From Aliarcobacter sp. (GTDB taxonomy: Bacteria; Campylobacterota; Campylobacteria; Campylobacterales; Arcobacteraceae): a stretch of 64,000 nucleotides of DNA. Each line of letters starts with the position of its first letter. Position 1 is the stretch's first letter. Where the stretch lies: assembly GCA_028690445.1 (NCBI GenBank), contig JAQVBE010000006.1, positions 1-64,000 on the forward strand. Reading direction: 5' to 3'. The notes beneath the pieces are model-generated. The model was not told the origin of the DNA. It ran no database searches and saw only the letters and a list, made by a program, of their open reading frames with translations. The translations under genes and the position numbers were made by a program. Positions 1 through 64,000 of this stretch are shown in pieces.

Positions 1-126
1 TGGACTTGTAAAGTTTTCACTAGCTATCATCTCTAAGTGATTTGTTTGTCTTTTTAATTCATTCTCTATTATGTCAAATACTTCTTTATCTGCTTGTTCT
101 AGTGTTGCGTTTGTTATGTAATTCAT
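1..126 (-). CDS. glyA: Serine hydroxymethyltransferase, N-terminal part (cut by window edge)
   Basis: The first 42 codons of a leftward gene are visible. The translation has an acidic helix followed by [19 protein letters not shown], which matches the conserved SHMT N-terminus (the IASENF signature). SHMT is a cytoplasmic PLP enzyme that converts serine and tetrahydrofolate to glycine and 5,10-methylene-THF. The PLP lysine and the rest of the protein lie outside the window. The ATG at 124-126 is preceded by a strong GGAGG site about 9 bases upstream, which fixes the start. The family call rests on a short but very conserved segment. Confidence 0.88.
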
Positions 127-166
127 TATAAAGCCTCCATTTTTTTATTTATAAAACAATAACTTA

Positions 167-172
167 ATTATA
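167..172 (-). promoter_or_regulatory. Putative -10 box of glyA
   Basis: Read on the minus strand this is TATAAT in an AT-rich context, about 40 bases upstream of the glyA start codon. No -35 is visible, which is normal for Campylobacterota sigma-70 promoters. Confidence 0.5.
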
Positions 173-213
173 AATATTAAACAATCCAGAAATTGCTATT
201 TTATTTAAAAGTA

Positions 214-660
214 TTATTTCAAAAATTCCCTAAAATAGTGCTTTATAGTAGTTTTTAAATCATTTTGTTTTATTTTTTGCTTTTTAATACTCTTTATTCG
301 TGAAATAAAAATATATCTTTCAATGATATTTAGATTTTGTATTTTTTGATAAATACTTAAGATAAATTCGCTATTTTGTTTTAGTTCTTTTGAAGTTTGT
401 TCTATATAAATAGCGTGTAATTTTTCTATATTTTCCAAATAGTTTTCTAAATTTAATTTTAAAACATACTCAATTTTTTCAGTTGAAAAACTAAAATTTA
501 TTGTTTTTGAATATTTTTTTAGGATAATTGTTAATTCTCTTAAAATATCTTGATTACTACTTGATTATTATAAATATTCTTTCTCCCAACCATATAAAAT
601 ACTTTTTGATATATCTAGTCTTTCTGATGATAATCGTCCTTCTTTTGATAAAAGGATTAT
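214..660 (-). pseudogene. Decayed HTH DNA-binding protein
   Basis: Read leftwards, one frame gives an N-terminal piece (LSSERLDISKSILYGWEKEY) that resembles a helix-turn-helix of the same general kind as the small protein at 49554-49748. Two consecutive in-frame TAA codons follow near 565. The same frame then stays open to 214 (ending KHYFREFLK) and reads like a helical C-terminal domain. No ATG precedes the HTH piece. An intact-looking 74-codon stretch at 214-438 begins only at a TTG with no good ribosome site. I read the whole as one gene broken by stop codons and truncated at its start. The function of the intact parent is unknown beyond probable DNA binding. Confidence 0.5.
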
Positions 661-675
661 ATATAAATACAAATA

Positions 676-907
676 AATCCTGAAAAATTTACTAAAGAAG
701 AAAATAGTTTTAATGTTCAAAATAATAAAAATATGATGGATACATTTGTTGTTGAAGGTTATTTGGAATTTTTAAAAATGATTTTATCATTAACGAATTT
801 TTTATGATTTTACAGGTTATATCTCTGTAACAAAAGAAAATATTAATGAACATTTAGAAAATTTAATAAAGCAGATAGAAGAGTATGATTTGTCAAAATT
901 AAAATAG
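676..907 (+). pseudogene. Remnant of a small protein of unknown function
   Basis: The plus strand holds two protein-like segments in different frames. One runs from about 682 (NPEKFTKEEN, then VVEGYLEFLK) and ends at a TGA near 806. The other (DFTGYISVTKENINEHLENL, ending YDLSKLK) ends at the TAG at 905-907. Their composition looks coding and they adjoin across a shift near 790-810, so this is probably one gene with indels. No family was recognised and no start codon with a ribosome site is present. Confidence 0.4.
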
Positions 908-916
908 AAGAAAAAA

Positions 917-1246
917 TTAATTTTCTTCTATTTCTTCATCTTCATCATTTTCTTGATTTTTCTCTTTTGGTTTTCTAAATTCTGCACGAGCAATTAACTC
1001 TAAATAAAAACTTTCAAGATTTTCACTTGCAGCAATATCTATTGATTTTGTAATATCTACGAATCTAATTTCAGTAGCTTCTTCTTGCGTTTTCCCAAAT
1101 TTACAATCAAAATTCCAGTAATTGCAATTTTCTGGTAATCTTTTTGTTCTTTCTCTTTTGATATATTTTCTTACGTCATTTTTAATAGATTCAACTTGTC
1201 TATCTTTATTTTTGTTTGCAACTATTAGTTGGAATGTTTTTTTCAT
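917..1246 (-). CDS. DUF6172 family protein
   Basis: This is a 109-residue cytoplasmic protein. The sequence MKKTFQL followed by VRKYIKRER and NYWNFDCKFG matches the DUF6172 family, whose members are short, basic in the middle and of unknown function. The C-terminus is a low-complexity acidic tail (DEDEEIEEN). A longer reading starting six codons upstream is possible, but the ATG at 1244-1246 begins the conserved MKKTF motif and has AAAGGA 7 bases upstream, so I chose it. The gene is monocistronic between decayed sequence and a divergent antiporter gene. Family assignment is from recognition of the motif; the biochemical role is unknown. Confidence 0.75.
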   Translation of the reverse strand: MKKTFQLIVANKNKDRQVESIKNDVRKYIKRERTKRLPENCNYWNFDCKFGKTQEEATEIRFVDITKSIDIAASENLESFYLELIARAEFRKPKEKNQENDEDEEIEEN

Positions 1247-1369
1247 ATAAATCCTTTGATGCAATTATATCAAAAAATATGGATTTTTTTAATGAATAAA
1301 ATATATACAAATAATTATAAAATAAACAAGCACAATTAGATATAATTTTTATACATATAAAAAGAAAGA

Positions 1370-2986
1370 ATGCCGATGGACAACATTTTATTTACACTAT
1401 TTTTAACTATTTCAATAGCAACTATTTTAAATATCATTCTAAAAAAATTTGGAATTTCACATATTATTGGATATATAATCACTGGAACTTTGATTAGTTA
1501 TATTTTTAATTTTAATGGTCTTGATCTTGGCTCATTAGAGCTTATTGCTGAGTTTGGGATTGTATTTTTAATGTTTACAATTGGTCTTGAAATGAGTTTT
1601 GATAAAATCAAAAAAATGAAAGAGATTCTTTTATTAAATGGTTTTTTACAAGTAAGTATAAGTGCAGTTTTGATTTATTTGGTTGCTTTTTTTGTTTTTA
1701 ATTTAAGTATTGAAGTTTCACTTATTGTTTCTTTAGCTTTTTCTTTATCTTCAACTGCAATTGTTTTAACATATTTAAAACATTCAAAAGATATTCACAC
1801 TCCTTATGGAGAAAAATCTACTGCAATTTTAATTTTTCAAGATTTAGCAGTTATCCCTATTTTATTACTTATAACTTTTTTAACAAACGATACTTTATCT
1901 ATTGGTGAAGTTTTAATTAAAACTTTTATTTCAGCAATTATAATAATACTTTTTATGTTTACAATTGGAAAAAAACTTATCTCTTGGCTTTTAAAATTCG
2001 CTTCAAATACAAGAATAGAAGAGTTGTTCTTAGGTTCTGTTTTATCAATTGTAATAGGAACTTCACTTTTAGCACATGAGATGGGTTTTACATACTCTTT
2101 GGGCGCATTTATAGCAGGTATGATTATTTCTGATACAAATTTTAGTGTAAAAGTTGAATCTGATATTGCAAGTTATAAAGATTTACTTTTAGGTACATTT
2201 TTCTTTTCAGTTGGAACAAAAATAGATGCTTTATACTTTTTACATAATATTCATATTATTTTAGGAATATTCATAGCAATTATGCTCATAAAAGCTTTGG
2301 TTATTTATGCAATTATTAGAAGAAAATCAGACAAAAGTACCGCTGTGAAATCAGCATTTGCTCTTTGTCAAGTAGGAGAATTTTCTTTTGCAATATTTGC
2401 ATTGGCTTCAAGTAATAATTTATTGACTCATGAAATGGCTAGTTTTTTAATATTGATTTCTGTTTTATCAATGATTTTAACGCCATTTATAGTAAATAAT
2501 ATCTATAAATTAGCTTCATATTTTGTAGTTGAATTTTATGAATCAGATAAAATTACACCAATTGAAGTAAAAAACCATGTTGTTATTTGTGGGTTTTCAA
2601 TTTTAGGAAGAGTAATTGCTAATGATTTAAAAGAGAGAAAAATTCCTTTTGTAATCATTTCAGATGATTTAAGGCATGTTATTTTAGGAAGAAAATTAGG
2701 ATATATGGCATACTTTGGTCACTTAGATAAATTACCCGTATTAGAGTCATTAAAAGTAGAAGAGGCTTCAAGTGTGATTATAACTGTTAGTGATACTCAT
2801 ATAAAAAGATTGATTTGTGAGGCAGTTTTAAAGTTTCATCCTCAATCAAATATCATATTGAAAATAGAATCATTAGAAGAAAAATCACAATTAAAAGATT
2901 TGAATATTAAAAAATTTATTCACGCCCATTTTGAAGTAGGGCGATTGTTAGTTCAAGAAGCCTTATTATATTTGGGAAACAAGTAG
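1370..2986 (+). CDS. Kef-type monovalent cation:proton antiporter with RCK domain
   Basis: The 538-residue inner-membrane protein is predicted to exchange K+ or Na+ for H+. Residues 1-385 form about 12 hydrophobic helices of the CPA2 exchanger fold, with FQDLAVIP around 156-163, the conserved Q-D region of KefB/KefC-type antiporters. Residues 402-520 are a cytoplasmic TrkA-N/RCK domain beginning VVICGFSILGRV, a Rossmann GxGxxG-like nucleotide site in which the second glycine is replaced by serine. Length is close to KefB (about 600) but the extra C-terminal TrkA-C part is short. The ATG at 1370 has AAGAAAG upstream; an in-frame ATG two codons later is an alternative. It converges tightly on the next gene. 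Substrate and gating ligand cannot be told from sequence. Confidence 0.85.
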   Translation: MPMDNILFTLFLTISIATILNIILKKFGISHIIGYIITGTLISYIFNFNGLDLGSLELIAEFGIVFLMFTIGLEMSFDKIKKMKEILLLNGFLQVSISAVLIYLVAFFVFNLSIEVSLIVSLAFSLSSTAIVLTYLKHSKDIHTPYGEKSTAILIFQDLAVIPILLLITFLTNDTLSIGEVLIKTFISAIIIILFMFTIGKKLISWLLKFASNTRIEELFLGSVLSIVIGTSLLAHEMGFTYSLGAFIAGMIISDTNFSVKVESDIASYKDLLLGTFFFSVGTKIDALYFLHNIHIILGIFIAIMLIKALVIYAIIRRKSDKSTAVKSAFALCQVGEFSFAIFALASSNNLLTHEMASFLILISVLSMILTPFIVNNIYKLASYFVVEFYESDKITPIEVKNHVVICGFSILGRVIANDLKERKIPFVIISDDLRHVILGRKLGYMAYFGHLDKLPVLESLKVEEASSVIITVSDTHIKRLICEAVLKFHPQSNIILKIESLEEKSQLKDLNIKKFIHAHFEVGRLLVQEALLYLGNK

Positions 2987-2989
2987 ATT

Positions 2990-3280
2990 TTAATCTTCTT
3001 GTTCTTTAAGATTGTGTCCATGTTCATGTTCATCTAAATTTTGCATGATGTAATCATAAATTCTTTGATATTCTGAATCAGGAGTCTTATTTTCCTCAAT
3101 AACAGCTAAAATATTTTGAAGTTCAACTAAAAAAGATTCCATTTCTTTTATTGCTAACATATCATCAGGTGTCTGAGAATGAGTCTCTAACAGTTTTGAT
3201 AAATCTTCTAAATAATCTTCAACTTCTGGAATCATTATATTTTCAACTAAATCTTTTAGTTTCTCTTTTATATCGGGCAT
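2990..3280 (-). CDS. Small acidic helical protein (paralogue of 27945-28202)
   Basis: This 96-residue, strongly acidic, probably all-helical cytoplasmic protein has no recognised family. Its N-terminus (IKEKLKDLVENIMIPEVEDYL) lines up with that of the 85-residue protein at 27945-28202 (IKKLAKILKEELIPELDENL): the shared pattern is a charged helix, an E-x-x-IPE-x-x-x-x-L motif, a D-rich turn and a second acidic helix. The C-terminus here adds HEHGH, which could bind metal. The ATG at 3278-3280 is preceded by an AAGGAAA site. It is transcribed convergently with the antiporter gene, leaving a 3-bp gap. No function is proposed. Confidence 0.7.
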   Translation of the reverse strand: MPDIKEKLKDLVENIMIPEVEDYLEDLSKLLETHSQTPDDMLAIKEMESFLVELQNILAVIEENKTPDSEYQRIYDYIMQNLDEHEHGHNLKEQED

Positions 3281-3358
3281 TTGTTTCCTTTTTATTGATA
3301 TTTTATTATATTACTTTATTTGATTAAATTACAAATGGAATTCCTAAAGATAATTTGT

Positions 3359-3364
3359 TACAAT
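3359..3364 (+). promoter_or_regulatory. -10 box (TACAAT) five bases before an ATG: possible leaderless promoter
   Basis: The string TTTGTTACAAT ends at 3364 and the ATG of the amidase gene is at 3370. A start point the usual 6-7 bases past the box would fall on or beside the A of the ATG. There is no Shine-Dalgarno sequence. The same layout recurs at 61528-61541. Confidence 0.45.
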
Positions 3365-3369
3365 ACAAA

Positions 3370-4002
3370 ATGAAGACATTAACTACAATTCTTATTTTTT
3401 CTTTTTATTCGTATGCTATTGATATAAAACCAATGCCAATAGAATTTACACAAAAAAGAGTAGATTTAACAAAACAATATATAAAAAATTCCTATGGTTT
3501 GGATGTAAAAGATATAAGTATTATTCCAAAAATAATAATTATTCATCACACTGCATGTGATAATTTAATAGAATCATTTAATAGATTAAACCCAGAAATT
3601 TTATTATCAGATAGAAAAGATATAACTAATGCTGGAAATTTAAATGTTTCGGCTCAGTTTTTAGTAGATTTTGACGGAACAATTTATTCTTTAATGAGTG
3701 AAACTACTATGGCAAGACATGTAATTGGCTTAAATCTTTCAAGTATTGGAATTGAAAATGTTGGTGGAAATAAAAAAGAGCTAACTAAAGAACAGTTAAA
3801 AGCAAATATTGAATTAATTAAATATTTAAAAGAAAAATATAAAACTATTGAGTATTTAATTGGACATTATGAATATCAAAATTTTGAAAAACATCATTTA
3901 TTTTTGGAAAAAAATCCAAATTATAGAACAATTAAACATGACCCAAGTGTAGAATTTATGCAAAATTTAAGAGATAATTTCCTTGATTTAAAATCTAATT
4001 AG
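3370..4002 (+). CDS. Exported N-acetylmuramoyl-L-alanine amidase (Amidase_2 fold)
   Basis: The 210-residue protein has a signal peptide of about 16 residues (MKTLTTILIFSFYSYA) and an Amidase_2/PGRP-type domain. The zinc-site motif IIIIHHTACD is at about 55-64, the substrate strand GIENVGG is in the middle, and the second histidine region is TIKHDPSVEF near 193. Such enzymes hydrolyse the amide bond between N-acetylmuramic acid and the stem peptide, so this one probably acts in periplasmic cell-wall turnover. A TTG five codons upstream extends the frame but would spoil the signal peptide, so the ATG was chosen. That ATG lies only five bases after a TACAAT box, so the message may be leaderless. 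The gene converges on the glycosyltransferase gene across a shared terminator. Confidence 0.8.
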   Translation: MKTLTTILIFSFYSYAIDIKPMPIEFTQKRVDLTKQYIKNSYGLDVKDISIIPKIIIIHHTACDNLIESFNRLNPEILLSDRKDITNAGNLNVSAQFLVDFDGTIYSLMSETTMARHVIGLNLSSIGIENVGGNKKELTKEQLKANIELIKYLKEKYKTIEYLIGHYEYQNFEKHHLFLEKNPNYRTIKHDPSVEFMQNLRDNFLDLKSN

Positions 4003-4038
4003 GAAACGAAAGAAAGATATATTTTGACAAAAAATTAT

Positions 4039-4072
4039 AAATCAAAAGCCTAAATTAAGGCTTTTGATTTTT
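4039..4072. terminator. Bidirectional intrinsic terminator
   Basis: A 13-bp perfect stem (AAATCAAAAGCCT, loop AAATTA, AGGCTTTTGATTT) is followed by T-rich sequence on both strands. It lies between the convergent amidase and glycosyltransferase genes and contains the stop codon of the latter. Confidence 0.75.
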
Positions 4073-6583
4073 GATAGAAGATAGTTCTAAATATCTCATT
4101 ATAATAGCTGAGATATAAGGAATACTTTGAATAAATATAGTTGCTGCAAATACATAAATCTCTACAATTCCCGTAAAATTTGTAAAAACTAAAGCAAAAA
4201 ATGCAATCAATAATAATATAGCTAAAATAGTTTCATATTTAACTGGATTATCACTTTTTTTAGCTTTTCCACCTTTTTGAGTTCTTTTAAATGGTAAACC
4301 ATCTTTTACAAATCCATCAAATACAGCTTTAAAAATAATAAGTTGTAAACTCATAGACGCAATAGAACTTAGAACAGTATCTTTTAAAGTAGCTCTTACT
4401 TTCATTCTATATAAAATAAATGTATGTAAAATATTTACTAAAAATGCTGTAATAATTGGGATAGTTAAAGGAATTGTAGGAATCGTAACTCCAACAAATA
4501 TAATAACAGGAACCCAAATAATATTCATAACAGCCATAATCGGACCCATAGCATCACTTAACCAGAAGAACCAACCAGCAACAAATTTATTTTTTTGTCT
4601 AGGACTTAATGATTTAGATGATGGTTTAAATTCTTTCCAGTGTTTTTTAAGAATTTGAATAGCTCCATAAGCCCATCTATGTCTTTGAGTTTTAAATGCT
4701 TCAAATGTATCAGGAAGTAATCCATAACCATATCTTCTATTTGTATAGTGTGCTATATATCCAGCTTCAAATAGTCTAAGACCTAATTCACTATCTTCAA
4801 CAATAGTATCAGTCCCCCAACCACCAACTTCCATCATAGAACTAAGTCTTACCATAACCATTGTTCCATGAACAACGATAGCATTTTCTTCATTTCTATC
4901 AATCATACCAATATCAAAGAAACCTGCATATTCTGCATTCATTGCTGCTTTAAGTATTGATTCTTTACCATCTCTATGATCTTGAGGAGCTTGAACAATT
5001 GCAACTTTTGGATCATCAAACAATGGAACTAAATCAACTAACCAAGGAGATTCAACAACATAATCAGCATCAATAACAGCGATAATTTCAGCTTCTTTGT
5101 TTGTTCTTTCTAATGCTGCATTTAATGCACCCGCTTTAAATCCAGTACAAGTGATATTCATAAACACAAATTTATTACCAAGTTCTTTACATAACTCTTC
5201 AATTGGTTTCCAGTAGAATTCTTCCGGTGTATTATTAATAATAATAAGAACTTCATAATTTGGATATTTTAATCTTGATAAAGCTCTTAATGTTTCAGCT
5301 AAAACATGTGGTTGCTCTTTATAAGCTGGAACATGAATAGAAACAAATGGAATATTTTCTGATCTTAAATCAAGTGGAACCAATCTTTCCGGAGGAATTC
5401 CAATTGAAACCTTAAATAATTCATTTGCTTTTGCTAGTGTGATTACAACAAGTGGAATCATTAAAAATGTTCCCATACTCCACATAACCCACATACCAAA
5501 ATTCATATAATTTATAAATGGATAAGTAATATCCATGACAATACCAAAAGCCATACCTTGAGCAGCAATACCATAAGCTAATGCATGATTTAGGTTTACT
5601 CTTTGATTTCTTAATCCAAATAGTGTTAATAAAGCTCCAATAATAATTGCAGCAATCATTTGGTAAAACCAATATTGATTTAATTCAATATCACCATTTA
5701 AAAAGAATTTCAACTCTCTATCTGAAGTAAATATTCCCCAATATTGTCCAACATTACCCTCATCATAACCTTTCCATGGTTGATCAAAAGCTTCAACTAT
5801 ATTATAAGACCAATTTTTTTCTTTTGCAAGATTTAAAAATCCTCTTATTGCAATAGCTTGATTTTTTAAACCAGGAACAGCACCGTTAAAATTATAGCCA
5901 TGGCTTGGCCAACCAGTTTCCCCAATAGTTATTTTTTTATTTGGATACTGCTTTTCAACTAAAGTATATTTTTCGATAACAAATTCATTAAATCTATCAA
6001 TTGGAATTTTTTCCCAATAAGGTAAAATATGAACCATAATAAAATCAACATGAGTTCCAATTTCAGGATATTTAACTAAACTATGCCAAACTTCCGCAGT
6101 AGTGATTGGTTTATTAGTAAATTCTCTCATGAAATCTAAATAAGCACCTAACTCAGCAGCATTTAAATCTGTTCTAAGTAAAGTTTCATTTCCAACAATA
6201 ACATTATTAATATTATTAGGATATTTTTCCAAAAGCTTTACAGCTCTTTGAATCTCTAAAAAATTCTCTTCATAATCGCCACTTAACCAAAGACCTAAAT
6301 CAACCATCATGTTAGTTTTAGAAGTTTCTTCTAAAATTACTTTAGCATCAGCCGTAGAATAAGTTCTTACTTTATTGGTAAAATTTAACAAAATACCAAT
6401 ATCTTCTTCTATTTGTTTCGGTGATAATACTTTTTTATCATACCCTTCATATGGTGAATATGAAAGCGATTCAATTCTTTCCGATGCATCTTGCTTTAAC
6501 GATATTCTATTGTCTTGTGTAATCCAAAAAAACACCTGAAATAGTCCAGCAAGTATAAGCCCTAAGATAATATATCTCAACAC
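4055..6583 (-). CDS. GH17-GT2 fusion: membrane beta-glucan synthase/remodelling enzyme
   Basis: The 842-residue inner-membrane protein carries two catalytic domains. After an N-terminal anchor (residues 3-20), residues about 40-290 resemble glycoside hydrolase family 17, with IVGNE (Glu133, acid/base) and GETGWPSHG (Glu222, nucleophile). Two or three helices follow (305-385). A processive GT2 domain comes next: HVPAYKE at 417, DADY at 505-508, VED at 595-597 and QRHRW at 633-637. These are the D, DxD, TED-like and QxxRW motifs of cellulose/hyaluronan-type synthases. A cluster of C-terminal helices ends the protein. The same architecture occurs in NdvB-type proteins that make beta-1,3 (and 1,6) glucans from UDP-glucose, so a glucan synthase whose product is trimmed or branched by the GH17 part is likely. 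The start is GTG with AGGAAAC upstream. Product linkage is inference. Confidence 0.82.
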   Translation of the reverse strand: MLRYIILGLILAGLFQVFFWITQDNRISLKQDASERIESLSYSPYEGYDKKVLSPKQIEEDIGILLNFTNKVRTYSTADAKVILEETSKTNMMVDLGLWLSGDYEENFLEIQRAVKLLEKYPNNINNVIVGNETLLRTDLNAAELGAYLDFMREFTNKPITTAEVWHSLVKYPEIGTHVDFIMVHILPYWEKIPIDRFNEFVIEKYTLVEKQYPNKKITIGETGWPSHGYNFNGAVPGLKNQAIAIRGFLNLAKEKNWSYNIVEAFDQPWKGYDEGNVGQYWGIFTSDRELKFFLNGDIELNQYWFYQMIAAIIIGALLTLFGLRNQRVNLNHALAYGIAAQGMAFGIVMDITYPFINYMNFGMWVMWSMGTFLMIPLVVITLAKANELFKVSIGIPPERLVPLDLRSENIPFVSIHVPAYKEQPHVLAETLRALSRLKYPNYEVLIIINNTPEEFYWKPIEELCKELGNKFVFMNITCTGFKAGALNAALERTNKEAEIIAVIDADYVVESPWLVDLVPLFDDPKVAIVQAPQDHRDGKESILKAAMNAEYAGFFDIGMIDRNEENAIVVHGTMVMVRLSSMMEVGGWGTDTIVEDSELGLRLFEAGYIAHYTNRRYGYGLLPDTFEAFKTQRHRWAYGAIQILKKHWKEFKPSSKSLSPRQKNKFVAGWFFWLSDAMGPIMAVMNIIWVPVIIFVGVTIPTIPLTIPIITAFLVNILHTFILYRMKVRATLKDTVLSSIASMSLQLIIFKAVFDGFVKDGLPFKRTQKGGKAKKSDNPVKYETILAILLLIAFFALVFTNFTGIVEIYVFAATIFIQSIPYISAIIMRYLELSSIKNQKP

Positions 6584-6725
6584 AGTTTCCTTTTTTTATA
6601 ATTAATTGCGTAATATTACCATTTTTTCATAACTTTTCTATAAAAATTACTAATAATGATGAAATAAAAAGTATATAAATTAAATAAGTAAAGAAGTAAC
6701 AATACGCTAATTATATGAAATATAC

Positions 6726-6731
6726 TATAAT
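6726..6731 (+). promoter_or_regulatory. Putative -10 box of the methyltransferase-like gene
   Basis: TATAAT lies 11 bases before the first ATG of the gene at 6743, in AT-rich DNA. It would give a very short leader. Confidence 0.45.
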
Positions 6732-6742
6732 CGGAAAAAATT

Positions 6743-7684
6743 ATGCGAGAAAAAATGAAAAAATTTACCAATGAATCGATGTTAATGATAATTTCTTATT
6801 TAGAAGAAGAACTAAAAAATAAAGATGAGATTTTGTTTGAAGTACTAAATCCAGATGTTAATATTGATATTTATGCAGGAGAAATACTAAAAATTGAAAA
6901 TCAAGAGTTTATTTATAGGTCTTATAAATCTTGGTGTGATTTGGCTGAATTACTATTCTGTAAGATGTTAATTAGCTCAATAACTTTAAGTACAGTTGTA
7001 ATTAAACTCCAAAAATTAAATAAAAATGATTCATTCCATAAAGATTTAAATGATGAAAAAAATGAAAAATATGGTGAAAAATCAACTTTTTTTAGAATAA
7101 ATAAAAATGAGGAACCAGCTTTTTTATATGCTTATATAAATGCTTTGAAAAATGTAAAAATAGAAGAAAAAACTAATATTTTAAATTTAGGAATAAATAA
7201 AGCAGATGAGTTTGAAATAATAAAAGAAATAGTAAATGAAGATATTTTAAAACAGATGAATTTTGTAGGAATTGATTATTCATTAAGTGCCATTGATTTT
7301 GCTAAAAAAAGGTTTCCTTTTGAAAATTTTACTTTTTATTATCACGATATAAATAAATTAAATGAACTAAATCTAAAAAAGTCAGATTTAATTATTTCCA
7401 TTGGAACGCTACAAAGTTCAAGTTTAAATTTTAAACTTCTATTTATGGATTTAATACAAAATTATTTAGAAGATAAAGGTTCTATTATTTTGGGTTTTCC
7501 AAACTGTAGATGGATAAATGGAGAGATGATTTATGGAGCAAAAGCTGCAAATTATTCGTATAGTGAACAATCAGTTTTATATAAAGATGTTTATTTTTGT
7601 AAAAAATACCTTCAACAAAAAAAATATAGAGTTACCTTGACTGGAAAAAATTATCTTTTTCTAACGGCAACTTCAATTAAATAA
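6743..7684 (+). CDS. SAM-dependent methyltransferase-like protein
   Basis: The 313-residue soluble protein is mostly unrecognisable in its first 130 residues. It then shows a class I methyltransferase-like fold: a motif I region (TNILNLGINKADE) that lacks the usual GxGxG, motif post-I FVGIDYSLSAIDFAKKRF with the acidic residue that would bind the SAM ribose, and SDLIISIGTLQSS as motif IV. The weak motif I means cofactor binding is uncertain. Substrate is unknown. The ATG at 6743 follows GGAAAAAA; an ATG four codons later is also possible and would give a longer leader from the TATAAT at 6726. It stands alone, divergent from the glucan synthase gene. Confidence 0.6.
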   Translation: MREKMKKFTNESMLMIISYLEEELKNKDEILFEVLNPDVNIDIYAGEILKIENQEFIYRSYKSWCDLAELLFCKMLISSITLSTVVIKLQKLNKNDSFHKDLNDEKNEKYGEKSTFFRINKNEEPAFLYAYINALKNVKIEEKTNILNLGINKADEFEIIKEIVNEDILKQMNFVGIDYSLSAIDFAKKRFPFENFTFYYHDINKLNELNLKKSDLIISIGTLQSSSLNFKLLFMDLIQNYLEDKGSIILGFPNCRWINGEMIYGAKAANYSYSEQSVLYKDVYFCKKYLQQKKYRVTLTGKNYLFLTATSIK

Positions 7685-7716
7685 AAAATATTTCTTTAAA
7701 ACTACTATTTTTTTGT

Positions 7717-7722
7717 TACAAT
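7717..7722 (+). promoter_or_regulatory. Putative -10 box (TACAAT) for 7751-8035
   Basis: TTTTGTTACAAT matches the extended TGTTACAAT box seen at several other genes here. It lies 28 bases before the ATG and leaves room for the AAAGGAG ribosome site at 7738-7744. Confidence 0.5.
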
Positions 7723-7750
7723 TAACTTATCAAAATAAAAGGAGTATATT

Positions 7751-8035
7751 ATGCCATCAAAACATATTGAAGTAAAAACTTTTAAGTTAGCGCATTCAAC
7801 AGATGATACCTTAAGAATCGAACATGTAGAAAAACCTTATGGTGAATATAGTAGCCCAGTAGTTAGTATTGCTATTTTTTCTCATGGAAAAACTAAAACT
7901 TCTGAGGTTGAAATTCCTTATGAAAATATAGAAGAATTTTTAAAAGCTTTAAGTGAATCTGTTGCTTTATGTGACTCAATTCCTAGAAATCCAATTCATG
8001 CAGAATTAAACTCAGAAATTGGTGGAGGAGCTTAA
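7751..8035 (+). CDS. Conserved-looking small protein of unknown function
   Basis: The 94-residue soluble protein begins MPSKHIEVKTFKL. It contains a probable beta-rich N-terminal half, a motif EVEIPYENIEEFLKALSES and a C-terminal GGGA. I do not recognise the family. The start has an excellent AAAGGAG site and a clear TACAAT promoter. It is followed after 26 bases by a strong terminator that lies inside the next gene. The bases coding for its last residues (GGTGGAGGAGC) also form the ribosome-binding site for the following DsbB-like gene, so the two are translationally linked. Confidence 0.65.
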   Translation: MPSKHIEVKTFKLAHSTDDTLRIEHVEKPYGEYSSPVVSIAIFSHGKTKTSEVEIPYENIEEFLKALSESVALCDSIPRNPIHAELNSEIGGGA

Positions 8036-8040
8036 TTCTT

Positions 8041-8487
8041 ATGTCTGCTGATTTATCTTCAAGGTCAAACTCAAAGAGTTTGACCTTTGTTTTTTTTGGT
8101 TTTTTAGTCTCATTAATTGCAACTTTTGGAAGTCTTTTTTTCTCAGAAATTATGAATTTTATTCCATGTTCATTATGTTGGTATCAAAGAATATTTATTT
8201 ATTCTTTAGTGTTTATTTTTTTAATAAATCTACTATTTCCTGATGATAAAATATTCAAATATGCTTTTCCTTTAGTGATTATTGGTTGGAGTATTTCTGT
8301 TTATCATAATTTATTAATGTTTAAAATAATTCCAGAAGAATTATCTCCTTGCGTTCAAGGAATACCTTGTTCTGTTGATTATCTTAATTGGTTTGGGTTT
8401 ATTACAATTCCTTTGTTATCTTTTTTTGCTTATACTATCATTCTTGTTTTATTAATAATTTTAAAAAAGGAAATCAATGCAAAATAA
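8041..8487 (+). CDS. DsbB/BdbC-like disulfide bond formation protein
   Basis: The 148-residue inner-membrane protein has about four helices and both cysteine pairs of the family: CSLC (Cys43, Cys46) after the first helix and the periplasmic-loop pair Cys104/Cys110 in SPCVQGIPC. It is expected to reoxidise a periplasmic thiol oxidase, passing electrons to quinone. The partner is probably the DsbA-like protein encoded immediately downstream, whose start overlaps this gene by 11 bases. The ATG at 8041 has GGAGGAG ten bases upstream. A 12-bp terminator hairpin plus a T-tract occupies codons about 7-19, so expression should depend on read-through or on translation melting the hairpin. Confidence 0.82.
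   Translation: MSADLSSRSNSKSLTFVFFGFLVSLIATFGSLFFSEIMNFIPCSLCWYQRIFIYSLVFIFLINLLFPDDKIFKYAFPLVIIGWSISVYHNLLMFKIIPEELSPCVQGIPCSVDYLNWFGFITIPLLSFFAYTIILVLLIILKKEINAK
8061..8097 (+). terminator. Intrinsic terminator inside the 5' coding region of the dsbB-like gene
   Basis: The perfect 12-bp stem is AAGGTCAAACTC, loop AAA, GAGTTTGACCTT, followed by TGTTTTTTTT. It begins 26 bases after the stop codon of 7751-8035 and 20 bases after the start of the next gene. It should end most upstream transcripts, and it may act as an attenuator relieved by ribosomes starting at 8041. Confidence 0.75.
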
Positions 8488-9124
8488 AAAATTAGTAGTA
8501 ATATCTTTATTCGTTTTAGTTATTACATTTTTGGGATTAACATATTTTTATAAAAATAGTCAAAATAGTAAAGAAGCTTTAATAGTTTCTTCAAATAAAG
8601 TATCTTTAGTAAAAGAGCATTCTATGTCTTTTGGAGATAATAAAAGAAATATTGAAGTAGTTGAATTTTTAGACCCAGAGTGTGAATCTTGCGCTCTTTT
8701 TCATCCAATAATGAGAAGAGTGTATAAAGAACATTATTCAGATATAAAATTAGTTGTTAGATATTTAGCAAATCATAAAAATTCAAAATTTGCTGTAAAA
8801 ATTCTCGAAGCATCAAGAGAACAAAATAAATATGAAGAAGTTTTAAGTGTTATTTTTGAAAAACAACCACTTTGGGCGCAACATAATAATGAAAAACCAG
8901 AGTTATTATGGACATTTTTAGAACAAGTTGATGGTTTAAATATTGATAAACTAAAAGAAGATATGAAAAATTCAAAAATAGATGAAATTTTAGATATTGA
9001 TGCAAAAGATGCAAGTGCATTAAATGTAAAAGGAACACCTACAATTTTTGTTAATGACAAAAAGTTAGAAAGATTATCTGAAAAAGATTTATTTGATTTA
9101 GTTGAAGCTGAAGTTTATAAATAA
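8477..9124 (+). CDS. DsbA-like periplasmic thiol:disulfide oxidoreductase
   Basis: The 215-residue protein has an N-terminal membrane anchor or uncleaved signal (residues 5-24) and a thioredoxin-fold domain of the DsbA/DsbG/Thioredoxin_4 type. The active site is CESC (Cys69, Cys72) in FLDPECESCALFHP, and the cis-proline loop is GTPTIFVN near 187. Most likely it oxidises cysteines in exported proteins and is itself reoxidised by the DsbB-like protein from the overlapping upstream gene. The ATG lies inside the upstream gene with AAAAGGAAA before it. An isomerase or reductase role cannot be excluded from sequence. Confidence 0.8.
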   Translation: MQNKKLVVISLFVLVITFLGLTYFYKNSQNSKEALIVSSNKVSLVKEHSMSFGDNKRNIEVVEFLDPECESCALFHPIMRRVYKEHYSDIKLVVRYLANHKNSKFAVKILEASREQNKYEEVLSVIFEKQPLWAQHNNEKPELLWTFLEQVDGLNIDKLKEDMKNSKIDEILDIDAKDASALNVKGTPTIFVNDKKLERLSEKDLFDLVEAEVYK

Positions 9125-9136
9125 AAGGAAAATTTA

Positions 9137-9433
9137 ATGGATATTTTAATCGTACTTGTTTTAAGTGCATTTTTTACAGTAGTTTATATTTATTTTAGAA
9201 AAAATAAAACAGTATTTATAAAACCAAAAGCTGTAAAAAAAGATGAATTAATCCAAAATTATAGAGTTGAGCTTTTAGAAATTTTAGAAAAATATGAAGA
9301 TAATAAAGATTTACAATTTCAAGAAAGAATAAAATTTCTTAAACGGGTAAATTCTGAGTTATCAATGAATATCTTTTTTGAAAAAGAAGAAGCTAGAAAT
9401 TTAATACAAGAATTATCAAATTTAGGAAAATAA
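9137..9433 (+). CDS. Small single-span membrane protein
   Basis: The 98-residue protein has one N-terminal helix (about residues 2-20) and a charged, probably coiled cytoplasmic part rich in Lys and Glu. No family was recognised. It sits between the DsbA-like and TlpA-like genes, 12 bases after the former and sharing one base (TAATG) with the latter. It is therefore co-transcribed with the thiol-redox genes, though it contains no cysteine itself. The AAAGGAAAA ribosome site supports the start. Confidence 0.65.
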   Translation: MDILIVLVLSAFFTVVYIYFRKNKTVFIKPKAVKKDELIQNYRVELLEILEKYEDNKDLQFQERIKFLKRVNSELSMNIFFEKEEARNLIQELSNLGK

Positions 9434-10005
9434 TGAAAAAGAATTTTTTAATAGGTTTAATGTTTTTAGGATTTTTATTTAGTGGTTGTGATTCAAAATC
9501 ACCTATTGATAGTAGTGTCGTTGCAAAGAAATCATTACAAGATAATAAATATGAATTTGTTCCACAATCATTTAATTTAATCACAACAAGTGACAAAAGC
9601 ATAAGCTTTAAAAGTACAGATAATGGTTTAGATTTTGATGAATTTAAAGGAAAAAAAGCTGTAATGATAGATGTTTTTGCAACTTGGTGCCCTCCTTGTA
9701 TTGAGGAAATTCCTGTACTTAAAGAAATAAAAGAAAAATATAAAGATAATTTTGAAATTGTTTCTGTTTTATTTGAACAAGATAAAACAAAAGAAGAGAT
9801 ACTTGAATTTATTGCGAAACATGGAATAAATTATCCCATTACAATGGGTGAAGAAAACTTTAGATTAGCAAAAGAATTAGGTGATGTAAAAAAAGTTCCT
9901 GAAATGTTCTTATTTTCAAAAGATGGAAAATTTGTAAAAAAATTTGTAGGAAAAACTTCAAAAGAAGAGATAGAAAAATATATTAAAATTGCAATTGAAA
10001 ACTAA
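9433..10005 (+). CDS. TlpA/ResA-like lipoprotein thioredoxin
   Basis: The 190-residue protein has a lipoprotein signal (LFSGC, Cys19) and an AhpC/TSA-Redoxin type thioredoxin domain. Its active site is WCPPC (Cys86, Cys89) in FATWCPPCIEEIPVL, and the proline-containing loop is VKKVPEMFLF. TlpA/ResA proteins keep periplasmic cysteines reduced, for example in apocytochrome c before haem attachment. That fits the many c-type cytochromes encoded near 58-61 kb. It is the last gene of the redox cluster and its stop overlaps the end of the convergent HAD gene by 4 bases. Confidence 0.82.
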   Translation: MKKNFLIGLMFLGFLFSGCDSKSPIDSSVVAKKSLQDNKYEFVPQSFNLITTSDKSISFKSTDNGLDFDEFKGKKAVMIDVFATWCPPCIEEIPVLKEIKEKYKDNFEIVSVLFEQDKTKEEILEFIAKHGINYPITMGEENFRLAKELGDVKKVPEMFLFSKDGKFVKKFVGKTSKEEIEKYIKIAIEN

Positions 10006-10637
10006 TTTAATATAGTTTCCAATTGAGCTAAATTATCAATAAAATAACTAGCTTTTGAAAAATCTTGTGTTATTGTGAATTCATTTTTTACAATAACACA
10101 TTCAATTCCTGCTTTGTAAGCAGCTGTTAAACCTCTTGTTGAATCTTCAATTACAATAGTTTCTTCTTTATTAGCTTTAAAGAGTTCTAAACCTTTTAAG
10201 TAAGGTTCAGGATGTGGTTTTGCAAAATTATAATCTTCTTCACAAAGTACAAAATCCATATAATCAACAATTCCTAAGTTTTTATGAATTATTTCAAAGT
10301 CAACTCTTCTTGAAGTTGTTACTATTCCCATTTTATATCTTTTTGATAATTTTTCAAGTACTTCTTTTACTTGAGGTATTAAGATGTTTTCAGTTCTTAA
10401 AAAGTTTTGATAATATTTATTTCTTTGATTTTTGGCTGTTTCGATTTCTTTTTGAGAAAAACCTTTCTTAAAAGCTTTTTGCCAAATAGTTGTTCCCTCA
10501 CTCATAATTTTCATATACTCTTCAAACTCTAAAGAGATATTAAAATACTCTTGTAAAGCCATTATATTAGCTTTAAAATATAAAGGTTCTGTATGAACTA
10601 AAACACCATCATTATCAAATAAAATATATTTTTTCAT
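10002..10637 (-). CDS. HAD-superfamily phosphatase (beta-phosphoglucomutase-like subfamily)
   Basis: The 211-residue cytoplasmic protein shows all HAD motifs: FDNDGV with the catalytic Asp8 and Asp10, the motif II region VTTSRR, the motif III lysine in FAKPHPEPY, and motif IV VIEDSTRGLTAA. A helical cap lies between residues 15 and 80, as in class C1 phosphatases such as phosphoglycolate phosphatase or beta-phosphoglucomutase. Substrate cannot be inferred. The ATG follows AAGGAAAA. It is monocistronic, convergent with the TlpA-like gene. Confidence 0.75.
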   Translation of the reverse strand: MKKYILFDNDGVLVHTEPLYFKANIMALQEYFNISLEFEEYMKIMSEGTTIWQKAFKKGFSQKEIETAKNQRNKYYQNFLRTENILIPQVKEVLEKLSKRYKMGIVTTSRRVDFEIIHKNLGIVDYMDFVLCEEDYNFAKPHPEPYLKGLELFKANKEETIVIEDSTRGLTAAYKAGIECVIVKNEFTITQDFSKASYFIDNLAQLETILN

Positions 10638-10679
10638 TAAATTTTCCTTAGATTTAAATTTTGTAGATTATTAATTCAA

Positions 10680-10711
10680 TAAAAAAAGGGAAGCGTTATT
10701 AGCTTCCCTTT
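10680..10711 (-). terminator. Intrinsic terminator (minus strand)
   Basis: The stem AAAGGGAAGC/GCTTCCCTTT with a 7-base loop is followed, leftwards, by a run of U. It ends either the candidate small RNA or the long mla-like operon. Confidence 0.75.
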
Positions 10712-10800
10712 AGGTTTGTATATTTTAGGAGGAGAAATAAGTTAAATTAAATCTTAACATCGCAATTAAGTTATAATCAACCTGTAAAGCAATTATAATA
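10685..10800 (-). ncRNA. Candidate small RNA with CUCCUCC loop and intrinsic terminator
   Basis: Between the HAD and LOG genes the minus strand reads, in order: two possible -10 boxes (TATAAT within 10792-10800 and GATTATAAC at 10770-10778), about 60-90 bases without an open frame, the pyrimidine segment UUUCUCCUCCU (complement of about 10729-10739), and a hairpin GGGAAGC-loop-GCTTCCC (10688-10708) followed by seven U. The RNA would be roughly 75-105 nt. The CUCCUCC stretch is complementary to Shine-Dalgarno sequences, a feature of trans-acting regulatory RNAs. It could instead be the 3' untranslated end of the LOG operon. Confidence 0.4.
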
Positions 10801-10808
10801 TCTATGCA

Positions 10809-10834
10809 TTAACCTTTATTAAATAAAAGGTTAA
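10809..10834. repeat. Inverted repeat downstream of the LOG gene
   Basis: The 9-bp arms TTAACCTTT and AAAGGTTAA are separated by 8 bases, just past the LOG stop codon. They are not followed by a clear U-run on either strand. This could be a weak terminator or processing hairpin between the operon and the small-RNA candidate. Confidence 0.4.
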
Positions 10835-10861
10835 CAAAATATAAATATGATTAAAAAATTC

Positions 10862-11425
10862 TTATTTTATCCATTTATCTTTTGGAGCTTTATAGGTAGA
10901 TATTTTTTCTATTATTTCATCTATGTCATCAGAAACAATTAGCATATCAACATAATCTTTTTTGATAAATCCCTCTTTTTCACAATTTCTTAGAAACTCA
11001 ATCAAATAGTTGTAATAACCATTTATATTAAAAAAAGCACAAGGCTTTTTATGATAACCAATTTGAGCAGATGCTATAACATCAAAAATTTCTTCAAAAG
11101 TTCCATAACCTCCCGGAATTGCAATAAATGCATCTGAAAGTTCAGCCATTTTTTCTTTTCGTTGATTCATTGTATCAACTTTATAAATTTTTGTAATATT
11201 TGTATTTTCAAGCTCTTTTGAAACTAAATCATATGTTATTACACCTGTTACACTGTTATTTAATTTTAATGATTCGTTAGAAATAATTCCCATTAATCCT
11301 TGTACTGAACCACCATAAACTATTTTAAAATCTTTTTGCACTAATTTTTCAGCTAAAAGTTTTGTTGATTCTTCATAAATTTTATTATTTCCTAAAGAAG
11401 AACCACAATATATTGCTACATTCAT
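10862..11425 (-). CDS. LOG family (TIGR00730) nucleotide phosphoribohydrolase-like protein
   Basis: The 187-residue Rossmann-fold protein shows the LOG signature: MNQRKEKM at about 86-93 and PGGYGTFEE at 104-112. The family hydrolyses N6-modified or plain nucleoside 5'-monophosphates to release the base; bacterial members often act as AMP/CMP nucleosidases. The gene overlaps the end of the RND gene by 4 bases (ATGA), so it is co-translated with the mla-like operon. No link between the two activities is obvious. The physiological substrate is unknown. Confidence 0.8.
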   Translation of the reverse strand: MNVAIYCGSSLGNNKIYEESTKLLAEKLVQKDFKIVYGGSVQGLMGIISNESLKLNNSVTGVITYDLVSKELENTNITKIYKVDTMNQRKEKMAELSDAFIAIPGGYGTFEEIFDVIASAQIGYHKKPCAFFNINGYYNYLIEFLRNCEKEGFIKKDYVDMLIVSDDIDEIIEKISTYKAPKDKWIK

Positions 11426-13911
11426 TTTGTAATTTCCTTTAATTTTCCATATGGTTTTAACATTAATAATAATTTGGGTAAAAGTAATAAATCTGCTGCT
11501 AATACATTTATCATAATAATACCTGTTAATAATCCAAAATAAATAGTTGGAACTAAATTTGATAATATCAAAATAGAAAAACCAATCACAATTATTATAG
11601 TTGTATAATACATAGCATGTCCAATCCCATGATGTGATCTTCTCATTGCATTTACATAATCTTTATCTATTTTAAATTCCTCTTCAAATCTATGAATAAA
11701 GTGAATAGTATCATCAACAGCAATACCAATAGCAATAGCTGCAATTGTAATCGTCATAATATCTAAAGGGATATTTAGCCAACCCATAATTCCAAAAAGA
11801 AGAAAAATTGGAGTTACATTTGCAACTAATGCAATAAAAACTATTTTATATGATCTAAATAATATAAAAAACATAATAGATAAAATTAAAACAGATGCAC
11901 CAAGTGTTGATATTTGAGAATTAAATAAGGATTGAAGCATATTATTATATAAAACCATTAGGTTTGATAATCTATATGTTGTCTCTTTATTCTTTATAAT
12001 TTCTCTTAAATCAGTGTTGATTTTTGTTAATAAAATATTTCTTCTTAAATCTGGATTTGAATCTATAAGTCTCATTGTAATTCTAGCTTCATTTTTTTCA
12101 ATATTTATATAAGGAGAAAGTATCATATCTTTGTATTTAGGTGGTAATTGATTGTACAATAAGGCTAAAGTTATACCATCTAATCTTTCATTTTTATTTA
12201 AAATTTCACCAACTTTTAAAAGTGTAGCCAATGATTGAACTTTTCCAATTTCAGGAATAGATTCTAAATAATCATGGATAGCAATAATTGTATCCATTTT
12301 ATCTTGACTAAACCAATATTGTTTATCTTCATTTTTTTCAATAAATTCATTTTCAAAATCAACATATTCATCTTGCTTTTCATTTTTACTTGTAGCTACT
12401 TTTTCATCATCTTTGAATTTAATAATAATATCAAGAGGGCTTGTTCCTCCAAGATTTTCATCTATTACTTTCATTCCTTTATAAATTTCAGTTGATGATT
12501 TAAAATAATTAATAAAACTATTTTCAACAAAAAGTCTTGAACTTCCAGTTATTGAAAATATAATACTAAGAATAGTTGCAACTATTATTGTTTTTCCATA
12601 ATTTTCAACAATATATGAACATTTTTGTGTAAAAGAAAAGTTTGTATTTTCTTTTACAAATTCATCTTTTTTTCCAATAATTAATAAAATAATAGGAAAA
12701 ATAATAAATGATAAAACTAATGAAATAATAATACCAATACTCATCATAAGACCTAGATTTATAACAGGTTCAATATTTGACAAAATTAAAGAAGCAAATC
12801 CTACAACAGTTGTAATAATTGCAAAAAAACAAGGTATTAGTTTTGATAAAACAGTATTTATTACTAATTTATATTGACTTGCATTTTTATATCTTATATT
12901 TAATTCTCTATATCTTTCAATTAAATGTATAACAATTGACATAGTAATTATTAGCTGTAAAGCAATAAAATTTGAAGATATTACAGTAACTTCCCAACCA
13001 AATAATCCTAAAACGCCACCTGTTGAAATAATAGATATAAAACAAATCAAAAGAGGAATTACAACCCATCTTATTCGTCTAAAGATATACCATAAAATAA
13101 ATATAAATATTAAAATTAAACTAATACCATAAATAAGAAGGTCATTTTTAACAAAACTAATAGCATCACTTGCTATCATATTTACTCCACCTAGGAATAT
13201 TTTTCCATTAGTTTCGTGATTTTTTATGATACTTCTTATATTTTCTATATTTTTAGTATCATTTTTTCTTATTAAATCTCTATGATTTTTAAATTCAATA
13301 AGCGTTTTTTCTAATTCATATTTTTCTTTGTTAGTAATAGTTTTATCTTTTTCTTTTGTTGATAAAGCATTTCTTTTTTCTAAAAGTTCAAAATATTTTG
13401 TATCATTTTTTAGATTTAAAATTAACGCAGTTGTTTTGAAATCGGCACTTACTAAAGCATTTTTATATAAAGGAGATGTTAAAAACTCATTTTTTATAAG
13501 TTTTTTATCAAACTCTTTAGTTTCCATAGAATCAACACCTGCAACCAAATCAGAAATAGGTCTAATTGGAGATTGAAGTAGCGGAACTGTCAAAATAGAA
13601 TCAACAGCTTCAATATTTTCAACGCTTAAAAAATCTTTTGAAAGATTTCTTATAGTATCAAGACTTTGATTTGAAAGTAAATCTTCCTTTGGAGAAAAAG
13701 TTACAATTAAAAAGTTTGAATTGTTATATCTTTTATTAACTTCTCTAAAAAATTTTAAATCTTTGTCATCATCCAAAAGTAAAGTTTCAGCTGAAGCATC
13801 AACTTCTACTTTTGTAGAGTAATATGCAAGAATTGAGACAAATAAAGATAAAAGTAATAAAACAAAGATTGGATACTTTAAAATAAAAGTATCATATATT
13901 TTTTTCATCAT
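11422..13911 (-). CDS. RND/MMPL-family transporter of the MlaA-MlaC operon
   Basis: The 829-residue inner-membrane protein has two MMPL-type repeats, each with one helix, a large periplasmic loop and five more helices. The first loop is about residues 30-250 and the second about 460-650. The intramembrane stretch TMTIAAIAIGIAVDDTIHFIHRF is typical of the SSD/MMPL helix 4 region and retains acidic residues for proton coupling. HpnN-like members move lipids such as hopanoids; this one is encoded directly after mlaC (1-base overlap) and mlaA. A role in moving phospholipid between the membranes is the most economical reading. No mlaFEDB genes are present in this window. Direction and substrate are inference. 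Confidence 0.75.
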   Translation of the reverse strand: MMKKIYDTFILKYPIFVLLLLSLFVSILAYYSTKVEVDASAETLLLDDDKDLKFFREVNKRYNNSNFLIVTFSPKEDLLSNQSLDTIRNLSKDFLSVENIEAVDSILTVPLLQSPIRPISDLVAGVDSMETKEFDKKLIKNEFLTSPLYKNALVSADFKTTALILNLKNDTKYFELLEKRNALSTKEKDKTITNKEKYELEKTLIEFKNHRDLIRKNDTKNIENIRSIIKNHETNGKIFLGGVNMIASDAISFVKNDLLIYGISLILIFIFILWYIFRRIRWVVIPLLICFISIISTGGVLGLFGWEVTVISSNFIALQLIITMSIVIHLIERYRELNIRYKNASQYKLVINTVLSKLIPCFFAIITTVVGFASLILSNIEPVINLGLMMSIGIIISLVLSFIIFPIILLIIGKKDEFVKENTNFSFTQKCSYIVENYGKTIIVATILSIIFSITGSSRLFVENSFINYFKSSTEIYKGMKVIDENLGGTSPLDIIIKFKDDEKVATSKNEKQDEYVDFENEFIEKNEDKQYWFSQDKMDTIIAIHDYLESIPEIGKVQSLATLLKVGEILNKNERLDGITLALLYNQLPPKYKDMILSPYINIEKNEARITMRLIDSNPDLRRNILLTKINTDLREIIKNKETTYRLSNLMVLYNNMLQSLFNSQISTLGASVLILSIMFFILFRSYKIVFIALVANVTPIFLLFGIMGWLNIPLDIMTITIAAIAIGIAVDDTIHFIHRFEEEFKIDKDYVNAMRRSHHGIGHAMYYTTIIIVIGFSILILSNLVPTIYFGLLTGIIMINVLAADLLLLPKLLLMLKPYGKLKEITK

Positions 13912-14513
13912 TATTTTGTATTTGGTTTTTCAAGTAAAACTAACATTTCATCAAAAGTTTTCTCTTTTAATAAACCTGCAAATTGTTGTCTATATGTTTG
14001 AATAATACTAACTCCTACTAAATCAACATCATAAATCAACCATTGTTCATTATTGTCTTTTGATTTATTATAAAAGTTATAATTTATTTTATAAGTACCT
14101 TCTTTTCCTAAAAGTTCAGTTTCTAGTTGTAATCTTGCATTTTTATACGGATTTAAACCTATGATTTTCACTTTTTGGTCATTATATAACTCTAACTTTT
14201 CAATATATGAATTCTTTAATTTTGTTTCAAATATTTTTGTAAACTCTTTTTGTTTTTGCTCATTTAATGTATCCCAAGTCTCTTTTCCAAGAGCAATTCT
14301 TGCCATCAATTCATAATCAAAAACTTCATCAATTATTTTAATAATTTCTTCGCCTTTTTTATTTATAGGTAAACTTTTTTGTTCTAGGATACTTAAAACA
14401 TTATCAATCTTTTTTGTCATTATACCTTGTATTTCGTCTTGTTTTAGAGCATTTGCCGATGTAATAATAAAGCCAACTAATAATAAAATTTTAAATAAAT
14501 TTTTTAATTTCAT
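13911..14513 (-). CDS. mlaC: MlaC-like periplasmic phospholipid-binding protein
   Basis: The 200-residue protein has a signal peptide (to about ANA, residue 22) and the MlaC/Ttg2D fold. Recognisable motifs are DEVFDYELMARIALGKETWDTL, the middle EFTKIFETKLKNSYIEKL and the C-terminal WLIYDVDLVGVSIIQTYRQQF. MlaC ferries phospholipids across the periplasm between an outer-membrane MlaA and an inner-membrane transporter. Here the neighbouring transporter is an RND protein, not MlaFEDB. The gene starts 3 bases after mlaA and shares one base with the RND gene. Confidence 0.85.
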   Translation of the reverse strand: MKLKNLFKILLLVGFIITSANALKQDEIQGIMTKKIDNVLSILEQKSLPINKKGEEIIKIIDEVFDYELMARIALGKETWDTLNEQKQKEFTKIFETKLKNSYIEKLELYNDQKVKIIGLNPYKNARLQLETELLGKEGTYKINYNFYNKSKDNNEQWLIYDVDLVGVSIIQTYRQQFAGLLKEKTFDEMLVLLEKPNTK

Positions 14514-14516
14514 TTT

Positions 14517-15269
14517 TTATTCCTCAATCTGTTTTTTTCTTGCTTGTGTATAAATGTCTCTTAAAAATGGATATAAATCTAAAGCATCTTTTTTTAATGA
14601 TTCATATTGTCCAAGTTTTAAAGAAGTTGAATTAATTGCATTAAATGTTTGAATTGCCATTTGTTCTTTAAAAGTATTTGGAATTTTATATTGTATATCT
14701 TCATCTCCTGTTGTAGTTAGTGGGCTAACAAAAGCATCACCAGTAAGTCCAGCAATATCTCTTAAATTTGATGGTCCTAAAAATGGTAATACAACAGGGA
14801 ATCCTTCTCCCACTCCATAAAAACCTAAAGTTTGACCAAAGTCTTCTTTATGTGCATTCATATGAAGTTCATTGGTTGCTGAATCTAAAAACCCACCCAA
14901 TCCCCAAAGTGTATTAATTAAAAATCTACCTAATTCTTCAGCTGAATTTTGAAATTTTAGTTGTAATAAATTATTAGTAAACCTAACTGGAAACATAATA
15001 TTTTCAAAAAAATTATTAATTCCTATTCTGATTGGTTCAGGAGTTATATATGCATAACCTTTTGATATTGGATTTAAAATATAAATAAAAGTTTTATCAT
15101 TAAATGTAGTCATTATTCTATTATAACCACTTAGTGGATCAAATATTTCTTCTTTATTTGTTGAAAACTCAGAATCAAATTCGTTGTCAAAATCATTATT
15201 TGTGGTGTTATTATTCTCATTTGCAAAACTAAAAATTACTAGTAATATTATAAAAATAAGATTTTTCAA
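14517..15269 (-). CDS. mlaA: MlaA/VacJ-family outer-membrane lipid-asymmetry protein
   Basis: The 250-residue protein has a signal peptide ending near SFA (residue 16), an acidic Asn/Asp-rich linker, and the MlaA domain starting DPLSGYNRIMTTFND. Family blocks EDFGQTLGFYGVGEGFPVVLPFLGPSN and YPFLRDIYTQARK are present. MlaA sits in the outer membrane and removes misplaced phospholipid from its outer leaflet. Unlike E. coli MlaA there is no lipobox cysteine, so it would be anchored by its ring of helices or by a porin alone. It is the first gene of the operon. Confidence 0.85.
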   Translation of the reverse strand: MKNLIFIILLVIFSFANENNNTTNNDFDNEFDSEFSTNKEEIFDPLSGYNRIMTTFNDKTFIYILNPISKGYAYITPEPIRIGINNFFENIMFPVRFTNNLLQLKFQNSAEELGRFLINTLWGLGGFLDSATNELHMNAHKEDFGQTLGFYGVGEGFPVVLPFLGPSNLRDIAGLTGDAFVSPLTTTGDEDIQYKIPNTFKEQMAIQTFNAINSTSLKLGQYESLKKDALDLYPFLRDIYTQARKKQIEE

Positions 15270-15359
15270 ATTAGCCCTTTTTTTTAATAACCCGCATTAT
15301 ATTCTAAATATATAGAAACAATGATTAAGTGCTAATTATTAATCAATATGAAATTTTAT

Positions 15360-15624
15360 TGAAAAAATCTGAAAGACCAATTATTTCTACCTATCATTAA
15401 GGTTTCATCCTTAGTGAAGATGGTCAAGTTATTCAACTGGAAAAAGTATTTTAGTTTTAAGACCAAAAGAAGAATGTAATTTAACAAAAGATAGCTTAGT
15501 ATTACAATAATTAATTACTGGTAAATTAAATAGTAGTATTTATGGATTGGGTGATTCAAGAACAATTGAAGAGTATAAAAATTTTAGTGGTATAGATTAT
15601 TTTGATTATATAATTAGAAACTAA
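15360..15624 (+). pseudogene. Remnant of an unidentified gene
   Basis: The 398-bp gap after the mlaA promoter side contains plus-strand segments that read like protein but are interrupted: GFILSEDGQVIQLEKVF then stop, VLRPKEECNLTKDSLVLQ then stop, and LNSSIYGLGDSRTIEEYKNF through FDYIIRN to TAA at 15622-15624. The pieces lie in order, separated by stops or shifts, and there is no start codon with a ribosome site. I do not recognise the protein. Confidence 0.4.
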
Positions 15625-15636
15625 CTTGATTTTACA

Positions 15637-15660
15637 AGAGCCTATTAAAAAACAGGCTCT
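15637..15660 (-). terminator. Hairpin after the glycine-zipper lipoprotein gene
   Basis: The 7-bp arms AGAGCCT and AGGCTCT enclose a 10-base loop. It lies 8 bases past the stop of 15668-16153, with T/A-rich flanks but no clean U-run on the exit side. Confidence 0.5.
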
Positions 15661-15667
15661 AATAAAT

Positions 15668-16153
15668 TTAATTTACGCTTTTACCAGGTTTTTTCACATC
15701 AATATTTGTTACTGTACCATCTTCTCTTACTAAAAATTCCACTCTTGTTCCAGTAGGTAAATCATTTTTTATATATGTTTTATAAAGTCTTCCATTTTCT
15801 GATCTAATAGTTACTTCATAAGCTTCTACTTCATTGTTATTAGCCATTTTTCCACCTGCAAATCCTGCTAATGCTCCAACTCCAGCTCCTATTAATCCAC
15901 CAACAGCAGCATTCTTTCCACCTTTTGCACTTCCAATTAATGCACCACCTACAGCTCCAATTCCAGCACCTGTTAAAGTTGTATTCATCGAACCTTCATC
16001 AATTAATACTTTTTGCGAAGATTGAATTGTTCCTATTTCAAAAGCTTGTTTTACTGTTGCTCCTGAAGATGGATTAACACCTAATCCAGAATTTGTACAA
16101 CCAGTTAATAACAATGTAGCTGATAATAAAGAGATAGTTAATATTTTTTTCAT
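15668..16153 (-). CDS. Glycine-zipper outer-membrane lipoprotein (SlyB/Pcp-like)
   Basis: The 161-residue protein has a lipoprotein signal with LLTGC (Cys19). A glycine-zipper region (about 60-105: GAGIGAVGGALIGS, AAVGGLIGAGVGALAGFAGG) forms the 2TM domain found in SlyB/Pcp-type lipoproteins. A C-terminal beta domain ends VTNIDVKKPG. Such proteins sit in the outer membrane and stabilise it under stress; the exact role is unknown. The gene is monocistronic, with a GGAAAAAA site before the ATG. Confidence 0.75.
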   Translation of the reverse strand: MKKILTISLLSATLLLTGCTNSGLGVNPSSGATVKQAFEIGTIQSSQKVLIDEGSMNTTLTGAGIGAVGGALIGSAKGGKNAAVGGLIGAGVGALAGFAGGKMANNNEVEAYEVTIRSENGRLYKTYIKNDLPTGTRVEFLVREDGTVTNIDVKKPGKSVN

Positions 16154-16265
16154 TTTGATTTTTTCCTTTGTAGATTTTACATTTTTTTTGAAAACAGAAT
16201 TTTACATTAATTAGCTGATTTTTAATACATAATTGTTGAAAACTCTTTAAATTTGAAGAAGATGA

Positions 16266-16343
16266 CTACTGACTTCCCCAGTCCGTGTGCCACAGTAATC
16301 CAAGTTTTGGGTTTCTATTTGGTATATATGTAATATCTTCAAT
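16266..16343 (-). pseudogene. Remnant of an IS3-family transposase (integrase core)
   Basis: Read leftwards one frame gives IEDITYIPNRNPKLGLLWHT then DWGSQ and a stop. DITYIP and H(S/T)D-x-GSQ are neighbouring hallmarks of the rve domain of IS3-type OrfB, here brought together by an internal deletion. Only about 26 codons survive and no inverted repeats or target duplication are visible. The rest of the 513-bp gap 16154-16666 holds nothing else recognisable except the yebC promoter. Confidence 0.55.
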
Positions 16344-16627
16344 TATTTCTCATTTGCATTTGATTTCTATTTAAGATATTTGTGCAATTGAAAGATTATT
16401 AGTTGTATTTTTATATCTTCGTTTCATTTTAACTTTTTTATTATAACTTATAATGTTGTTTTAGCCAAACATGATTCTTAAGTCCTTTAAATATAGGTTT
16501 TAGATAAGTAAAAGTATAAAATTTATTTGATTTTTTGGAGCAATATTTTTTATAGTTTATTATTCTGCTTTTTTTGCTTGATTTTTAGAGGTGCTCTTTA
16601 CTTATAAAGTATTTATTACAAACCTGA

Positions 16628-16633
16628 TATAAT
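16628..16633 (+). promoter_or_regulatory. -10 box of yebC
   Basis: CTGATATAAT ends at 16633, giving an extended TGnTATAAT box 33 bases before the ATG, with TTGGAG as the ribosome site in between. Confidence 0.6.
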
Positions 16634-16666
16634 GGCGAAAATTTTGAAAAACAAATTGGAGTTATT

Positions 16667-17377
16667 ATGGGTAGAGCCTTCGAATATAGAAAAGCTGCTA
16701 AGATGAAAAGATGGGGAAATATGTCAAGAGTTTTCCCAAAACTAGCAAAAGCAATTGAAATGGCAGCAAAATCAGGAGTTCCAGATCCTGAAATGAATTC
16801 AGCATTAAGAACAGCAATTTTAAATGCAAAAGCTGAAAATATGCCAAAAACAAATATTGATGCTGCAATTAAAAGAGCAAGTGGAAAAGATTCTGCAAAT
16901 TTTGCTGAAGTAAATTTCGAAGGAAAAGGTCCTCATGGAGTTTTAATTTTTGTTGAAACAGCAACAGATAATAATACAAGAACTGTTGCAAATGTAAAAA
17001 TGTACTTTAACAAAACACAAGGACAAGTAGTACCTACTGGTTCTTTAGAGTTTTTCTTTGATAGAAAAGCAATTTTTGAATTTACAAAACCTGCAAATAT
17101 GGAACTTGAAGAGTTAGAATTAGAACTTATTGATGCTGGTCTTGAAGAGATTGATGAAGAAGATGGTTTAGTTCTAGCATATGCAAATTATACAGATTTT
17201 GGAAATATGAATCAAAAATTTGAGGAATTAGGAATTGAACTTACAAAAGCTGAATTAAAAAGAATTGCAAATAATCCTCAAGAATTCACAGAAGCTCAAC
17301 AAGAAGATATTGGAAAATTAATAGAAAAACTTGAAGATGATGATGATGTTCAAGCTGTTTATACAAATATCGCTTAA
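16667..17377 (+). CDS. yebC: YebC/PmpR (TACO1) family protein
   Basis: The 236-residue protein matches the family over its full length: MGRAFEYRKAAKMKRWGNMS at the start, NMPKTNIDAAIKRASG, the central acidic domain and a C-terminal DDDVQAVYTNI. YebC proteins were first named as transcriptional regulators. More recent work links the family to translation, easing ribosome stalling at difficult motifs such as polyproline. The MGRAFEYRK N-terminus is the variant common in Campylobacterota (others have AGHSKWANIKHRK). It is monocistronic with its own promoter and a terminator shared with the convergent M48 gene. Confidence 0.9.
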   Translation: MGRAFEYRKAAKMKRWGNMSRVFPKLAKAIEMAAKSGVPDPEMNSALRTAILNAKAENMPKTNIDAAIKRASGKDSANFAEVNFEGKGPHGVLIFVETATDNNTRTVANVKMYFNKTQGQVVPTGSLEFFFDRKAIFEFTKPANMELEELELELIDAGLEEIDEEDGLVLAYANYTDFGNMNQKFEELGIELTKAELKRIANNPQEFTEAQQEDIGKLIEKLEDDDDVQAVYTNIA

Positions 17378-17387
17378 CACTTTTTTT

Positions 17388-17418
17388 AAAATATAGGAAT
17401 TTTCCTATATTTTATTTT
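17388..17418. terminator. Bidirectional terminator between yebC and the M48 peptidase gene
   Basis: The 11-bp stem AAAATATAGGA/TCCTATATTTT has a 4-base loop, with T-runs on both strands. Confidence 0.65.
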
Positions 17419-17430
17419 TCTATCTATCTT

Positions 17431-18183
17431 TTATGATTTCGGTAATTTTGCAATTACCTTTTGAATATCACTTATTCTATTTGTAGAACTAGGGTGAGTT
17501 GAGAAGAAATCACTTCCTTCTTTTTTACCTTCACTCATGTTTTCCCAAAATTTAAGAGCTTCATTCACATTATATCCAGCTTGAGACATTAAATAAATCC
17601 CAATTTCATCGGCTTCACTCTCTTGCATTCTTCCATAAGGAAGCATAACTCCTAGTTGTGTTCCAACTCCATAAGTTTGATTAAATAAATTTTGATATTG
17701 AGGAGCTGTCACTCCTAATGCAATATTTCCAACAACTTGGAGTCCTTGTTGAACCATTGATGAACTCATTCTTTCTGCACCATGACGAGCTAATGCGTGA
17801 GCTATTTCATGAGAAATTACAGTTGCTAGTTGGTCATCATTTTTTGCCATTTTTAAAATTCCTGTGTAAACTACAACTTTTCCACCAGGTAAACAAAATG
17901 CATTTACAACTTCATCTTCTACAAGATTAAATTCCCATTCAAAATCACTTCTATTGGCAACTTTAGCTATTCTTGCACCAATATTTTTTATTCTTGTTGC
18001 ATCTTTAGTACCTGTTATAATCTTTGATTGAGATAAAGACTCTTTATATGACTTCTCACCTAATGCCATTTCTTCTTTTTGTGACATAAATATCATTTGT
18101 GATCTATTTGTATATGGTGTTTTATAAGTACAACCAGCTATTACAATCAATGTAGCAATTGCTAAAAATATTGTTTTATGCAT
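17431..18183 (-). CDS. M48-family zinc metallopeptidase lipoprotein
   Basis: The 250-residue protein has a lipoprotein signal (IAGC, Cys18) and an M48 peptidase domain. The zinc motif HEIAH is at 125-129 within ATVISHEIAHALARHGAE, and the third-ligand glutamate lies in QESEADEIGIYLMSQAGY near 205. It resembles LoiP/YcaL/BepA-type periplasmic proteases that degrade misassembled outer-membrane proteins. It begins 2 bases after the stop of the acyltransferase-hydrolase gene, so it may be the last gene of the beta-oxidation operon by transcription, though functionally separate. Confidence 0.85.
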   Translation of the reverse strand: MHKTIFLAIATLIVIAGCTYKTPYTNRSQMIFMSQKEEMALGEKSYKESLSQSKIITGTKDATRIKNIGARIAKVANRSDFEWEFNLVEDEVVNAFCLPGGKVVVYTGILKMAKNDDQLATVISHEIAHALARHGAERMSSSMVQQGLQVVGNIALGVTAPQYQNLFNQTYGVGTQLGVMLPYGRMQESEADEIGIYLMSQAGYNVNEALKFWENMSEGKKEGSDFFSTHPSSTNRISDIQKVIAKLPKS

Positions 18184-18185
18184 TT

Positions 18186-20321
18186 TTATTTTTTTCCTTT
18201 ATTTATAAACTCTAAAATAGTTTGAAATAACTCTTCATTATCTTTATTATTAACAATTACATGATTTTTTGCTTCTATGATTTTTAGACTTTTATATCTT
18301 GATTCTATATTTTCAAATATTTCATGTGCAGAACTTGAATTTACAACAGGGTCATCTTTTCCTTGGATAATTAAAATAGGTTTTTTAATCTTTGGAAGAA
18401 TTTTTTTTATTTTTATCATCAATAAACTTAGCTGTTCTATTGAAGATATGTAGTGTTTATTATAATTTACTTCTACATTTTCTGGAAAATTATCTACATA
18501 TTCTTTTGTATATTTTTCACTATTGAAGGCTTTTACAATATCATTCCAAAATGATATAGCAGGAAGTAGAGTTTTTATTCTTAAATCATTTAAGTGAAGA
18601 GCTGCATTTATACAAACAATACTAACAAACTCTTTATAATCTTTTTTTGTGCTTAAAAGAGCCAATAATCCACCAGTTGAAAAACCAATTATATAAATTT
18701 TTTTATATTGTAATGTTGCTATTATTATTGATCTTGAAACAGATTTGTACCAATCTTGCCAAATTTTTTCTTTTAAATCTTCAGGAACTGTTCCATGCCC
18801 TGCTAATCTTGGTGTTTGAACATTAAAACCATTTTGATTTAAAAACAAGGCTAGTTTTTCCATCTCTTTTGGTGTTGAAGAAAATCCATGAATTGCAATT
18901 ACACAACTATTTGAATTGGGATTATCAAAGTATTTATGTTTTCCAATTTCTATTGGTTTTATATACTTACGATTTTTAAATCTTTCATGAGAGTCTTCAA
19001 ATTCTTGATTTTCTTCGAATTTTAGAATATTTAAGAGTTTACTATTTATCTCATCTTCATTATATAAAACAAAACTTTTTACAAGATTTACGGCATCCTC
19101 TTGAATTAAAATCTCATTTAAAACAACTCTTAAAATATTTTTTAATCGTATAGTATGATGAGTGTAGCTATTTAGTAAAAGGTCTTTATTTATTAAATAT
19201 TTATAATAATCGATTTCGTCTATTTCTAGAATTTTATCATTTAATGCAACTTCCAAAATACTATTAAAAGCTTTGAACTTTTCATAGGAAATTAAATTAA
19301 TCAAATCATCATTTATATCTTTATCATAAAAAAGTTTCATCTGTTTTATTTCAAAAAAAGTTATATAAATCAATCTTTTAAGATGTTCTATTTTTATCTC
19401 TTTTTTTGGATATAAAAATAGTACTAAAATAAAAATATGATCAAAATTTATGCTTAAAGATTCATATATTTTATTCATGAAATTATGAGTCACTTCATAT
19501 CTTAATGAATCTATTATTTTTTCTTGACCTAAATTTTTTTTATATAACTTTTCTAAAATTTTTTTTGTAGAAATAGGTTCTAAAATTCTAATTGTAATTT
19601 TTGAATTTAAGATTATATTACTTTCTATTTCTAACTCTTCTTTGAAATTTTCATTCATTGGTTCAAAAAGTTTTGAAACCATATCAACTAAGAAGTTTTT
19701 TCCAGTTCTCAGATTTGAATAACTTATATTTATAGGAATTATCATTGTTTCATTTTGATTTATATCTTTACAATCACCAATAAAATATTTTTTACTAAAT
19801 TCATTATAATTATCTAGAGTTTTATCAAAGTATTTTTGTCTAAAATATTGAGAAGTCAAAGCAAAAACGGCACTTCCTGTATAAACCCTTTGACAAGCGC
19901 CATTTATTTTTACACAATAATCATTATTATCAATTTTTGAAATATCTTTCTCTTTTACCATAATCCCCTCAGGAAAAATCATCCAGTCTTTACAAGAAGT
20001 TATTAAGTCACCAATAATATGTTCATTTCTATTTAAAGAGTTTTTTTTCATAGCTCCTAGATTTTCTAAAAAAGTTCCTGCAAAACTTTTAAATAAAGAA
20101 TCATCAGCTATAACTCCAACTTTTTTATTAGTTATATTATATAAAGTATAAGGAACTAACATAGCTTCAGCTCTTGTAAAATGATTTGCAACAAATAATT
20201 TAGGATTATTTTTAGGAAGATTTTTAATGCCTACAATTTCAATATTTGCATTTAAAATCTTTTCTAAAAGGCTTAAAACATAACCATTTATATTTATTAG
20301 TAAATCGTTTTTTTTAATCAT
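18186..20321 (-). CDS. Fusion of PlsC-type acyltransferase and alpha/beta hydrolase (lipase-like)
   Basis: The 711-residue protein has an N-terminal glycerolipid acyltransferase-like domain: NHFTRAE at 46-52 (HX4E in place of the usual HX4D) and IFPEG at 115-119. A long helical middle part of unknown function follows (about 270-440). The C-terminal domain is a hydrolase of the monoacylglycerol-lipase/carboxylesterase kind: AIHGFSSTPKEM as oxyanion loop, nucleophile elbow GFSTGG, QGKDDPVV with the acid and NHVIVN with the histidine. Both an acyl-transfer and an acyl-release activity in one protein, at the end of a beta-oxidation operon (4-base overlap with fadE), suggests it feeds fatty acids from lipids or re-esterifies them. 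That role is inference. Confidence 0.72.
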   Translation of the reverse strand: MIKKNDLLININGYVLSLLEKILNANIEIVGIKNLPKNNPKLFVANHFTRAEAMLVPYTLYNITNKKVGVIADDSLFKSFAGTFLENLGAMKKNSLNRNEHIIGDLITSCKDWMIFPEGIMVKEKDISKIDNNDYCVKINGACQRVYTGSAVFALTSQYFRQKYFDKTLDNYNEFSKKYFIGDCKDINQNETMIIPINISYSNLRTGKNFLVDMVSKLFEPMNENFKEELEIESNIILNSKITIRILEPISTKKILEKLYKKNLGQEKIIDSLRYEVTHNFMNKIYESLSINFDHIFILVLFLYPKKEIKIEHLKRLIYITFFEIKQMKLFYDKDINDDLINLISYEKFKAFNSILEVALNDKILEIDEIDYYKYLINKDLLLNSYTHHTIRLKNILRVVLNEILIQEDAVNLVKSFVLYNEDEINSKLLNILKFEENQEFEDSHERFKNRKYIKPIEIGKHKYFDNPNSNSCVIAIHGFSSTPKEMEKLALFLNQNGFNVQTPRLAGHGTVPEDLKEKIWQDWYKSVSRSIIIATLQYKKIYIIGFSTGGLLALLSTKKDYKEFVSIVCINAALHLNDLRIKTLLPAISFWNDIVKAFNSEKYTKEYVDNFPENVEVNYNKHYISSIEQLSLLMIKIKKILPKIKKPILIIQGKDDPVVNSSSAHEIFENIESRYKSLKIIEAKNHVIVNNKDNEELFQTILEFINKGKK

Positions 20322-22678
20322 CTTTTTTCTTTATACTCATTTGCTTCAAAAGAATCTACGCTAATTACTTCTTGTTTTAAAGCGTGTGCTTCTTTCATTT
20401 TTTCTATTTCTTTATTTGATAAGATATTTTTTTCTAAAAGTTCCTTTGTCATATTTTCAAAACTATCTTTTTTGATAGTTTCATTTTTAATTGCGTCTTT
20501 TAGTTTTTTGAAACTTATTTCACACTCTTTATTTTGTTTTACAGCTTCTTGAATTACATTTAATCTATCTTTTTCATTTGAGCTTATAAATAAAGATGAA
20601 GTTAGTTTTTGTAAATAATCTTGATTATTTAGATTTTTAACTATTTTTGCATTTAATTTATCTTTTGCTTTTATTGAAAATGGATTTATTTTTACAAGTG
20701 GAAGTAAAAATCCTATAAATCCAATATTTGAAATGATTTCTTCTCTTGCTATTTGAATTTCATTAAAACAATAATTACAAATATAATCAACTAAATCTTT
20801 ATCTTGTTCATTTGGATTATTTTCAAATTCTCTTAAAGTCGCAGTTATTAAATAACAATTTGATAAAATATCCCCAAATCTAGCACTTATATTTTCTCTT
20901 TTTTTAAGACTTGGTCCTAAAATAACTAAAGCTAGATTTGTTAGAAGGGTAAATTCACAACTTACCCAAGTTAATTTTTCTTTATATCTTTTAAACTCAC
21001 CTTTTTGGAAACTCAATCTTGCTCTTGTAAAATAATAAACTAAAGATTTACAAAATGCATTAAAAACTAAAGCAATATGAGCAAAAAAAGCTTTATCAAA
21101 ACCTTTTATATTATTGTTTTTTAAAGTAGTTATTTCTGTATAAATATATGGATGAGATTTGATTAATCCTTGTCCAAATTGCATTAAATTTCTTGTTAAA
21201 ATATTTGCTCCCTCGACTGTAATAGAAATTGGAATAGCAAAATAAGCATGAGCTAAAAGATTGTTTTCACCTCGAATAATTGCACTTCCTCCTAAAACAT
21301 CCATTGCATCATTTATAACAGTTCTGAATTTTTCAGTTGCATGATATTTCATAATAGAGTTTATAACTCCTGGTTTTACTCCATCATCAATAGCATCTAA
21401 AGTGTAGTTTCTTGCACTATTTAGCATATATGAAAAGGCTGCAATTTTTGCAATTTTTTCTTCAACACCTTCAAAATAGTTGATACTTAATCCAAACTGT
21501 TCTCTTAATTGGCAATATGAAGCTGTAACATTTAAAGCTAATTTACTTCCCCCTAAACTAACACTTGGAAGTGAAATCCCTCTTCCTATTGATAAAGATT
21601 CAACAAGCATTTGCCAACCTTTTCCAATTCCAGCTGTTTCACCTATGATATTTTCCATATCAATAATTACATCTTTCCCATAAAGAGGAGAGTTTACAAA
21701 TGGAATTGCAAGTGGGTCGTGTCTTCTTGAGTTATCAAGACCAGGAGTTTTTGCATCAATAACTGCAAATGTAATTCCTAAATCTTCCTCATCGCCAAGT
21801 AGATGTTCAGGGTCTTTTAAAACAAAAGCAAGACCAATAAGTGTTGCAATATTTCCTAAAGTGATATATCTTTTTTCAAAGTTTAATTTGATTTTTAATT
21901 CACCATTTTTATCTTTAAAAATCACACCATTTGAAGTAATTGATGTTGCATCACTTCCCGCATTTGGTTCAGTTAAACCAAAACAAGGAACTTGAATACC
22001 GTGTGCTAAATCACTTAAATATCTATCTTTTTGTTTTAAAGTTCCATGTTTTAAGATAAGTTCAGCAGGTCCAAGTGAGTTTGGAACCATGATTGTAATT
22101 GCTAAAACTTGTGATCTTGAAACTAATTTTTCAATAACTCTTGAGTGTGCAGTGGCACTAAACCCAAGACCTCCGTACTCTTTTGGAATAATCATTCCAA
22201 AGAATTTTTTATCTTTGATAAATTGCCAAACTTGTGGACTCAAATCTCTATTTTGGAAAATTTCCCAATCAGTAGTCATTTCACAAAGTTCATTTACTTC
22301 GTTATCTAAAAAATCTTGTTCTTCTTTTGAAAGTATTGTAACTTTTTGAGCATTTATCTCTTTGAAATTAACTTGTGCTTTAAAAAAGTCTGCTTCAACC
22401 CAATTTGTTCCAGCTTGTAAAGCTGCTTCTTCTGTTGCTGATATTTTTGGCAATAAGCCTTTTTTATTTATAAAACTTACTAGTTTGCTAGAGATTAGTT
22501 TTAATCTTATTGAAGGAACTAAAAAAATTACACCTAAAACTATAAATATCGACCAAAAAACAACTCCTACATCAAGAAATGTAAAGGAGTAAACTGCAAT
22601 TAAAGCAAAATAGCTGTAAAGTGGAAATGAAAGAAATCCAAAAACTAATACAATAAATAATAAAACTAACGCTTCCAT
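20318..22678 (-). CDS. fadE: Acyl-CoA dehydrogenase, FadE type
   Basis: The 786-residue protein has two N-terminal membrane helices (about 3-50), then acyl-CoA dehydrogenase domains: middle-domain strands PCFGLTEPNAGSDATSITSN and the C-terminal helical domain with the segment VEGANILTRNLMQFGQG, where FadE proteins carry the catalytic glutamate. A C-terminal extension of about 200 residues corresponds to the DUF1974 region of E. coli FadE (814 residues). It makes trans-2-enoyl-CoA in the first step of beta-oxidation, passing electrons to an ETF or quinone system not seen here. The start ATG has GGAGAG upstream and overlaps the fadJ end by 13 bases. Confidence 0.88.
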   Translation of the reverse strand: MEALVLLFIVLVFGFLSFPLYSYFALIAVYSFTFLDVGVVFWSIFIVLGVIFLVPSIRLKLISSKLVSFINKKGLLPKISATEEAALQAGTNWVEADFFKAQVNFKEINAQKVTILSKEEQDFLDNEVNELCEMTTDWEIFQNRDLSPQVWQFIKDKKFFGMIIPKEYGGLGFSATAHSRVIEKLVSRSQVLAITIMVPNSLGPAELILKHGTLKQKDRYLSDLAHGIQVPCFGLTEPNAGSDATSITSNGVIFKDKNGELKIKLNFEKRYITLGNIATLIGLAFVLKDPEHLLGDEEDLGITFAVIDAKTPGLDNSRRHDPLAIPFVNSPLYGKDVIIDMENIIGETAGIGKGWQMLVESLSIGRGISLPSVSLGGSKLALNVTASYCQLREQFGLSINYFEGVEEKIAKIAAFSYMLNSARNYTLDAIDDGVKPGVINSIMKYHATEKFRTVINDAMDVLGGSAIIRGENNLLAHAYFAIPISITVEGANILTRNLMQFGQGLIKSHPYIYTEITTLKNNNIKGFDKAFFAHIALVFNAFCKSLVYYFTRARLSFQKGEFKRYKEKLTWVSCEFTLLTNLALVILGPSLKKRENISARFGDILSNCYLITATLREFENNPNEQDKDLVDYICNYCFNEIQIAREEIISNIGFIGFLLPLVKINPFSIKAKDKLNAKIVKNLNNQDYLQKLTSSLFISSNEKDRLNVIQEAVKQNKECEISFKKLKDAIKNETIKKDSFENMTKELLEKNILSNKEIEKMKEAHALKQEVISVDSFEANEYKEKR

Positions 22679-24786
22679 AAAAACTCTCCTGTTTCAAAAT
22701 CTTCATCTTCTTTAACTAATTTAATCAATAAATTAGATGGTGCAAATCTATTCCCATAATTTTTCTCAAAATTTTGTAAAGATTCTAAGATGTTTTTTAA
22801 TCCAATTTCATTTGCATAAGTTAATAATCCACCTTTGTAAGCTGGAAACCCAGTTCCCGTAATCATTGCAAAATCAATGATAGACGAATCAGTTACAATA
22901 TTTTCTTCAAGACATCTTGAAGCTTCATTTATCATAATATAAAGACATCTTTGAACTATCTCTTCATCTTCGAAAATTTTACTACTATTTGGTAGTATTG
23001 AAATAACATGTTCATTTACATAATCATCTTTTCCATCATATTGATAAAAACCACCTGTTTCACTTTTTTTACCCAAATATTTTGCTTCATACATTTTTTC
23101 AATTATTGGAGCAACGGGCATTCTATATCCATACTCTTCATATAAAATTGTTGCAACCTTATATCCAACATCAATTCCCACTGTATCTGCAAGTTTAAAT
23201 GGACCCATTGGCATTCCAAACTCTTTTATTAAGTGGTCAATATGCTCTATTTTTGAACCTTCACTTAAAATAAAAGCAGCTTCATTTAAATATGGAAGTA
23301 AAATTCTATTTACAATAAATCCCGCACAATCTTTTACTAAAATTGGTGTTTTTCCAGTAGAAATTAAAAGTTCAAAAACTCTATTTATTGTCTCTTTTGA
23401 AGTATGTTTTGATGGAATAACTTCAACAAGAGGCATTAAATTTACTGGATTAAAGAAGTGAACACCTAAGAAATTTTCTTTGTTTTTTAAATCACTTCCT
23501 AGTTTTTCTATTGAAATAGAAGATGTATTTGTAGCAATTATTGCATTTTCATTTGCTACTTTTTCAATTTGAGCATAAGTCTCTTTTTTTGTTTTTTCAT
23601 CTTCAACTATTGCTTCAATAATAAAATCAAAGTGTTTAAAACCATCAAAATTTTGTGTATAAGAGATTTTATTTAATTTAAAATCAACTTCATTTTTTGT
23701 CATTTTTCTTGTTTTTACTAAATAGGCATAAATTTTTGACACATCTTTGATTATTTCATGGGTTTGTGAAATATCTCTTAGTTTTATTCTTACATCTTTT
23801 AAGTATTTTGATAATAACCAGATAATTCCTTTTCCCATTACTCCATTTCCTAAAACAACAGCATTTGAAATAGGATTTGAAGTTTTTTCAAAATTTTTAT
23901 TTAGTTTTTCAAAAAGGAAAAATAGTTTTATTAGATGTTTTGACTCTTTTATAATTGCAATTTGTGAAAAAGCTGTTGCTTCAAACTTATTTGCAAATTC
24001 TATATCTTTATTTATAGTTGCTTTTATAACTTCCAAAGCTTTGTATGGAGCTTGAAATTCTGGATTTACCTTATCTTCAAGATTTTTTAGAGTTCTTTTA
24101 AAAATAATCTCATTAAATGGAGGATAATTTAAAAGATAAAAACTTTTTCTACTTCCAAGATTTCCAGTAATTGCATTTTGTACAAAATCACCTAACATAA
24201 ACTCTTTTTGAGCATCATCAAAAATAGCATCGGCAAGATTTATTTTATAAGCTTTTTTTGCATCAACTGTTTTTCCAGTTAAAATCAAATCCAAAGCATT
24301 TAAAAGTCCAATTAATTTTGGCGCTCTAAAAGTTCCCGCAAAACCTGGGAATATTCCTAGTTTTATTTCAGGGAATGCAAGTTTTGTTTTTTCATTTGTG
24401 CTCAAAACTCTATAATTACAAGCAAGGGCAAGTTCAAGTCCACCACCCATACAAGCGCCATTTATATAAGCAATTGTGGGAATTGGTAAATTTTCAAGTT
24501 TGTTGAATATTTTGTGAACTTCCATTAACGCATCATATACTTCTTCTGAATTTTTTAGTTGTTCAATCTGCTTAATATCAGCACCTGCAATGAAAATATC
24601 TTTTTTTGCACTATCAATTACAAGTGCTTTTATTGTGTGGTTATTTTGTACTAAATCTAATTTTTCATCAAACTCTTTTAATACTTCAAAAGATAATTTA
24701 TTTATCTTCTCATTTTCTAAATTAAAAGTTATAGTTGCTATATTTTCGTTAATTTCAAATTTTATATTATTTATTAAATTGCTCAT
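22666..24786 (-). CDS. fadJ: Bifunctional enoyl-CoA hydratase / 3-hydroxyacyl-CoA dehydrogenase (FadJ type)
   Basis: The 706-residue cytoplasmic protein has an N-terminal crotonase domain (IAGADIKQIE, then NGACMGGGLELALACNYRV with the oxyanion-hole glycines, and FPGFAGTFRAPKLIG). An NAD-dependent dehydrogenase part follows: dinucleotide loop GNGVMGKGI, substrate region GVHFFNPVNLMPLVEVI, then GFIVNRILLPYLNEA. It hydrates enoyl-CoA and oxidises the hydroxyacyl-CoA. Length and the pairing with a FadI-like thiolase favour FadJ over FadB. A longer frame starts 14 codons upstream, but the ATG at 24784-24786 begins the crotonase fold, has GGAGAT before it and follows the fadI stop by one base, so I used it. 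Confidence 0.88.
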   Translation of the reverse strand: MSNLINNIKFEINENIATITFNLENEKINKLSFEVLKEFDEKLDLVQNNHTIKALVIDSAKKDIFIAGADIKQIEQLKNSEEVYDALMEVHKIFNKLENLPIPTIAYINGACMGGGLELALACNYRVLSTNEKTKLAFPEIKLGIFPGFAGTFRAPKLIGLLNALDLILTGKTVDAKKAYKINLADAIFDDAQKEFMLGDFVQNAITGNLGSRKSFYLLNYPPFNEIIFKRTLKNLEDKVNPEFQAPYKALEVIKATINKDIEFANKFEATAFSQIAIIKESKHLIKLFFLFEKLNKNFEKTSNPISNAVVLGNGVMGKGIIWLLSKYLKDVRIKLRDISQTHEIIKDVSKIYAYLVKTRKMTKNEVDFKLNKISYTQNFDGFKHFDFIIEAIVEDEKTKKETYAQIEKVANENAIIATNTSSISIEKLGSDLKNKENFLGVHFFNPVNLMPLVEVIPSKHTSKETINRVFELLISTGKTPILVKDCAGFIVNRILLPYLNEAAFILSEGSKIEHIDHLIKEFGMPMGPFKLADTVGIDVGYKVATILYEEYGYRMPVAPIIEKMYEAKYLGKKSETGGFYQYDGKDDYVNEHVISILPNSSKIFEDEEIVQRCLYIMINEASRCLEENIVTDSSIIDFAMITGTGFPAYKGGLLTYANEIGLKNILESLQNFEKNYGNRFAPSNLLIKLVKEDEDFETGEFLWKR

Positions 24787-24787
24787 A

Positions 24788-26062
24788 TTATATCTCCAAT
24801 AAAAAAGCAGCACCTTGTCCGCCACCAATACATAGTGTTGCTAATGCTTTGTTTTTGTTTCTTCTTTTTAACTCTTTTAATGCTGTTAAAACAATTCTTG
24901 CTCCACTCATTCCAACGGGATGACCAAGGGCAATTGCTCCTCCATTTACATTTAAAATAGATTCATCAATCTCTCCAAGTGCAGGTGAATTAAAAGTTTT
25001 TTGGCAAAATTCTTCCGAAGCAAAAGCTTTTAGGTTTGCAATAACTTGTGCTGCAAAAGCTTCATTTATCTCTATTAAATCAATATCTTTTAAAGTAATT
25101 CCAGTCTTAACAAATAGTTTTTTAGTGGCATACACAGGACCTAATCCCATTCTATGCGCATCAAGTCCAGCATAAGAATAATCACTTATAAAGCCAATAG
25201 GTTCAAGATTTAATTCTTTAGCTTTTGATTCTGTACAAACAATCAAACTACAAGCTCCATCTGAAACTTGTGATGAATTTCCGGCAGTTACAGTTCCACC
25301 ATCTTTTATAAAAATTGGATTTAGTTTACTTAAACTCTCGATTGTTTGGTTAAATCTTACTCCATCGTCATCTGTCATTGAAGCATTTTTTGTCATAATT
25401 GGATGAATTTCATCTTTGAAAATTCCAGTTTCTATGGCTTTTTGAGCTTTTTTGTGAGAATTTAAAGCATATTCATCTTGAGCTGCTCGGCTGATTTTAA
25501 ACTCATTTGCTAAATTTTCAGCTGTTATTCCCATGATTTTTCCAGAAATAGGGTCAGTTAAACCAGAAATTAAACCAATAGTTGGTTTTAAAAAGTTTAA
25601 TCTGAATGTTGTTAGAAGTTTAAATTTTTCACTAATAGATTTTGAATAGGTAAATTTTGTAATAAGATTTCTAAACGCATCACTATAAAGTAATGGAATA
25701 TTACTCATAGATTCCATTCCACCAACTAGGTATAAATCTCCTTGATTTGAGTTTATTTTTTCAATGGCACTTGAAATTGACTGCATTCCCGATGCGCAAT
25801 TTCTATGAACCGTATAAGCTGGTGTTGATTGTGGAAATCCAGCCCTTATTGCCATTACTCTAGCGATATTTGCTGCATTTGCAGGTTGAGCAACATTTCC
25901 CATAATCACTTCATCAAATTGTTTATAATCTAAATCATTTCGTAAAACTAACTCTTTTGTGATGATTGCACCTAAAGTGTCAGCACTTATATCATTTAGT
26001 TTTCCATTTGCTTTTGCTATTGGACTTCTAAGACCATCTATTACAGCTATTCTTTCTTTCAC
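24788..26062 (-). CDS. fadI: Acetyl-CoA C-acyltransferase (thiolase, FadI type)
   Basis: The 424-residue thiolase has the nucleophile cysteine in VHRNCASGMQSISSAIE, the GGMESMSNIP signature, EINEAFAAQVIA and NVNGGAIALGHPVGMSGARI, and the C-terminal catalytic cysteine in ATLCIGGGQGAAFLLE. It cleaves 3-ketoacyl-CoA to acetyl-CoA and a shortened acyl-CoA. The insertion after the GGMES motif (LLYSDAFRNLITKF) resembles the loop of FadI/trifunctional-protein beta subunits, which contacts the FadJ partner encoded one base downstream. The start is GTG with AGGAG upstream, 10 bases after fadD. Confidence 0.88.
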   Translation of the reverse strand: MKERIAVIDGLRSPIAKANGKLNDISADTLGAIITKELVLRNDLDYKQFDEVIMGNVAQPANAANIARVMAIRAGFPQSTPAYTVHRNCASGMQSISSAIEKINSNQGDLYLVGGMESMSNIPLLYSDAFRNLITKFTYSKSISEKFKLLTTFRLNFLKPTIGLISGLTDPISGKIMGITAENLANEFKISRAAQDEYALNSHKKAQKAIETGIFKDEIHPIMTKNASMTDDDGVRFNQTIESLSKLNPIFIKDGGTVTAGNSSQVSDGACSLIVCTESKAKELNLEPIGFISDYSYAGLDAHRMGLGPVYATKKLFVKTGITLKDIDLIEINEAFAAQVIANLKAFASEEFCQKTFNSPALGEIDESILNVNGGAIALGHPVGMSGARIVLTALKELKRRNKNKALATLCIGGGQGAAFLLEI

Positions 26063-26072
26063 TTTTTTACTC

Positions 26073-27806
26073 CTAATACATACTATTTATAATATTTTCG
26101 TATTTTTCTTCAATTTTACTTCTACTAATTTTCATAGATGGGGTTAATTCCCCAGTTTCTATGGAAATATAATTTGTTAAGATTTTGAATTTTACTATTT
26201 TTTCCCATTTATTTAAACCAGAATTTACACTATTTATATGGTTTGAAATATTCTTTAGAATATCATCTTTATTATAATATTCTTCTATTGTTAAATTCTT
26301 ATTTAGTTTTTTAGCATTTTCGTATTTTTCTTTATCCACAAAAAGTAGGGCAGTTGTATATTTCCTATTTTGAGAAATTACAACGGCAAACTCAATATAT
26401 CGATTTTTAGAGAGTTTTTGCTCAATTTCAACTGCATTTACATATTCTCCCGTTGAAGTTTTAAATATATCTTTTAGTCTACTTTTTATAAATAAATATC
26501 CATCTTCATCCAAAAAAGCAACATCTCCCGTATGAAGCCAACCATCACTATCTATTGTGTTTTTTGTAAGTTCTTTTTGATTTAAATAACCAAGCATCAA
26601 AGAATCACCATGAACGAGAAGTTCATTATTTGCTGTAATTTTTATTTGCGCACTTGGAATCACTTTTCCACAAGAACCAACTTTGTTTGCATTTGGATAA
26701 TTCGTTGAAACAACTGGCGAAAACTCCGTCATTCCATATCCTTGATAAACTGGAACTCCAATATTTACGAAAAAATGAGCTATATCTTTTGATAAAGGTG
26801 CTCCTCCACTTACAAGTTTATCAACCCTTGAACCAAATATTTCTCTAAATTTTGAATAAACTAATTTGTCATAAATCTTAAATAAAATAGAACTTTTATC
26901 CAAATTTTCTTTTAAAGCATAAGAAAAAGCCAAAGAAGCAATGACTTTACTAAAAAATGGTTTTTCTAAAATCTGAGCTTTTATTTTATTAAATATTTTC
27001 TCAAGAAGTCTTGGAACTACTGTCATAATCGTAGGTTTTACAACTTTCATAAGATTTGCTACATTTAAAACATCATCCACAAAATAGATACTAATTCCAC
27101 GACTTAAATAATAACTCATAACAGTTCTCTCAAATATGTGTGCCAAAGGAAGAAGTGAAAGTGCAACTTCTCCCTTTTGTAAATCAATAAGTTTATTTAT
27201 ATCGTGTAGTTGTGAAACTATGTTTTTATGGCTTAACATCACACCTTTTGGAGTACCCGTATTTCCACTTGTGTAAATGATAGAAAAAATATCATTTGGA
27301 TTTGCCTCAAAAAAAGTAAACCCAGTAGAATCACAAATTTGTTTTCCAATAACCAAAATCTCATCAAAATTATAAAAATTTGGCTCTTTTATACAAAAAT
27401 TGTGAGTTATAAAAGTAAGATGAGAATTCTCTTTTTCTATGTCTTTGAGCCTTTCTTGTGAATCTATAAACATAAATTTCATAGAAGAGTCTTTTATCTC
27501 AAAATTAAGATTAGTTGTTGAAATATTCGCAAAAATAGGAACACTAATAGCTCCTACTTGTAAAATAGCAAAATCAAAAATAAGCCAAAATGGAGAAGAA
27601 TTAGCAAAAATTCCAACTGTATCACCCTTTTGAATCCCCATATCTTTTAGGGCAAGGCTTAGGCAAATAACTTTGTTTTTAAAATCATTTGTTGAGATAT
27701 TTGTGTATTTTCCATTTGATAAATAGTTTAAAAAATATTCATTATCATAGTTGTTTGATATATGTAAAAAAAGTTCACTATAGGTTTTAAAGTTGTAAGT
27801 ATTCAT
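26073..27806 (-). CDS. fadD: Long-chain acyl-CoA synthetase (AMP-forming)
   Basis: The 577-residue adenylate-forming enzyme shows the P-loop-like motif IYTSGNTGTPKGVMLSHKN, the A5 motif VYQGYGMTEFSPVVS and the A7-A8 region GWLHTGDVAFLDEDGYLFIKSRLKDIFKTSTGEY with the hinge and ATP-binding arginine. It activates free fatty acids to acyl-CoA with ATP, the entry step for the four genes downstream. Length fits the eukaryotic-like/FAA15-type long-chain synthetases (about 560-600). The ATG has AGGAG upstream and the operon promoter appears to lie at 27830-27844. Confidence 0.85.
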   Translation of the reverse strand: MNTYNFKTYSELFLHISNNYDNEYFLNYLSNGKYTNISTNDFKNKVICLSLALKDMGIQKGDTVGIFANSSPFWLIFDFAILQVGAISVPIFANISTTNLNFEIKDSSMKFMFIDSQERLKDIEKENSHLTFITHNFCIKEPNFYNFDEILVIGKQICDSTGFTFFEANPNDIFSIIYTSGNTGTPKGVMLSHKNIVSQLHDINKLIDLQKGEVALSLLPLAHIFERTVMSYYLSRGISIYFVDDVLNVANLMKVVKPTIMTVVPRLLEKIFNKIKAQILEKPFFSKVIASLAFSYALKENLDKSSILFKIYDKLVYSKFREIFGSRVDKLVSGGAPLSKDIAHFFVNIGVPVYQGYGMTEFSPVVSTNYPNANKVGSCGKVIPSAQIKITANNELLVHGDSLMLGYLNQKELTKNTIDSDGWLHTGDVAFLDEDGYLFIKSRLKDIFKTSTGEYVNAVEIEQKLSKNRYIEFAVVISQNRKYTTALLFVDKEKYENAKKLNKNLTIEEYYNKDDILKNISNHINSVNSGLNKWEKIVKFKILTNYISIETGELTPSMKISRSKIEEKYENIINSMY

Positions 27807-27829
27807 TTTAGTTCTCCTATGATAATTTA

Positions 27830-27844
27830 ATTATAATAATTATA
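27830..27844 (-). promoter_or_regulatory. Putative -10 region of the beta-oxidation operon
   Basis: Two overlapping TATAAT boxes occur on the minus strand (complements of 27830-27835 and 27839-27844), 24-38 bases before the fadD ATG. Confidence 0.45.
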
Positions 27845-27888
27845 ACTATAAATAATTTTTTATCAAGAGAAAGTCTAAAAATAGGTAT

Positions 27889-27905
27889 TGTTTATATTAT
27901 AAACA
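27889..27905. promoter_or_regulatory. Perfect palindrome upstream of fadD (possible operator)
   Basis: TGTTTATA T TATAAACA is an exact 8-1-8 inverted repeat, 45-70 bases upstream of the fadD -10 boxes. It could bind a dimeric regulator of fatty-acid degradation. An AT-rich terminator hairpin for the gene at 27945 is the alternative. Confidence 0.35.
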
Positions 27906-27944
27906 GTAGAAATTACACATATTATATATTTGGATAAAAAAATT

Positions 27945-28202
27945 TTACTCTTTATCCAATCTCATCTCTTCTAAAACTTCTAGAATATCCAAAGCATCTT
28001 CTTCACTTAGATTATTATTTGCAATATCAAGTTCAACTTCATCAAAATATGCTTTCATCTCTTCAAGATATTTTAGTTCGTCTTTATCATCTTTTGAACC
28101 ATTTCCACTATCGATTATATCCATAATTTCTTCCAAATTTTCATCAAGTTCTGGTATTAACTCTTCTTTTAGAATTTTTGCAAGTTTTTTTATATTTGAC
28201 AT
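27945..28202 (-). CDS. Small acidic helical protein (paralogue of 2990-3280)
   Basis: The 85-residue acidic protein begins MSNIKKLAKILKEELIPELD. It shares with the 96-residue protein at 2990-3280 a basic-acidic first helix, the IPE motif about 16 residues in, a D-rich turn and a second acidic helix. No family or catalytic residue is visible. It has an AGGAAAAAA ribosome site and lies upstream of the fad operon on the same strand, separated by a 138-bp gap that contains a palindrome and promoter. It is therefore probably a separate unit. Confidence 0.65.
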   Translation of the reverse strand: MSNIKKLAKILKEELIPELDENLEEIMDIIDSGNGSKDDKDELKYLEEMKAYFDEVELDIANNNLSEEDALDILEVLEEMRLDKE

Positions 28203-28319
28203 TTTTTTTCCTAAGTTTTTTATTTGTTTAGTTTTTTTCTGAATTGTAGCAAAAATATTGTAGCAATAAAAATTTTCTTATTATTTAAGGTCTTGTATTT
28301 GATATTGGATTTATTTAGT

Positions 28320-28325
28320 TACAAT
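28320..28325 (+). promoter_or_regulatory. Putative -10 box (TACAAT) of the 28359 gene
   Basis: AGTTACAAT is placed 33 bases before the ATG at 28359, matching the TTACAAT boxes at 3359, 7717 and 61528. Confidence 0.4.
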
Positions 28326-28358
28326 TATTTGTTAGGTCTCTATTTTGAAAGGAGCGTT

Positions 28359-28661
28359 ATGAAATCTCTTTTTTGTATTTTTATGATGATTACTTGTTCA
28401 TTTGCTGAACGAAGAGTTTTGAAGATTTCTAATTTTATTGATTACATTGATGTGGAAGTTTTAAAAGATTTTGTATATCAAAATGATGCAAAAATAAAAG
28501 ATAAAAATGATTTATTAAACACTATTGCTTATCCAAATCAAAAAAATCTTTTAAATTCAGAAATACTACTTGATAATAAAAATATTTATATGAATATTAT
28601 GGAGAATTTCAAAAATTTTAAAAAAGAGTATATTAAAAATAAGGATTTAAATGAAAAATAA
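28359..28661 (+). CDS. Small secreted protein, probably an internally deleted solute-binding protein
   Basis: The 100-residue frame has a signal peptide (MKSLFCIFMMITCSFA). The next 25 residues (RVLKISNFIDYIDVEVLKDF) resemble the N-terminus of PotD-like polyamine-binding proteins. The last 55 (LLNTIAYPNQKNLLNSEILL, then MNIMENFKNFKKEY) resemble the C-terminus of the same family, where a YPxxxxxxL region and a final helix are found. About 200 residues of the two-lobed middle would be missing, so ligand binding is unlikely. The ATG at 28359 has AAAGGAG upstream; a longer upstream reading lacks a ribosome site. It overlaps the start of the next gene by 11 bases. It could be a non-functional remnant. 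Confidence 0.5.
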   Translation: MKSLFCIFMMITCSFAERRVLKISNFIDYIDVEVLKDFVYQNDAKIKDKNDLLNTIAYPNQKNLLNSEILLDNKNIYMNIMENFKNFKKEYIKNKDLNEK

Positions 28662-30407
28662 TAGATATACCTTTATGGTAAGTATTTTTGTATTATTTGG
28701 TTCTTTAACTCTTCTTTTATCTCTATTTTTAATATCAAATTTTTATTTAAGAGGGTTAGAACAATCATATAAAATGTTAGAAGAAAAAAATTTTGAAGTA
28801 ACAAATAACATATCAAATACTATTTTAGAATCATTAAGAAGTATTGTTGGTCAATTAAATGTTTTATCAAAAATCACTACTGATAAAAACATTATTTTAA
28901 ATGAACCTATCATAGAAAAAGTAATGTGGGAACAGTTAAAATCAAATGAAAATATGGCAAGTATTTTTTTAGCAGATGAATATGGTAATTTTTTACAAAC
29001 AAGAAAAGAGCCAGTTTATGCCTATCGAAGTATACATAATGTAGATAATAAAAATGAAGAAGTTTGGTACTACAAAAATCTAGAATATTTAACAACATCA
29101 ATTTATATAAGTAAATCAACTTATGACCCAAGAAAAAGAGATTGGTATAAATTGGTTGAAAATTCTAAAATTTATTGGTCTGAACCATATATCTTTGATT
29201 CAACAAAAGAACCTGGAATTACTATTTCTCTTGGTAATTTTGATGAATATGGTTCTAAAATAAAAGTTGCTGCAGCTGATTTTACATTAAACAAAATATC
29301 TAAATTATTAGAGTCAAAAGCTACTATGTTAAATGGTAAATTAATTTTATTTAATCAATCAAGAGATGTAATTGCAACTTCATTTAACATTGATTTAAAA
29401 ACAAAAAATAATAAACTTTTAAAACTTGAAGACCTAAACTCTTCTTTGTATTCTGATACTTTAAAAAAGATAGAAGAAAATCTATTTACGGGTGAATTAA
29501 AAGATAATGATGAAAAAGAGTACATATATTTTGTTTCAAAATTCCAAAAAGATAGTGGACAAAACTGGTATATTGCTTCTTATGTGGAAAAAGATATTGT
29601 AACAGCAGATATAAAAAATACGCTTATTAATAGTGTTTTAATTTCCTTTCTTATTATTTTAATTATATATTTTCCAATTCAATATATATTACAAAGATTT
29701 ATTACTAAACCTATATCGATAAATTGAAAGAAATTGCAAAAATTACATGGTTAAGAAATTTTGATAATAGATTGGGATTAGCCCATGAAGAGTTAAAAAG
29801 AGTTGAAAATAAAGAAGTTTTTACTCCTATTATTGAAAATTTACTTCAAGATAAAACTGAACAAATTATCTACAGAATAAGACAAATTGATTTGGAAGAG
29901 TATAAAAAATTTGGTTTTAAAATGGATATACCAAAATATGAAAGAAATTTGGGAGAGTTATATAATCTTAGTGTACAAAAAGGGACATTAACGCAAGAAG
30001 AAAGGTTTAAAATCAACGAACATATTATTATGACAATAAAAATGCTCGAAGATATTCCTTTTACAGAAGATTTAAAAAACGTACCTGAATATGCAGGTTC
30101 TCACCATGAAACAATGATAGGAACAGGTTATCCTAGAAAATTGGTTAAATCCGAAATCTCAATTCCAGCTAGAATTATGGCAATTGCAGATATTTTTGAA
30201 GCATTAACAGCTGCAGATAGACCATATAAAAAAGCAAAAACTTTGAGTGAATCTATAAAAATTATGTCATTTATGAGAGATGATAATCATATAGATAAAG
30301 AGCTTTTTGAGATATTTTTAACAAGTGGAATTTATAAAGAATATGCACAAGAATTTTTGATGGAAGAGCAAATTGATGAGGTGGATATTCATAATTTTAT
30401 TACATAA
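28651..30407 (+). pseudogene. Cache-domain sensor HD-GYP-type protein, disrupted by internal deletion
   Basis: The first frame (28651-29727) encodes two membrane helices flanking a periplasmic dCache-type sensor (residues about 35-320) and stops just after ITKPIS, where a HAMP domain would start. The second frame (from 29724, no ATG) continues with the C-terminal half of an HD-GYP-like domain: KINEHIIMTIKMLEDIP, SHHETMIGTGYP, ARIMAIADIFEALTAADRPY. The HAMP and the first HD segment with the HDxGK metal site are missing, and the frame changes at the junction. So an internal deletion of roughly 150-250 codons has destroyed a cyclic-di-GMP phosphodiesterase-like receptor. Both flanks are otherwise well preserved, so the loss looks recent. 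Confidence 0.72.
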
Positions 30408-30830
30408 TATCCTGAAAAATCCACACATATTTCACCATCTTCTATTATTTTTGATTTTATTTTTATAGAAGCACTTTTTTTTGTTAGTAATTTTTCTTTT
30501 AATATTTGAATTTCTTCTAATGATGGTTTTTTTTGTATGACAAATTATATCTTTAGTTACTGGTTTTCTAAAGCTTGTTTCATTTTTTATGATTACAATA
30601 TTATTTGAATTAAATCCTAACTCTTTTGAAATCAACCAAGATAAACTCCATCCTGAAATAATAGTTATAGTAGATAAACTTCCCCCAAAAGCTGTGCCTT
30701 TATCATTTATGTTAATTCCTAAAGAAGCTGTTGTAATTAATTCTTGATTATTATAGTTTTGGATTTTTATTTCCATTATTTTTGTTAGAGGAATCTCATT
30801 ATATAGTTTCTTTTGAAGTTCTTTTATCAT
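30389..30830 (-). pseudogene. YiiD_C-type thioesterase, frameshifted in an A8 run
   Basis: The open frame 30432-30830 encodes 132 residues. The first 95 or so read as a hotdog-fold putative thioesterase (GTAFGGSLSTITIISGWSLS is the family's hallmark helix). After a run of eight A (30534-30541 as T on the plus strand) the frame becomes basic nonsense. Removing one A restores PSLEEIQILKEKLLTKKSAS and continues through GEICVDFSGYYVIKL to TGA at 30389-30391, giving a typical length of about 146 residues. So the gene is disrupted by one base in a homopolymer: a mutation, a phase-variable switch or a sequencing error. Its restored end overlaps the HD-GYP remnant by 19 bases, convergently. Confidence 0.7.
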
Positions 30831-30906
30831 TGCTTACTCTTAAATTTTAATTTAGTTACTTAAGTTGAATATTACTAAAAACTAATTGAACAAATAATAA
30901 ATACTT

Positions 30907-30923
30907 TGTACAGAAATTGTACA
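30907..30923. promoter_or_regulatory. Pair of TGTACA boxes, 11 bp apart (distal)
   Basis: TGTACA at 30907-30912 and at 30918-30923 place two palindromic hexamers one helical turn apart, about 110 bp upstream of the second pair before acnB. Confidence 0.4.
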
Positions 30924-31018
30924 TTTATATTTCAAATTCTACAAAAAAATGAAAATAAAGAATAAATAAAATCCTGATAGTAAGCTTAATTGTAACTTTT
31001 TTAGACATAAAAATAAAC

Positions 31019-31048
31019 TTGTACAATTTTTTGCAAAACTTGTACAAG
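31019..31048. promoter_or_regulatory. Pair of TTGTACAA boxes, 21 bp apart, at the acnB promoter
   Basis: TTGTACAA at 31019-31026 and CTTGTACAAG at 31039-31048 are perfect palindromes two helical turns apart. The downstream one covers the -35 region relative to the TATAAT at 31068. This looks like an operator for a regulator of aconitase. Confidence 0.5.
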
Positions 31049-31067
31049 TTTATTTTTTTCTTTATGA

Positions 31068-31073
31068 TATAAT
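31068..31073 (+). promoter_or_regulatory. -10 box of acnB
   Basis: TATGATATAAT provides an extended -10 (TGATATAAT), 37 bases before the acnB ATG. AGAGGAG is the ribosome site. Confidence 0.6.
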
Positions 31074-31110
31074 TTAGGTAACTTTCTAAAATAAAAGAGG
31101 AGATAATTAT

Positions 31111-33684
31111 ATGAGTTTATTAGCTAATTATAAAGCACATACGCAAGAAAGACTTAATGAGGGTGGTTTACCTGCATTACCTTTAACTGCTGAGCAAACT
31201 GTTGAATTAGTAGAATTACTAAAAGCTAACCCAGTTGTTGAAGCTGATTACTGTTTAGATTTATTTACAAACAAAATCAATCCAGGTGTTGATGATGCTG
31301 CTTATGTTAAAGCTGCATTTTTAAACGACATTGTTCAAGGAAAAGTTTCTTGTTCTGTAATTTCAAAAGTAAAAGCTATTGAAATTTTAGGAACAATGAT
31401 GGGTGGATTTAATGTTACTCCACTTGTTGAAGCATTAAAAATTGCTGATGTAGCTGATGCTGCTGCAAAAGAATTAAAAAATACTATCTTAGTTTATAAC
31501 TCATTTAATGAAGTTAAAGAATTAATGGATGCGGGAAATACAAAAGCTAAAGAAGTAATTGAATCATGGGCAAATGCTGAATGGTTTACTAATAAACCAG
31601 CTTTAGAAGAAGAAATGATTTTAACTGTTTATAAAATTCCTGGTGAAACAAATACAGATGATTTATCTCCTGCAACTGTTGCATTTACAAGATCTGATAT
31701 TCCATTACACGCAACTGCAATGTTACAATCAAGAATGGAAAAACCATTAGAAAAAATGGCTGAATTAAAACAAAAAGGTCACCCTTTAGCATATGTTGGT
31801 GATGTTGTTGGAACTGGATCTTCAAGAAAATCTGGAATTAACTCTGTTCAATGGCATATGGGAAGAGATATTCCAGGTGTTCCTAATAAAAGAACAGGAG
31901 GGGTTGTTTTAGGTTCTATTATTGCTCCAATTTTCTTTAACACTGCTGAAGATTCAGGATGTTTACCAATCGAAGCTAGTGTTGATGCATTAGAAACTGG
32001 TGATGTAATTACAATTAAACCATACGCTGGTGTAATTGAAAAAGACGGAAAAGTTGTATCTGAATTCAAATTAGCTCCAAATACATTAACAGATGAAATG
32101 AGAGCAGGTGGAAGAATTCCTTTAATTATTGGAAAAGGTTTAACTGCAAAAGCTAGAGCTGCTTTAGGATTAGGTGCTTCAACTGCATTTATTGCTGCTG
32201 CACAACCAGCTGATAATGGAAAAGGGTTTACTCAAGCTCAAAAAATGGTAGGAAAAGCTTGTGGTGTTGAAGGTGTAAAACCAGGTATGTATGTTGAGCC
32301 AATTGCTACAACTGTTGGAAGCCAAGATACAACAGGACCAATGACTAGAGATGAGATTAAAGAACTTGCTGCATTATCTTTTGGTGCTGATATGGTTATG
32401 CAATCATTCTGTCACACAGCTGCTTATCCAAAACCAGCTGATATTAAATTAAGACATACTTTACCTGAGTTTATCTCTTCAAGAGGTGGAGTTACATTAA
32501 GACCAGGTGATGGTGTTATTCACTCATGGTTAAATAGATTATGTTTACCAGATACTGTTGGTACTGGTGGAGATTCTCATACAAGATTCCCAATTGGTAT
32601 TTCATTCCCAGCTGGATCAGGATTAATCGCATTCGCAGGTGTTACAGGTATGATGCCTTTAACTATGCCAGAATCTGTATTAGTAAGATTCAAAGGTGAA
32701 ATGCAACCAGGTATAACTTTAAGAGATTTAGTTAATGCTATTCCTTACCAAGCTATTCAAGATGGTTTATTAACTGTTGAGAAAAAAGGTAAGAAAAATG
32801 TATTTGCTGGAACAATTATTGAAATTCAAGGTTTACCAGATTTAAAAGTTGAGCAAGCATTTGAATTATCAGATTCAGCAGCGGAGCGATCGGCAGCTGC
32901 TTGTTCTGTTCAATTGTCTAAAGAACCAATTATTGAATATCTATCTTCAAACATCGCTTTAATTGAAAAAATGATTGAAGAAGGTTATGCGGATGCTAAA
33001 ACTCTTCAAAGAAGAGCGGATAAAATGAGAGAATGGATTGCAAACCCAGAATTATTAACTCCAGACGCTGATGCTGAATATAAAGCAATCATCGAAATCG
33101 ACTTAAATACAATTACTGAGCCAATCTTAGCTTGTCCAAACGATCCAGATGATGTTGATACATTAACAAACATCAATAATGACCCAAAAAGACTTAAAAA
33201 AATTGACGAAGTATTCGTTGGTTCTTGTATGACTAATATTGGATTATTCAGAGCTTTAGGAGAAGTACTTAAAGGTGAGGGTGAAGTTCCTGCAAAACTA
33301 TGGGTTGCACCACCAACAAAAATGGATAAAGAGCAATTAACTGAAGAAGGATATTACGCAATTTTTGCAGCTGCTGGTGCAAGACTTGAAATTCCTGGAT
33401 GTTCTTTATGTATGGGTAACCAAGCACAAGTTTCTGAAGGTTCTGCTGTATTCTCTACATCTACAAGAAACTTCGATAACAGACTTGGTAAAAACTCTCA
33501 AGTTTATTTAGGTTCTGCTGAAGTTGCTGCTGTTGCTGCACTTTTAGGAAGATTACCATCTGTTAAAGAATATATGGAAATTGTACCTAAGAAAATTACA
33601 GAGAAAAACAAAGAGGGTGTTTATAAATACTTAAACTTCCACCAAGTTACATCTGCTCAATTAACTAACTTAGTTCACTCTTAA
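31111..33684 (+). CDS. acnB: Aconitate hydratase B
   Basis: The 857-residue enzyme matches bacterial AcnB (E. coli 865) across its length: an N-terminal HEAT-like domain, the swivelling domain [18 protein letters not shown], and [4Fe-4S] ligands in SCMTNIG near the C-terminus and in GCSLCMGN. It interconverts citrate and isocitrate in the TCA cycle and, when the cluster is lost, can bind mRNA. Codon use is noticeably richer in GC-ending codons than in its neighbours, as expected for a highly expressed gene. It is monocistronic with its own promoter, TGTACA boxes and terminator. Confidence 0.95.
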
Positions 33685-33704
33685 TAGTTATTTGTAGAAT
33701 TTAA

Positions 33705-33734
33705 AAACCGAGATCTTAGTATCTCGGTTTTTTT
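33705..33734 (+). terminator. Intrinsic terminator of acnB
   Basis: The 10-bp stem AAACCGAGAT/ATCTCGGTTT with loop CTTAGT is followed by TTTT. Confidence 0.85.
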
Positions 33735-33782
33735 ATATCTTAGTATTGATAATAAAATAAATTATAGATAAAAGAAGAAATT

Positions 33783-34487
33783 ATGTTCAAAAAAAATATA
33801 TGTTTAATTGCGATTCTTGCATTGTTTACAGGTTGTGTTCAAAAAAATGTTCAAATTGAAACATATGATTTATCAAATCATTGGTTTAATGTTGAAAAAT
33901 TAGATAATAATAAAATTATTTTTAATAAAAATTTTACAGAACAATTTAATGATGGGGAAAAGACAAGTAGTTATATTGATTTTAAAATTTACAAAAAAGA
34001 TAAAACTAATTTAAATCAAATAGAACAATATAGTTTTTTTGAGGATATAAATAAAGAAAACTATAAATCAATGGTTTCTAAAGATAACATGGATTTTAAA
34101 TATAATATTTTAATAAATGAAATAAAAGAAAGTTCAGTAATAGATGAAAAACAAATATCAACTTATAAAAGAAATATAAAAATCAATGATAATGTTATTG
34201 AAGAAAGTGATATAGATGGAAGTTCAATAGTTTGTTCGTTTTCAAATTATTATGAAAATATAAATACAAAAGATAAAATAAATGAATTTTTTAAAGCAAA
34301 ATATTCAACAAAAGATAAAAATTACAAGAATGTTATAGAATTATCATGTAAAGATAGTTTTGTGGGTGAATATAATATTTATATGGCAAAAAATATTGGA
34401 ATTGTACTTTTTATGAACAAAGATATTGATGATGGTAGCTTAGAAGAAACATATTCAATCCTTGATACTCAAACGATTATGGAATAA
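33783..34487 (+). CDS. Lipoprotein of unknown function
   Basis: The 234-residue protein has a clear lipoprotein signal (ALFTGC, Cys18). The mature part is hydrophilic, rich in Lys, Asp and Asn, and probably mostly beta. Two further cysteines occur (in IVCSFSN and ELSCKDSF), about 40 residues apart, and could form a disulfide. No family was recognised. The ATG is preceded by AAAGAAGAAA. It follows the acnB terminator and appears to be its own unit. Confidence 0.6.
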   Translation: MFKKNICLIAILALFTGCVQKNVQIETYDLSNHWFNVEKLDNNKIIFNKNFTEQFNDGEKTSSYIDFKIYKKDKTNLNQIEQYSFFEDINKENYKSMVSKDNMDFKYNILINEIKESSVIDEKQISTYKRNIKINDNVIEESDIDGSSIVCSFSNYYENINTKDKINEFFKAKYSTKDKNYKNVIELSCKDSFVGEYNIYMAKNIGIVLFMNKDIDDGSLEETYSILDTQTIME

Positions 34488-34556
34488 ATTTATATTTTTA
34501 TGAACTAAATCTTTAATCTAGTATTAGCATAATTCACAAAATAAAAGGAAAATTTT

Positions 34557-34943
34557 TTGACAAAACCACTTAATCTTTTTACTGTAACTTTTATAGTAAT
34601 AATTGTAGTTTATCTTTTTGTATTTGGAGAAAGTAAGACTATTGAATTAATAAAAACACAGTATCTTTATATTTTAGGATTAATTCCTCTTGGGCTTATT
34701 TTTATATATTGTAGATTTAAATTAAAAGATTATGAGATAATTGATTTTAATAAAAATGCCAAATTTTCTTTTAGTACCTCTGTTATATTTTTTGTTATTT
34801 TTCAAATTGTAGATTATATTCAAGAAGATGGATTTATTGGTATGATTTCTCAATGGTTTTTTTATTGGGTTATGGGAATAATAGCTTTATTTTTAATGAA
34901 AATTATTAACTATTATAAAAATTATAAAGTTTATTGTTTATAA
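34557..34943 (+). CDS. Small integral membrane protein
   Basis: The 128-residue hydrophobic protein has four predicted helices (about 7-25, 35-52, 75-92 and 98-118) joined by short charged loops. No family is recognised. The best start is TTG at 34557, with AAAGGAAA nine bases upstream; there is no in-frame ATG before the first helix. It stands alone between the lipoprotein gene and the TetR regulator. Confidence 0.5.
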   Translation: MTKPLNLFTVTFIVIIVVYLFVFGESKTIELIKTQYLYILGLIPLGLIFIYCRFKLKDYEIIDFNKNAKFSFSTSVIFFVIFQIVDYIQEDGFIGMISQWFFYWVMGIIALFLMKIINYYKNYKVYCL

Positions 34944-35005
34944 AATTCATACCTTATTAATCTTAAATGTATTATTATTGAAAAAATATCTTTAAAGGAT
35001 AAAAT

Positions 35006-35599
35006 ATTTCTACTAACAAAGAAAATAAAAAAAATAATATCATTCAAAATGCTTTAAAACTTTTTTCACAAAAAGGTTTTTATAATACTACAATTCCAGA
35101 TATCGCAAAAACTATGAGTATGAGTGTTGGAAATATGTATAACTACTTCTCTTCAAAAGAAGAACTTGCAAAATTTGCCATAAAATATTCTACAAATATT
35201 CTAGCTGCTGAATTAAAAGAAATTAATAATATGGATATAACTTCAAAAGAAAAAATATATTTATTTGTAGATAAATATTTAGAAAATGTTCAAAAATCGC
35301 CTGAGGTTATTGAATATTTTTTAAGGGTTTATTTATCAAATAGGGAAGTATTTAAACAAGGTTGTGAAGGTTTTTTATGCGTAGGAGAATTTGTAACAGA
35401 AGTTATGATTTTGCTAGAAGATGGTGCAAGTAAAAAAGAGTTTAGAGAACAAGATTTTTTTCCTGCATTTGCAATGATAATGGGATGTTTGGGTGGATTT
35501 GCTTTTTTAAGTGGAGAAAAAGTTTTAGATAAAGATTTACTTCATTATTCAGATTCAGTTGCTGAAAATATATATCGCGCTTTGAAGTATGATAACTAA
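35006..35599 (+). CDS. TetR-family regulator, probable AUU start
   Basis: The frame encodes an N-terminal TetR helix-turn-helix (ALKLFSQKGFYNTTIPDIAK then MSMSVGNMYNYFSSKEELAKF) and an all-helical ligand/dimer domain, about 198 residues in total, the usual TetR size. The first ATG in frame (35114) would cut off half the HTH. The frame is open upstream only to a TAA ending at 35002, and the only plausible initiator in between is ATT at 35006, correctly spaced after AAAGGA (34994-34999). So either a rare AUU start is used or the start codon has mutated. It overlaps the hydrogenase small-subunit gene downstream by 11 bases, so it very probably regulates hydrogenase genes; a palindrome at 38063 is a candidate site. 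Confidence 0.68.
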   Translation: MSTNKENKKNNIIQNALKLFSQKGFYNTTIPDIAKTMSMSVGNMYNYFSSKEELAKFAIKYSTNILAAELKEINNMDITSKEKIYLFVDKYLENVQKSPEVIEYFLRVYLSNREVFKQGCEGFLCVGEFVTEVMILLEDGASKKEFREQDFFPAFAMIMGCLGGFAFLSGEKVLDKDLLHYSDSVAENIYRALKYDN

Positions 35600-36479
35600 A
35601 AAACCAACTGTTGTTTGGTTTACTGCAATTTCATGCAATGGAAATACCCATTCATTATTAAGTGCCAACTCAAATAGATTTGAACTTTTTTTAAATAGTT
35701 TTGATTTTATATATCATCCAAGTTTGACTATTGATAAATCTCTTGAGGATATATTAAATCAAGAAGAAAGAATTGATTTTTTATTAATTGAAGGTTCTAT
35801 TTCTTCAAATAAAGATTTTTTTACACTTTGCGAAGATTCAACTTTTAATCATCTTAATAAATTAGCTTTAAAATCAAACTACATAATTGCAGTTGGTTCA
35901 TGTGCCTCTTATGGTGGAGTTCATTCAAAGTTTATTCAAAATGATGATATTTGCAGTATCAATAAAGCAATAAATGAAAATATTATTAAAAATCTAAGAC
36001 ATAATATCGTAAATCTTACAGGTTGTCCTGTTCATCCTGAGTGGATTTTGCAAACTTTATTTACATTAAAAGCCTATGGAAAAATTGCTTTAGATGAAGT
36101 TGGACGACCAAAAGAACTTTATGGTTCTTTAGCTCATCATGGATGTACAAGAAATGAGTATTTTGAGTGGAAAGTTGAAGGAAATTTTGGACAAAGAGAG
36201 GGTTGCTTATTTTATGATCAAGGATGTCGTGGTCCTATGACACACAGCTCTTGTAATAAAATTCTATGGAATGATATTAGTTCAAAAACAAGAGTTGGAA
36301 TGCCTTGTATTGGATGTACTGAATCTGATTTCCCAAGAAATGATATGCTTGAAACTAAAAAAAATATAGGAATACCACATGAAGTTCCTTTAGGAATTTC
36401 AAAAAGAGCATATTTAAGTATGAGTGGAGTTGCAAAAACTTTTAAAATTGACAGACTTCATAAAAAACTAATGGAGTAA
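35589..36479 (+). CDS. [NiFe]-hydrogenase small subunit, group-2-like, probable H2 sensor
   Basis: The 296-residue protein has no signal peptide, so it is cytoplasmic. Cluster motifs are recognisable: SCNGNTHS (Cys16, with Asn19 where most small subunits have Cys), VGSCASYGG, LTGCPVHPEW, LAHHGCTRNEYFEW, EGCLFYDQGCRGPMTHSSC and GMPCIGCTESDFP. Signal-less small subunits of this kind are HupS (cyanobacterial uptake) or HupU/HoxB (regulatory). With a large subunit lacking the C-terminal peptide and a co-transcribed TetR gene, the sensor reading is favoured. It starts inside the TetR gene and is followed after 2 bases by the large subunit gene. Confidence 0.8.
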   Translation: MITKKPTVVWFTAISCNGNTHSLLSANSNRFELFLNSFDFIYHPSLTIDKSLEDILNQEERIDFLLIEGSISSNKDFFTLCEDSTFNHLNKLALKSNYIIAVGSCASYGGVHSKFIQNDDICSINKAINENIIKNLRHNIVNLTGCPVHPEWILQTLFTLKAYGKIALDEVGRPKELYGSLAHHGCTRNEYFEWKVEGNFGQREGCLFYDQGCRGPMTHSSCNKILWNDISSKTRVGMPCIGCTESDFPRNDMLETKKNIGIPHEVPLGISKRAYLSMSGVAKTFKIDRLHKKLME

Positions 36480-36481
36480 TT

Positions 36482-37837
36482 GTGAAAACAATAGACTTAG
36501 TTGAAAGAATCGAAGGTGAAGCAAAACTTCATTGTACTTGGAGTAATAAAAAAATAAGTGATGCAAGAATTGATTTTTTAAATTTTAGAGGTTTTGAATA
36601 TATTTTAGAAGGGAAATCACCTTTAGATGCTTTAGTTTATACTCCAAGAATTTGTGGAATTTGTGGACAAGCACACTTAAAAGCAACAGTTGATGTTTTA
36701 GAAAATATTTATGAAAATGTAAATGAAAAATTACAAGTTACTCAAAAAGCAAAACTTTTAAGGCAAATAGGTTTAAATATAGAAATAATTGATTCTCATT
36801 TAAAATGGTTTTATATGTTTATAATGCCTGATATTATAAAACTAGATACTAATGATTTAGGAATCTATATGCCTTTAAAGGGTTCAAGATGGATGGAAGC
36901 TCAAAAAAGTGCCAGTGAAACAATAAAAGCTTTAGCAATAATTGGTGGACAATGGCCACATACTTCATATATGCTTCCAGGTGGAGTTATGAGTGACCCT
37001 ACAAAACTTGATTTAGTTATGATGCAAAATTACCTTCAAAATACTATTAGTTTTTTTGAAAAATCTATTAGTGGAGTTAGTTTAGAAAATTATTTAGATT
37101 TTGCTAGTATAGATAATTTAGAAAATTTAAGTGCAGATTTAAAATATTTTAAAGATCTATCATTTAAATATACTCTTGAAAAATATGGAAAATCTCATAA
37201 TAGATTTATTACTTTAGGGGAATCAAGTTTATTTAAAAGAGGAAAAATAAAACAAAGATTAGTTCATAAGTTAGATTTTTCAAAAATAGTAGAAGATAGT
37301 AGTTATTCTTTTTCTATTAATAAAGAAGAAAATACTTCTCAAAAACATACTTGGTCAAAATCTGTCTCTTATGATGAAAGTTTTTTTGAAACAGGTCCTC
37401 TTTCTCGTGCTATTATTTCAAATAGAAAATTTATAAAAGAGATACATAAATCTTTTGAAGATTCAGTTTTTACAAGAGTAATGGCAAGAATTGATGAAAT
37501 GGCATTTCTACTTTTTGAAACAAATAAACTAATTTTACAAGTTGATGTTTCAGAACTTTCATATATAAAACCAAAATATTCATTAAAAGATGTAGAAAAT
37601 GCTAAAGCAATAGCTGTTGTAGAAGCTTGTAGAGGTTCTTTGTTACATAATATAAGTATAGAAAAAGGTTTAATTAAATCTTATGATGTAATAACTCCTA
37701 CTGTTTGGAATTTAGGTCCAAAAAATAAAACTCAAAAAGGAATAGCACAAAAAGCAATCATTGGTTCACCAAGTATTGAAATTGCTAAAATAGTGTTAAG
37801 AAGTTTTGATGTTTGTTCTGTTTGTACTACTCATTAA
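36482..37837 (+). CDS. [NiFe]-hydrogenase large subunit without cleavable tail, probable H2 sensor
   Basis: The 451-residue catalytic-type subunit has N-terminal nickel ligands in PRICGICGQAH (about 56-66) and the C-terminal pair in SFDVCSVCTTH, which are the last residues of the protein. Ordinary large subunits end with a further 15-25 residues removed by a protease after nickel insertion. Lack of this peptide is a mark of regulatory (HupV/HoxC) hydrogenases. The usual DPCxxC is DVCxxC here. It pairs with the small subunit 2 bases upstream and would signal H2 to a regulator. No HupT/HoxJ-type kinase is nearby. The start is GTG at 36482 (spacing short; an ATG is lacking). Confidence 0.8.
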   Translation: MKTIDLVERIEGEAKLHCTWSNKKISDARIDFLNFRGFEYILEGKSPLDALVYTPRICGICGQAHLKATVDVLENIYENVNEKLQVTQKAKLLRQIGLNIEIIDSHLKWFYMFIMPDIIKLDTNDLGIYMPLKGSRWMEAQKSASETIKALAIIGGQWPHTSYMLPGGVMSDPTKLDLVMMQNYLQNTISFFEKSISGVSLENYLDFASIDNLENLSADLKYFKDLSFKYTLEKYGKSHNRFITLGESSLFKRGKIKQRLVHKLDFSKIVEDSSYSFSINKEENTSQKHTWSKSVSYDESFFETGPLSRAIISNRKFIKEIHKSFEDSVFTRVMARIDEMAFLLFETNKLILQVDVSELSYIKPKYSLKDVENAKAIAVVEACRGSLLHNISIEKGLIKSYDVITPTVWNLGPKNKTQKGIAQKAIIGSPSIEIAKIVLRSFDVCSVCTTH

Positions 37838-37966
37838 TTAAAAATTAATATAAAAAAAGTGTATATTTGTAACAATATAAAAAAATATTTAATTTTCATT
37901 TTACTTATGTATTTTTCGAACTAACATAATAAAAAACACCATAAAATCACATAATAATTGAAACCG

Positions 37967-37972
37967 TATAAT
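37967..37972 (+). promoter_or_regulatory. Possible distal -10 box upstream of hydA
   Basis: CCGTATAAT lies about 125 bases before the hydA ATG. It would give a long leader containing the palindrome at 38063. Confidence 0.3.
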
Positions 37973-38051
37973 ACAAATGCTAATAAAGCTGTATTAATGC
38001 TATTTTCTGGAGTATTTAATTAAGAAAAGAATAAGTTTTATGCAGATATTT

Positions 38052-38078
38052 TACAATTAAGTAAATGAACATTCATTT
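38052..38078 (+). promoter_or_regulatory. hydA proximal promoter with 16-bp operator palindrome
   Basis: The -10 box TACAAT is at 38052-38057. The palindrome AAATGAA CA TTCATTT (38063-38078) covers the expected start point and the first transcribed bases. Its TGAAC...TTCA core is typical of TetR/AcrR operators, and its position fits a repressor. The TetR gene at 35006 is the obvious candidate to bind it. Confidence 0.5.
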
Positions 38079-38096
38079 TTTATAAGGGAGAAGTAT

Positions 38097-39332
38097 ATGA
38101 TTGATTCGCAAGAGATGGTAAAAAAAGTTTTTACACAAAAATCAGGAAGAATTGAAACAAATAAGGGTGAAGAATATTATAACTCGTTATTTGAAAAAGT
38201 AAAAAATCGTTTATCAATATTAAAAGCGCAACCAGCACTTAAAGATGTTGATATGATGGATATTATTGAAAGTGAAGGCGTAAATAGAAGAGATTTTTTG
38301 AAGTGGGTTAGTGCTACAACTGCTACACTTATGCTTCCTCCTATGTTTGCTCCACTTGTGGCAGAAGCTACTGAACTTATGAATAGAGTTCCCGTTATTT
38401 GGATTGAGTTACAAGACTGTGCTGGAAATTCAGAAGCACTTTTAAGAAGTTCTGCTCCAACAGTTGATGACTTATTATTTGATATTTTAAGTTTAGAGTA
38501 TCATGAAACTTTACAAGCATGTGCAGGACATGATGCAGATAGACAACTAGAAGAAGCAGCACATCTTTATAAAGGTAAATACTTACTTTTTGTTGAAGGT
38601 GCAATTCCTATGGCTATGAATGGTCAATATGGAACAATTGGTGCTATGGGTGAAACTTTTCATGATCACTTAATAAGAATGGCAAAAGATGCGGCTGCGA
38701 TTGTTGCTGTTGGGACTTGTGCAACATTTGGTGGAGTTCCCGCAGCTGCCCCAAATCCAACAGGTGCTGTAGGTGTTATGGATATAGTAAAAGGTAAACC
38801 AATTATTAATATTCCAGCATGTCCTGCAAACCCTGCAAATATGGTTGGGGTTGTTTTACATTATGTATTAACAGGACAAGTTCCAGAACTTGATTCACTA
38901 TTAAGACCAAAATTCGCATTTGGATATAGAATCCATGATAATTGCGAAAGAAGAGCTCACTTTGATGCGGGTGAATTTGTTGAAGAGTGGGGAGATGAAG
39001 GTGCTAAAAATAATTTCTGTTTATACAAAGTTGGATGTAAAGGTCCAATGACTTTTAATAATTGCTCAATTATTAGATATAACGAAGGAACGAACTGGCC
39101 TATTGGTGTTGGACGTGGATGTATTGGATGTTCTGAGCCAGATTTCTGGGATAAATATGCTTATGAAAGACCAATGGCAGATGCAAAAATCAAAGCACCA
39201 ACAGGTGGAGTTGAAAAAACTGTTGATGAGTTTGGTTTAGGTTTATTAACAGCGACAGCTATTGGTATAGGAGTTCATGCAGTGGCATCAGCAGTTGCTG
39301 GTAAAAAATCAAATGAGGGAGAAGAAAAATAA
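38097..39332 (+). CDS. hydA: Respiratory [NiFe]-hydrogenase small subunit HydA
   Basis: The 411-residue small subunit has a Tat signal NRRDFLKW (RR at 64-65) preceded by a 62-residue extension, as is usual in Wolinella/Campylobacter HydA. FeS ligands occur in LQDCAGNSEALLR (Cys108, with Asn111 in place of the normal Cys), VGTCATFGG, IPACPANPAN, IHDNCERR, CLYKVGCKGPMTFNNC and RGCIGCSEPDFW. A C-terminal helix (about 375-400) anchors it in the membrane. It hands electrons from the NiFe site to cytochrome b HydC and the menaquinone pool. It is the first gene of hydABC, and the stop overlaps hydB by one base. AAGGGAG precedes the ATG. Confidence 0.92.
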   Translation: MIDSQEMVKKVFTQKSGRIETNKGEEYYNSLFEKVKNRLSILKAQPALKDVDMMDIIESEGVNRRDFLKWVSATTATLMLPPMFAPLVAEATELMNRVPVIWIELQDCAGNSEALLRSSAPTVDDLLFDILSLEYHETLQACAGHDADRQLEEAAHLYKGKYLLFVEGAIPMAMNGQYGTIGAMGETFHDHLIRMAKDAAAIVAVGTCATFGGVPAAAPNPTGAVGVMDIVKGKPIINIPACPANPANMVGVVLHYVLTGQVPELDSLLRPKFAFGYRIHDNCERRAHFDAGEFVEEWGDEGAKNNFCLYKVGCKGPMTFNNCSIIRYNEGTNWPIGVGRGCIGCSEPDFWDKYAYERPMADAKIKAPTGGVEKTVDEFGLGLLTATAIGIGVHAVASAVAGKKSNEGEEK

Positions 39333-41074
39333 TGGCAAAAAAACATTTAGTAATAGATCCAATTACAAGAATAGAAGGACATCTTAGAATCGAAGCAATC
39401 ATCGATGAAAATAATGTTGTAGTAGATGCTTTTTCTTCTTCAACTATGTTTAGAGGAATTGAAGAGATTTTAAAAGGAAGAGACCCACGAGATTGCGGTT
39501 TATTAGCAATGAGAATTTGTGGAGTTTGTACAGGAACTCACTATCAAAGAAGTATTGAAGCAGTTGAACATGCTTTTAAAATTACAATTCCTAAAAATGC
39601 AAGATTAGTAAGAAATCTTATTCAAGGTGCTTTATATTTACATGACCATATTGTTCACTTTTATCATTTACATGCACTTGACTGGGTTGATATTACAAAA
39701 GCTTTAGAAGCAGATCCTAAAAAAACTGTAATAGAAGCTCAAAAATGGGCAGGACTTTCAGGACATAGACCTTGGAATGCAAATGAAGACGTATATGCAG
39801 CTGTTCAAGAAAGAGTTACAAAATATGTAAAACAAGGAAGACTAGGAATTTTTGGAAATGCATATTGGGGTTCAAAAGGTTTTAAACTTACTCCTGAGCA
39901 AAATTTAATCGGACTTTCACACTATTTAGATGCTTTAGAATTACAAAGAGAATTAGCAAAAATGATGGCTATTTTTGGTGGTAAAAATCCACATCCACAA
40001 TCATTTGTTGTGGGTGGTGTAACTTGTGTTCAAGATATTAAAAATCCTGCAAGAATTGCTGAATTTAAACAAATCTTAAAAAGAGGGCAAAAGTTTACTA
40101 AAGAAGCTTATTTACCTGATGTTTATATGGCAGGAACTATGTATGCGGATGAAGCTCTTGAAGGAATTGGTGGAGGTGTAGGAAACTATATGTCTTATGG
40201 TGGATTTAATCTTGATGATTTAGCTTTTTATAAATCTTCTAAATTATTCCCTTCAGGAATTGTAAAAAATAGAGATTTAACAAAAGTTTTTGAAATTGAC
40301 CAAACAAAAATTACAGAAGATGTAACTCATGCTTGGTATGAAGGAACTACTAACTTACATCCTTATGATGGAGTTACAAAACCTAACTATACAGGTTTTG
40401 GTAAAAAAGAAGATAATATCGCTTATTTAGATACTAAAAATAAATATTCTTGGATTAAATCACCACTTTATGATGATGAAAGAATGGAAGTAGGACCACT
40501 AGCTCGTATGATTGTAGGTGTTGCTCGTGGTGATGAAAGAATTTCAAAATATGTAACAACATTCCTAAAAAATGGAAATTTACCAATAAAAGTATTATTT
40601 TCAACAGTTGGGAGAACTGCAGCGAGGGCAGTTGAAACTGAACTAATGGCTGATGTTATGATGGATTGGATTGATGAATTAGCTTCAAATGTAGCTCATG
40701 GTGATTTATCAACATGGACTGAATTTAATTTTGATAATGTTTCAAAAGATGCACAAGGTTTTGGAATGGAAGAAGCTCCAAGGGGTGGATTAGGACATTG
40801 GATTAAAATTAAAGATGGAAAAGTAGCAAATTATCAAGCTGTTGTTCCCTCAACTTGGAATGCAGCTCCTAGAGATTATAAAGGAAGAATGGGTGCTTAT
40901 GAAGCTTCGTTAATTGGTACAAAAGTAGCAAATCCAGATCAACCACTTGAAATTTTAAGAACTATTCATAGTTTTGATCCTTGTATTGCTTGTGCTGTAC
41001 ATATTATTGATACAAATGGTAAAGAATTAGGTGTTTATAAAGTAGATCCAATTGGAGGAACAAGCCGTGCCTAA
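39332..41074 (+). CDS. hydB: Respiratory [NiFe]-hydrogenase large subunit HydB
   Basis: The 580-residue catalytic subunit has the L1 motif RICGVCTGTHYQ (about 62-73) and the L2 motif SFDPCIACAVH near the end, so all four nickel-binding cysteines are present. The 23 residues after the final histidine are the peptide removed by the maturation protease, presumably HydD encoded downstream. It oxidises H2 in the periplasm after export together with HydA through the Tat system. It belongs to the membrane-bound uptake group 1 by overall similarity to Wolinella HydB. Confidence 0.93.
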   Translation: MAKKHLVIDPITRIEGHLRIEAIIDENNVVVDAFSSSTMFRGIEEILKGRDPRDCGLLAMRICGVCTGTHYQRSIEAVEHAFKITIPKNARLVRNLIQGALYLHDHIVHFYHLHALDWVDITKALEADPKKTVIEAQKWAGLSGHRPWNANEDVYAAVQERVTKYVKQGRLGIFGNAYWGSKGFKLTPEQNLIGLSHYLDALELQRELAKMMAIFGGKNPHPQSFVVGGVTCVQDIKNPARIAEFKQILKRGQKFTKEAYLPDVYMAGTMYADEALEGIGGGVGNYMSYGGFNLDDLAFYKSSKLFPSGIVKNRDLTKVFEIDQTKITEDVTHAWYEGTTNLHPYDGVTKPNYTGFGKKEDNIAYLDTKNKYSWIKSPLYDDERMEVGPLARMIVGVARGDERISKYVTTFLKNGNLPIKVLFSTVGRTAARAVETELMADVMMDWIDELASNVAHGDLSTWTEFNFDNVSKDAQGFGMEEAPRGGLGHWIKIKDGKVANYQAVVPSTWNAAPRDYKGRMGAYEASLIGTKVANPDQPLEILRTIHSFDPCIACAVHIIDTNGKELGVYKVDPIGGTSRA

Positions 41075-41768
41075 CATTAAAGAGGTTAAAAGAATGACGG
41101 GAACTATGAGAATAGTACATTGGCTTAATGCTATTTGTATGGTAGTTGCTGTTATAACCGGTTTATATATAGGTCATCCTTATTATCAGTCATTTATTGC
41201 AGATCCTGCTGTGGATAAGTATGTAATGGCTTGGAATAGATGGGGGCATTTTATAGTTGCAATTATCTTTGATGTAACTGCTGTATTAATAGGTTATTTA
41301 TATTTCTTTTCAAGATTTGAAAAACCATATAAAAAATTAATTCCTACTTGGAAAAATATAAAAGAATTTTGTGAAGTATTTTTAAATCTAATTACTTTTA
41401 ATAGAAGAAAAAACTTTGATTCATCTCATAGTGATAGTTATAATATTGTATTTTTCACAATTTTTCACTTATTACTTGTATTTATGTTATTAAGTGGACT
41501 TCAACTTTATGTTCATGGCTTAGCATCAGGAATTAGTTCAATAGGCGCTTGGTGGCCCACAATGTTGCATCTTGTAACAGATTGGACACTTCAAGTTTTT
41601 GGTGGAAATATGGGAGTTAGAATTGCTCATCATACCTCAATGTATTTGATTCTAGTTTGGGTTATGTGCCATATTTATTATCAAATCTGGAGAACAATTT
41701 TCTGGAAAGAGGGTGATATTGCCATTGTTATTGGTGGTAGTAAATTTGTAAGAGAAGAAGAAAAATAA
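41067..41768 (+). CDS. hydC: Hydrogenase cytochrome b subunit HydC
   Basis: The 233-residue membrane protein has four to five helices and the histidines expected for two b haems: RIVHWLNA in helix 1, HFLLVFMLLSG-like helix 3 and RIAHHTSMYLILVWVMCHIYYQIW in the last helices. It links HydAB to menaquinone. I chose the GTG at 41067, eight bases inside hydB and preceded by GGAGG; an ATG at 41094 (MTGTMRIVHW) is an alternative. It is followed by a GC-rich hairpin before hydD. Confidence 0.88.
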   Translation: MPNIKEVKRMTGTMRIVHWLNAICMVVAVITGLYIGHPYYQSFIADPAVDKYVMAWNRWGHFIVAIIFDVTAVLIGYLYFFSRFEKPYKKLIPTWKNIKEFCEVFLNLITFNRRKNFDSSHSDSYNIVFFTIFHLLLVFMLLSGLQLYVHGLASGISSIGAWWPTMLHLVTDWTLQVFGGNMGVRIAHHTSMYLILVWVMCHIYYQIWRTIFWKEGDIAIVIGGSKFVREEEK

Positions 41769-41774
41769 AGAGAT

Positions 41775-41799
41775 AAAAGGGGGCTTAAATTCCCCTTTT
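41775..41799 (+). terminator. Hairpin between hydC and hydD
   Basis: The 8-bp stem AAAAGGGG/CCCCTTTT has a 9-base loop and is followed by C then ATTT. It may partly terminate or protect the hydABC message, lowering expression of the maturation genes. Confidence 0.55.
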
Positions 41800-41816
41800 C
41801 ATTTAAAGGTATAATT

Positions 41817-42410
41817 ATGCAAAAGAAGAATATTGTAATTGGTGTTGGAAATATGCTTTTCAAAGATGAAGGTATAGGTATTTACGCTTCTGAGTATATT
41901 AGTCAAAATTACAAATTTGATGATGAAGATTTAGAAATTATTGATGGTGGAACATTAGGGTTTAAACTAATGGCATATTTTCAAGAATATGACAATGTTA
42001 TTATTTTAGATACTGTGTCTATTGAAGATGAGGTTGGAGGTATTTATAGACTTCCTTCTGATGTACTTTTAGGACTTGGAACTTATAGAAAAACAGCCCA
42101 TGAAGTTGAGATTGTAGAGATGTTAGAAATTGTTTCTGTTTTAGATTCCTATGCAAATGTTACAATTATTGGAATAATCCCAGCAGATATTGAAACAGTT
42201 CAGATTGGACTTACAAAAGCTATGGAAGATAAATTTGAAGAGTTTATTTTAAATAGTATAAAAGAAATAGAAAGTTTAGGTATAAAAGCTACAAAAGTAA
42301 GAAATATTTTGATTCCCGATATTGTAAAAAGTATGATAGGAAGTTACAACGGTGAACATTTAACAAGAATTCCAAATGAAGAAGATTTTACCCATGCAAT
42401 TAATTTATAA
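41817..42410 (+). CDS. hydD: Hydrogenase maturation protease HydD
   Basis: The 197-residue protein is a HybD/HupD-type endopeptidase. It has the N-terminal GVGNMLFKDEGIG motif, with the nickel-sensing glutamate, and ILDTVSIED plus AHEVEIVEML with the further ligands. It removes the C-terminal peptide of HydB once nickel is inserted. The sensor-like large subunit upstream needs no such step, which fits a single protease gene here. It overlaps hydE by 17 or more bases. Confidence 0.85.
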   Translation: MQKKNIVIGVGNMLFKDEGIGIYASEYISQNYKFDDEDLEIIDGGTLGFKLMAYFQEYDNVIILDTVSIEDEVGGIYRLPSDVLLGLGTYRKTAHEVEIVEMLEIVSVLDSYANVTIIGIIPADIETVQIGLTKAMEDKFEEFILNSIKEIESLGIKATKVRNILIPDIVKSMIGSYNGEHLTRIPNEEDFTHAINL

Positions 42411-43926
42411 AATAGAGTTTAATACAACAAATTTATATTTCAAACATATTATAGAGTGTTTGATTAATGAAGCTAAAATAAATGCTATTTGTAAGCAATA
42501 TAATAGTTTTATACTTATTATTTTAGATACAAGTGGTGAAGAAATTGAAGATTTTTTTGCTTTATTAGAAAAAAAATTACCACTTAGTATTTTTATTGGA
42601 AAGTCATATGTTGTAGAATCTTATGATGAAACTTTAAAAGAAATAGAAGACTTTGATATAAAACAAAATTTAACACTTCTTACAAATGATGCAATAAAAA
42701 GTATAATTGAAGAAAATAATATTGATTTTTTAAATGATATTGTAAAAATTACAAAAGGTGAAATTTCAAGATTTGAAACGCATAATGGTTTAAAAGATTA
42801 TTTTTTACCAAATAAAAAAATTAGAGAAGATTTTGAAAAGAAAGGCTTTGAAGTTAAACTTTTGATTACTGATATTACAAAAGTGGAAGAACTTTTTGAT
42901 ATAAATATGAAAGATTATCAGCTTTTATGTTCAATCGAGCGACCTTTAGTAAAATTAAAATTTAAAATATTAAAAAATGCAAACAAAGAATTTTCTTCTT
43001 CAAATTTTATTTATGCAAAAATTCCTGATGATAAAGAAGTTATTTTATTTGCAAAAGCTTTAAAAGAAAATGCAATTAATCATGTTTTATATGTAAATGA
43101 TGAAGTTTATCAAGATGGTTTAAAAATCACATATTTTAAAGAGCAAAATCTAATAATTCATGGAGATAAAGGTTTATTTCCAAAATATGATTTTATAGCA
43201 AATAAAAAATATAATTCTTCAAAAGATTATTTTGATGATAATGGTGGAGTTTTTAAAGCAATTCTTGCTCAAAGTGCAAAAAGATTAGTTTCATCTATTG
43301 GGGTATATTTTTCTCAAAATTCATATAAAAGTTCAATATCAATAAATGTTCCTACAAAAGGAGTAAAAGAGATAATTTCTATTCCAAATATTCAAAATAG
43401 TATAAAAAATTGTTTTGAAGAGATTTCTGATATTGATGAACATTGTGTTAGGTTAATTACAAATTATTCAAAAAAATTTCCAAATGTTTTAGAAGAAGTT
43501 GTTCCCCAAAATTCAAATGGATTTGAATCAATTATAAATATGTGCGCAAAGGTTTTAGGAATAAATAACTCAAAAGAGTTTGAAGATATGGCATTAAATA
43601 CAAGTATGACAAGTGGAATTCAAATAGATATGAAACTTGTAAATCTTGATGGAGTAAACTATTTAGATTATAGAAAAACAGTTCAATCAATTATGGCTTA
43701 CAAAATGGCTGATGTTGATAATATTACATTAATTTATTCTTTTTACGAGAGTTTAAGTGAATTTATATGTAATTATGTAAATGAAATTGCAACAGATTTA
43801 AAAGCAAAAGATGTGGTTTTATGTGGAAATATGTTCGCAAATTCAATACTTCTTTCAAAAACAAATAAAACACTTAGTAAAAACTATAATATTATCTTGC
43901 CAAAAGAGTATCCACTAGATTATTAA
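42394..43926 (+). CDS. hydE: HydE-like hydrogenase accessory protein
   Basis: This protein of about 510 residues is in the position of Wolinella hydE, after hydD. Its C-terminal half resembles the Kae1/HypF carbamoyltransferase fold in degenerate form: SSIGVYFSQNSYKSSISI near 310 and the ending VVLCGNMFANSILLSKTNK, comparable to GGGVFQNRTLLELL of HypF. The N-terminal half is not recognised. It is not the radical-SAM HydE of [FeFe]-hydrogenases. The ATG at 42394 (MQLIYKIEF) was chosen; an ATG six codons upstream is also open. A maturation role for the respiratory hydrogenase is likely by context. Confidence 0.65.
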   Translation: MQLIYKIEFNTTNLYFKHIIECLINEAKINAICKQYNSFILIILDTSGEEIEDFFALLEKKLPLSIFIGKSYVVESYDETLKEIEDFDIKQNLTLLTNDAIKSIIEENNIDFLNDIVKITKGEISRFETHNGLKDYFLPNKKIREDFEKKGFEVKLLITDITKVEELFDINMKDYQLLCSIERPLVKLKFKILKNANKEFSSSNFIYAKIPDDKEVILFAKALKENAINHVLYVNDEVYQDGLKITYFKEQNLIIHGDKGLFPKYDFIANKKYNSSKDYFDDNGGVFKAILAQSAKRLVSSIGVYFSQNSYKSSISINVPTKGVKEIISIPNIQNSIKNCFEEISDIDEHCVRLITNYSKKFPNVLEEVVPQNSNGFESIINMCAKVLGINNSKEFEDMALNTSMTSGIQIDMKLVNLDGVNYLDYRKTVQSIMAYKMADVDNITLIYSFYESLSEFICNYVNEIATDLKAKDVVLCGNMFANSILLSKTNKTLSKNYNIILPKEYPLDY

Positions 43927-43982
43927 AAATAAGACTATAAATTAGCTCTTAGAATAGAAATTTAAATTATTTGGGAAGTTTA

Positions 43983-46226
43983 ATGCAATCGGTTTTTATT
44001 CAAGTTAAAGGTATTGTTCAAGGGGTTGGATTTCGTCCTTTTGTTTATAATTTAGCTTTAAAATATGATATAAAAGGTTGGGTTAACAACGATGAAAAAG
44101 GAGTAAATATTCTTCTTTCTTCTAGTGAAAAAAATATCCAAAATTTTATAAATGAACTAAAATCAAATCCTCCAATTTTAGCAAAAATTGATTCTATAAA
44201 TATAGAAAAAATAACTGAAATAAAAGAGTATAAAATCTTTGAAATAATACAAAGTGAAAGCTCAAAAAACAAATCTACTATTATCTCACCTGATATTGCT
44301 ATTTGTGATGATTGTCTTAATGATATAAATGAGATGTCTAACTTTAGATACAATTATAGTTTAACAAATTGTACAAATTGTGGTCCAAGATATTCAATAA
44401 TCAAAACAGTTCCATATGATAGAATAAATACTTCAATGTTTTCTTTTGAATTATGTGATAAATGTAAAAATGAATATGAAAATCCAACAAACAGAAGATA
44501 CCATGCCCAACCAATTGCTTGTGAGAAATGTGGTCCAAATGTAATTTTGTATAATAATAAAAATGAAATTTTGTCTTCTGATATTAATGCCATAAAAGAA
44601 ATAGCTCAAAAGATTAATAAAGGTAGTATTGTAGCTATAAAAGGAATGGGAGGTTTTCATCTAATTTGTGATGCAAAAAATGACAAAATAATAGAAGAAT
44701 TAAGAATAAGAAAAAGCCGATTAAATAAACCTTTTGCTGTGATGTTTAAAGATATAAATAGTATTAAAATTTATACATATTTAACACCAAAAGAAGAAAA
44801 ACTTTTAAGTTCAAAAGAAAAACCGATAGTTCTAGTAAAAAAGAAAAAAGAGTTTAATTTATCACAACTATTAGCTCCAAATATAAATCATCTTGGATGC
44901 TTTATAGCTTATACACCTTTACATCATTTGCTTTTTAGATACTTGGACAATCCAATTGTTGCCACAAGTGCAAATTTAAAGGGTGAACCAATTATTATTT
45001 CAAAAGATGAAATTATAGAAAAACTATCAAATGTGGTGGATTTTGTACTTGATTTTAATAGAGATATTTTAAATGCAAGTGATGATTCAGTTATACAAAT
45101 TGTAGATAATGATATAACAAAAATTAGAAATGCTAGAGGTTATTCTCCAATAGCATTTAGTTTTGAAAATAAAAGCAAAAAGAAAATACTTTCACTTGGA
45201 GCAAATCAAAAATCAACAATTAGTTTATATTTTGAAAATAACTTAATTTTATCACCATATATTGGTGATTTAAACTCTTTAAAATCAATGGAATATTTTG
45301 AGCGAACAATAGAAACTTTTAAAAGATTTTATGACTTTGAACCAGAAGTTTTAGTTTGTGATAAACACCCAAATTATGAATCTACAAAGTTCGCTTTAAA
45401 ACTAAAGCAAACAAATCCAAATTTAGAGTTAGTTCAAATTCAACATCATTATGCTCATGTATTATCTGTGATGGCTGAATATAAACTAAATAAAGATGTA
45501 TTAGCATTTATTTTTGATGGAACTGGATATGGAGATGATGGAAATATTTGGGGTGGAGAAGTTTTTGTGGCTTCAAAAACTGAATATAAAAGAATAAATC
45601 ATTTTAAATATTTCAAACTTTTAGGTGGTGAAAAAGCTGTTCTTGAGCCCAAAAGAGTGGCTTTAAGTCTGCTTTTTGATAGTTTTCCCCTAGAAGAAGT
45701 GTTAAATCTTGAAATACCATGTGTAAAAGCTTTTAAAGAAGCAGAAATAAAAATGCTTCATACAATGTGGCAAAAAGGTTTAAATTCACCTCTTACAAGC
45801 TCTGTAGGGCGTTTATTTGATGCTGTTGCATCATTTGCCAATATTCTTCATATTCAAAGTTATGAGGGAGAAACAGGCTTACGAATTGAAGAAAATTATG
45901 ACAAAATAATTACTCAAAGTTATGCTTATGAAATAATTGAAGGAAAAATTGAATTATATTCTATGATTAAACAAATGATTTTAGAAAAAGATAAAAAACA
46001 AATTTGCTCAAAATTTATAAATACAATAGGGCAGATTATTTTAGATATTTCAAATCTTCATAAGGATTTACCAATAGTTTTAGGTGGGGGAGTTTTTCAA
46101 AATAGAACGCTTTTAGAACTTTTAGTAAATAAATTTAAAGAGCAAAATAGAGAGTTTTATTACAATAAAAATATTCCATTAAATGATGGTGGAATAAGCG
46201 TAGGGCAAATTTACCATATAATCTAA
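43983..46226 (+). CDS. hypF: Carbamoyltransferase HypF
   Basis: The 747-residue protein shows all HypF domains in order: acylphosphatase (IQVKGIVQGVGFRPFVYNLA), two zinc fingers (CDDCLNDINE to NCTNCGPRY, and CDKCKNEYEN to CEKCGPN), YrdC-like (KGMGGFHLICDA) and Kae1-like (HHYAHVLSVMAE, FDGTGYGDDGNIWGGEVF, LGGGVFQNRTLLELL). With HypE it makes the cyanide ligands of the NiFe site from carbamoyl phosphate. The other hyp genes are not in this window. The ATG at 43983 with GGGAAG upstream is preferred to a TTG four codons earlier. Confidence 0.93.
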   Translation: MQSVFIQVKGIVQGVGFRPFVYNLALKYDIKGWVNNDEKGVNILLSSSEKNIQNFINELKSNPPILAKIDSINIEKITEIKEYKIFEIIQSESSKNKSTIISPDIAICDDCLNDINEMSNFRYNYSLTNCTNCGPRYSIIKTVPYDRINTSMFSFELCDKCKNEYENPTNRRYHAQPIACEKCGPNVILYNNKNEILSSDINAIKEIAQKINKGSIVAIKGMGGFHLICDAKNDKIIEELRIRKSRLNKPFAVMFKDINSIKIYTYLTPKEEKLLSSKEKPIVLVKKKKEFNLSQLLAPNINHLGCFIAYTPLHHLLFRYLDNPIVATSANLKGEPIIISKDEIIEKLSNVVDFVLDFNRDILNASDDSVIQIVDNDITKIRNARGYSPIAFSFENKSKKKILSLGANQKSTISLYFENNLILSPYIGDLNSLKSMEYFERTIETFKRFYDFEPEVLVCDKHPNYESTKFALKLKQTNPNLELVQIQHHYAHVLSVMAEYKLNKDVLAFIFDGTGYGDDGNIWGGEVFVASKTEYKRINHFKYFKLLGGEKAVLEPKRVALSLLFDSFPLEEVLNLEIPCVKAFKEAEIKMLHTMWQKGLNSPLTSSVGRLFDAVASFANILHIQSYEGETGLRIEENYDKIITQSYAYEIIEGKIELYSMIKQMILEKDKKQICSKFINTIGQIILDISNLHKDLPIVLGGGVFQNRTLLELLVNKFKEQNREFYYNKNIPLNDGGISVGQIYHII

Positions 46227-46511
46227 GTTTCTAGAAATATTTATATTATATATTTTGTATCTATTAATATATAATTAAGATTATCCAAAATGTAATAAAT
46301 ATATTCTAAAAGCCTTTTATATAGTATTATATAGAAAAAATAACTTTTTGAAAATATCATATAAAATATAGCTTTAAAAATAAGATATTTTGTTTATGAA
46401 ATTATACATTATATAAATAGTTAATAATATTTATATTTATACAAATAAAATTCAAATTAGCTGATTATAAATAATAGTATGATAGAATCAAATAAAAATT
46501 AGGAACTTTTT
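46227..46511. other. AT-rich intergenic spacer
   Basis: The 285-bp gap after hypF is over 85 percent A+T. It contains short imperfect inverted repeats such as TATATAG/TATTATATA but no convincing terminator, RNA or open frame. A possible promoter for the next gene lies near 46480-46490. Confidence 0.4.
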
Positions 46512-46928
46512 ATGATAAGAACTACTGCTTTAATATCAGATGAAGATGGATATAAAAAATATAATCTATTTGAAATACATGAAGATTTAGAACCAATAAT
46601 AGCAGATGATTATCTTGATTTTTCTTCAAAGAATTTTAAAAAAGCTGCTTATTGTGAATTGATGTATAAAAAGAATTTCTACGACAAATATGATGAAATA
46701 ACATACAAAGAAGTTTACGAAAGATATATCAATAATGAAAAGTTTAAAGAAAAAGCAAAATTTATTTATAGTGTTATTAATTATGATAGATATGTAAAAT
46801 TTGTAGAAGAAAATCAAACTATAGAAAATCCAAATGAATTAATTATCTCTTATAGTGTGGTTGATAGTGATGGCGTAAAAATAAATGTATATAATATTGG
46901 TATTAGCGATATTGCTTTTGTATTTTAA
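46512..46928 (+). CDS. Protein of unknown function
   Basis: The 138-residue soluble, acidic, tyrosine-rich protein has no recognised motif (starts MIRTTALISDEDGYKKYNLF, ends NIGISDIAFVF). The ATG is preceded by TAGGAAC. It lies alone between AT-rich spacers, between hypF and the formate-dehydrogenase-like gene, and may have arrived separately. Confidence 0.5.
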   Translation: MIRTTALISDEDGYKKYNLFEIHEDLEPIIADDYLDFSSKNFKKAAYCELMYKKNFYDKYDEITYKEVYERYINNEKFKEKAKFIYSVINYDRYVKFVEENQTIENPNELIISYSVVDSDGVKINVYNIGISDIAFVF

Positions 46929-47025
46929 AAAGAAAAAAGGATGCTCTATAGTATTTACAATTTAAATATCTCTTTGGGCTAATTTTTTCTTTTGATTTTA
47001 CATAAAGCTAATTTTGCTAAAATCT

Positions 47026-47041
47026 TATAATTAAATATAAT
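47026..47041 (+). promoter_or_regulatory. Two overlapping -10 boxes before the molybdoenzyme gene
   Basis: TATAAT at 47026-47031 and again at 47036-47041 lie 17-30 bases before the ATG at 47058. Confidence 0.4.
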
Positions 47042-47057
47042 AGTGGAGATTAAAATA

Positions 47058-49160
47058 ATGCATGGTTCTGATATAAATTCAGTATGTACTTATTGTGGTA
47101 CTGGTTGTGATATTACAGCACAAGTTGAAGATAATAAAATTGTAAAAATTTATGCTCAAAATGATGGATATGTGTCACAAGGAAAACTTTGCATAAAAGG
47201 TGCTCAAGGTTTTTCTTTTGTTGATTCAAAAGAGAGAATTAGAAATGCAAGAGTGAAAAAATCTTTTATTGAAAAAAATATAGATGAATTACCACGAGAG
47301 TTAAAAGCTAGGGTAAAAACACTGAAATCATTTGATGAAAATTATTATGAAGCTCCTTATGAATTCACAACTTCATTAGCTGCTTGGAAACTAATGGACA
47401 TAAAAGAAAAATATGGAAGACATGCCTTTTGTGGAATGGGAGGAGCTAGAACTTCATGTGAAAGTTCTTATGTATTTCAAAAATTTGTAAGAAATGCAAT
47501 GAATTCACCCCATGTTGATAACTGTGCTAGAGTTTGTCACTCACCATCTTTAAAAGGTATGAGAACAACTATTGGAGAAGGGGCTGCTACAAATCCTTTT
47601 GATGATATTTACAAAACTGAAAATATAGTTGTAATGGGTTCGAATACAACAGAAGCTCATCCAATCGTTGCAAATAGAATGATAAAAGCGGCACGAGATA
47701 AGACAGCCACTTTGTCTGTAATTGATGTAAGACAAACTCAGCTTTCAAAGTTTGGTGAGCAATTAATCATTCCTTATGAAGCAAATCTTTTGGTTTTAAA
47801 TATGATGGCTTATGTAATTTTGAGAGAGAAACTTTATAACACAGAATTTATAGATTCAAGATGTACAGGTTTTGAAGCATATAAAGACTCAATTTTAAAT
47901 GACCCGTATGCAAATCCTGAATATATGAAAAATGTATCAGGATATGAGTATTTAACTGAACAAATTCCAACAGTTGCAAGACTTTATGCCGCAAAAAAAT
48001 CTATGTTTTTCTGGGGATTAGGAATTACTGAACATCTTGATGGAAGTTATGCTGTTATGGCAATTACACATTTAGCGATGATGACTGGAAATATTGGAAA
48101 ACCAGGAACTGGACTTATGCCACTTCGAGGTCAAAACAATGTTCAAGGTGCTTGTGATACGGGATGTTTACCATATTATGGACCAGATTATTCAGTTCCT
48201 GAAGAAATAGGTTTAATGACGCCTCAATTAATCGATGAAATGATTGCAGGAAAAATAAAAGCTATGTATGTAATGGGTGAAGATATTGCTCATATTCATC
48301 CAAATCAAAATAAAGTTCATAAAGGTTTAGCAAATTTAGAGTTAATTATTTCAAATGAACTATTTATGAATGAAGTTACAAAAATGGCAGATATTATTTT
48401 TGGTGTAAAATCAGCTTATGAAAAAACAGGTGTGTATGTAAATGCTATGAGAAGATTACACCTTTCTCAACCATTAGTTGAAACAGATTTACCTGATGAT
48501 TGGGAAGTGTTAAGAGATATTGAAAATAAAATCAATGGTGAATTCGAGTTCAAAGATAGCGAAGATGTATGGAATGAAGCAAAAGAAGCAGTTGGAAGTA
48601 GATTTTCAGGTGCAACTTATCACAAACTTTCAAAAAATAGAAATAGGGGAATGCTTTGGCCTATAAAAAAAGATGATACGCCAATTCTTCATGTTGAAGA
48701 TTTTAGAACAGAAGATGGAAAAGCAACTTTTGCTTATCATCAATATCAATTAAGAGAACAAGTAAAAAAACTTGTAAATAAAGAAGAGTTTGCTAAAAAT
48801 GAGTTCTATTTAACAACGGGAAGAACTATTGTTCAGTATAACAATGCAGCGCAAACGAAAATTAGTGAAGCACTAAACTCAAAATATGATAAAGATGTTG
48901 TTTTAGCTTCAGTTGAAGATCAAGATAGAATTGGAAGTAATCATATTATTATGAGAACTCAATATGGAGAAACAGCTATTTTACCTGTAAAATTTGTAAA
49001 AACAATCAAACAAGGAACACTTTTTACAACGTTTCATCATGCTGCTTCAAAAGTAAATTATATTTTTGGAGATGAAGCAGATGAGTTAATTATGACTGCT
49101 AAATTTAAATCTGTAAGGGTTGAAATTGAGCCAATTTTTATTGAAAAGGAAGAAAAATGA
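47058..49160 (+). CDS. Formate-dehydrogenase-like molybdopterin oxidoreductase
   Basis: The 700-residue protein has an N-terminal [4Fe-4S] motif (Cys10, Cys13, Cys17 and Cys45) and the FDH active-site stretch DNCARVCHSPSLKG, with Cys160 as Mo ligand and His161. A C-terminal molybdopterin-dinucleotide domain (GRTIVQYNNAAQT) follows. There is no Tat signal, so it is cytoplasmic like FdhF (715 residues) rather than the exported respiratory enzyme. The metal ligand is Cys, not Sec. No electron-transfer subunit is adjacent; only a cupin gene overlaps (ATGA). A start fifteen bases earlier (GTG) is possible, but the ATG has TGGAG upstream. It probably oxidises formate or a related substrate. Confidence 0.82.
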   Translation: MHGSDINSVCTYCGTGCDITAQVEDNKIVKIYAQNDGYVSQGKLCIKGAQGFSFVDSKERIRNARVKKSFIEKNIDELPRELKARVKTLKSFDENYYEAPYEFTTSLAAWKLMDIKEKYGRHAFCGMGGARTSCESSYVFQKFVRNAMNSPHVDNCARVCHSPSLKGMRTTIGEGAATNPFDDIYKTENIVVMGSNTTEAHPIVANRMIKAARDKTATLSVIDVRQTQLSKFGEQLIIPYEANLLVLNMMAYVILREKLYNTEFIDSRCTGFEAYKDSILNDPYANPEYMKNVSGYEYLTEQIPTVARLYAAKKSMFFWGLGITEHLDGSYAVMAITHLAMMTGNIGKPGTGLMPLRGQNNVQGACDTGCLPYYGPDYSVPEEIGLMTPQLIDEMIAGKIKAMYVMGEDIAHIHPNQNKVHKGLANLELIISNELFMNEVTKMADIIFGVKSAYEKTGVYVNAMRRLHLSQPLVETDLPDDWEVLRDIENKINGEFEFKDSEDVWNEAKEAVGSRFSGATYHKLSKNRNRGMLWPIKKDDTPILHVEDFRTEDGKATFAYHQYQLREQVKKLVNKEEFAKNEFYLTTGRTIVQYNNAAQTKISEALNSKYDKDVVLASVEDQDRIGSNHIIMRTQYGETAILPVKFVKTIKQGTLFTTFHHAASKVNYIFGDEADELIMTAKFKSVRVEIEPIFIEKEEK

Positions 49161-49510
49161 ATAAGTATTGTAACAACTCAGAAGTTTATGAGTCAAACTG
49201 TATCCCAAAAACTGTAAATGCTTCAATTGCAGTTTTAACACCAAAAGAAGATAAAGATTTTATCGTTAGAAAAGTAACTTTAGCAGTTGATGGTTCTATG
49301 CCAAATCATATAAATGAAATTCAACATCAACAATATGTTTTAAAAGGTGAAGCAAAAGTTATAGTTGGAGATGAAGAATATCATGCAAAAGCAGGAGATT
49401 TCATCTACATTCCAGCAGGTGTTGCGCATAAATATGAAGCATGCTATGGTAGCGAGTATGAATTCTTATGTATGATAACTACAAAAGAAGACAAAATAAC
49501 TATGCTATAA
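49157..49510 (+). CDS. Cupin-domain protein
   Basis: The 117-residue single-domain cupin has metal-site motifs recognisable as NEIQHQQYVLKGEAKVIVGD and PAGVAHKYEA. It overlaps the molybdoenzyme gene by 4 bases, so the two are made together. It may bind the substrate or a metal for that enzyme, but no function can be assigned. Confidence 0.75.
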   Translation: MNKYCNNSEVYESNCIPKTVNASIAVLTPKEDKDFIVRKVTLAVDGSMPNHINEIQHQQYVLKGEAKVIVGDEEYHAKAGDFIYIPAGVAHKYEACYGSEYEFLCMITTKEDKITML

Positions 49511-49543
49511 AAAGACTTGAGATTTATTCTCAAGTTTGTATTT
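49511..49543 (+). terminator. Terminator after the cupin gene
   Basis: The 8-bp stem ACTTGAGA/TCTCAAGT with loop TTTAT is followed by TTGTATTT. Confidence 0.6.
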
Positions 49544-49553
49544 AATGAAATAG

Positions 49554-49748
49554 TTATTTTTTTACTTCAAATTCTTTTTTTAATTCTTTTAGCTCTTCTA
49601 AATTTTTTTCAGATTTTTCTATAATATCTTCAACCATAAGTCCTAACATTACAGTTTTATATAAATTTGGTCGATCTTTTTTCCAATTATATATAGTTTT
49701 TGTGTCAATTCCTAAATATCCTGCAATATCTCTTACTGTCATTTTCAT
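49554..49748 (-). CDS. Small HTH DNA-binding protein, divergent from the peptide-maturase locus
   Basis: The 64-residue protein has a helix-turn-helix (TVRDIAGYLGIDTKTIYNWK) followed by RPNLYKTVMLG and a charged helix (IEKSEKNLEELKELKKEFE) able to dimerise. This kind of HTH occurs in short Arcobacter-type regulators; a decayed protein with a similar HTH lies at 214-660. GGATATTAC precedes the ATG (an in-frame ATG two codons later is possible). It is transcribed away from the Tat-peptide gene, with 178 bp between the starts, so it is a candidate regulator of that gene. Confidence 0.65.
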   Translation of the reverse strand: MKMTVRDIAGYLGIDTKTIYNWKKDRPNLYKTVMLGLMVEDIIEKSEKNLEELKELKKEFEVKK

Positions 49749-49836
49749 TTGTAATATCCTTTTTAATTTAGAATTTACAAGCTCAAATGTGATAAATCAA
49801 CACAGGAATATATCTAACAAAATTGATATATTTAAG

Positions 49837-49876
49837 GAATAATTCTAAAATAATTAAATACAATAAGGAATTATTC
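49837..49876. promoter_or_regulatory. Promoter flanked by two GAATWATTC boxes
   Basis: GAATAATTC (49837-49845) and its complement form GAATTATTC (49868-49876) are 31 bp apart, three helical turns. The -10 box TACAAT (49859-49864) lies between them. The arrangement suggests a repressor binding both sites around the promoter of the peptide gene. Confidence 0.45.
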
Positions 49877-49877
49877 T

Positions 49878-49925
49878 ATGGAAATTGATTATTTTATGGA
49901 ATATATAAATTTTGGAAGGATTTAA
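49878..49925 (+). CDS. Possible 15-codon leader peptide
   Basis: The short frame MEIDYFMEYINFGRI has AAGGA eight bases upstream. It ends at TAA 49923-49925, one base before the ATG of the Tat-peptide gene and over its ribosome site (GGAAGGA at 49914-49920). It could couple translation, or be chance. Confidence 0.25.
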   Translation: MEIDYFMEYINFGRI

Positions 49926-49926
49926 T

Positions 49927-50169
49927 ATGGAACAAAATAGAAGAGATTTTTTTAAAAAATCATTTGGTGTAATGGGAACAGTTGCAACTACAGCATTATT
50001 AGCAAAAATTTCATTAACTGATGCTCAGGCATTAGGAATTGGTAAAAATAATAGTTCAGTTGATAAATCTAAAAATCCTATTGATGGTGTTGGAATATGT
50101 GGAATGGGAATGCAATGCTCTGGTGGCGGTGGTCAATGTGGAATGGGAATGAATTGTGGTGGACAATAA
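49927..50169 (+). CDS. Tat-exported Cys/Gly/Met-rich peptide, probable rSAM substrate
   Basis: The 80-residue protein begins with a Tat signal (NRRDFFKK then a hydrophobic stretch to about residue 29) and a likely cleavage after AQA (residue 35). The mature chain of about 45 residues has a plain Ser/Lys/Asn linker, then two near-identical loops: CGMGMQC (Cys58-Cys64), SGGGGQ, and CGMGMNC (Cys71-Cys77), ending GGQ. There is no other fold. The stop codon touches the start of the radical SAM gene. I infer a ribosomally made precursor whose Cys/Gly/Met core is cross-linked or loaded with metal in the cytoplasm and then exported by Tat in folded form. The family is not recognised. GGAAGGA precedes the ATG. 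Confidence 0.7.
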   Translation: MEQNRRDFFKKSFGVMGTVATTALLAKISLTDAQALGIGKNNSSVDKSKNPIDGVGICGMGMQCSGGGGQCGMGMNCGGQ

Positions 50170-51504
50170 ATGCTACAACTGACGAATATACCACATTTAA
50201 TAAATTCAATATTTTGTATTGAAAAAGATAATAAGTATATTTTGTTAAATCAAGAACTACCTGATTGGGTAGTTCTTAATCAAAATAGTGCTTATATTGT
50301 AGGATTAATAGATGGTAAAAAATCTATTGATGAAATTATAAAAATAATAATTGATAAAAATAATAATATAGATGAAAATTCTATTTTAAAATTATTTAAA
50401 AGTTTATACGAACATAATATTATTAAAAATGAAAATAACTTTGAAATTAAATTTGATAAAAAACCTTCATCTTGTTGTAGTGAAAAAAAATCTCAGAAAA
50501 AACTTTTCTTACATTCTGTTCATATAAAAATGACAGATGAATGTAATCTTGCTTGTAGATACTGTTATGCTGAAAGTGGTGGAAATTGTAAAGAAACACT
50601 TAGTTTAGATACTTTAAAAGATATTGCATACCAAGTAAAAGATATTGCTTCTCATGTAGAATATACTATTTCAGGTGGAGAACCATTATTAAATCCAGAT
50701 ACATTAGAATACATAAAGTTCTTAAAAGAATTAGGTAATGGAATTTATTTGCTTACTAATGGATTATTAATCAGTGAAGATAATGCAAAATTTTTAGCAG
50801 AAAATTGTTTAATGATTAAAATAAGTCTTGATGGAAGTAATGATGGTATTAATGCTATTACAAGAGGTAAAAATGGCTTTGATAAGATAATGAATTCTTA
50901 CGAACTATTATTGAAATATAATGCAAATGTAAAAATAAATATGACAATAACTAAAAAAAATATCAATGATATTCAAAATATGGTGAAAAAATTTGGTAGC
51001 AGACTTTCTTTACAGCCATTTTTTAAAGCTGGTAGAGGTAGTGGAAATGAAGATTTAGAAATTACAGGAAGTGAATATTTTCATGCAATGGCAAATGTTG
51101 AAGGAGTAAATCCATTGGGTGCAGTTGCAAGAAGTTTAGATACATTAAGAGGTCGAGGTGTAACTAAATGTGCAATGGCAGATTCTGAAATAAGTATTTC
51201 AGAAAATGGAGATGTTTTTCCATGTCAAATGCTTACTGATGACGAATTCTGCGGGGGAAATATTAAAACTCAATCAATAAAAGAAATTTTAAATTCAAAA
51301 GTATTTGAAAATATTAGTAGTTTTTCATCTACTACAAATGAAGACTGTAAAGTTTGTCCTATAAGATTACTTTGTGGTGGTGCTTGTAGAGCAAGGTCAT
51401 ATTTTGAAACAGGAAGCATTTTTGTAAATAGTGATTTTTGTGAATATGAAAAATTAGCATATATAAATGCAATACTAGAATATACTGAATTAGAAGAAAT
51501 TTAA
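50170..51504 (+). CDS. Radical SAM/SPASM peptide-modifying enzyme with PqqD-like domain
   Basis: The 444-residue protein has an N-terminal PqqD-like recognition domain (about 1-95: ending SILKLFKSLYEHNIIKNE), a radical SAM core with CNLACRYC (Cys125, Cys129, Cys132) and SGGEPLLNP, and a C-terminal SPASM region. The SPASM part has cysteines in KCAMADSEISISENGDVFPC, EDCKVCPIRLLCGGACRA and NSDFCEYEK, enough for two auxiliary FeS clusters. Such enzymes form thioether or carbon-carbon links, or other radical modifications, in peptides bound by the PqqD-like domain. A CysCys pair (102-103) lies in the linker. It directly follows the Tat-peptide gene with no gap (TAA then ATG), which makes that peptide its likely substrate. 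Confidence 0.85.
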   Translation: MLQLTNIPHLINSIFCIEKDNKYILLNQELPDWVVLNQNSAYIVGLIDGKKSIDEIIKIIIDKNNNIDENSILKLFKSLYEHNIIKNENNFEIKFDKKPSSCCSEKKSQKKLFLHSVHIKMTDECNLACRYCYAESGGNCKETLSLDTLKDIAYQVKDIASHVEYTISGGEPLLNPDTLEYIKFLKELGNGIYLLTNGLLISEDNAKFLAENCLMIKISLDGSNDGINAITRGKNGFDKIMNSYELLLKYNANVKINMTITKKNINDIQNMVKKFGSRLSLQPFFKAGRGSGNEDLEITGSEYFHAMANVEGVNPLGAVARSLDTLRGRGVTKCAMADSEISISENGDVFPCQMLTDDEFCGGNIKTQSIKEILNSKVFENISSFSSTTNEDCKVCPIRLLCGGACRARSYFETGSIFVNSDFCEYEKLAYINAILEYTELEEI

Positions 51505-51505
51505 A

Positions 51506-51534
51506 AAATTAGAGTGGTAAACTCACTCTAATTT
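51506..51534. terminator. Bidirectional terminator between the radical SAM gene and trxC
   Basis: The 11-bp perfect stem AAATTAGAGTG/CACTCTAATTT has a 7-base loop. It lies just after the stop of the rSAM gene and touches the stop of the convergent trxC. Confidence 0.65.
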
Positions 51535-51955
51535 AAACAAACTCATTCACCAAATTTGATAATCTAAGTGGGTCTAATGCTCCACTTATTCTTTTTACTT
51601 CTTTACCATCTTTGAAAATCACTAAAGTTGGAATTGATGCAATATGATATTTTGAAGCTAAAGCTTGTTCATCTTCTGTATTTACTTTTGCAAAAGTTGC
51701 TTTTAGTGGGTATTTTTTTGAAACATCATTGAAAATTGGAGCAAACATCTTGCAAGGTCCACACCATGAAGCCCAAAAATCTACAATAACTGGAATTTCA
51801 CTATTTACCACAATTTCATCAAAATTTTGACTATTCAAATCTATAGTTTTGTTATTTAGTAGTGATTCTTTACATTTTCCACAATTTGCTTTTATATAAG
51901 AATCTTTTTTTGGAACATTATTGATACTTTGACAATTTGGACAAACAACTCTCAT
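51533..51955 (-). CDS. trxC: Thioredoxin 2 (TrxC)
   Basis: The 140-residue protein has an N-terminal zinc finger (CPNC near 5-8 and CGKC near 25-28) and a thioredoxin domain with WCGPC in FWASWCGPCKMFAPIF and the cis-proline in HIASIPTLVIF. This zinc-finger plus thioredoxin architecture defines TrxC. It reduces cytoplasmic disulfides and is often induced by oxidative stress. It is monocistronic. Confidence 0.9.
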   Translation of the reverse strand: MRVVCPNCQSINNVPKKDSYIKANCGKCKESLLNNKTIDLNSQNFDEIVVNSEIPVIVDFWASWCGPCKMFAPIFNDVSKKYPLKATFAKVNTEDEQALASKYHIASIPTLVIFKDGKEVKRISGALDPLRLSNLVNEFV

Positions 51956-52002
51956 ATTAAAACCTTTTTTGATAAATTTTTGAAATTATAACATTCTATT
52001 TT

Positions 52003-52398
52003 TTATAGATGATAAAGTGCTGTTAAATATGCTTCTTCTTGATATTTTTTTAGATTTTCTGAGAAAATAATATTATTCTTTTTTGAAAAATTAGCCAATG
52101 TTGCAGAGCTTATCAAATCAACACTACAAAGTGGATTTAGTTGAATTAGTCCTTCAAGTTTAAAAGTTACTGCACCACCTGCAAATGTTCCTTTTTTAGC
52201 TCGTTTTTTTATTTGTATTTTTTCTATATTGTTTTTTTCTAGAAAATCTAAAAAGTCATTACAAAATTTTCTAATATCTTCTTGCTTTTCATCATCTTCT
52301 AGTGTTAATTTTTTGATTTTAGTTTCTATGTAGTTGTTGTCATTTACTATAACAAGTATTACATTATTAGCTTTTAGTTCTATTCCACAAATATTCAT
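52003..52398 (-). CDS. DUF3010 family protein
   Basis: The 131-residue protein starts MNICGIELKANNVILVIV and contains KRAKKGTFAGGAVTFKLEGL and the ending KKYQEEAYLTALYHL, the blocks of DUF3010. The fold resembles an RNase H-like domain but the function is unknown. The ATG has AAGGAAT upstream. It stands alone on the minus strand. Confidence 0.75.
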   Translation of the reverse strand: MNICGIELKANNVILVIVNDNNYIETKIKKLTLEDDEKQEDIRKFCNDFLDFLEKNNIEKIQIKKRAKKGTFAGGAVTFKLEGLIQLNPLCSVDLISSATLANFSKKNNIIFSENLKKYQEEAYLTALYHL

Positions 52399-52479
52399 TT
52401 TATTCCTTATTGAAAATATAAATGAATTATAGTGGACTATTTTTTTGTAGGTCGATTTTATTACAAAATGTAAGAAAAA

Positions 52480-52737
52480 CTAAAACTCTTCTTCCTCATC
52501 AGCATCCACATCGCAACAATAAATACATTTTTCATCAAAAAAAGAATATTCATCATAACAATAAAATTTGTAGCAACTTTCACATTTAAAACAGTCATGT
52601 TCTTTTGATAGGATTTGTTCTAGTTTTTCTTCGTCTATATTATGAGTTTTGGCATACTCTTCAAAAAGTGTAATTACATGTGCATTTTCATCATTTTTTA
52701 ACTCTTTTGCTAAATCTTCTAAATTATCAATATCCAT
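52480..52737 (-). CDS. Small acidic protein with C-terminal zinc-ribbon-like cysteines
   Basis: The 85-residue protein has a helical acidic N-terminus and a C-terminal cluster of cysteines (CFKCESCYKFYC and later EKCIYCC), then an acidic tail DADEEEEF. The CxxCxxC and CxxCC arrangement should bind zinc or an FeS cluster. No family was recognised. It follows the 66-residue gene by 12 bases on the same strand, so they form a pair. AAAAGGACA is the ribosome site. Confidence 0.6.
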   Translation of the reverse strand: MDIDNLEDLAKELKNDENAHVITLFEEYAKTHNIDEEKLEQILSKEHDCFKCESCYKFYCYDEYSFFDEKCIYCCDVDADEEEEF

Positions 52738-52749
52738 ATTTTTGTCCTT

Positions 52750-52950
52750 TTATATATTTAAATTTTTTACTATTTTTTTTCTCATTTTCGAAATGTCAAT
52801 AACTAATCTATCTTTTACTTCATCAGAAAAAGGGTTTTCCTTAAAAACTTGAATTAAAACTTTTTCAAATTCTACTTCATTTAGTTCTTTTGTTTCTTCT
52901 ATTAGTTTTAAAAATAGTACTTTTATTTTTTCGTATTGGTTGTCTTGCAT
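52750..52950 (-). CDS. Small helical protein of unknown function
   Basis: The 66-residue charged, helical protein (MQDNQYEKIKVLFLKLIEET, ending KMRKKIVKNLNI) has AAAGGA upstream of its ATG and forms a probable two-gene unit with the cysteine-rich protein downstream. It is divergent from thiI. No domain was recognised. Confidence 0.55.
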   Translation of the reverse strand: MQDNQYEKIKVLFLKLIEETKELNEVEFEKVLIQVFKENPFSDEVKDRLVIDISKMRKKIVKNLNI

Positions 52951-53006
52951 AAATTAATCCTTTGATAAAAATGAATGAGTATTATGTCAAAAAAAGGCTG
53001 TTATGT

Positions 53007-53022
53007 TATAATATATTATAAT
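53007..53022 (+). promoter_or_regulatory. -10 boxes of thiI
   Basis: TGTTATAAT (hexamer 53007-53012) and a second TATAAT (53017-53022) lie 25-40 bases before the chosen thiI start. They fall inside the longer open frame, which argues against the upstream start. Confidence 0.5.
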
Positions 53023-53046
53023 TTAAACAAACAAGGTCTTCAAAGA

Positions 53047-54507
53047 ATGGTTAATCCAGAAATCAAAACACAAAAATTTATAATAAAGTATTTCACAGAA
53101 ATAATGATAAAAGGCTCAACTGCGAAAAGACAGATGATTTCTCAGGTTTATAATAATCTTAATAATATCTTATCAAAAGTCTCAAGTGACATAAAAATAA
53201 AAAAGTTTTTTGACAAACTAGAAGTTGTCTGTCCAATCGAAGTGGTTGCACTTGTGCGACAAAAATTATTGGATACTCCAGGAATTCAACAAATTCTTGA
53301 AGCAATACAGTTTGATAATATGCATACTTTAGATGATATAAAAGTAAAGGTAAATGAAACTTGCGCACATGAAATACAAGGTAAATCTTTTGTAGTTAGA
53401 TGTAAAAGAACAGGAACACAAGAATTCAAATCAGTAGATGTTGAACAAACTGTTGGTGGATATATGTTAGCAATGAATGATACAAAAGGTGTTGCTTTAA
53501 AAAATGCAGAAGTTACTATAAATATTGAACTTGTATTTGCTCAACTAAATATTATAACTCATAAACACATGGGAATGGGTGGATTTCCACTAGGAACTCA
53601 AGGAACTATTCTTTCTCTTATGTCAGGTGGATTTGATTCAACTGTGGCTTCATATTTAAGTATGAAAAGAGGAATGAAAACTCATTTTATTTTCTTTAAT
53701 TTAGGTGGAGTTGCACATGAAATTGGTGTAAAACAAGTAGCTTATTATTTATGGAATAAATTTGGAAGTTCACATCGAGTTCAGTTTATTACAATTCCTT
53801 TTGAGGATGTTGTAACTGAGATATTCAAAAGTGTAAGTGAACCGTATATGGGCGTTATGTTAAAAAGACTTATGTTAATTGCTTCTGAAAAAGTAGCTGA
53901 TTCTATGAGTATAGATGCTTTGGTAACAGGTGAAAGTGTTGCACAAGTTTCAAGTCAAACTTTAAGAAATTTAGCACTAATTGACCAATCTACAAGTAAA
54001 CTTGTATTAAGACCACTTTGTATGATGAGTAAACCTGATATTATTGATATTGCTAATAAAATAGGAACAAATAAATTTGCAGAAGCTATGCCTGAATATT
54101 GTGGTGTCATTTCAAAAAATCCAGTAACTCATGGAAATTATGACAGAGTTGCTAGTGAAGCTAGAAGATTTGATTATACAGTTTTAGATGAAGCTGTAAA
54201 AAATTCTGTTTTTGTAAATGTTGATGAAATAGCTGAAGATATTAGAGAAATAGGGCAAATGGAAACAGTTAGTGATTTAAGTAGTGGCGAATATACAGTT
54301 ATTGATATTAGACAAAGTACTGATTGTATTGAAACTTCTGTTGAAACACTAAAAATTCCATTTTATAAACTAAAAAGTGAATTTAAAAAACTTCCACAAG
54401 ATAAAACTTATTTATTTTATTGTGACAAAGGAATTTTAAGCCAACTTCATGCTCAATTTTTAAGAGATGCAGAAAACTATACAAATATTAAAGTTTATAG
54501 ACCATAA
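53047..54507 (+). CDS. thiI: tRNA 4-thiouridine synthase ThiI
   Basis: The 486-residue protein (E. coli 482) has an N-terminal ferredoxin-like/THUMP region (KFIIKYFTEIMIKGS onward), an ATP pyrophosphatase PP-loop SGGFDSTVAS, and a C-terminal rhodanese domain with the persulfide cysteine in LFYCDKGILS. It transfers sulfur to U8 of tRNA and to the thiazole precursor of thiamin. An upstream extension of 24 codons is open, but promoter boxes overlap it and the ATG at 53047 starts the conserved fold. The gene is followed after 9 bases by the YdgA-like gene. Confidence 0.9.
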   Translation: MVNPEIKTQKFIIKYFTEIMIKGSTAKRQMISQVYNNLNNILSKVSSDIKIKKFFDKLEVVCPIEVVALVRQKLLDTPGIQQILEAIQFDNMHTLDDIKVKVNETCAHEIQGKSFVVRCKRTGTQEFKSVDVEQTVGGYMLAMNDTKGVALKNAEVTINIELVFAQLNIITHKHMGMGGFPLGTQGTILSLMSGGFDSTVASYLSMKRGMKTHFIFFNLGGVAHEIGVKQVAYYLWNKFGSSHRVQFITIPFEDVVTEIFKSVSEPYMGVMLKRLMLIASEKVADSMSIDALVTGESVAQVSSQTLRNLALIDQSTSKLVLRPLCMMSKPDIIDIANKIGTNKFAEAMPEYCGVISKNPVTHGNYDRVASEARRFDYTVLDEAVKNSVFVNVDEIAEDIREIGQMETVSDLSSGEYTVIDIRQSTDCIETSVETLKIPFYKLKSEFKKLPQDKTYLFYCDKGILSQLHAQFLRDAENYTNIKVYRP

Positions 54508-54516
54508 GGAAAAAGA

Positions 54517-56406
54517 ATGAAAAGAAATATTTTAATTATTGTTCTATTTTTAGCAATTATTGCAGCTGCACTTTTTGGCTATCAAAATAAAATAAACAAT
54601 GAAATTAATAGTAAAATTGAAGAGTTTAATAATAATGGATTTATTGTAAAACATGAACAAACAACAAATTATATTAATACAAGTGCAAAAGGTGAGCTAG
54701 AAATTGTAAATCCTGATAAAGTAGCTTCTTGGTTTTTAAGTAATATAAAAGATGAAGAGTTAAAAAAAGCTATTGAAGAGCAATATCTTTTTCTTGCACC
54801 AAATGATAAAGAGCTTTTCTTTTCAGGCATAAAATTTGATTATGATTTTGTTTTTGAAAACTTTACAAATAAAATTTATTCAAATATATATTTAACGCAA
54901 TTATCAAAAATAGTTATGAATAATCTTGCTCAAGAAACAGAGAAAAAAAGTAGCAAATGGCTTTTAGATTTATTAAAAGATAAAAAACTACAAGTTAGTA
55001 TAAATGAGAAAAAAGAGTATAAAGTAGCTGATATTGATACCATAATTCCAGATGAAAACATAATTATTACAATTAGAGGTTTTCAAGGAAATGAGCAAAA
55101 TTTAGCTATTAATTCTTTTAAAATTTCTGATATGAATATGGAAAATAGAGCTTTACTTTTAATAAATGAAATAGCAATTAATTATGAAAAAAATGAAAAT
55201 AAAGAGGCTTCAAGAACATTAATCAAAAGTATTGAATTTCAAGAAAAAGATAGTATTTTTAATATCAAAAATTTACTAATTAACTCAAGTTATGAAAAAA
55301 ATGAGATAAATATAAATACAAAAAGTGACTTAAGTTTTGAAGAATTAACAACAAAAAACTTCAATTTTGAATCTGTAAACCTCAAAAATACATCTTTATC
55401 TTTTAATATTAATAATTTACCAATAAAAAAACTTGATGAGATAGGTTTATATTTTAAAGATAAAAGATATGAAGAGTATCTTAAATCTTTGGCTCAAAGT
55501 AGTTTAGAAATACAATCAACTGGAAATGCTTCAAATTATTTAGTTAATCAACAAAGAATTTTAGATACTTTGAAATTTAATTTAAGTTTTAAATTAAATA
55601 AAAATATGGTAGAAAATGAACCAAGAAATGTTACTGATATATTTGAAGATGTAAAACTAACAGTTGATTTAGATGCATCAACTGCACAAAATGTAAAAAA
55701 TCTTTTAGATTCAAAACAAAATTCAAATATTAGTTTTATAGATATTGATAATAATTTAAAAAGATTTGAAACGGTTTTAAAAGAAGATGGTTTATATGTA
55801 AATAATCAAAAAGTATTAGAAAAAAATGAATTAGCAATTCCCTCTGAAGATAATACTTTTCAAGAAGATGTAAATAATGAAAGTATTGAGAATAATCAAA
55901 ATACAAGCGATGATTTAACAATAAAAAAAGTATCGCAAAAAAATTTGACTTATACTTATAAGCTTTTAGATGATAATCTTTTGGAACTTAATATAAAATA
56001 TTCTCCTTCTTTAAAAGTTGTTTCAAGTGGAGGAATTTCAGTTTCTTTTCCTCAATTTACAGATTCTTCAAGAATTATTAAAAATACAACTACAAGTTTT
56101 GAACAAATAAATTTTTATGAAGCAGGAAGTCAAATTTGGAATAGTGATTTACAACAAAATGTTGCTTCTACATATTTACTAGCTGAGGGTTGGGATAGTC
56201 ACTGGACTGATAAAAAAGATAAAGAGATAACTATTATTGTAGATGTAAAAGATTTAGAAACGCTAGAACTATATTTAAGAGCAGGTGCTTTAAACGAAGT
56301 TGATACCTCAGAAAAATTATCTGAAATTGTTCCTAAAACAGGAGAAATAGATCAACAAGGTTATCCCGTAGAAATCTTAGAAATACCAATATTTAGAGTT
56401 AGATAA
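54517..56406 (+). CDS. YdgA-like (DUF945) envelope protein
   Basis: The 629-residue protein has one N-terminal membrane helix (about 4-22), a long beta-rich periplasmic region with repeated strand patterns (NFNFESVNLKNTSLSFNINN) and no catalytic motif. Layout and the N-terminal IIAAALFGYQNKIN with IVKHEQTTNY resemble the DUF945/YdgA family of E. coli, whose role is not established. About residues 440-470 form a Glu/Asn-rich linker, and the C-terminal part (AEGWDSHWTDKKDKEITIIV) is distinct. It probably shares a transcript with thiI and the hydrolase gene. Confidence 0.55.
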   Translation: MKRNILIIVLFLAIIAAALFGYQNKINNEINSKIEEFNNNGFIVKHEQTTNYINTSAKGELEIVNPDKVASWFLSNIKDEELKKAIEEQYLFLAPNDKELFFSGIKFDYDFVFENFTNKIYSNIYLTQLSKIVMNNLAQETEKKSSKWLLDLLKDKKLQVSINEKKEYKVADIDTIIPDENIIITIRGFQGNEQNLAINSFKISDMNMENRALLLINEIAINYEKNENKEASRTLIKSIEFQEKDSIFNIKNLLINSSYEKNEININTKSDLSFEELTTKNFNFESVNLKNTSLSFNINNLPIKKLDEIGLYFKDKRYEEYLKSLAQSSLEIQSTGNASNYLVNQQRILDTLKFNLSFKLNKNMVENEPRNVTDIFEDVKLTVDLDASTAQNVKNLLDSKQNSNISFIDIDNNLKRFETVLKEDGLYVNNQKVLEKNELAIPSEDNTFQEDVNNESIENNQNTSDDLTIKKVSQKNLTYTYKLLDDNLLELNIKYSPSLKVVSSGGISVSFPQFTDSSRIIKNTTTSFEQINFYEAGSQIWNSDLQQNVASTYLLAEGWDSHWTDKKDKEITIIVDVKDLETLELYLRAGALNEVDTSEKLSEIVPKTGEIDQQGYPVEILEIPIFRVR

Positions 56407-57098
56407 TGAAAGAAAAGATATATCTTATTCCAGGGCTTATGACTGATCATAGGCTTTGGAGTAGAATAATTCCTCTTTTAGAAAATGATTACGAATTGGT
56501 ACATACACCAATTCCTCATAGTGAAGATTTTGATGAGATTATTGATATATTATTTAATGAATTTAAAGAAGAAAAAATAAATCTTTTAGGTTTTTCATTA
56601 GGGGGATATATCGCATCATATTTTGCAATAACATATCCAAATAGAGTAAATAGACTTTTTACAGTTGCAGCTACTCCTGGGAATTCAACTGAAGCAGAAA
56701 TTGAAAGAAGAAAAGAGAAGTTTGTATCTATTGAAAAAGAGGGTTTTGTTGGATTAAGTTATGAAAAAGCAAAGTCATTACTTGAAAAGCAAAATAATGA
56801 AGAATCAATCAAAATCATTCAAGATATGTTTATAGATTTAGGAAAAGAGAGTTTTATTTCACAGCTTACAAGCACTTTTTATCGAAAAGATTTATTCGAA
56901 GATTTGATAAATTTAAGTATTCCAATCTGGTTTTTTTATAGTAAAAATGACAGACTTTTAAATCAAGAAGCTATTAAGAAATTACTTCTTGATAATCATA
57001 ATATGAACATTATCTCAAGAGAAGGAACTAGCCATAATATTCCTTTGGAAGTTCCCGAACTCTTGAGCAATGAGATAAAAAAATGGATGAAAGTATAA
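56406..57098 (+). CDS. Alpha/beta hydrolase
   Basis: The 230-residue protein has the nucleophile elbow GFSLGG in NLLGFSLGGYIASYFA, an acid residue in YSKNDRLLNQEA and the histidine in REGTSHNIPLEVP. This is the usual catalytic triad of a small esterase or BioH/MenH-like hydrolase. There is no signal peptide. It shares one base with the preceding gene. Substrate unknown. Confidence 0.75.
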   Translation: MKEKIYLIPGLMTDHRLWSRIIPLLENDYELVHTPIPHSEDFDEIIDILFNEFKEEKINLLGFSLGGYIASYFAITYPNRVNRLFTVAATPGNSTEAEIERRKEKFVSIEKEGFVGLSYEKAKSLLEKQNNEESIKIIQDMFIDLGKESFISQLTSTFYRKDLFEDLINLSIPIWFFYSKNDRLLNQEAIKKLLLDNHNMNIISREGTSHNIPLEVPELLSNEIKKWMKV

Positions 57099-57105
57099 AT
57101 TACTT

Positions 57106-57927
57106 TTAAATTCCAAATGTTTCTTTGATTTTTTGTTCAAACTCTTTATCACTAAGTTCTTTTCTTAGTGGTACAAAAGTTTCTGCTTCAATTCCAACGG
57201 GAATTAAAATATCACTATTTTCATCTTCAATAATATTTCTTACAGCATTTGCAATTGGCTGTGGATTTGGACCTTCATTTATAGCTTTTGCAACAATTGG
57301 TACAAAGTGAGCCACTAAATCTTTATAAGGTGAGTTTTCGCTTGTAGTTTGTGCATTTGCTACTAAACCATTTTTTACAAAGTTTGTACCAAATAATCCT
57401 GCTTGAATAGAATGAACTCTGATATTAAAAGGAGCTACTTCAAATCTTAGTGAATCAACGATACCTTCAACAGCATATTTTGAAGCATTATAATGTGCAA
57501 GTAAAGGTAATCCCATTTTCCCTAAAAATGAAGAAATATTTATAATAACACCTTGTTTTGCTTCTCTCATATAAGGTAATACTTCTCTTGTAGTTTTAAT
57601 TAAACCAAAAACATTTACATCAAATTGATTGAATATTTCTTCATCTGTTCCTTCTTCAATTGTTGCTAATAATCCATATCCAGCATTATTAACTAAAACA
57701 TCAATCTTCCCTTCTTTTTTAATAACTAAATTAACAGCTTCTTTGATTGTTTGTGTTTTTGTAACATCTAAATAAATATAGTTTATATTTTCATTATCTG
57801 ATTTTAAATTATCTTTATTTCTTGTCCCTGCATAAACAATATAACCATTAGAGGCTAAATAACTAGCTGTTAATTCACCCATTCCTGAAGTTGCTCCTGT
57901 TATTAAAACTACTTTATTATTTGACAT
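57106..57927 (-). CDS. Short-chain dehydrogenase/reductase
   Basis: The 273-residue classical SDR has TGATSGMGE (cofactor loop), NNAG, an INISS serine and the YNASKYA catalytic Tyr/Lys. The residues after the second strand (AGTRNKDNLKSDN) suggest NADP preference. Homologues of this size reduce varied ketones; the substrate is unknown. It is convergent with the hydrolase gene (7-bp gap) and has AAGGAAAA before the ATG. Confidence 0.8.
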   Translation of the reverse strand: MSNNKVVLITGATSGMGELTASYLASNGYIVYAGTRNKDNLKSDNENINYIYLDVTKTQTIKEAVNLVIKKEGKIDVLVNNAGYGLLATIEEGTDEEIFNQFDVNVFGLIKTTREVLPYMREAKQGVIINISSFLGKMGLPLLAHYNASKYAVEGIVDSLRFEVAPFNIRVHSIQAGLFGTNFVKNGLVANAQTTSENSPYKDLVAHFVPIVAKAINEGPNPQPIANAVRNIIEDENSDILIPVGIEAETFVPLRKELSDKEFEQKIKETFGI

Positions 57928-58002
57928 GATTTTCCTTTAAAATTTTTATTTTCATAATAACCAAATTGAAAAATAATAAAATTGTGATATATCAAGTTTT
58001 AC

Positions 58003-59817
58003 TTATTTTTCAAAAATCTGCTCAATTTTTTCAAGTTCTACAACAGGTGGATTTGGAAGCTCTGGAAAAGCTTTTTGAACCATTGAAGTAATTGATTGGG
58101 GATAAATCCTAAAGTTTAGTTTTACAAGTGCTTTTAATGGATATTTTAAATCTTTTGCTAAATCATAACTCTCAACTCTTCTTGTTTTTGCAGGAATTCT
58201 TGTATCACTTAAAAGCTTTTCATATTTCCAAAACAGTAAACCAACAGGATTTCCATCTTTGTCCCCAAATACTTTCATAAATGGTCTTGCATCGGCTTTT
58301 AAATCACCATTTTCAGCTAATTTTCCACTTGAAAATACTATTTTGTTGTTGGCATCGGTTATTGTAATATCAAGCCATAATTCCCTAAAATCTGCAACTC
58401 CTGTTGGTAAATGATGTCCAGCACCCACATTTTCAACACCCACATGAATTTGATTGTTTTTTATATTTACATCAAGTTTTGCTGAGGTTCGTAAGAGTTG
58501 AAGTATTTGCTCTTCATGATTTTTATCTTTTAAACCAGCTAAAAAGTGATTTGAACCAGCAAAATAGTGAACTTTTACATCTTTTTTAATAACTCCACCA
58601 TCAGTAGAAAGACCATTTAATGGAGCAAATTTATCATCTTTTAAATATGTCATATGACAATCTATACAAGATTTGTTTTTTGTTTTATCTTCTTTGTTAT
58701 TATATGGTGAAGCTTCCCACTCTTTGAAAGTAGAAACTATTTGTTTATTTGTTGTGGGTGAAGTTTCATCATGACAAGAAGCACAATATTTACTCTCTTT
58801 ATATAAAGGTTTCATATAACTTTCTTTATGTACATTTGGTTTTGCATTTATAAATTTATGCCCTAGATATTTTCCCATAGTTGATTCATCATCTTCAAAA
58901 GGATATTTTTTTCTATTTGTAATATCTAAAGTATAAGAAGCATTCCCTTGGCTTGTGGTATCTGTAATTGTATGACAAGTAAGGCATGAAACTCCCTCTT
59001 CAAGTCTAGTATTCCCATGTTTTTCAAAAGTTTTTACTAAAGTTTGAGCATTCTTTTCAAAAAGAGTATTTGCTAAAGAATTATCATCCATTGCATGGCT
59101 TGTTCTTGTAAGTCCCGTTGTTAAAGCACTTGGATTATGACATCCCATACACCACTTTTTAAACTCACTTCCTTCTACTTCACCTGCTATTGATTCCATT
59201 ACCATATAATATGGATTTGATTCCACTAGATTTTTATGGTTTGAATTTGCCCATTGATTAAAAATTTCACTATGACAAGATTTGCATTTTGTAGAGTTTG
59301 TCCAATCTTCATTGTGATAAATAACATCTTTTTGTGTTTTTAGATTTAAAAGTTTATTTTCTAGTTTAGTTTCACTATATAAAGGCATATTTATAAATGT
59401 AAGACTAAAAGCTAAAGCAACTAAAGACATATGTAGTTTTACTTTTTTTCTATGTGAAAAAAGGAAAATCAAAAGTACAAAAGAACCATATAAATGTATA
59501 TTAAAGCCTATAATTCCAAAAATATCTCCACCTGTATTTCCTATGAAAAAAAGATAAATTCCGCTAATTACAATCATCAATAAAACAAATCCTAAAATCC
59601 AACCACTAATGCTATTTACTCTTTTTATTACAATATATTTATATACATGTCTATTTACAAAAGGAACAATATAAAAAACACAAAGAAAAATTGAAGTGAA
59701 AATATGAACAACAGATACAACTCTTAAGTTTTCCCATGAAATATTTAATATATCCATTTGTAAAATCCCACTTAAAAATATTAGAAGAATAAGAACTTTT
59801 ATATTTAATATCTTCAT
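58003..59817 (-). CDS. Membrane-anchored pentahaem cytochrome c
   Basis: The 604-residue protein has about four N-terminal helices (5-22, 35-54, 72-92, 100-120, with a further helix near 130-148) and then a periplasmic part with five CxxCH motifs at 178, 223, 278, 345 and 384. Loose resemblance to cytochrome c554/multihaem nitrite or hydroxylamine-handling cytochromes is seen in the spacing. The C-terminal 200 residues carry no haem and look beta-rich. The N-terminal membrane part could be a quinol-binding b-type-like domain. It starts inside the stop of the peroxidase gene (4-base overlap), so the two are co-expressed and may exchange electrons. Confidence 0.78.
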   Translation of the reverse strand: MKILNIKVLILLIFLSGILQMDILNISWENLRVVSVVHIFTSIFLCVFYIVPFVNRHVYKYIVIKRVNSISGWILGFVLLMIVISGIYLFFIGNTGGDIFGIIGFNIHLYGSFVLLIFLFSHRKKVKLHMSLVALAFSLTFINMPLYSETKLENKLLNLKTQKDVIYHNEDWTNSTKCKSCHSEIFNQWANSNHKNLVESNPYYMVMESIAGEVEGSEFKKWCMGCHNPSALTTGLTRTSHAMDDNSLANTLFEKNAQTLVKTFEKHGNTRLEEGVSCLTCHTITDTTSQGNASYTLDITNRKKYPFEDDESTMGKYLGHKFINAKPNVHKESYMKPLYKESKYCASCHDETSPTTNKQIVSTFKEWEASPYNNKEDKTKNKSCIDCHMTYLKDDKFAPLNGLSTDGGVIKKDVKVHYFAGSNHFLAGLKDKNHEEQILQLLRTSAKLDVNIKNNQIHVGVENVGAGHHLPTGVADFRELWLDITITDANNKIVFSSGKLAENGDLKADARPFMKVFGDKDGNPVGLLFWKYEKLLSDTRIPAKTRRVESYDLAKDLKYPLKALVKLNFRIYPQSITSMVQKAFPELPNPPVVELEKIEQIFEK

Positions 59818-61037
59818 TTATTAACCTTTGTATCTTTTGAATAGTCCACTATATTTCCCTCTAAAGTTTTTAGAAACTCTACTATTTCATCTATTTGTTG
59901 ATCTGATAGATTTAATCCAACTTGATGTTTTCCCATAATTTCAACTGCTTCTCTTATTTTATCAACAGAACCATTATGAAAATAAGGTGAAGTTTTTGTA
60001 ACATTTCTTAAAATTGGAACTCTAAAAAATTGAGTGTTTGACCGACCTAAATATCCACCTTTATTTTCAAAAGGAAAAGTCTCATCAATTATTTTAAAAT
60101 CAGGTGGTGAACCTAAATTTGGTCGTAAATCATGAATTCCAGCAAAATGTCTAAGCGGAAATCTTTGAACACTTTGACCTCCCACACTCATACCTGTATG
60201 ACAACCACTACATCCAAAATTCATAAAATTTACTAATCCTTTTTTTGCATCTTTTGAAATAGCTTCATTATTTCCTTCTAAAAACTCATCAAAGCTACTT
60301 CTTGTAAGTAGAGTTTTTACATAAACTGCTATTGCTTTTTGAATATTTATAAAAGTTAGATTTTCTTGATTTTCATCTTTAAAAACTTTATTAAATTCAT
60401 TTATATATTTTTCATCATTTTTTAGTTTTTTTACAAGTTCATCAGCTTTTATATTCATTTTATGAGGAGCTTGTATTGAGTTGCTTATTTGTTGTTCTAA
60501 AGTTTTTATTTCACCATTCCATGTAAGATATTTAGCTAATGAAGAGTTTAAAATAGTCATAGTATTTAGATGATGTGGATTTGTAGCACCTTTATAACCA
60601 ATAGCTGTTGATAATCTATCTGTTCCACTTTCATCGCTTAAATGGCAAACTACACAATTATTTGCATCTTTTATATCATTTGGTTGTTTTTTTGAAGTAA
60701 TTGCGTTTAAAATGATTTTTTTATCATTAGCATTTTTACTAATCATATGACAAGTTGAACAGCTAATTGTATTATCTAGAGATAATTTTGCATCAAAAAA
60801 AAGTTCTTTTCCTAAGGCTATTTTTTCTAAATCCATAGGATTATTTTCATCATCGCTTATTTTTAAAAGCTCTTCATAGGTATTTGGAATTGCTTTTAAT
60901 CCTTTTGCTTTTGCAGTGGCTCGAAGTTGTGTATCTGAATATGTTTTGAAATTTCTTTCTTTTGTAAGATTTGGTAAAAATAATAAAAATGTGATAAAAA
61001 GAAAAGCTACTATTATAACTTGTATGAAAGATTTCAT
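59814..61037 (-). CDS. Trihaem cytochrome c peroxidase-like protein
   Basis: The 407-residue protein has an N-terminal anchor (about 5-22) and the di-haem peroxidase (CCP/MauG) fold. CSTCH (93-97) and CSGCH (276-280) are the canonical pair. A third motif CVVCH (128-132) lies in an insertion after the first one. The usual downstream elements (FFRVPILRNVTKTSPYFHNG, then EIVEFLKTLEG) are intact. It would reduce H2O2 in the periplasm with electrons from the pentahaem cytochrome or the quinol pool. The position of the extra haem, inside the first domain and not at the N-terminus, differs from YhjA-type trihaem enzymes. Confidence 0.82.
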   Translation of the reverse strand: MKSFIQVIIVAFLFITFLLFLPNLTKERNFKTYSDTQLRATAKAKGLKAIPNTYEELLKISDDENNPMDLEKIALGKELFFDAKLSLDNTISCSTCHMISKNANDKKIILNAITSKKQPNDIKDANNCVVCHLSDESGTDRLSTAIGYKGATNPHHLNTMTILNSSLAKYLTWNGEIKTLEQQISNSIQAPHKMNIKADELVKKLKNDEKYINEFNKVFKDENQENLTFINIQKAIAVYVKTLLTRSSFDEFLEGNNEAISKDAKKGLVNFMNFGCSGCHTGMSVGGQSVQRFPLRHFAGIHDLRPNLGSPPDFKIIDETFPFENKGGYLGRSNTQFFRVPILRNVTKTSPYFHNGSVDKIREAVEIMGKHQVGLNLSDQQIDEIVEFLKTLEGNIVDYSKDTKVNK

Positions 61038-61133
61038 TTTTTTCCTATACTTTGCTTAGTTTGATATTTTCATCTTAGCAAAAATAGGAATAATAAAAAT
61101 TGTTAAAAATCAAGTTTTATGATAATTTAGAAT

Positions 61134-61436
61134 TTATCTCAATTTCTTTGCAGGATTTTTCATAATAATTCTTTCAATTAAAATAAAACCAAAGGGAAGT
61201 AAAGAATAAACGAATAATTGAAAGCCTAAAAATTTCCATTTATATCTATTCATAGCCATAGCTAAAGCTACAAAAAACAGTATAAATAAAACACCATGAC
61301 TCATTCCTACAATTTTCACAGCTATTGGATAATTAAACATATATTTTAATGGCATTGCTATAAATACTAATATTAAATAAGACAATCCTTCTATTATTGA
61401 AATAATTCTAAATCTTGAAAATGTATCGTTTTTCAT
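61134..61436 (-). CDS. DUF3817 membrane protein
   Basis: The 100-residue protein has three helices and the DUF3817 pattern: FRIISIIEGLSYLILVFIAMPLKY, then GMSHGVLFILFFVALAMA and a final helix. Function unknown. The ATG has AAAGGAG upstream. It is transcribed divergently from the DUF4080 gene. Confidence 0.8.
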   Translation of the reverse strand: MKNDTFSRFRIISIIEGLSYLILVFIAMPLKYMFNYPIAVKIVGMSHGVLFILFFVALAMAMNRYKWKFLGFQLFVYSLLPFGFILIERIIMKNPAKKLR

Positions 61437-61527
61437 AAAACTCCTTTAAATAAAAACCGAGTATATAAAAGTTTTGTTTATGAAAGGTTAATAAAAATGC
61501 ATTATCTAAAACACTAAGTACTTGTGT

Positions 61528-61533
61528 TACAAT
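61528..61533 (+). promoter_or_regulatory. -10 box (TACAAT) five bases before an ATG: possible leaderless promoter
   Basis: TTGTGTTACAAT then CACGA then ATG (61539). This is the same geometry as at 3359-3372, without a ribosome-binding site. Confidence 0.45.
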
Positions 61534-61538
61534 CACGA

Positions 61539-63050
61539 ATGAAAAACATTATACTTACTACCTTAAACTCAAGATATTCTCATAGTTCATTAGGCTTGAG
61601 ATATTTAATAGCAAATTTAAAAGAATTAAAACCACAAGCAGAGATTTTGGAGTTTGTAATAAATTCTTCAACTCAAACAATAGCAGAACAAATACTTGAA
61701 AAAAATCCAAAAATTATAGGAATCGCTACATATATTTGGAATGCTTTTGATGTTGGAGAGCTTGTAAAAACTATAAAAAAAGTATCACCAAAAACTATTA
61801 TTGTTTTAGGTGGTCCAGAGGTTAGTTTTCAGCCACTTAGAGTAAATTTTGATATGGCTGATTATATAATTTGTGGTGAAGGTGAGGTTAGTTTCTATAA
61901 CCTTTGCAAAGAATTACTTAATGAAACTTGTACTCAACCAAGAACTATTCTTTCACCAAAAGTTGATTTTGAAAATATTGCTTTACCTTATGATGATTAC
62001 ACAGATTTTGATATAAAAAATAGACATATTTATGTGGAAAATGCAAGAGGTTGTCCTTTTGAATGTGAGTTTTGTTTATCTTCTATTGAGACAAAAATGC
62101 GATATTTAGATGTTGATATTTTCTTAAATGAAATAGATAAACTTTGGAATAGAGGTGCTAGAAGTTTCAAGTTTATAGATAGAACTTTTAATATAAAAAT
62201 ATCTTACGCAAAAGCAATCTTAGATTATTTCTTAGCAAAACAAGAAGATTATTTCTTACATTTTGAAGTAATTCCTGATAATTTTCCAGAAGAACTAAGA
62301 GGTTTAATAAAACAGTTTAAACCAGGATGTTTACAGCTTGAAGTTGGTATTCAAACTTTAAATTTAGATGTGGCAAAGCAGATTCATAGAAATCTAAAAA
62401 TTGATAAAATCAAAGATAATCTAAAATTTTTATCACAAGAAACAAATGCTCATATGCATATAGACTTAATTATAGGACTTCCAAGTGAAGATATAGAAAG
62501 TTTTGGAAGAAATTTAAATCAACTTTATACTTTATCAACGGGTGAAATTCAAGTAGGAATTTTGAAAAAATTATCAGGGACAACACTTGATAGACATGAC
62601 AAAGTTTATGGAATGGTTTATAATGATTCTCCACCTTATGATATTTTACAAAATGATTTGATTAGTTTTTCACTTATGCAAGAGATGAAAAGATTTGCTA
62701 GATTTTGGGATATTATTTATAACAGTGGAAATTTTCAAAAAACAACGGCACTTCTTTTTTCAGATGGAAAAGTTTATGAAAACTTTTTTGATTTAAGCAA
62801 ATGGTTATATAAAAGAAGCGAATCAACATATAAAATTTCACTTGATAGAATGGCTGAATTTTTATATGAATTTATGTCAGCGAAACATGAAAAAGAGTTA
62901 ATCGCAAATACAATTTTGGAAGATGTTATGAAAGTAGGTGGAAGAAATATACCACCTTTTTTGAAGAAAATAATTCCTCAAAATTATGACTTTACACAAA
63001 AAGATGTTTCAAAAGCAAATAAAAGACAACAACTAAGAAATAATGAGTAA
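61539..63050 (+). CDS. B12-binding-domain radical SAM protein (DUF4080)
   Basis: The 503-residue protein has an N-terminal cobalamin-binding-like Rossmann domain (about 1-130, GGPEVSF and GEGEVSFYNL) and a radical SAM core with CPFECEFC (Cys172, Cys176, Cys179) followed by SSIETKMRYLDVD. The C-terminal DUF4080 domain is present. The family's reaction is unknown; it may be a methyltransferase or a maturase. A GTG five codons upstream overlaps the presumed -10, so the ATG at 61539 was chosen. Confidence 0.82.
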   Translation: MKNIILTTLNSRYSHSSLGLRYLIANLKELKPQAEILEFVINSSTQTIAEQILEKNPKIIGIATYIWNAFDVGELVKTIKKVSPKTIIVLGGPEVSFQPLRVNFDMADYIICGEGEVSFYNLCKELLNETCTQPRTILSPKVDFENIALPYDDYTDFDIKNRHIYVENARGCPFECEFCLSSIETKMRYLDVDIFLNEIDKLWNRGARSFKFIDRTFNIKISYAKAILDYFLAKQEDYFLHFEVIPDNFPEELRGLIKQFKPGCLQLEVGIQTLNLDVAKQIHRNLKIDKIKDNLKFLSQETNAHMHIDLIIGLPSEDIESFGRNLNQLYTLSTGEIQVGILKKLSGTTLDRHDKVYGMVYNDSPPYDILQNDLISFSLMQEMKRFARFWDIIYNSGNFQKTTALLFSDGKVYENFFDLSKWLYKRSESTYKISLDRMAEFLYEFMSAKHEKELIANTILEDVMKVGGRNIPPFLKKIIPQNYDFTQKDVSKANKRQQLRNNE

Positions 63051-63141
63051 AAAATTCATTAGGAGTTGCTTATAATATGTAAAAACTGCAAAAGAGAAAC
63101 TTGATACAAAGTTTTTGACTTTTTTTAGTTAAGATAATCTT

Positions 63142-63219
63142 ATGAATTACAACAAGACTATCTTTACTTTACTCATACTTTATATCCTAGTAGATATTAT
63201 TAAGAGTTACTTCTTTTAA
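63142..63219 (+). CDS. Possible 25-residue hydrophobic peptide
   Basis: The frame MNYNKTIFTLLILYILVDII ends KSYFF and is one membrane span with a short basic N-terminus. A TTGAC-like and a GATAAT element precede it, but the ribosome site (AAGATAAT) is poor. It overlaps the end of the convergent DUF808 gene by 20 bases. It could be a small membrane peptide or chance. Confidence 0.25.
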   Translation: MNYNKTIFTLLILYILVDIIKSYFF

Positions 63220-64000
63220 ATAATTTTGAAAAAACTGGAACTACTACTGGAATAATTTTAGCACTTATAAATCCTACAATCATTCCAACAATTATTTCAC
63301 TCAAAAATCCACCCATTGGAATAGATTTTATAATATCAAAAGAGTGTAACATATGTGTTTCATGTACTATTATTCCACCACCAACGGCTAACATAGCAAC
63401 TGTTCCTACCACACTAATTGTTTTTATGATATAAGGCATTGAATTTACAAATCCATTTCCAATTGTTTGTAAAACTAAACTTCTTTTTTCTTGTAAATAA
63501 AAACCTATATCATCAAGTTTGATGATTAAAGCTACAATTCCATATACAAAAACTGTTGTTAAAATACCTACTAAAACTAAAACGGAAACTTTTGTTAAAA
63601 AATTTGTATCTGCTATCAAACTAAGCGTAATTACAATAATTTCAAAAGATAAAATAAAATCTGTTTTAATCGCACCTTTTACTTTTTCATCTTCTAATTT
63701 TTCAGTTGATAACTCTTTTATAGTTTCTTTTTCATTTGCTACTTTGTGATGAGTTCCAACCTTTTCTAAAATACTTTCAACTCCCTCATAAGCTAAATAA
63801 ATTCCCCCTAAAATCAAAATAGGAGAGATTAACCAAGGAACGATATAACTCATTAATAAAACAGCTGGGATAATGATAAATTTATTTTTAAAACTTCCAA
63901 TAGCAATTTTATAAACTATTGGAAGTTCTCTTAACGCAGCTTTTCTTTTTGCTTCTAAGATGGCTGTTTGTCTGATTTGCTCTAATTCATCTAGAATCTT
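63200..64000 (-). CDS. DUF808 family membrane protein (start beyond window edge)
   Basis: The reading frame is open to the right edge of the window, so the 266 residues seen are the C-terminal part of a protein that is usually about 300 long. Edge-proximal RELPIVYKIAIGSFKNKFII and PWLISPILILGGIYLAYEGV match DUF808 (YedI-like). It has about six helices and a conserved YEGVES motif. An internal ATG at 63851-63853 is not the start, because conserved sequence precedes it. Function unknown. Confidence 0.82.
   Translation of the reverse strand, partial: KILDELEQIRQTAILEAKRKAALRELPIVYKIAIGSFKNKFIIIPAVLLMSYIVPWLISPILILGGIYLAYEGVESILEKVGTHHKVANEKETIKELSTEKLEDEKVKGAIKTDFILSFEIIVITLSLIADTNFLTKVSVLVLVGILTTVFVYGIVALIIKLDDIGFYLQEKRSLVLQTIGNGFVNSMPYIIKTISVVGTVAMLAVGGGIIVHETHMLHSFDIIKSIPMGGFLSEIIVGMIVGFISAKIIPVVVPVFSKLFKRSNS

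Follow-up and report, generated by a model that had tools for sequence, protein, structure and literature searches.

A candidate Tat-exported repeat peptide encoded with a single radical SAM/SPASM maturase in Campylobacterales and Desulfobacterota

Introduction

In an Aliarcobacter sp. contig, a short gene for a Tat-signal peptide with four cysteines directly precedes a gene for a radical SAM/SPASM enzyme, and the locus raises the question of what the enzyme makes of the peptide and how the product leaves the cytoplasm. The window (the whole 64,000-nucleotide stretch of DNA that was analysed) was compared with related loci from genome collections, and viral, phage and plasmid collections were also searched. 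In our estimate there is an even chance that the system is a Tat-exported RiPP whose signal peptide is also its leader and whose repeats carry small streptosactin-like thioether rings, made from one peptide and one enzyme.

Organisation and conservation of the cassette

The cassette consists of a divergent HTH gene, a gene for an 80-aa Tat-signal peptide and a gene for a 444-aa maturase (Table 1). The peptide stop codon directly abuts the maturase start codon (TAA-ATG, no gap), and terminator-like hairpins flank the cassette on both sides. A first-pass annotation had described an 80-residue peptide with four Cys in two CGMGM(Q/N)C loops, its TAA-ATG junction with a radical SAM gene, and a divergent HTH gene, all of which were confirmed by the ORFs; its remark that no protease or dedicated transporter is present also agrees with the gene content, no protease or transporter gene being found inside the cassette.

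Table 1. Coordinates of the cassette features in the window
Feature	Position	Strand	Remarks
Terminator-like hairpin	49513..49537	+	Lies between the upstream cupin/formate dehydrogenase genes and the cassette
Small HTH gene, 64 aa, probable regulator	49554..49748	-	48% identical HTH at the same place and in the same orientation in L008
Operator-like array, three GGAATWATTC-like sites	49805..49876	+	49805 GGAATATATC, 49836 GGAATAATTC, 49867 GGAATTATTC
Precursor peptide gene, 80 aa	49927..50169	+	From ATG to TAA; Tat signal peptide, two CGx4C repeats 13 residues apart
Radical SAM/SPASM maturase gene, 444 aa	50170..51504	+	N-terminal PqqD-like recognition domain, about residues 8-87
Terminator-like hairpin, between maturase gene and trxC	51506..51534	-	Stem near-symmetrical; scan scored the minus-strand tail

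Four further loci were found to carry a CGx4C-repeat peptide directly upstream of a maturase 36-44% identical to that of the window, one in Campylobacterales and three in Desulfobacterota. The first (L008) belongs to another family of Campylobacterales and holds the full cassette (maturase 44% identical), and the others (L012, from a Desulfovibrio MAG, L028 and L029; maturases 36-42% identical) are pairs obtained from genome-contig and Desulfobacterota searches. All five maturase genes that have upstream DNA, the window's included, carry the peptide directly upstream; the constant adjacency predicted by the first-pass annotation was thus seen wherever both genes are visible. Judged by sequence, the peptide-maturase pair is real and its architecture conserved.

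Among about 590 Campylobacterota genomes, two full cassettes (including the window) and one maturase fragment were found, counts that are a lower bound, since in the larger searches scoring was confined to the few top-ranking candidates of each genome. Co-occurrence in Campylobacterota was observed, but, unlike what had been anticipated, it is rare there and extends to Desulfobacterota. The fragment, the C-terminal part of a maturase, lies at a contig end in L010 (73% identical over 70 residues). Targeted searches of about 150 relatives around each of two of the loci found no further cassettes, a sporadic distribution that points to horizontal spread or frequent loss. Flanking genes differ among the other loci.

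Searches of viral, phage and plasmid collections yielded no close full-length relative of the family. Pattern matches in viral contigs were rejected as unrelated Gly-rich frames, and maturase neighbours on plasmids and phages were without CGx4C-repeat peptides, as were the maturase-like matches in genomes G431, G345 and G542 (L009, L011 and L019, respectively). In the Campylobacterales genome G431, a 94-aa precursor ending CSGCGCACFSSGGAGHGCGTHAGHWA (L009 2931-3215, minus strand) lies directly upstream of a radical SAM/SPASM gene; it has no Pfam match and is a different candidate RiPP. On the Streptantibioticus plasmid pSCAT (L057 2055-3904), a radical SAM gene with 27% identity to the L028 maturase is preceded by an unannotated short peptide ending CSCGCGSGGGGGAGS; a separate PqqD-like frame and genes for an ABC transporter come after the radical SAM gene. 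A cluster on a Paraclostridium sordellii plasmid (L061 1-5885) looks like one of sactipeptide type: besides three radical SAM genes it encodes a 52-aa peptide, an ABC transporter and an S8 peptidase.

Around the cassettes themselves, a formate dehydrogenase alpha-like gene (window 47043-49160) lies upstream of that of the window, and an FdhE-like gene (assigned by eye; L012 9205-10089) downstream of that of the Desulfovibrio MAG; this is probably coincidence, the other loci being without such neighbours in the stretches seen. A 138-aa ORF in the hydrogenase cluster (window 46512-46928) has no Pfam match above cut-off.

Repeats and leader of the precursor

The window peptide begins MEQNRRDFFKK (RR, residues 5-6), and its four Cys all fall within the loops CGMGMQC and CGMGMNC, 13 residues apart. 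It is alone among the window ORFs in holding two CGx4C loops, and the arrangement of its 45-residue mature region was reproduced in 0/200,000 shuffles. The peptides contain 2 (window), 3 (L008), 4 (L012), 6 (L028) and 5 (L029) repeats, which follow the rule C-G-x-small-x-polar-C-x-G with a period of mostly 13 residues, and share a ten-residue core, C-G-x-(A/S/G/T/N)-x-(polar)-C-x-G-(G/polar). C1, G2, C7 and G9 (the Gly two after C7) are invariant in 20/20 repeats, which, several within one peptide being near copies, amount to five independent lineages, not 20. Across the same repeats, position 4 is small throughout (A/S/G/T/N), position 6 is always polar (N/E/D/Q/S/T), and the residue three after C7 is G, S, T, N, D or Q, each repeat having an acceptor-capable residue at i+3 and a Cys pair six apart. 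In the four peptides with a visible leader, the C-terminus lies exactly three residues past the last Cys (GGQ, SGS, SGS and AGN).

Loop positions 3 (M/T/L/F/G/A) and 5 (M/Y/F/A/S/H) vary freely across the 20 repeats, Met is missing from the repeats of three of the five peptides, and neither Met nor His is conserved. Conservation of CGMGMxC loops, as at first expected, accordingly holds for CGx4C and fails for the Met residues, which are a lineage feature of the window peptide, and the reading of the loops as Met-rich copper or iron sites was ruled out by this comparison (20 repeats, five peptides).

The twin-Arg motif RRxF(F/L) is kept in 4/4 visible leaders, a hydrophobic stretch is present, and the host genome contains a TatC gene; the repeat frame of L029 has no start codon or leader in the short stretch left at the contig edge. 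Scores with the Tat-signal HMM lay below the curated cut-off of 16.7 bits (window, 13.8; L008, 15.7; L012, 10.3), so that the Tat assignment of the first-pass annotation is upheld by the motif and not by the HMM, while its description of a compact, Tat-exported peptide-maturase system appears supported by the leader motif and the TatC gene. A [ST][DE]A[QH][AG] stretch, found in three of the four leaders (TDAQA in the window, SEAHA in L012, SEAQG in L028) and immediately preceding the repeats in L012 and L028, is a candidate signal peptidase site, with probable cleavage of the window peptide after residue 35 (DAQA). Beyond RRxF, the four available leaders share little suggestive of a recognition motif.

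Maturase

Pfam Radical_SAM and SPASM were above gathering in 5/5 maturases (84.6 and 44.4 bits, respectively, in the window). Pfam PqqD reached 22.3 bits in the window, just below its gathering score of 23.4, was also below gathering in L028 and L029, and was not listed for L008 and L012; of the two domains that had first been proposed, SPASM is thus above threshold and the PqqD-like N-terminus just short of it. Predicted strands 14-36 and helices 38-81 (pLDDT about 80-89) align with the CteB N-terminus. The CxxxCxxC motif (C125/C129/C132 in the window) and the SPASM auxiliary-cluster Cys are invariant across the five maturases, the SPASM Cys of the window being residues 334, 352, 393, 396, 402, 406 and 424.

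The top NCBIfam model for all five maturases was that of the sactipeptide maturase StsB (NF045574), which scored 141-183 bits (cut-off 625); in three of them the match extended from the recognition domain through SPASM. None of the listed sactipeptide-maturase models (StsB, AlbA, SkfB, GggB) reached cut-off in the five, nor did the models for PapB (86-104 bits, cut-off 340) and the SCIFF maturase (at most 92.8 bits, cut-off 425). An AlphaFold2 model of the maturase (pLDDT 79.7 from ten sequences, 59 from five) had CteB as its best full-length structural match (Z 28.4, rmsd 4.3, 396 residues including recognition domain, radical SAM core and SPASM); TigE also aligned full-length (Z 24.4), and SuiB and sactisynthases were further neighbours.

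Proposed modification and export

The PqqD-like domain of the maturase would bind the N-terminal part of the precursor, and the Tat signal peptide would therefore double as leader. The radical SAM/SPASM enzyme would form thioethers in each repeat in the cytoplasm, before export, most simply by joining each Cys to the alpha-carbon of the residue at i+3, the streptosactin pattern, with two rings per repeat. The NCBIfam streptosactin model (NF050037) matched the L008 repeats at 14.6 bits (E 0.024, far below the cut-off of 50), a weak match whose register, read from matched model positions 24-35, is nonetheless informative (C1=Cys25, S4=Ser28, C7=Cys31, G10=Gly34). Streptosactin has two Cys-to-alpha-carbon thioethers, i to i+3, at Cys25-Ser28 and Cys31-Gly34 (PMC8172795). 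Laid on the L008 repeat, this register predicts two i-to-i+3 thioether rings per repeat, and for the window peptide the predicted links are C58-G61, C64-G67, C71-G74 and C77-Q80 (four links, -8 Da). Against the i+3 reading, small +3 residues are likely anyway in a Gly-rich sequence, and the equally restricted position 6 could be the acceptor. Tat moves folded cargo, and with such a leader the cross-linked product would be exported by Tat, signal peptidase then freeing a periplasmic product of roughly 45 residues, so that no private protease or ABC exporter would be needed. The product may serve as a toxin, a signal or an envelope component; as a first guess by analogy with other sactipeptides, the end use may be that of an inter-bacterial antagonist.

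Another radical modification, with Tat export retained, is somewhat unlikely, and would comprise beta- or gamma-carbon thioethers (ranthipeptide type, with position 6 as acceptor), carbon-carbon links or epimerisation. Position 6, which is D/E/N/Q/S/T in every repeat, fits such an acceptor, but it lies five residues from C1 and not at the CX3D spacing that PapB-type precursors carry. The structural neighbours CteB, SuiB and TigE, standing beside sactisynthases, also favour it, and CteB is now grouped with non-alpha-carbon thioether enzymes, so that a CteB-like fold leaves alpha versus beta/gamma unsettled; the top curated model is nevertheless a sactipeptide maturase, and aromatics are not conserved, which leaves cyclophane chemistry without a consistent site. 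A Cys-to-acid link has a precedent in PapB, which joins Cys to Asp or Glu (PMC9413430).

Considerably less probable is a small metallopeptide whose Cys pairs would hold a metal or cluster, loaded before Tat export, and which would act in the periplasm as a metal buffer or redox carrier. Two invariant Cys per repeat, the hydrogenase and formate dehydrogenase genes upstream in the window, and the fact that Tat often carries cofactor-loaded proteins are in keeping with this, but Met and His are not conserved, the differing neighbours at other loci provide no consistent metalloenzyme link, and the enzyme is of a peptide-modifying type, not a metallochaperone. That the Tat peptide is unrelated and lies beside the maturase by chance, the enzyme having a different substrate, is hardly credible, being contradicted by co-conservation (the same adjacency in five diverged loci, with repeat number and side chains varying while Cys and Gly stay fixed).

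For many known RiPPs both a leader protease and an ABC exporter are required, and a two-gene system using Tat and signal peptidase would be simpler. If the Tat-exported, thioether-ringed peptide is the correct reading, it would explain the exit of a rigid cross-linked peptide from a Gram-negative cytoplasm, and the 2 to 6 repeats would form a natural series for the study of one enzyme on tandem sites.

HTH gene and operator-like array

Three GGAATWATTC-like sites lie exactly 31 bp apart between the HTH and peptide genes of both Campylobacterales loci (1089, 1120 and 1151 in L008), the two intergenic regions being otherwise unlike. The triple was obtained in 0/20,000 shuffles of either region, an optimistic figure, as the consensus was drawn from the same two regions. 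As an independent check, a two-site version of the pattern was sought in 379 Campylobacterales genomes and occurred in only three, in two cases at the cassettes described here (reversed-pattern control, two matches); the array appears nearly specific to the cassettes. A lone GGAATTATT site pair, 31 bp apart, at L054 1501-1540 (G044), upstream of an MBOAT-type acyltransferase gene (assigned by eye), is possibly due to chance.

The spacing corresponds to about three helical turns and so fits cooperative binding on one helix face. From the gene position we infer that the HTH protein is the binder of the sites, and a divergent HTH protein acting on a three-site, 31-bp-phased operator probably controls expression in the Campylobacterales members. 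Neither HTH relatives elsewhere nor the L012 and L028 peptides have such sites upstream. Proteins closely related to the HTH protein of the window are encoded next to DNA methyltransferase genes (L043 320-1698; L046 3-1692), where the GGAATWATTC array is lacking, and no HTH gene was seen beside the Desulfobacterota pairs (the L029 upstream DNA is too short to tell); for both reasons the HTH gene was rejected as an obligatory part.

Comparison with known systems

No NCBIfam, Pfam or literature entry describing the system was found, and in the open-licence literature no paper joined Tat, RiPP and radical SAM, save one unrelated. The pair resembles streptosactin and GggA-GggB (type II, unnested sactipeptide) in having Cys six apart, i+3 acceptors, a C-terminal Gly and a SPASM maturase, whereas these have a single core in place of tandem repeats and a Gram-positive host, and no Tat signal is known for streptosactin. 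Unlike the cassette, the streptosactin cluster has a dedicated protease (PMC8172795). The StsB family, although the top curated match of every maturase, was matched far below its own cut-off. SCIFF precursors are conserved six-Cys peptides without a Tat signal, and the TigE substrate carries a repeated motif. The SCIFF thioether maturase CteB (PDB 5wgg, 5why) shares the three-part architecture but only 20-21% identity, and TigE (PDB 8vpo, PMC9062424) likewise has a recognition domain fused to radical SAM/SPASM, but forms cyclopropylglycine at non-Cys residues and is 16% identical to the window maturase. The system is probably of the radical SAM-SPASM RiPP type, and what is new in it is the combination of a Tat leader, tandem streptosactin-like repeats and one enzyme.
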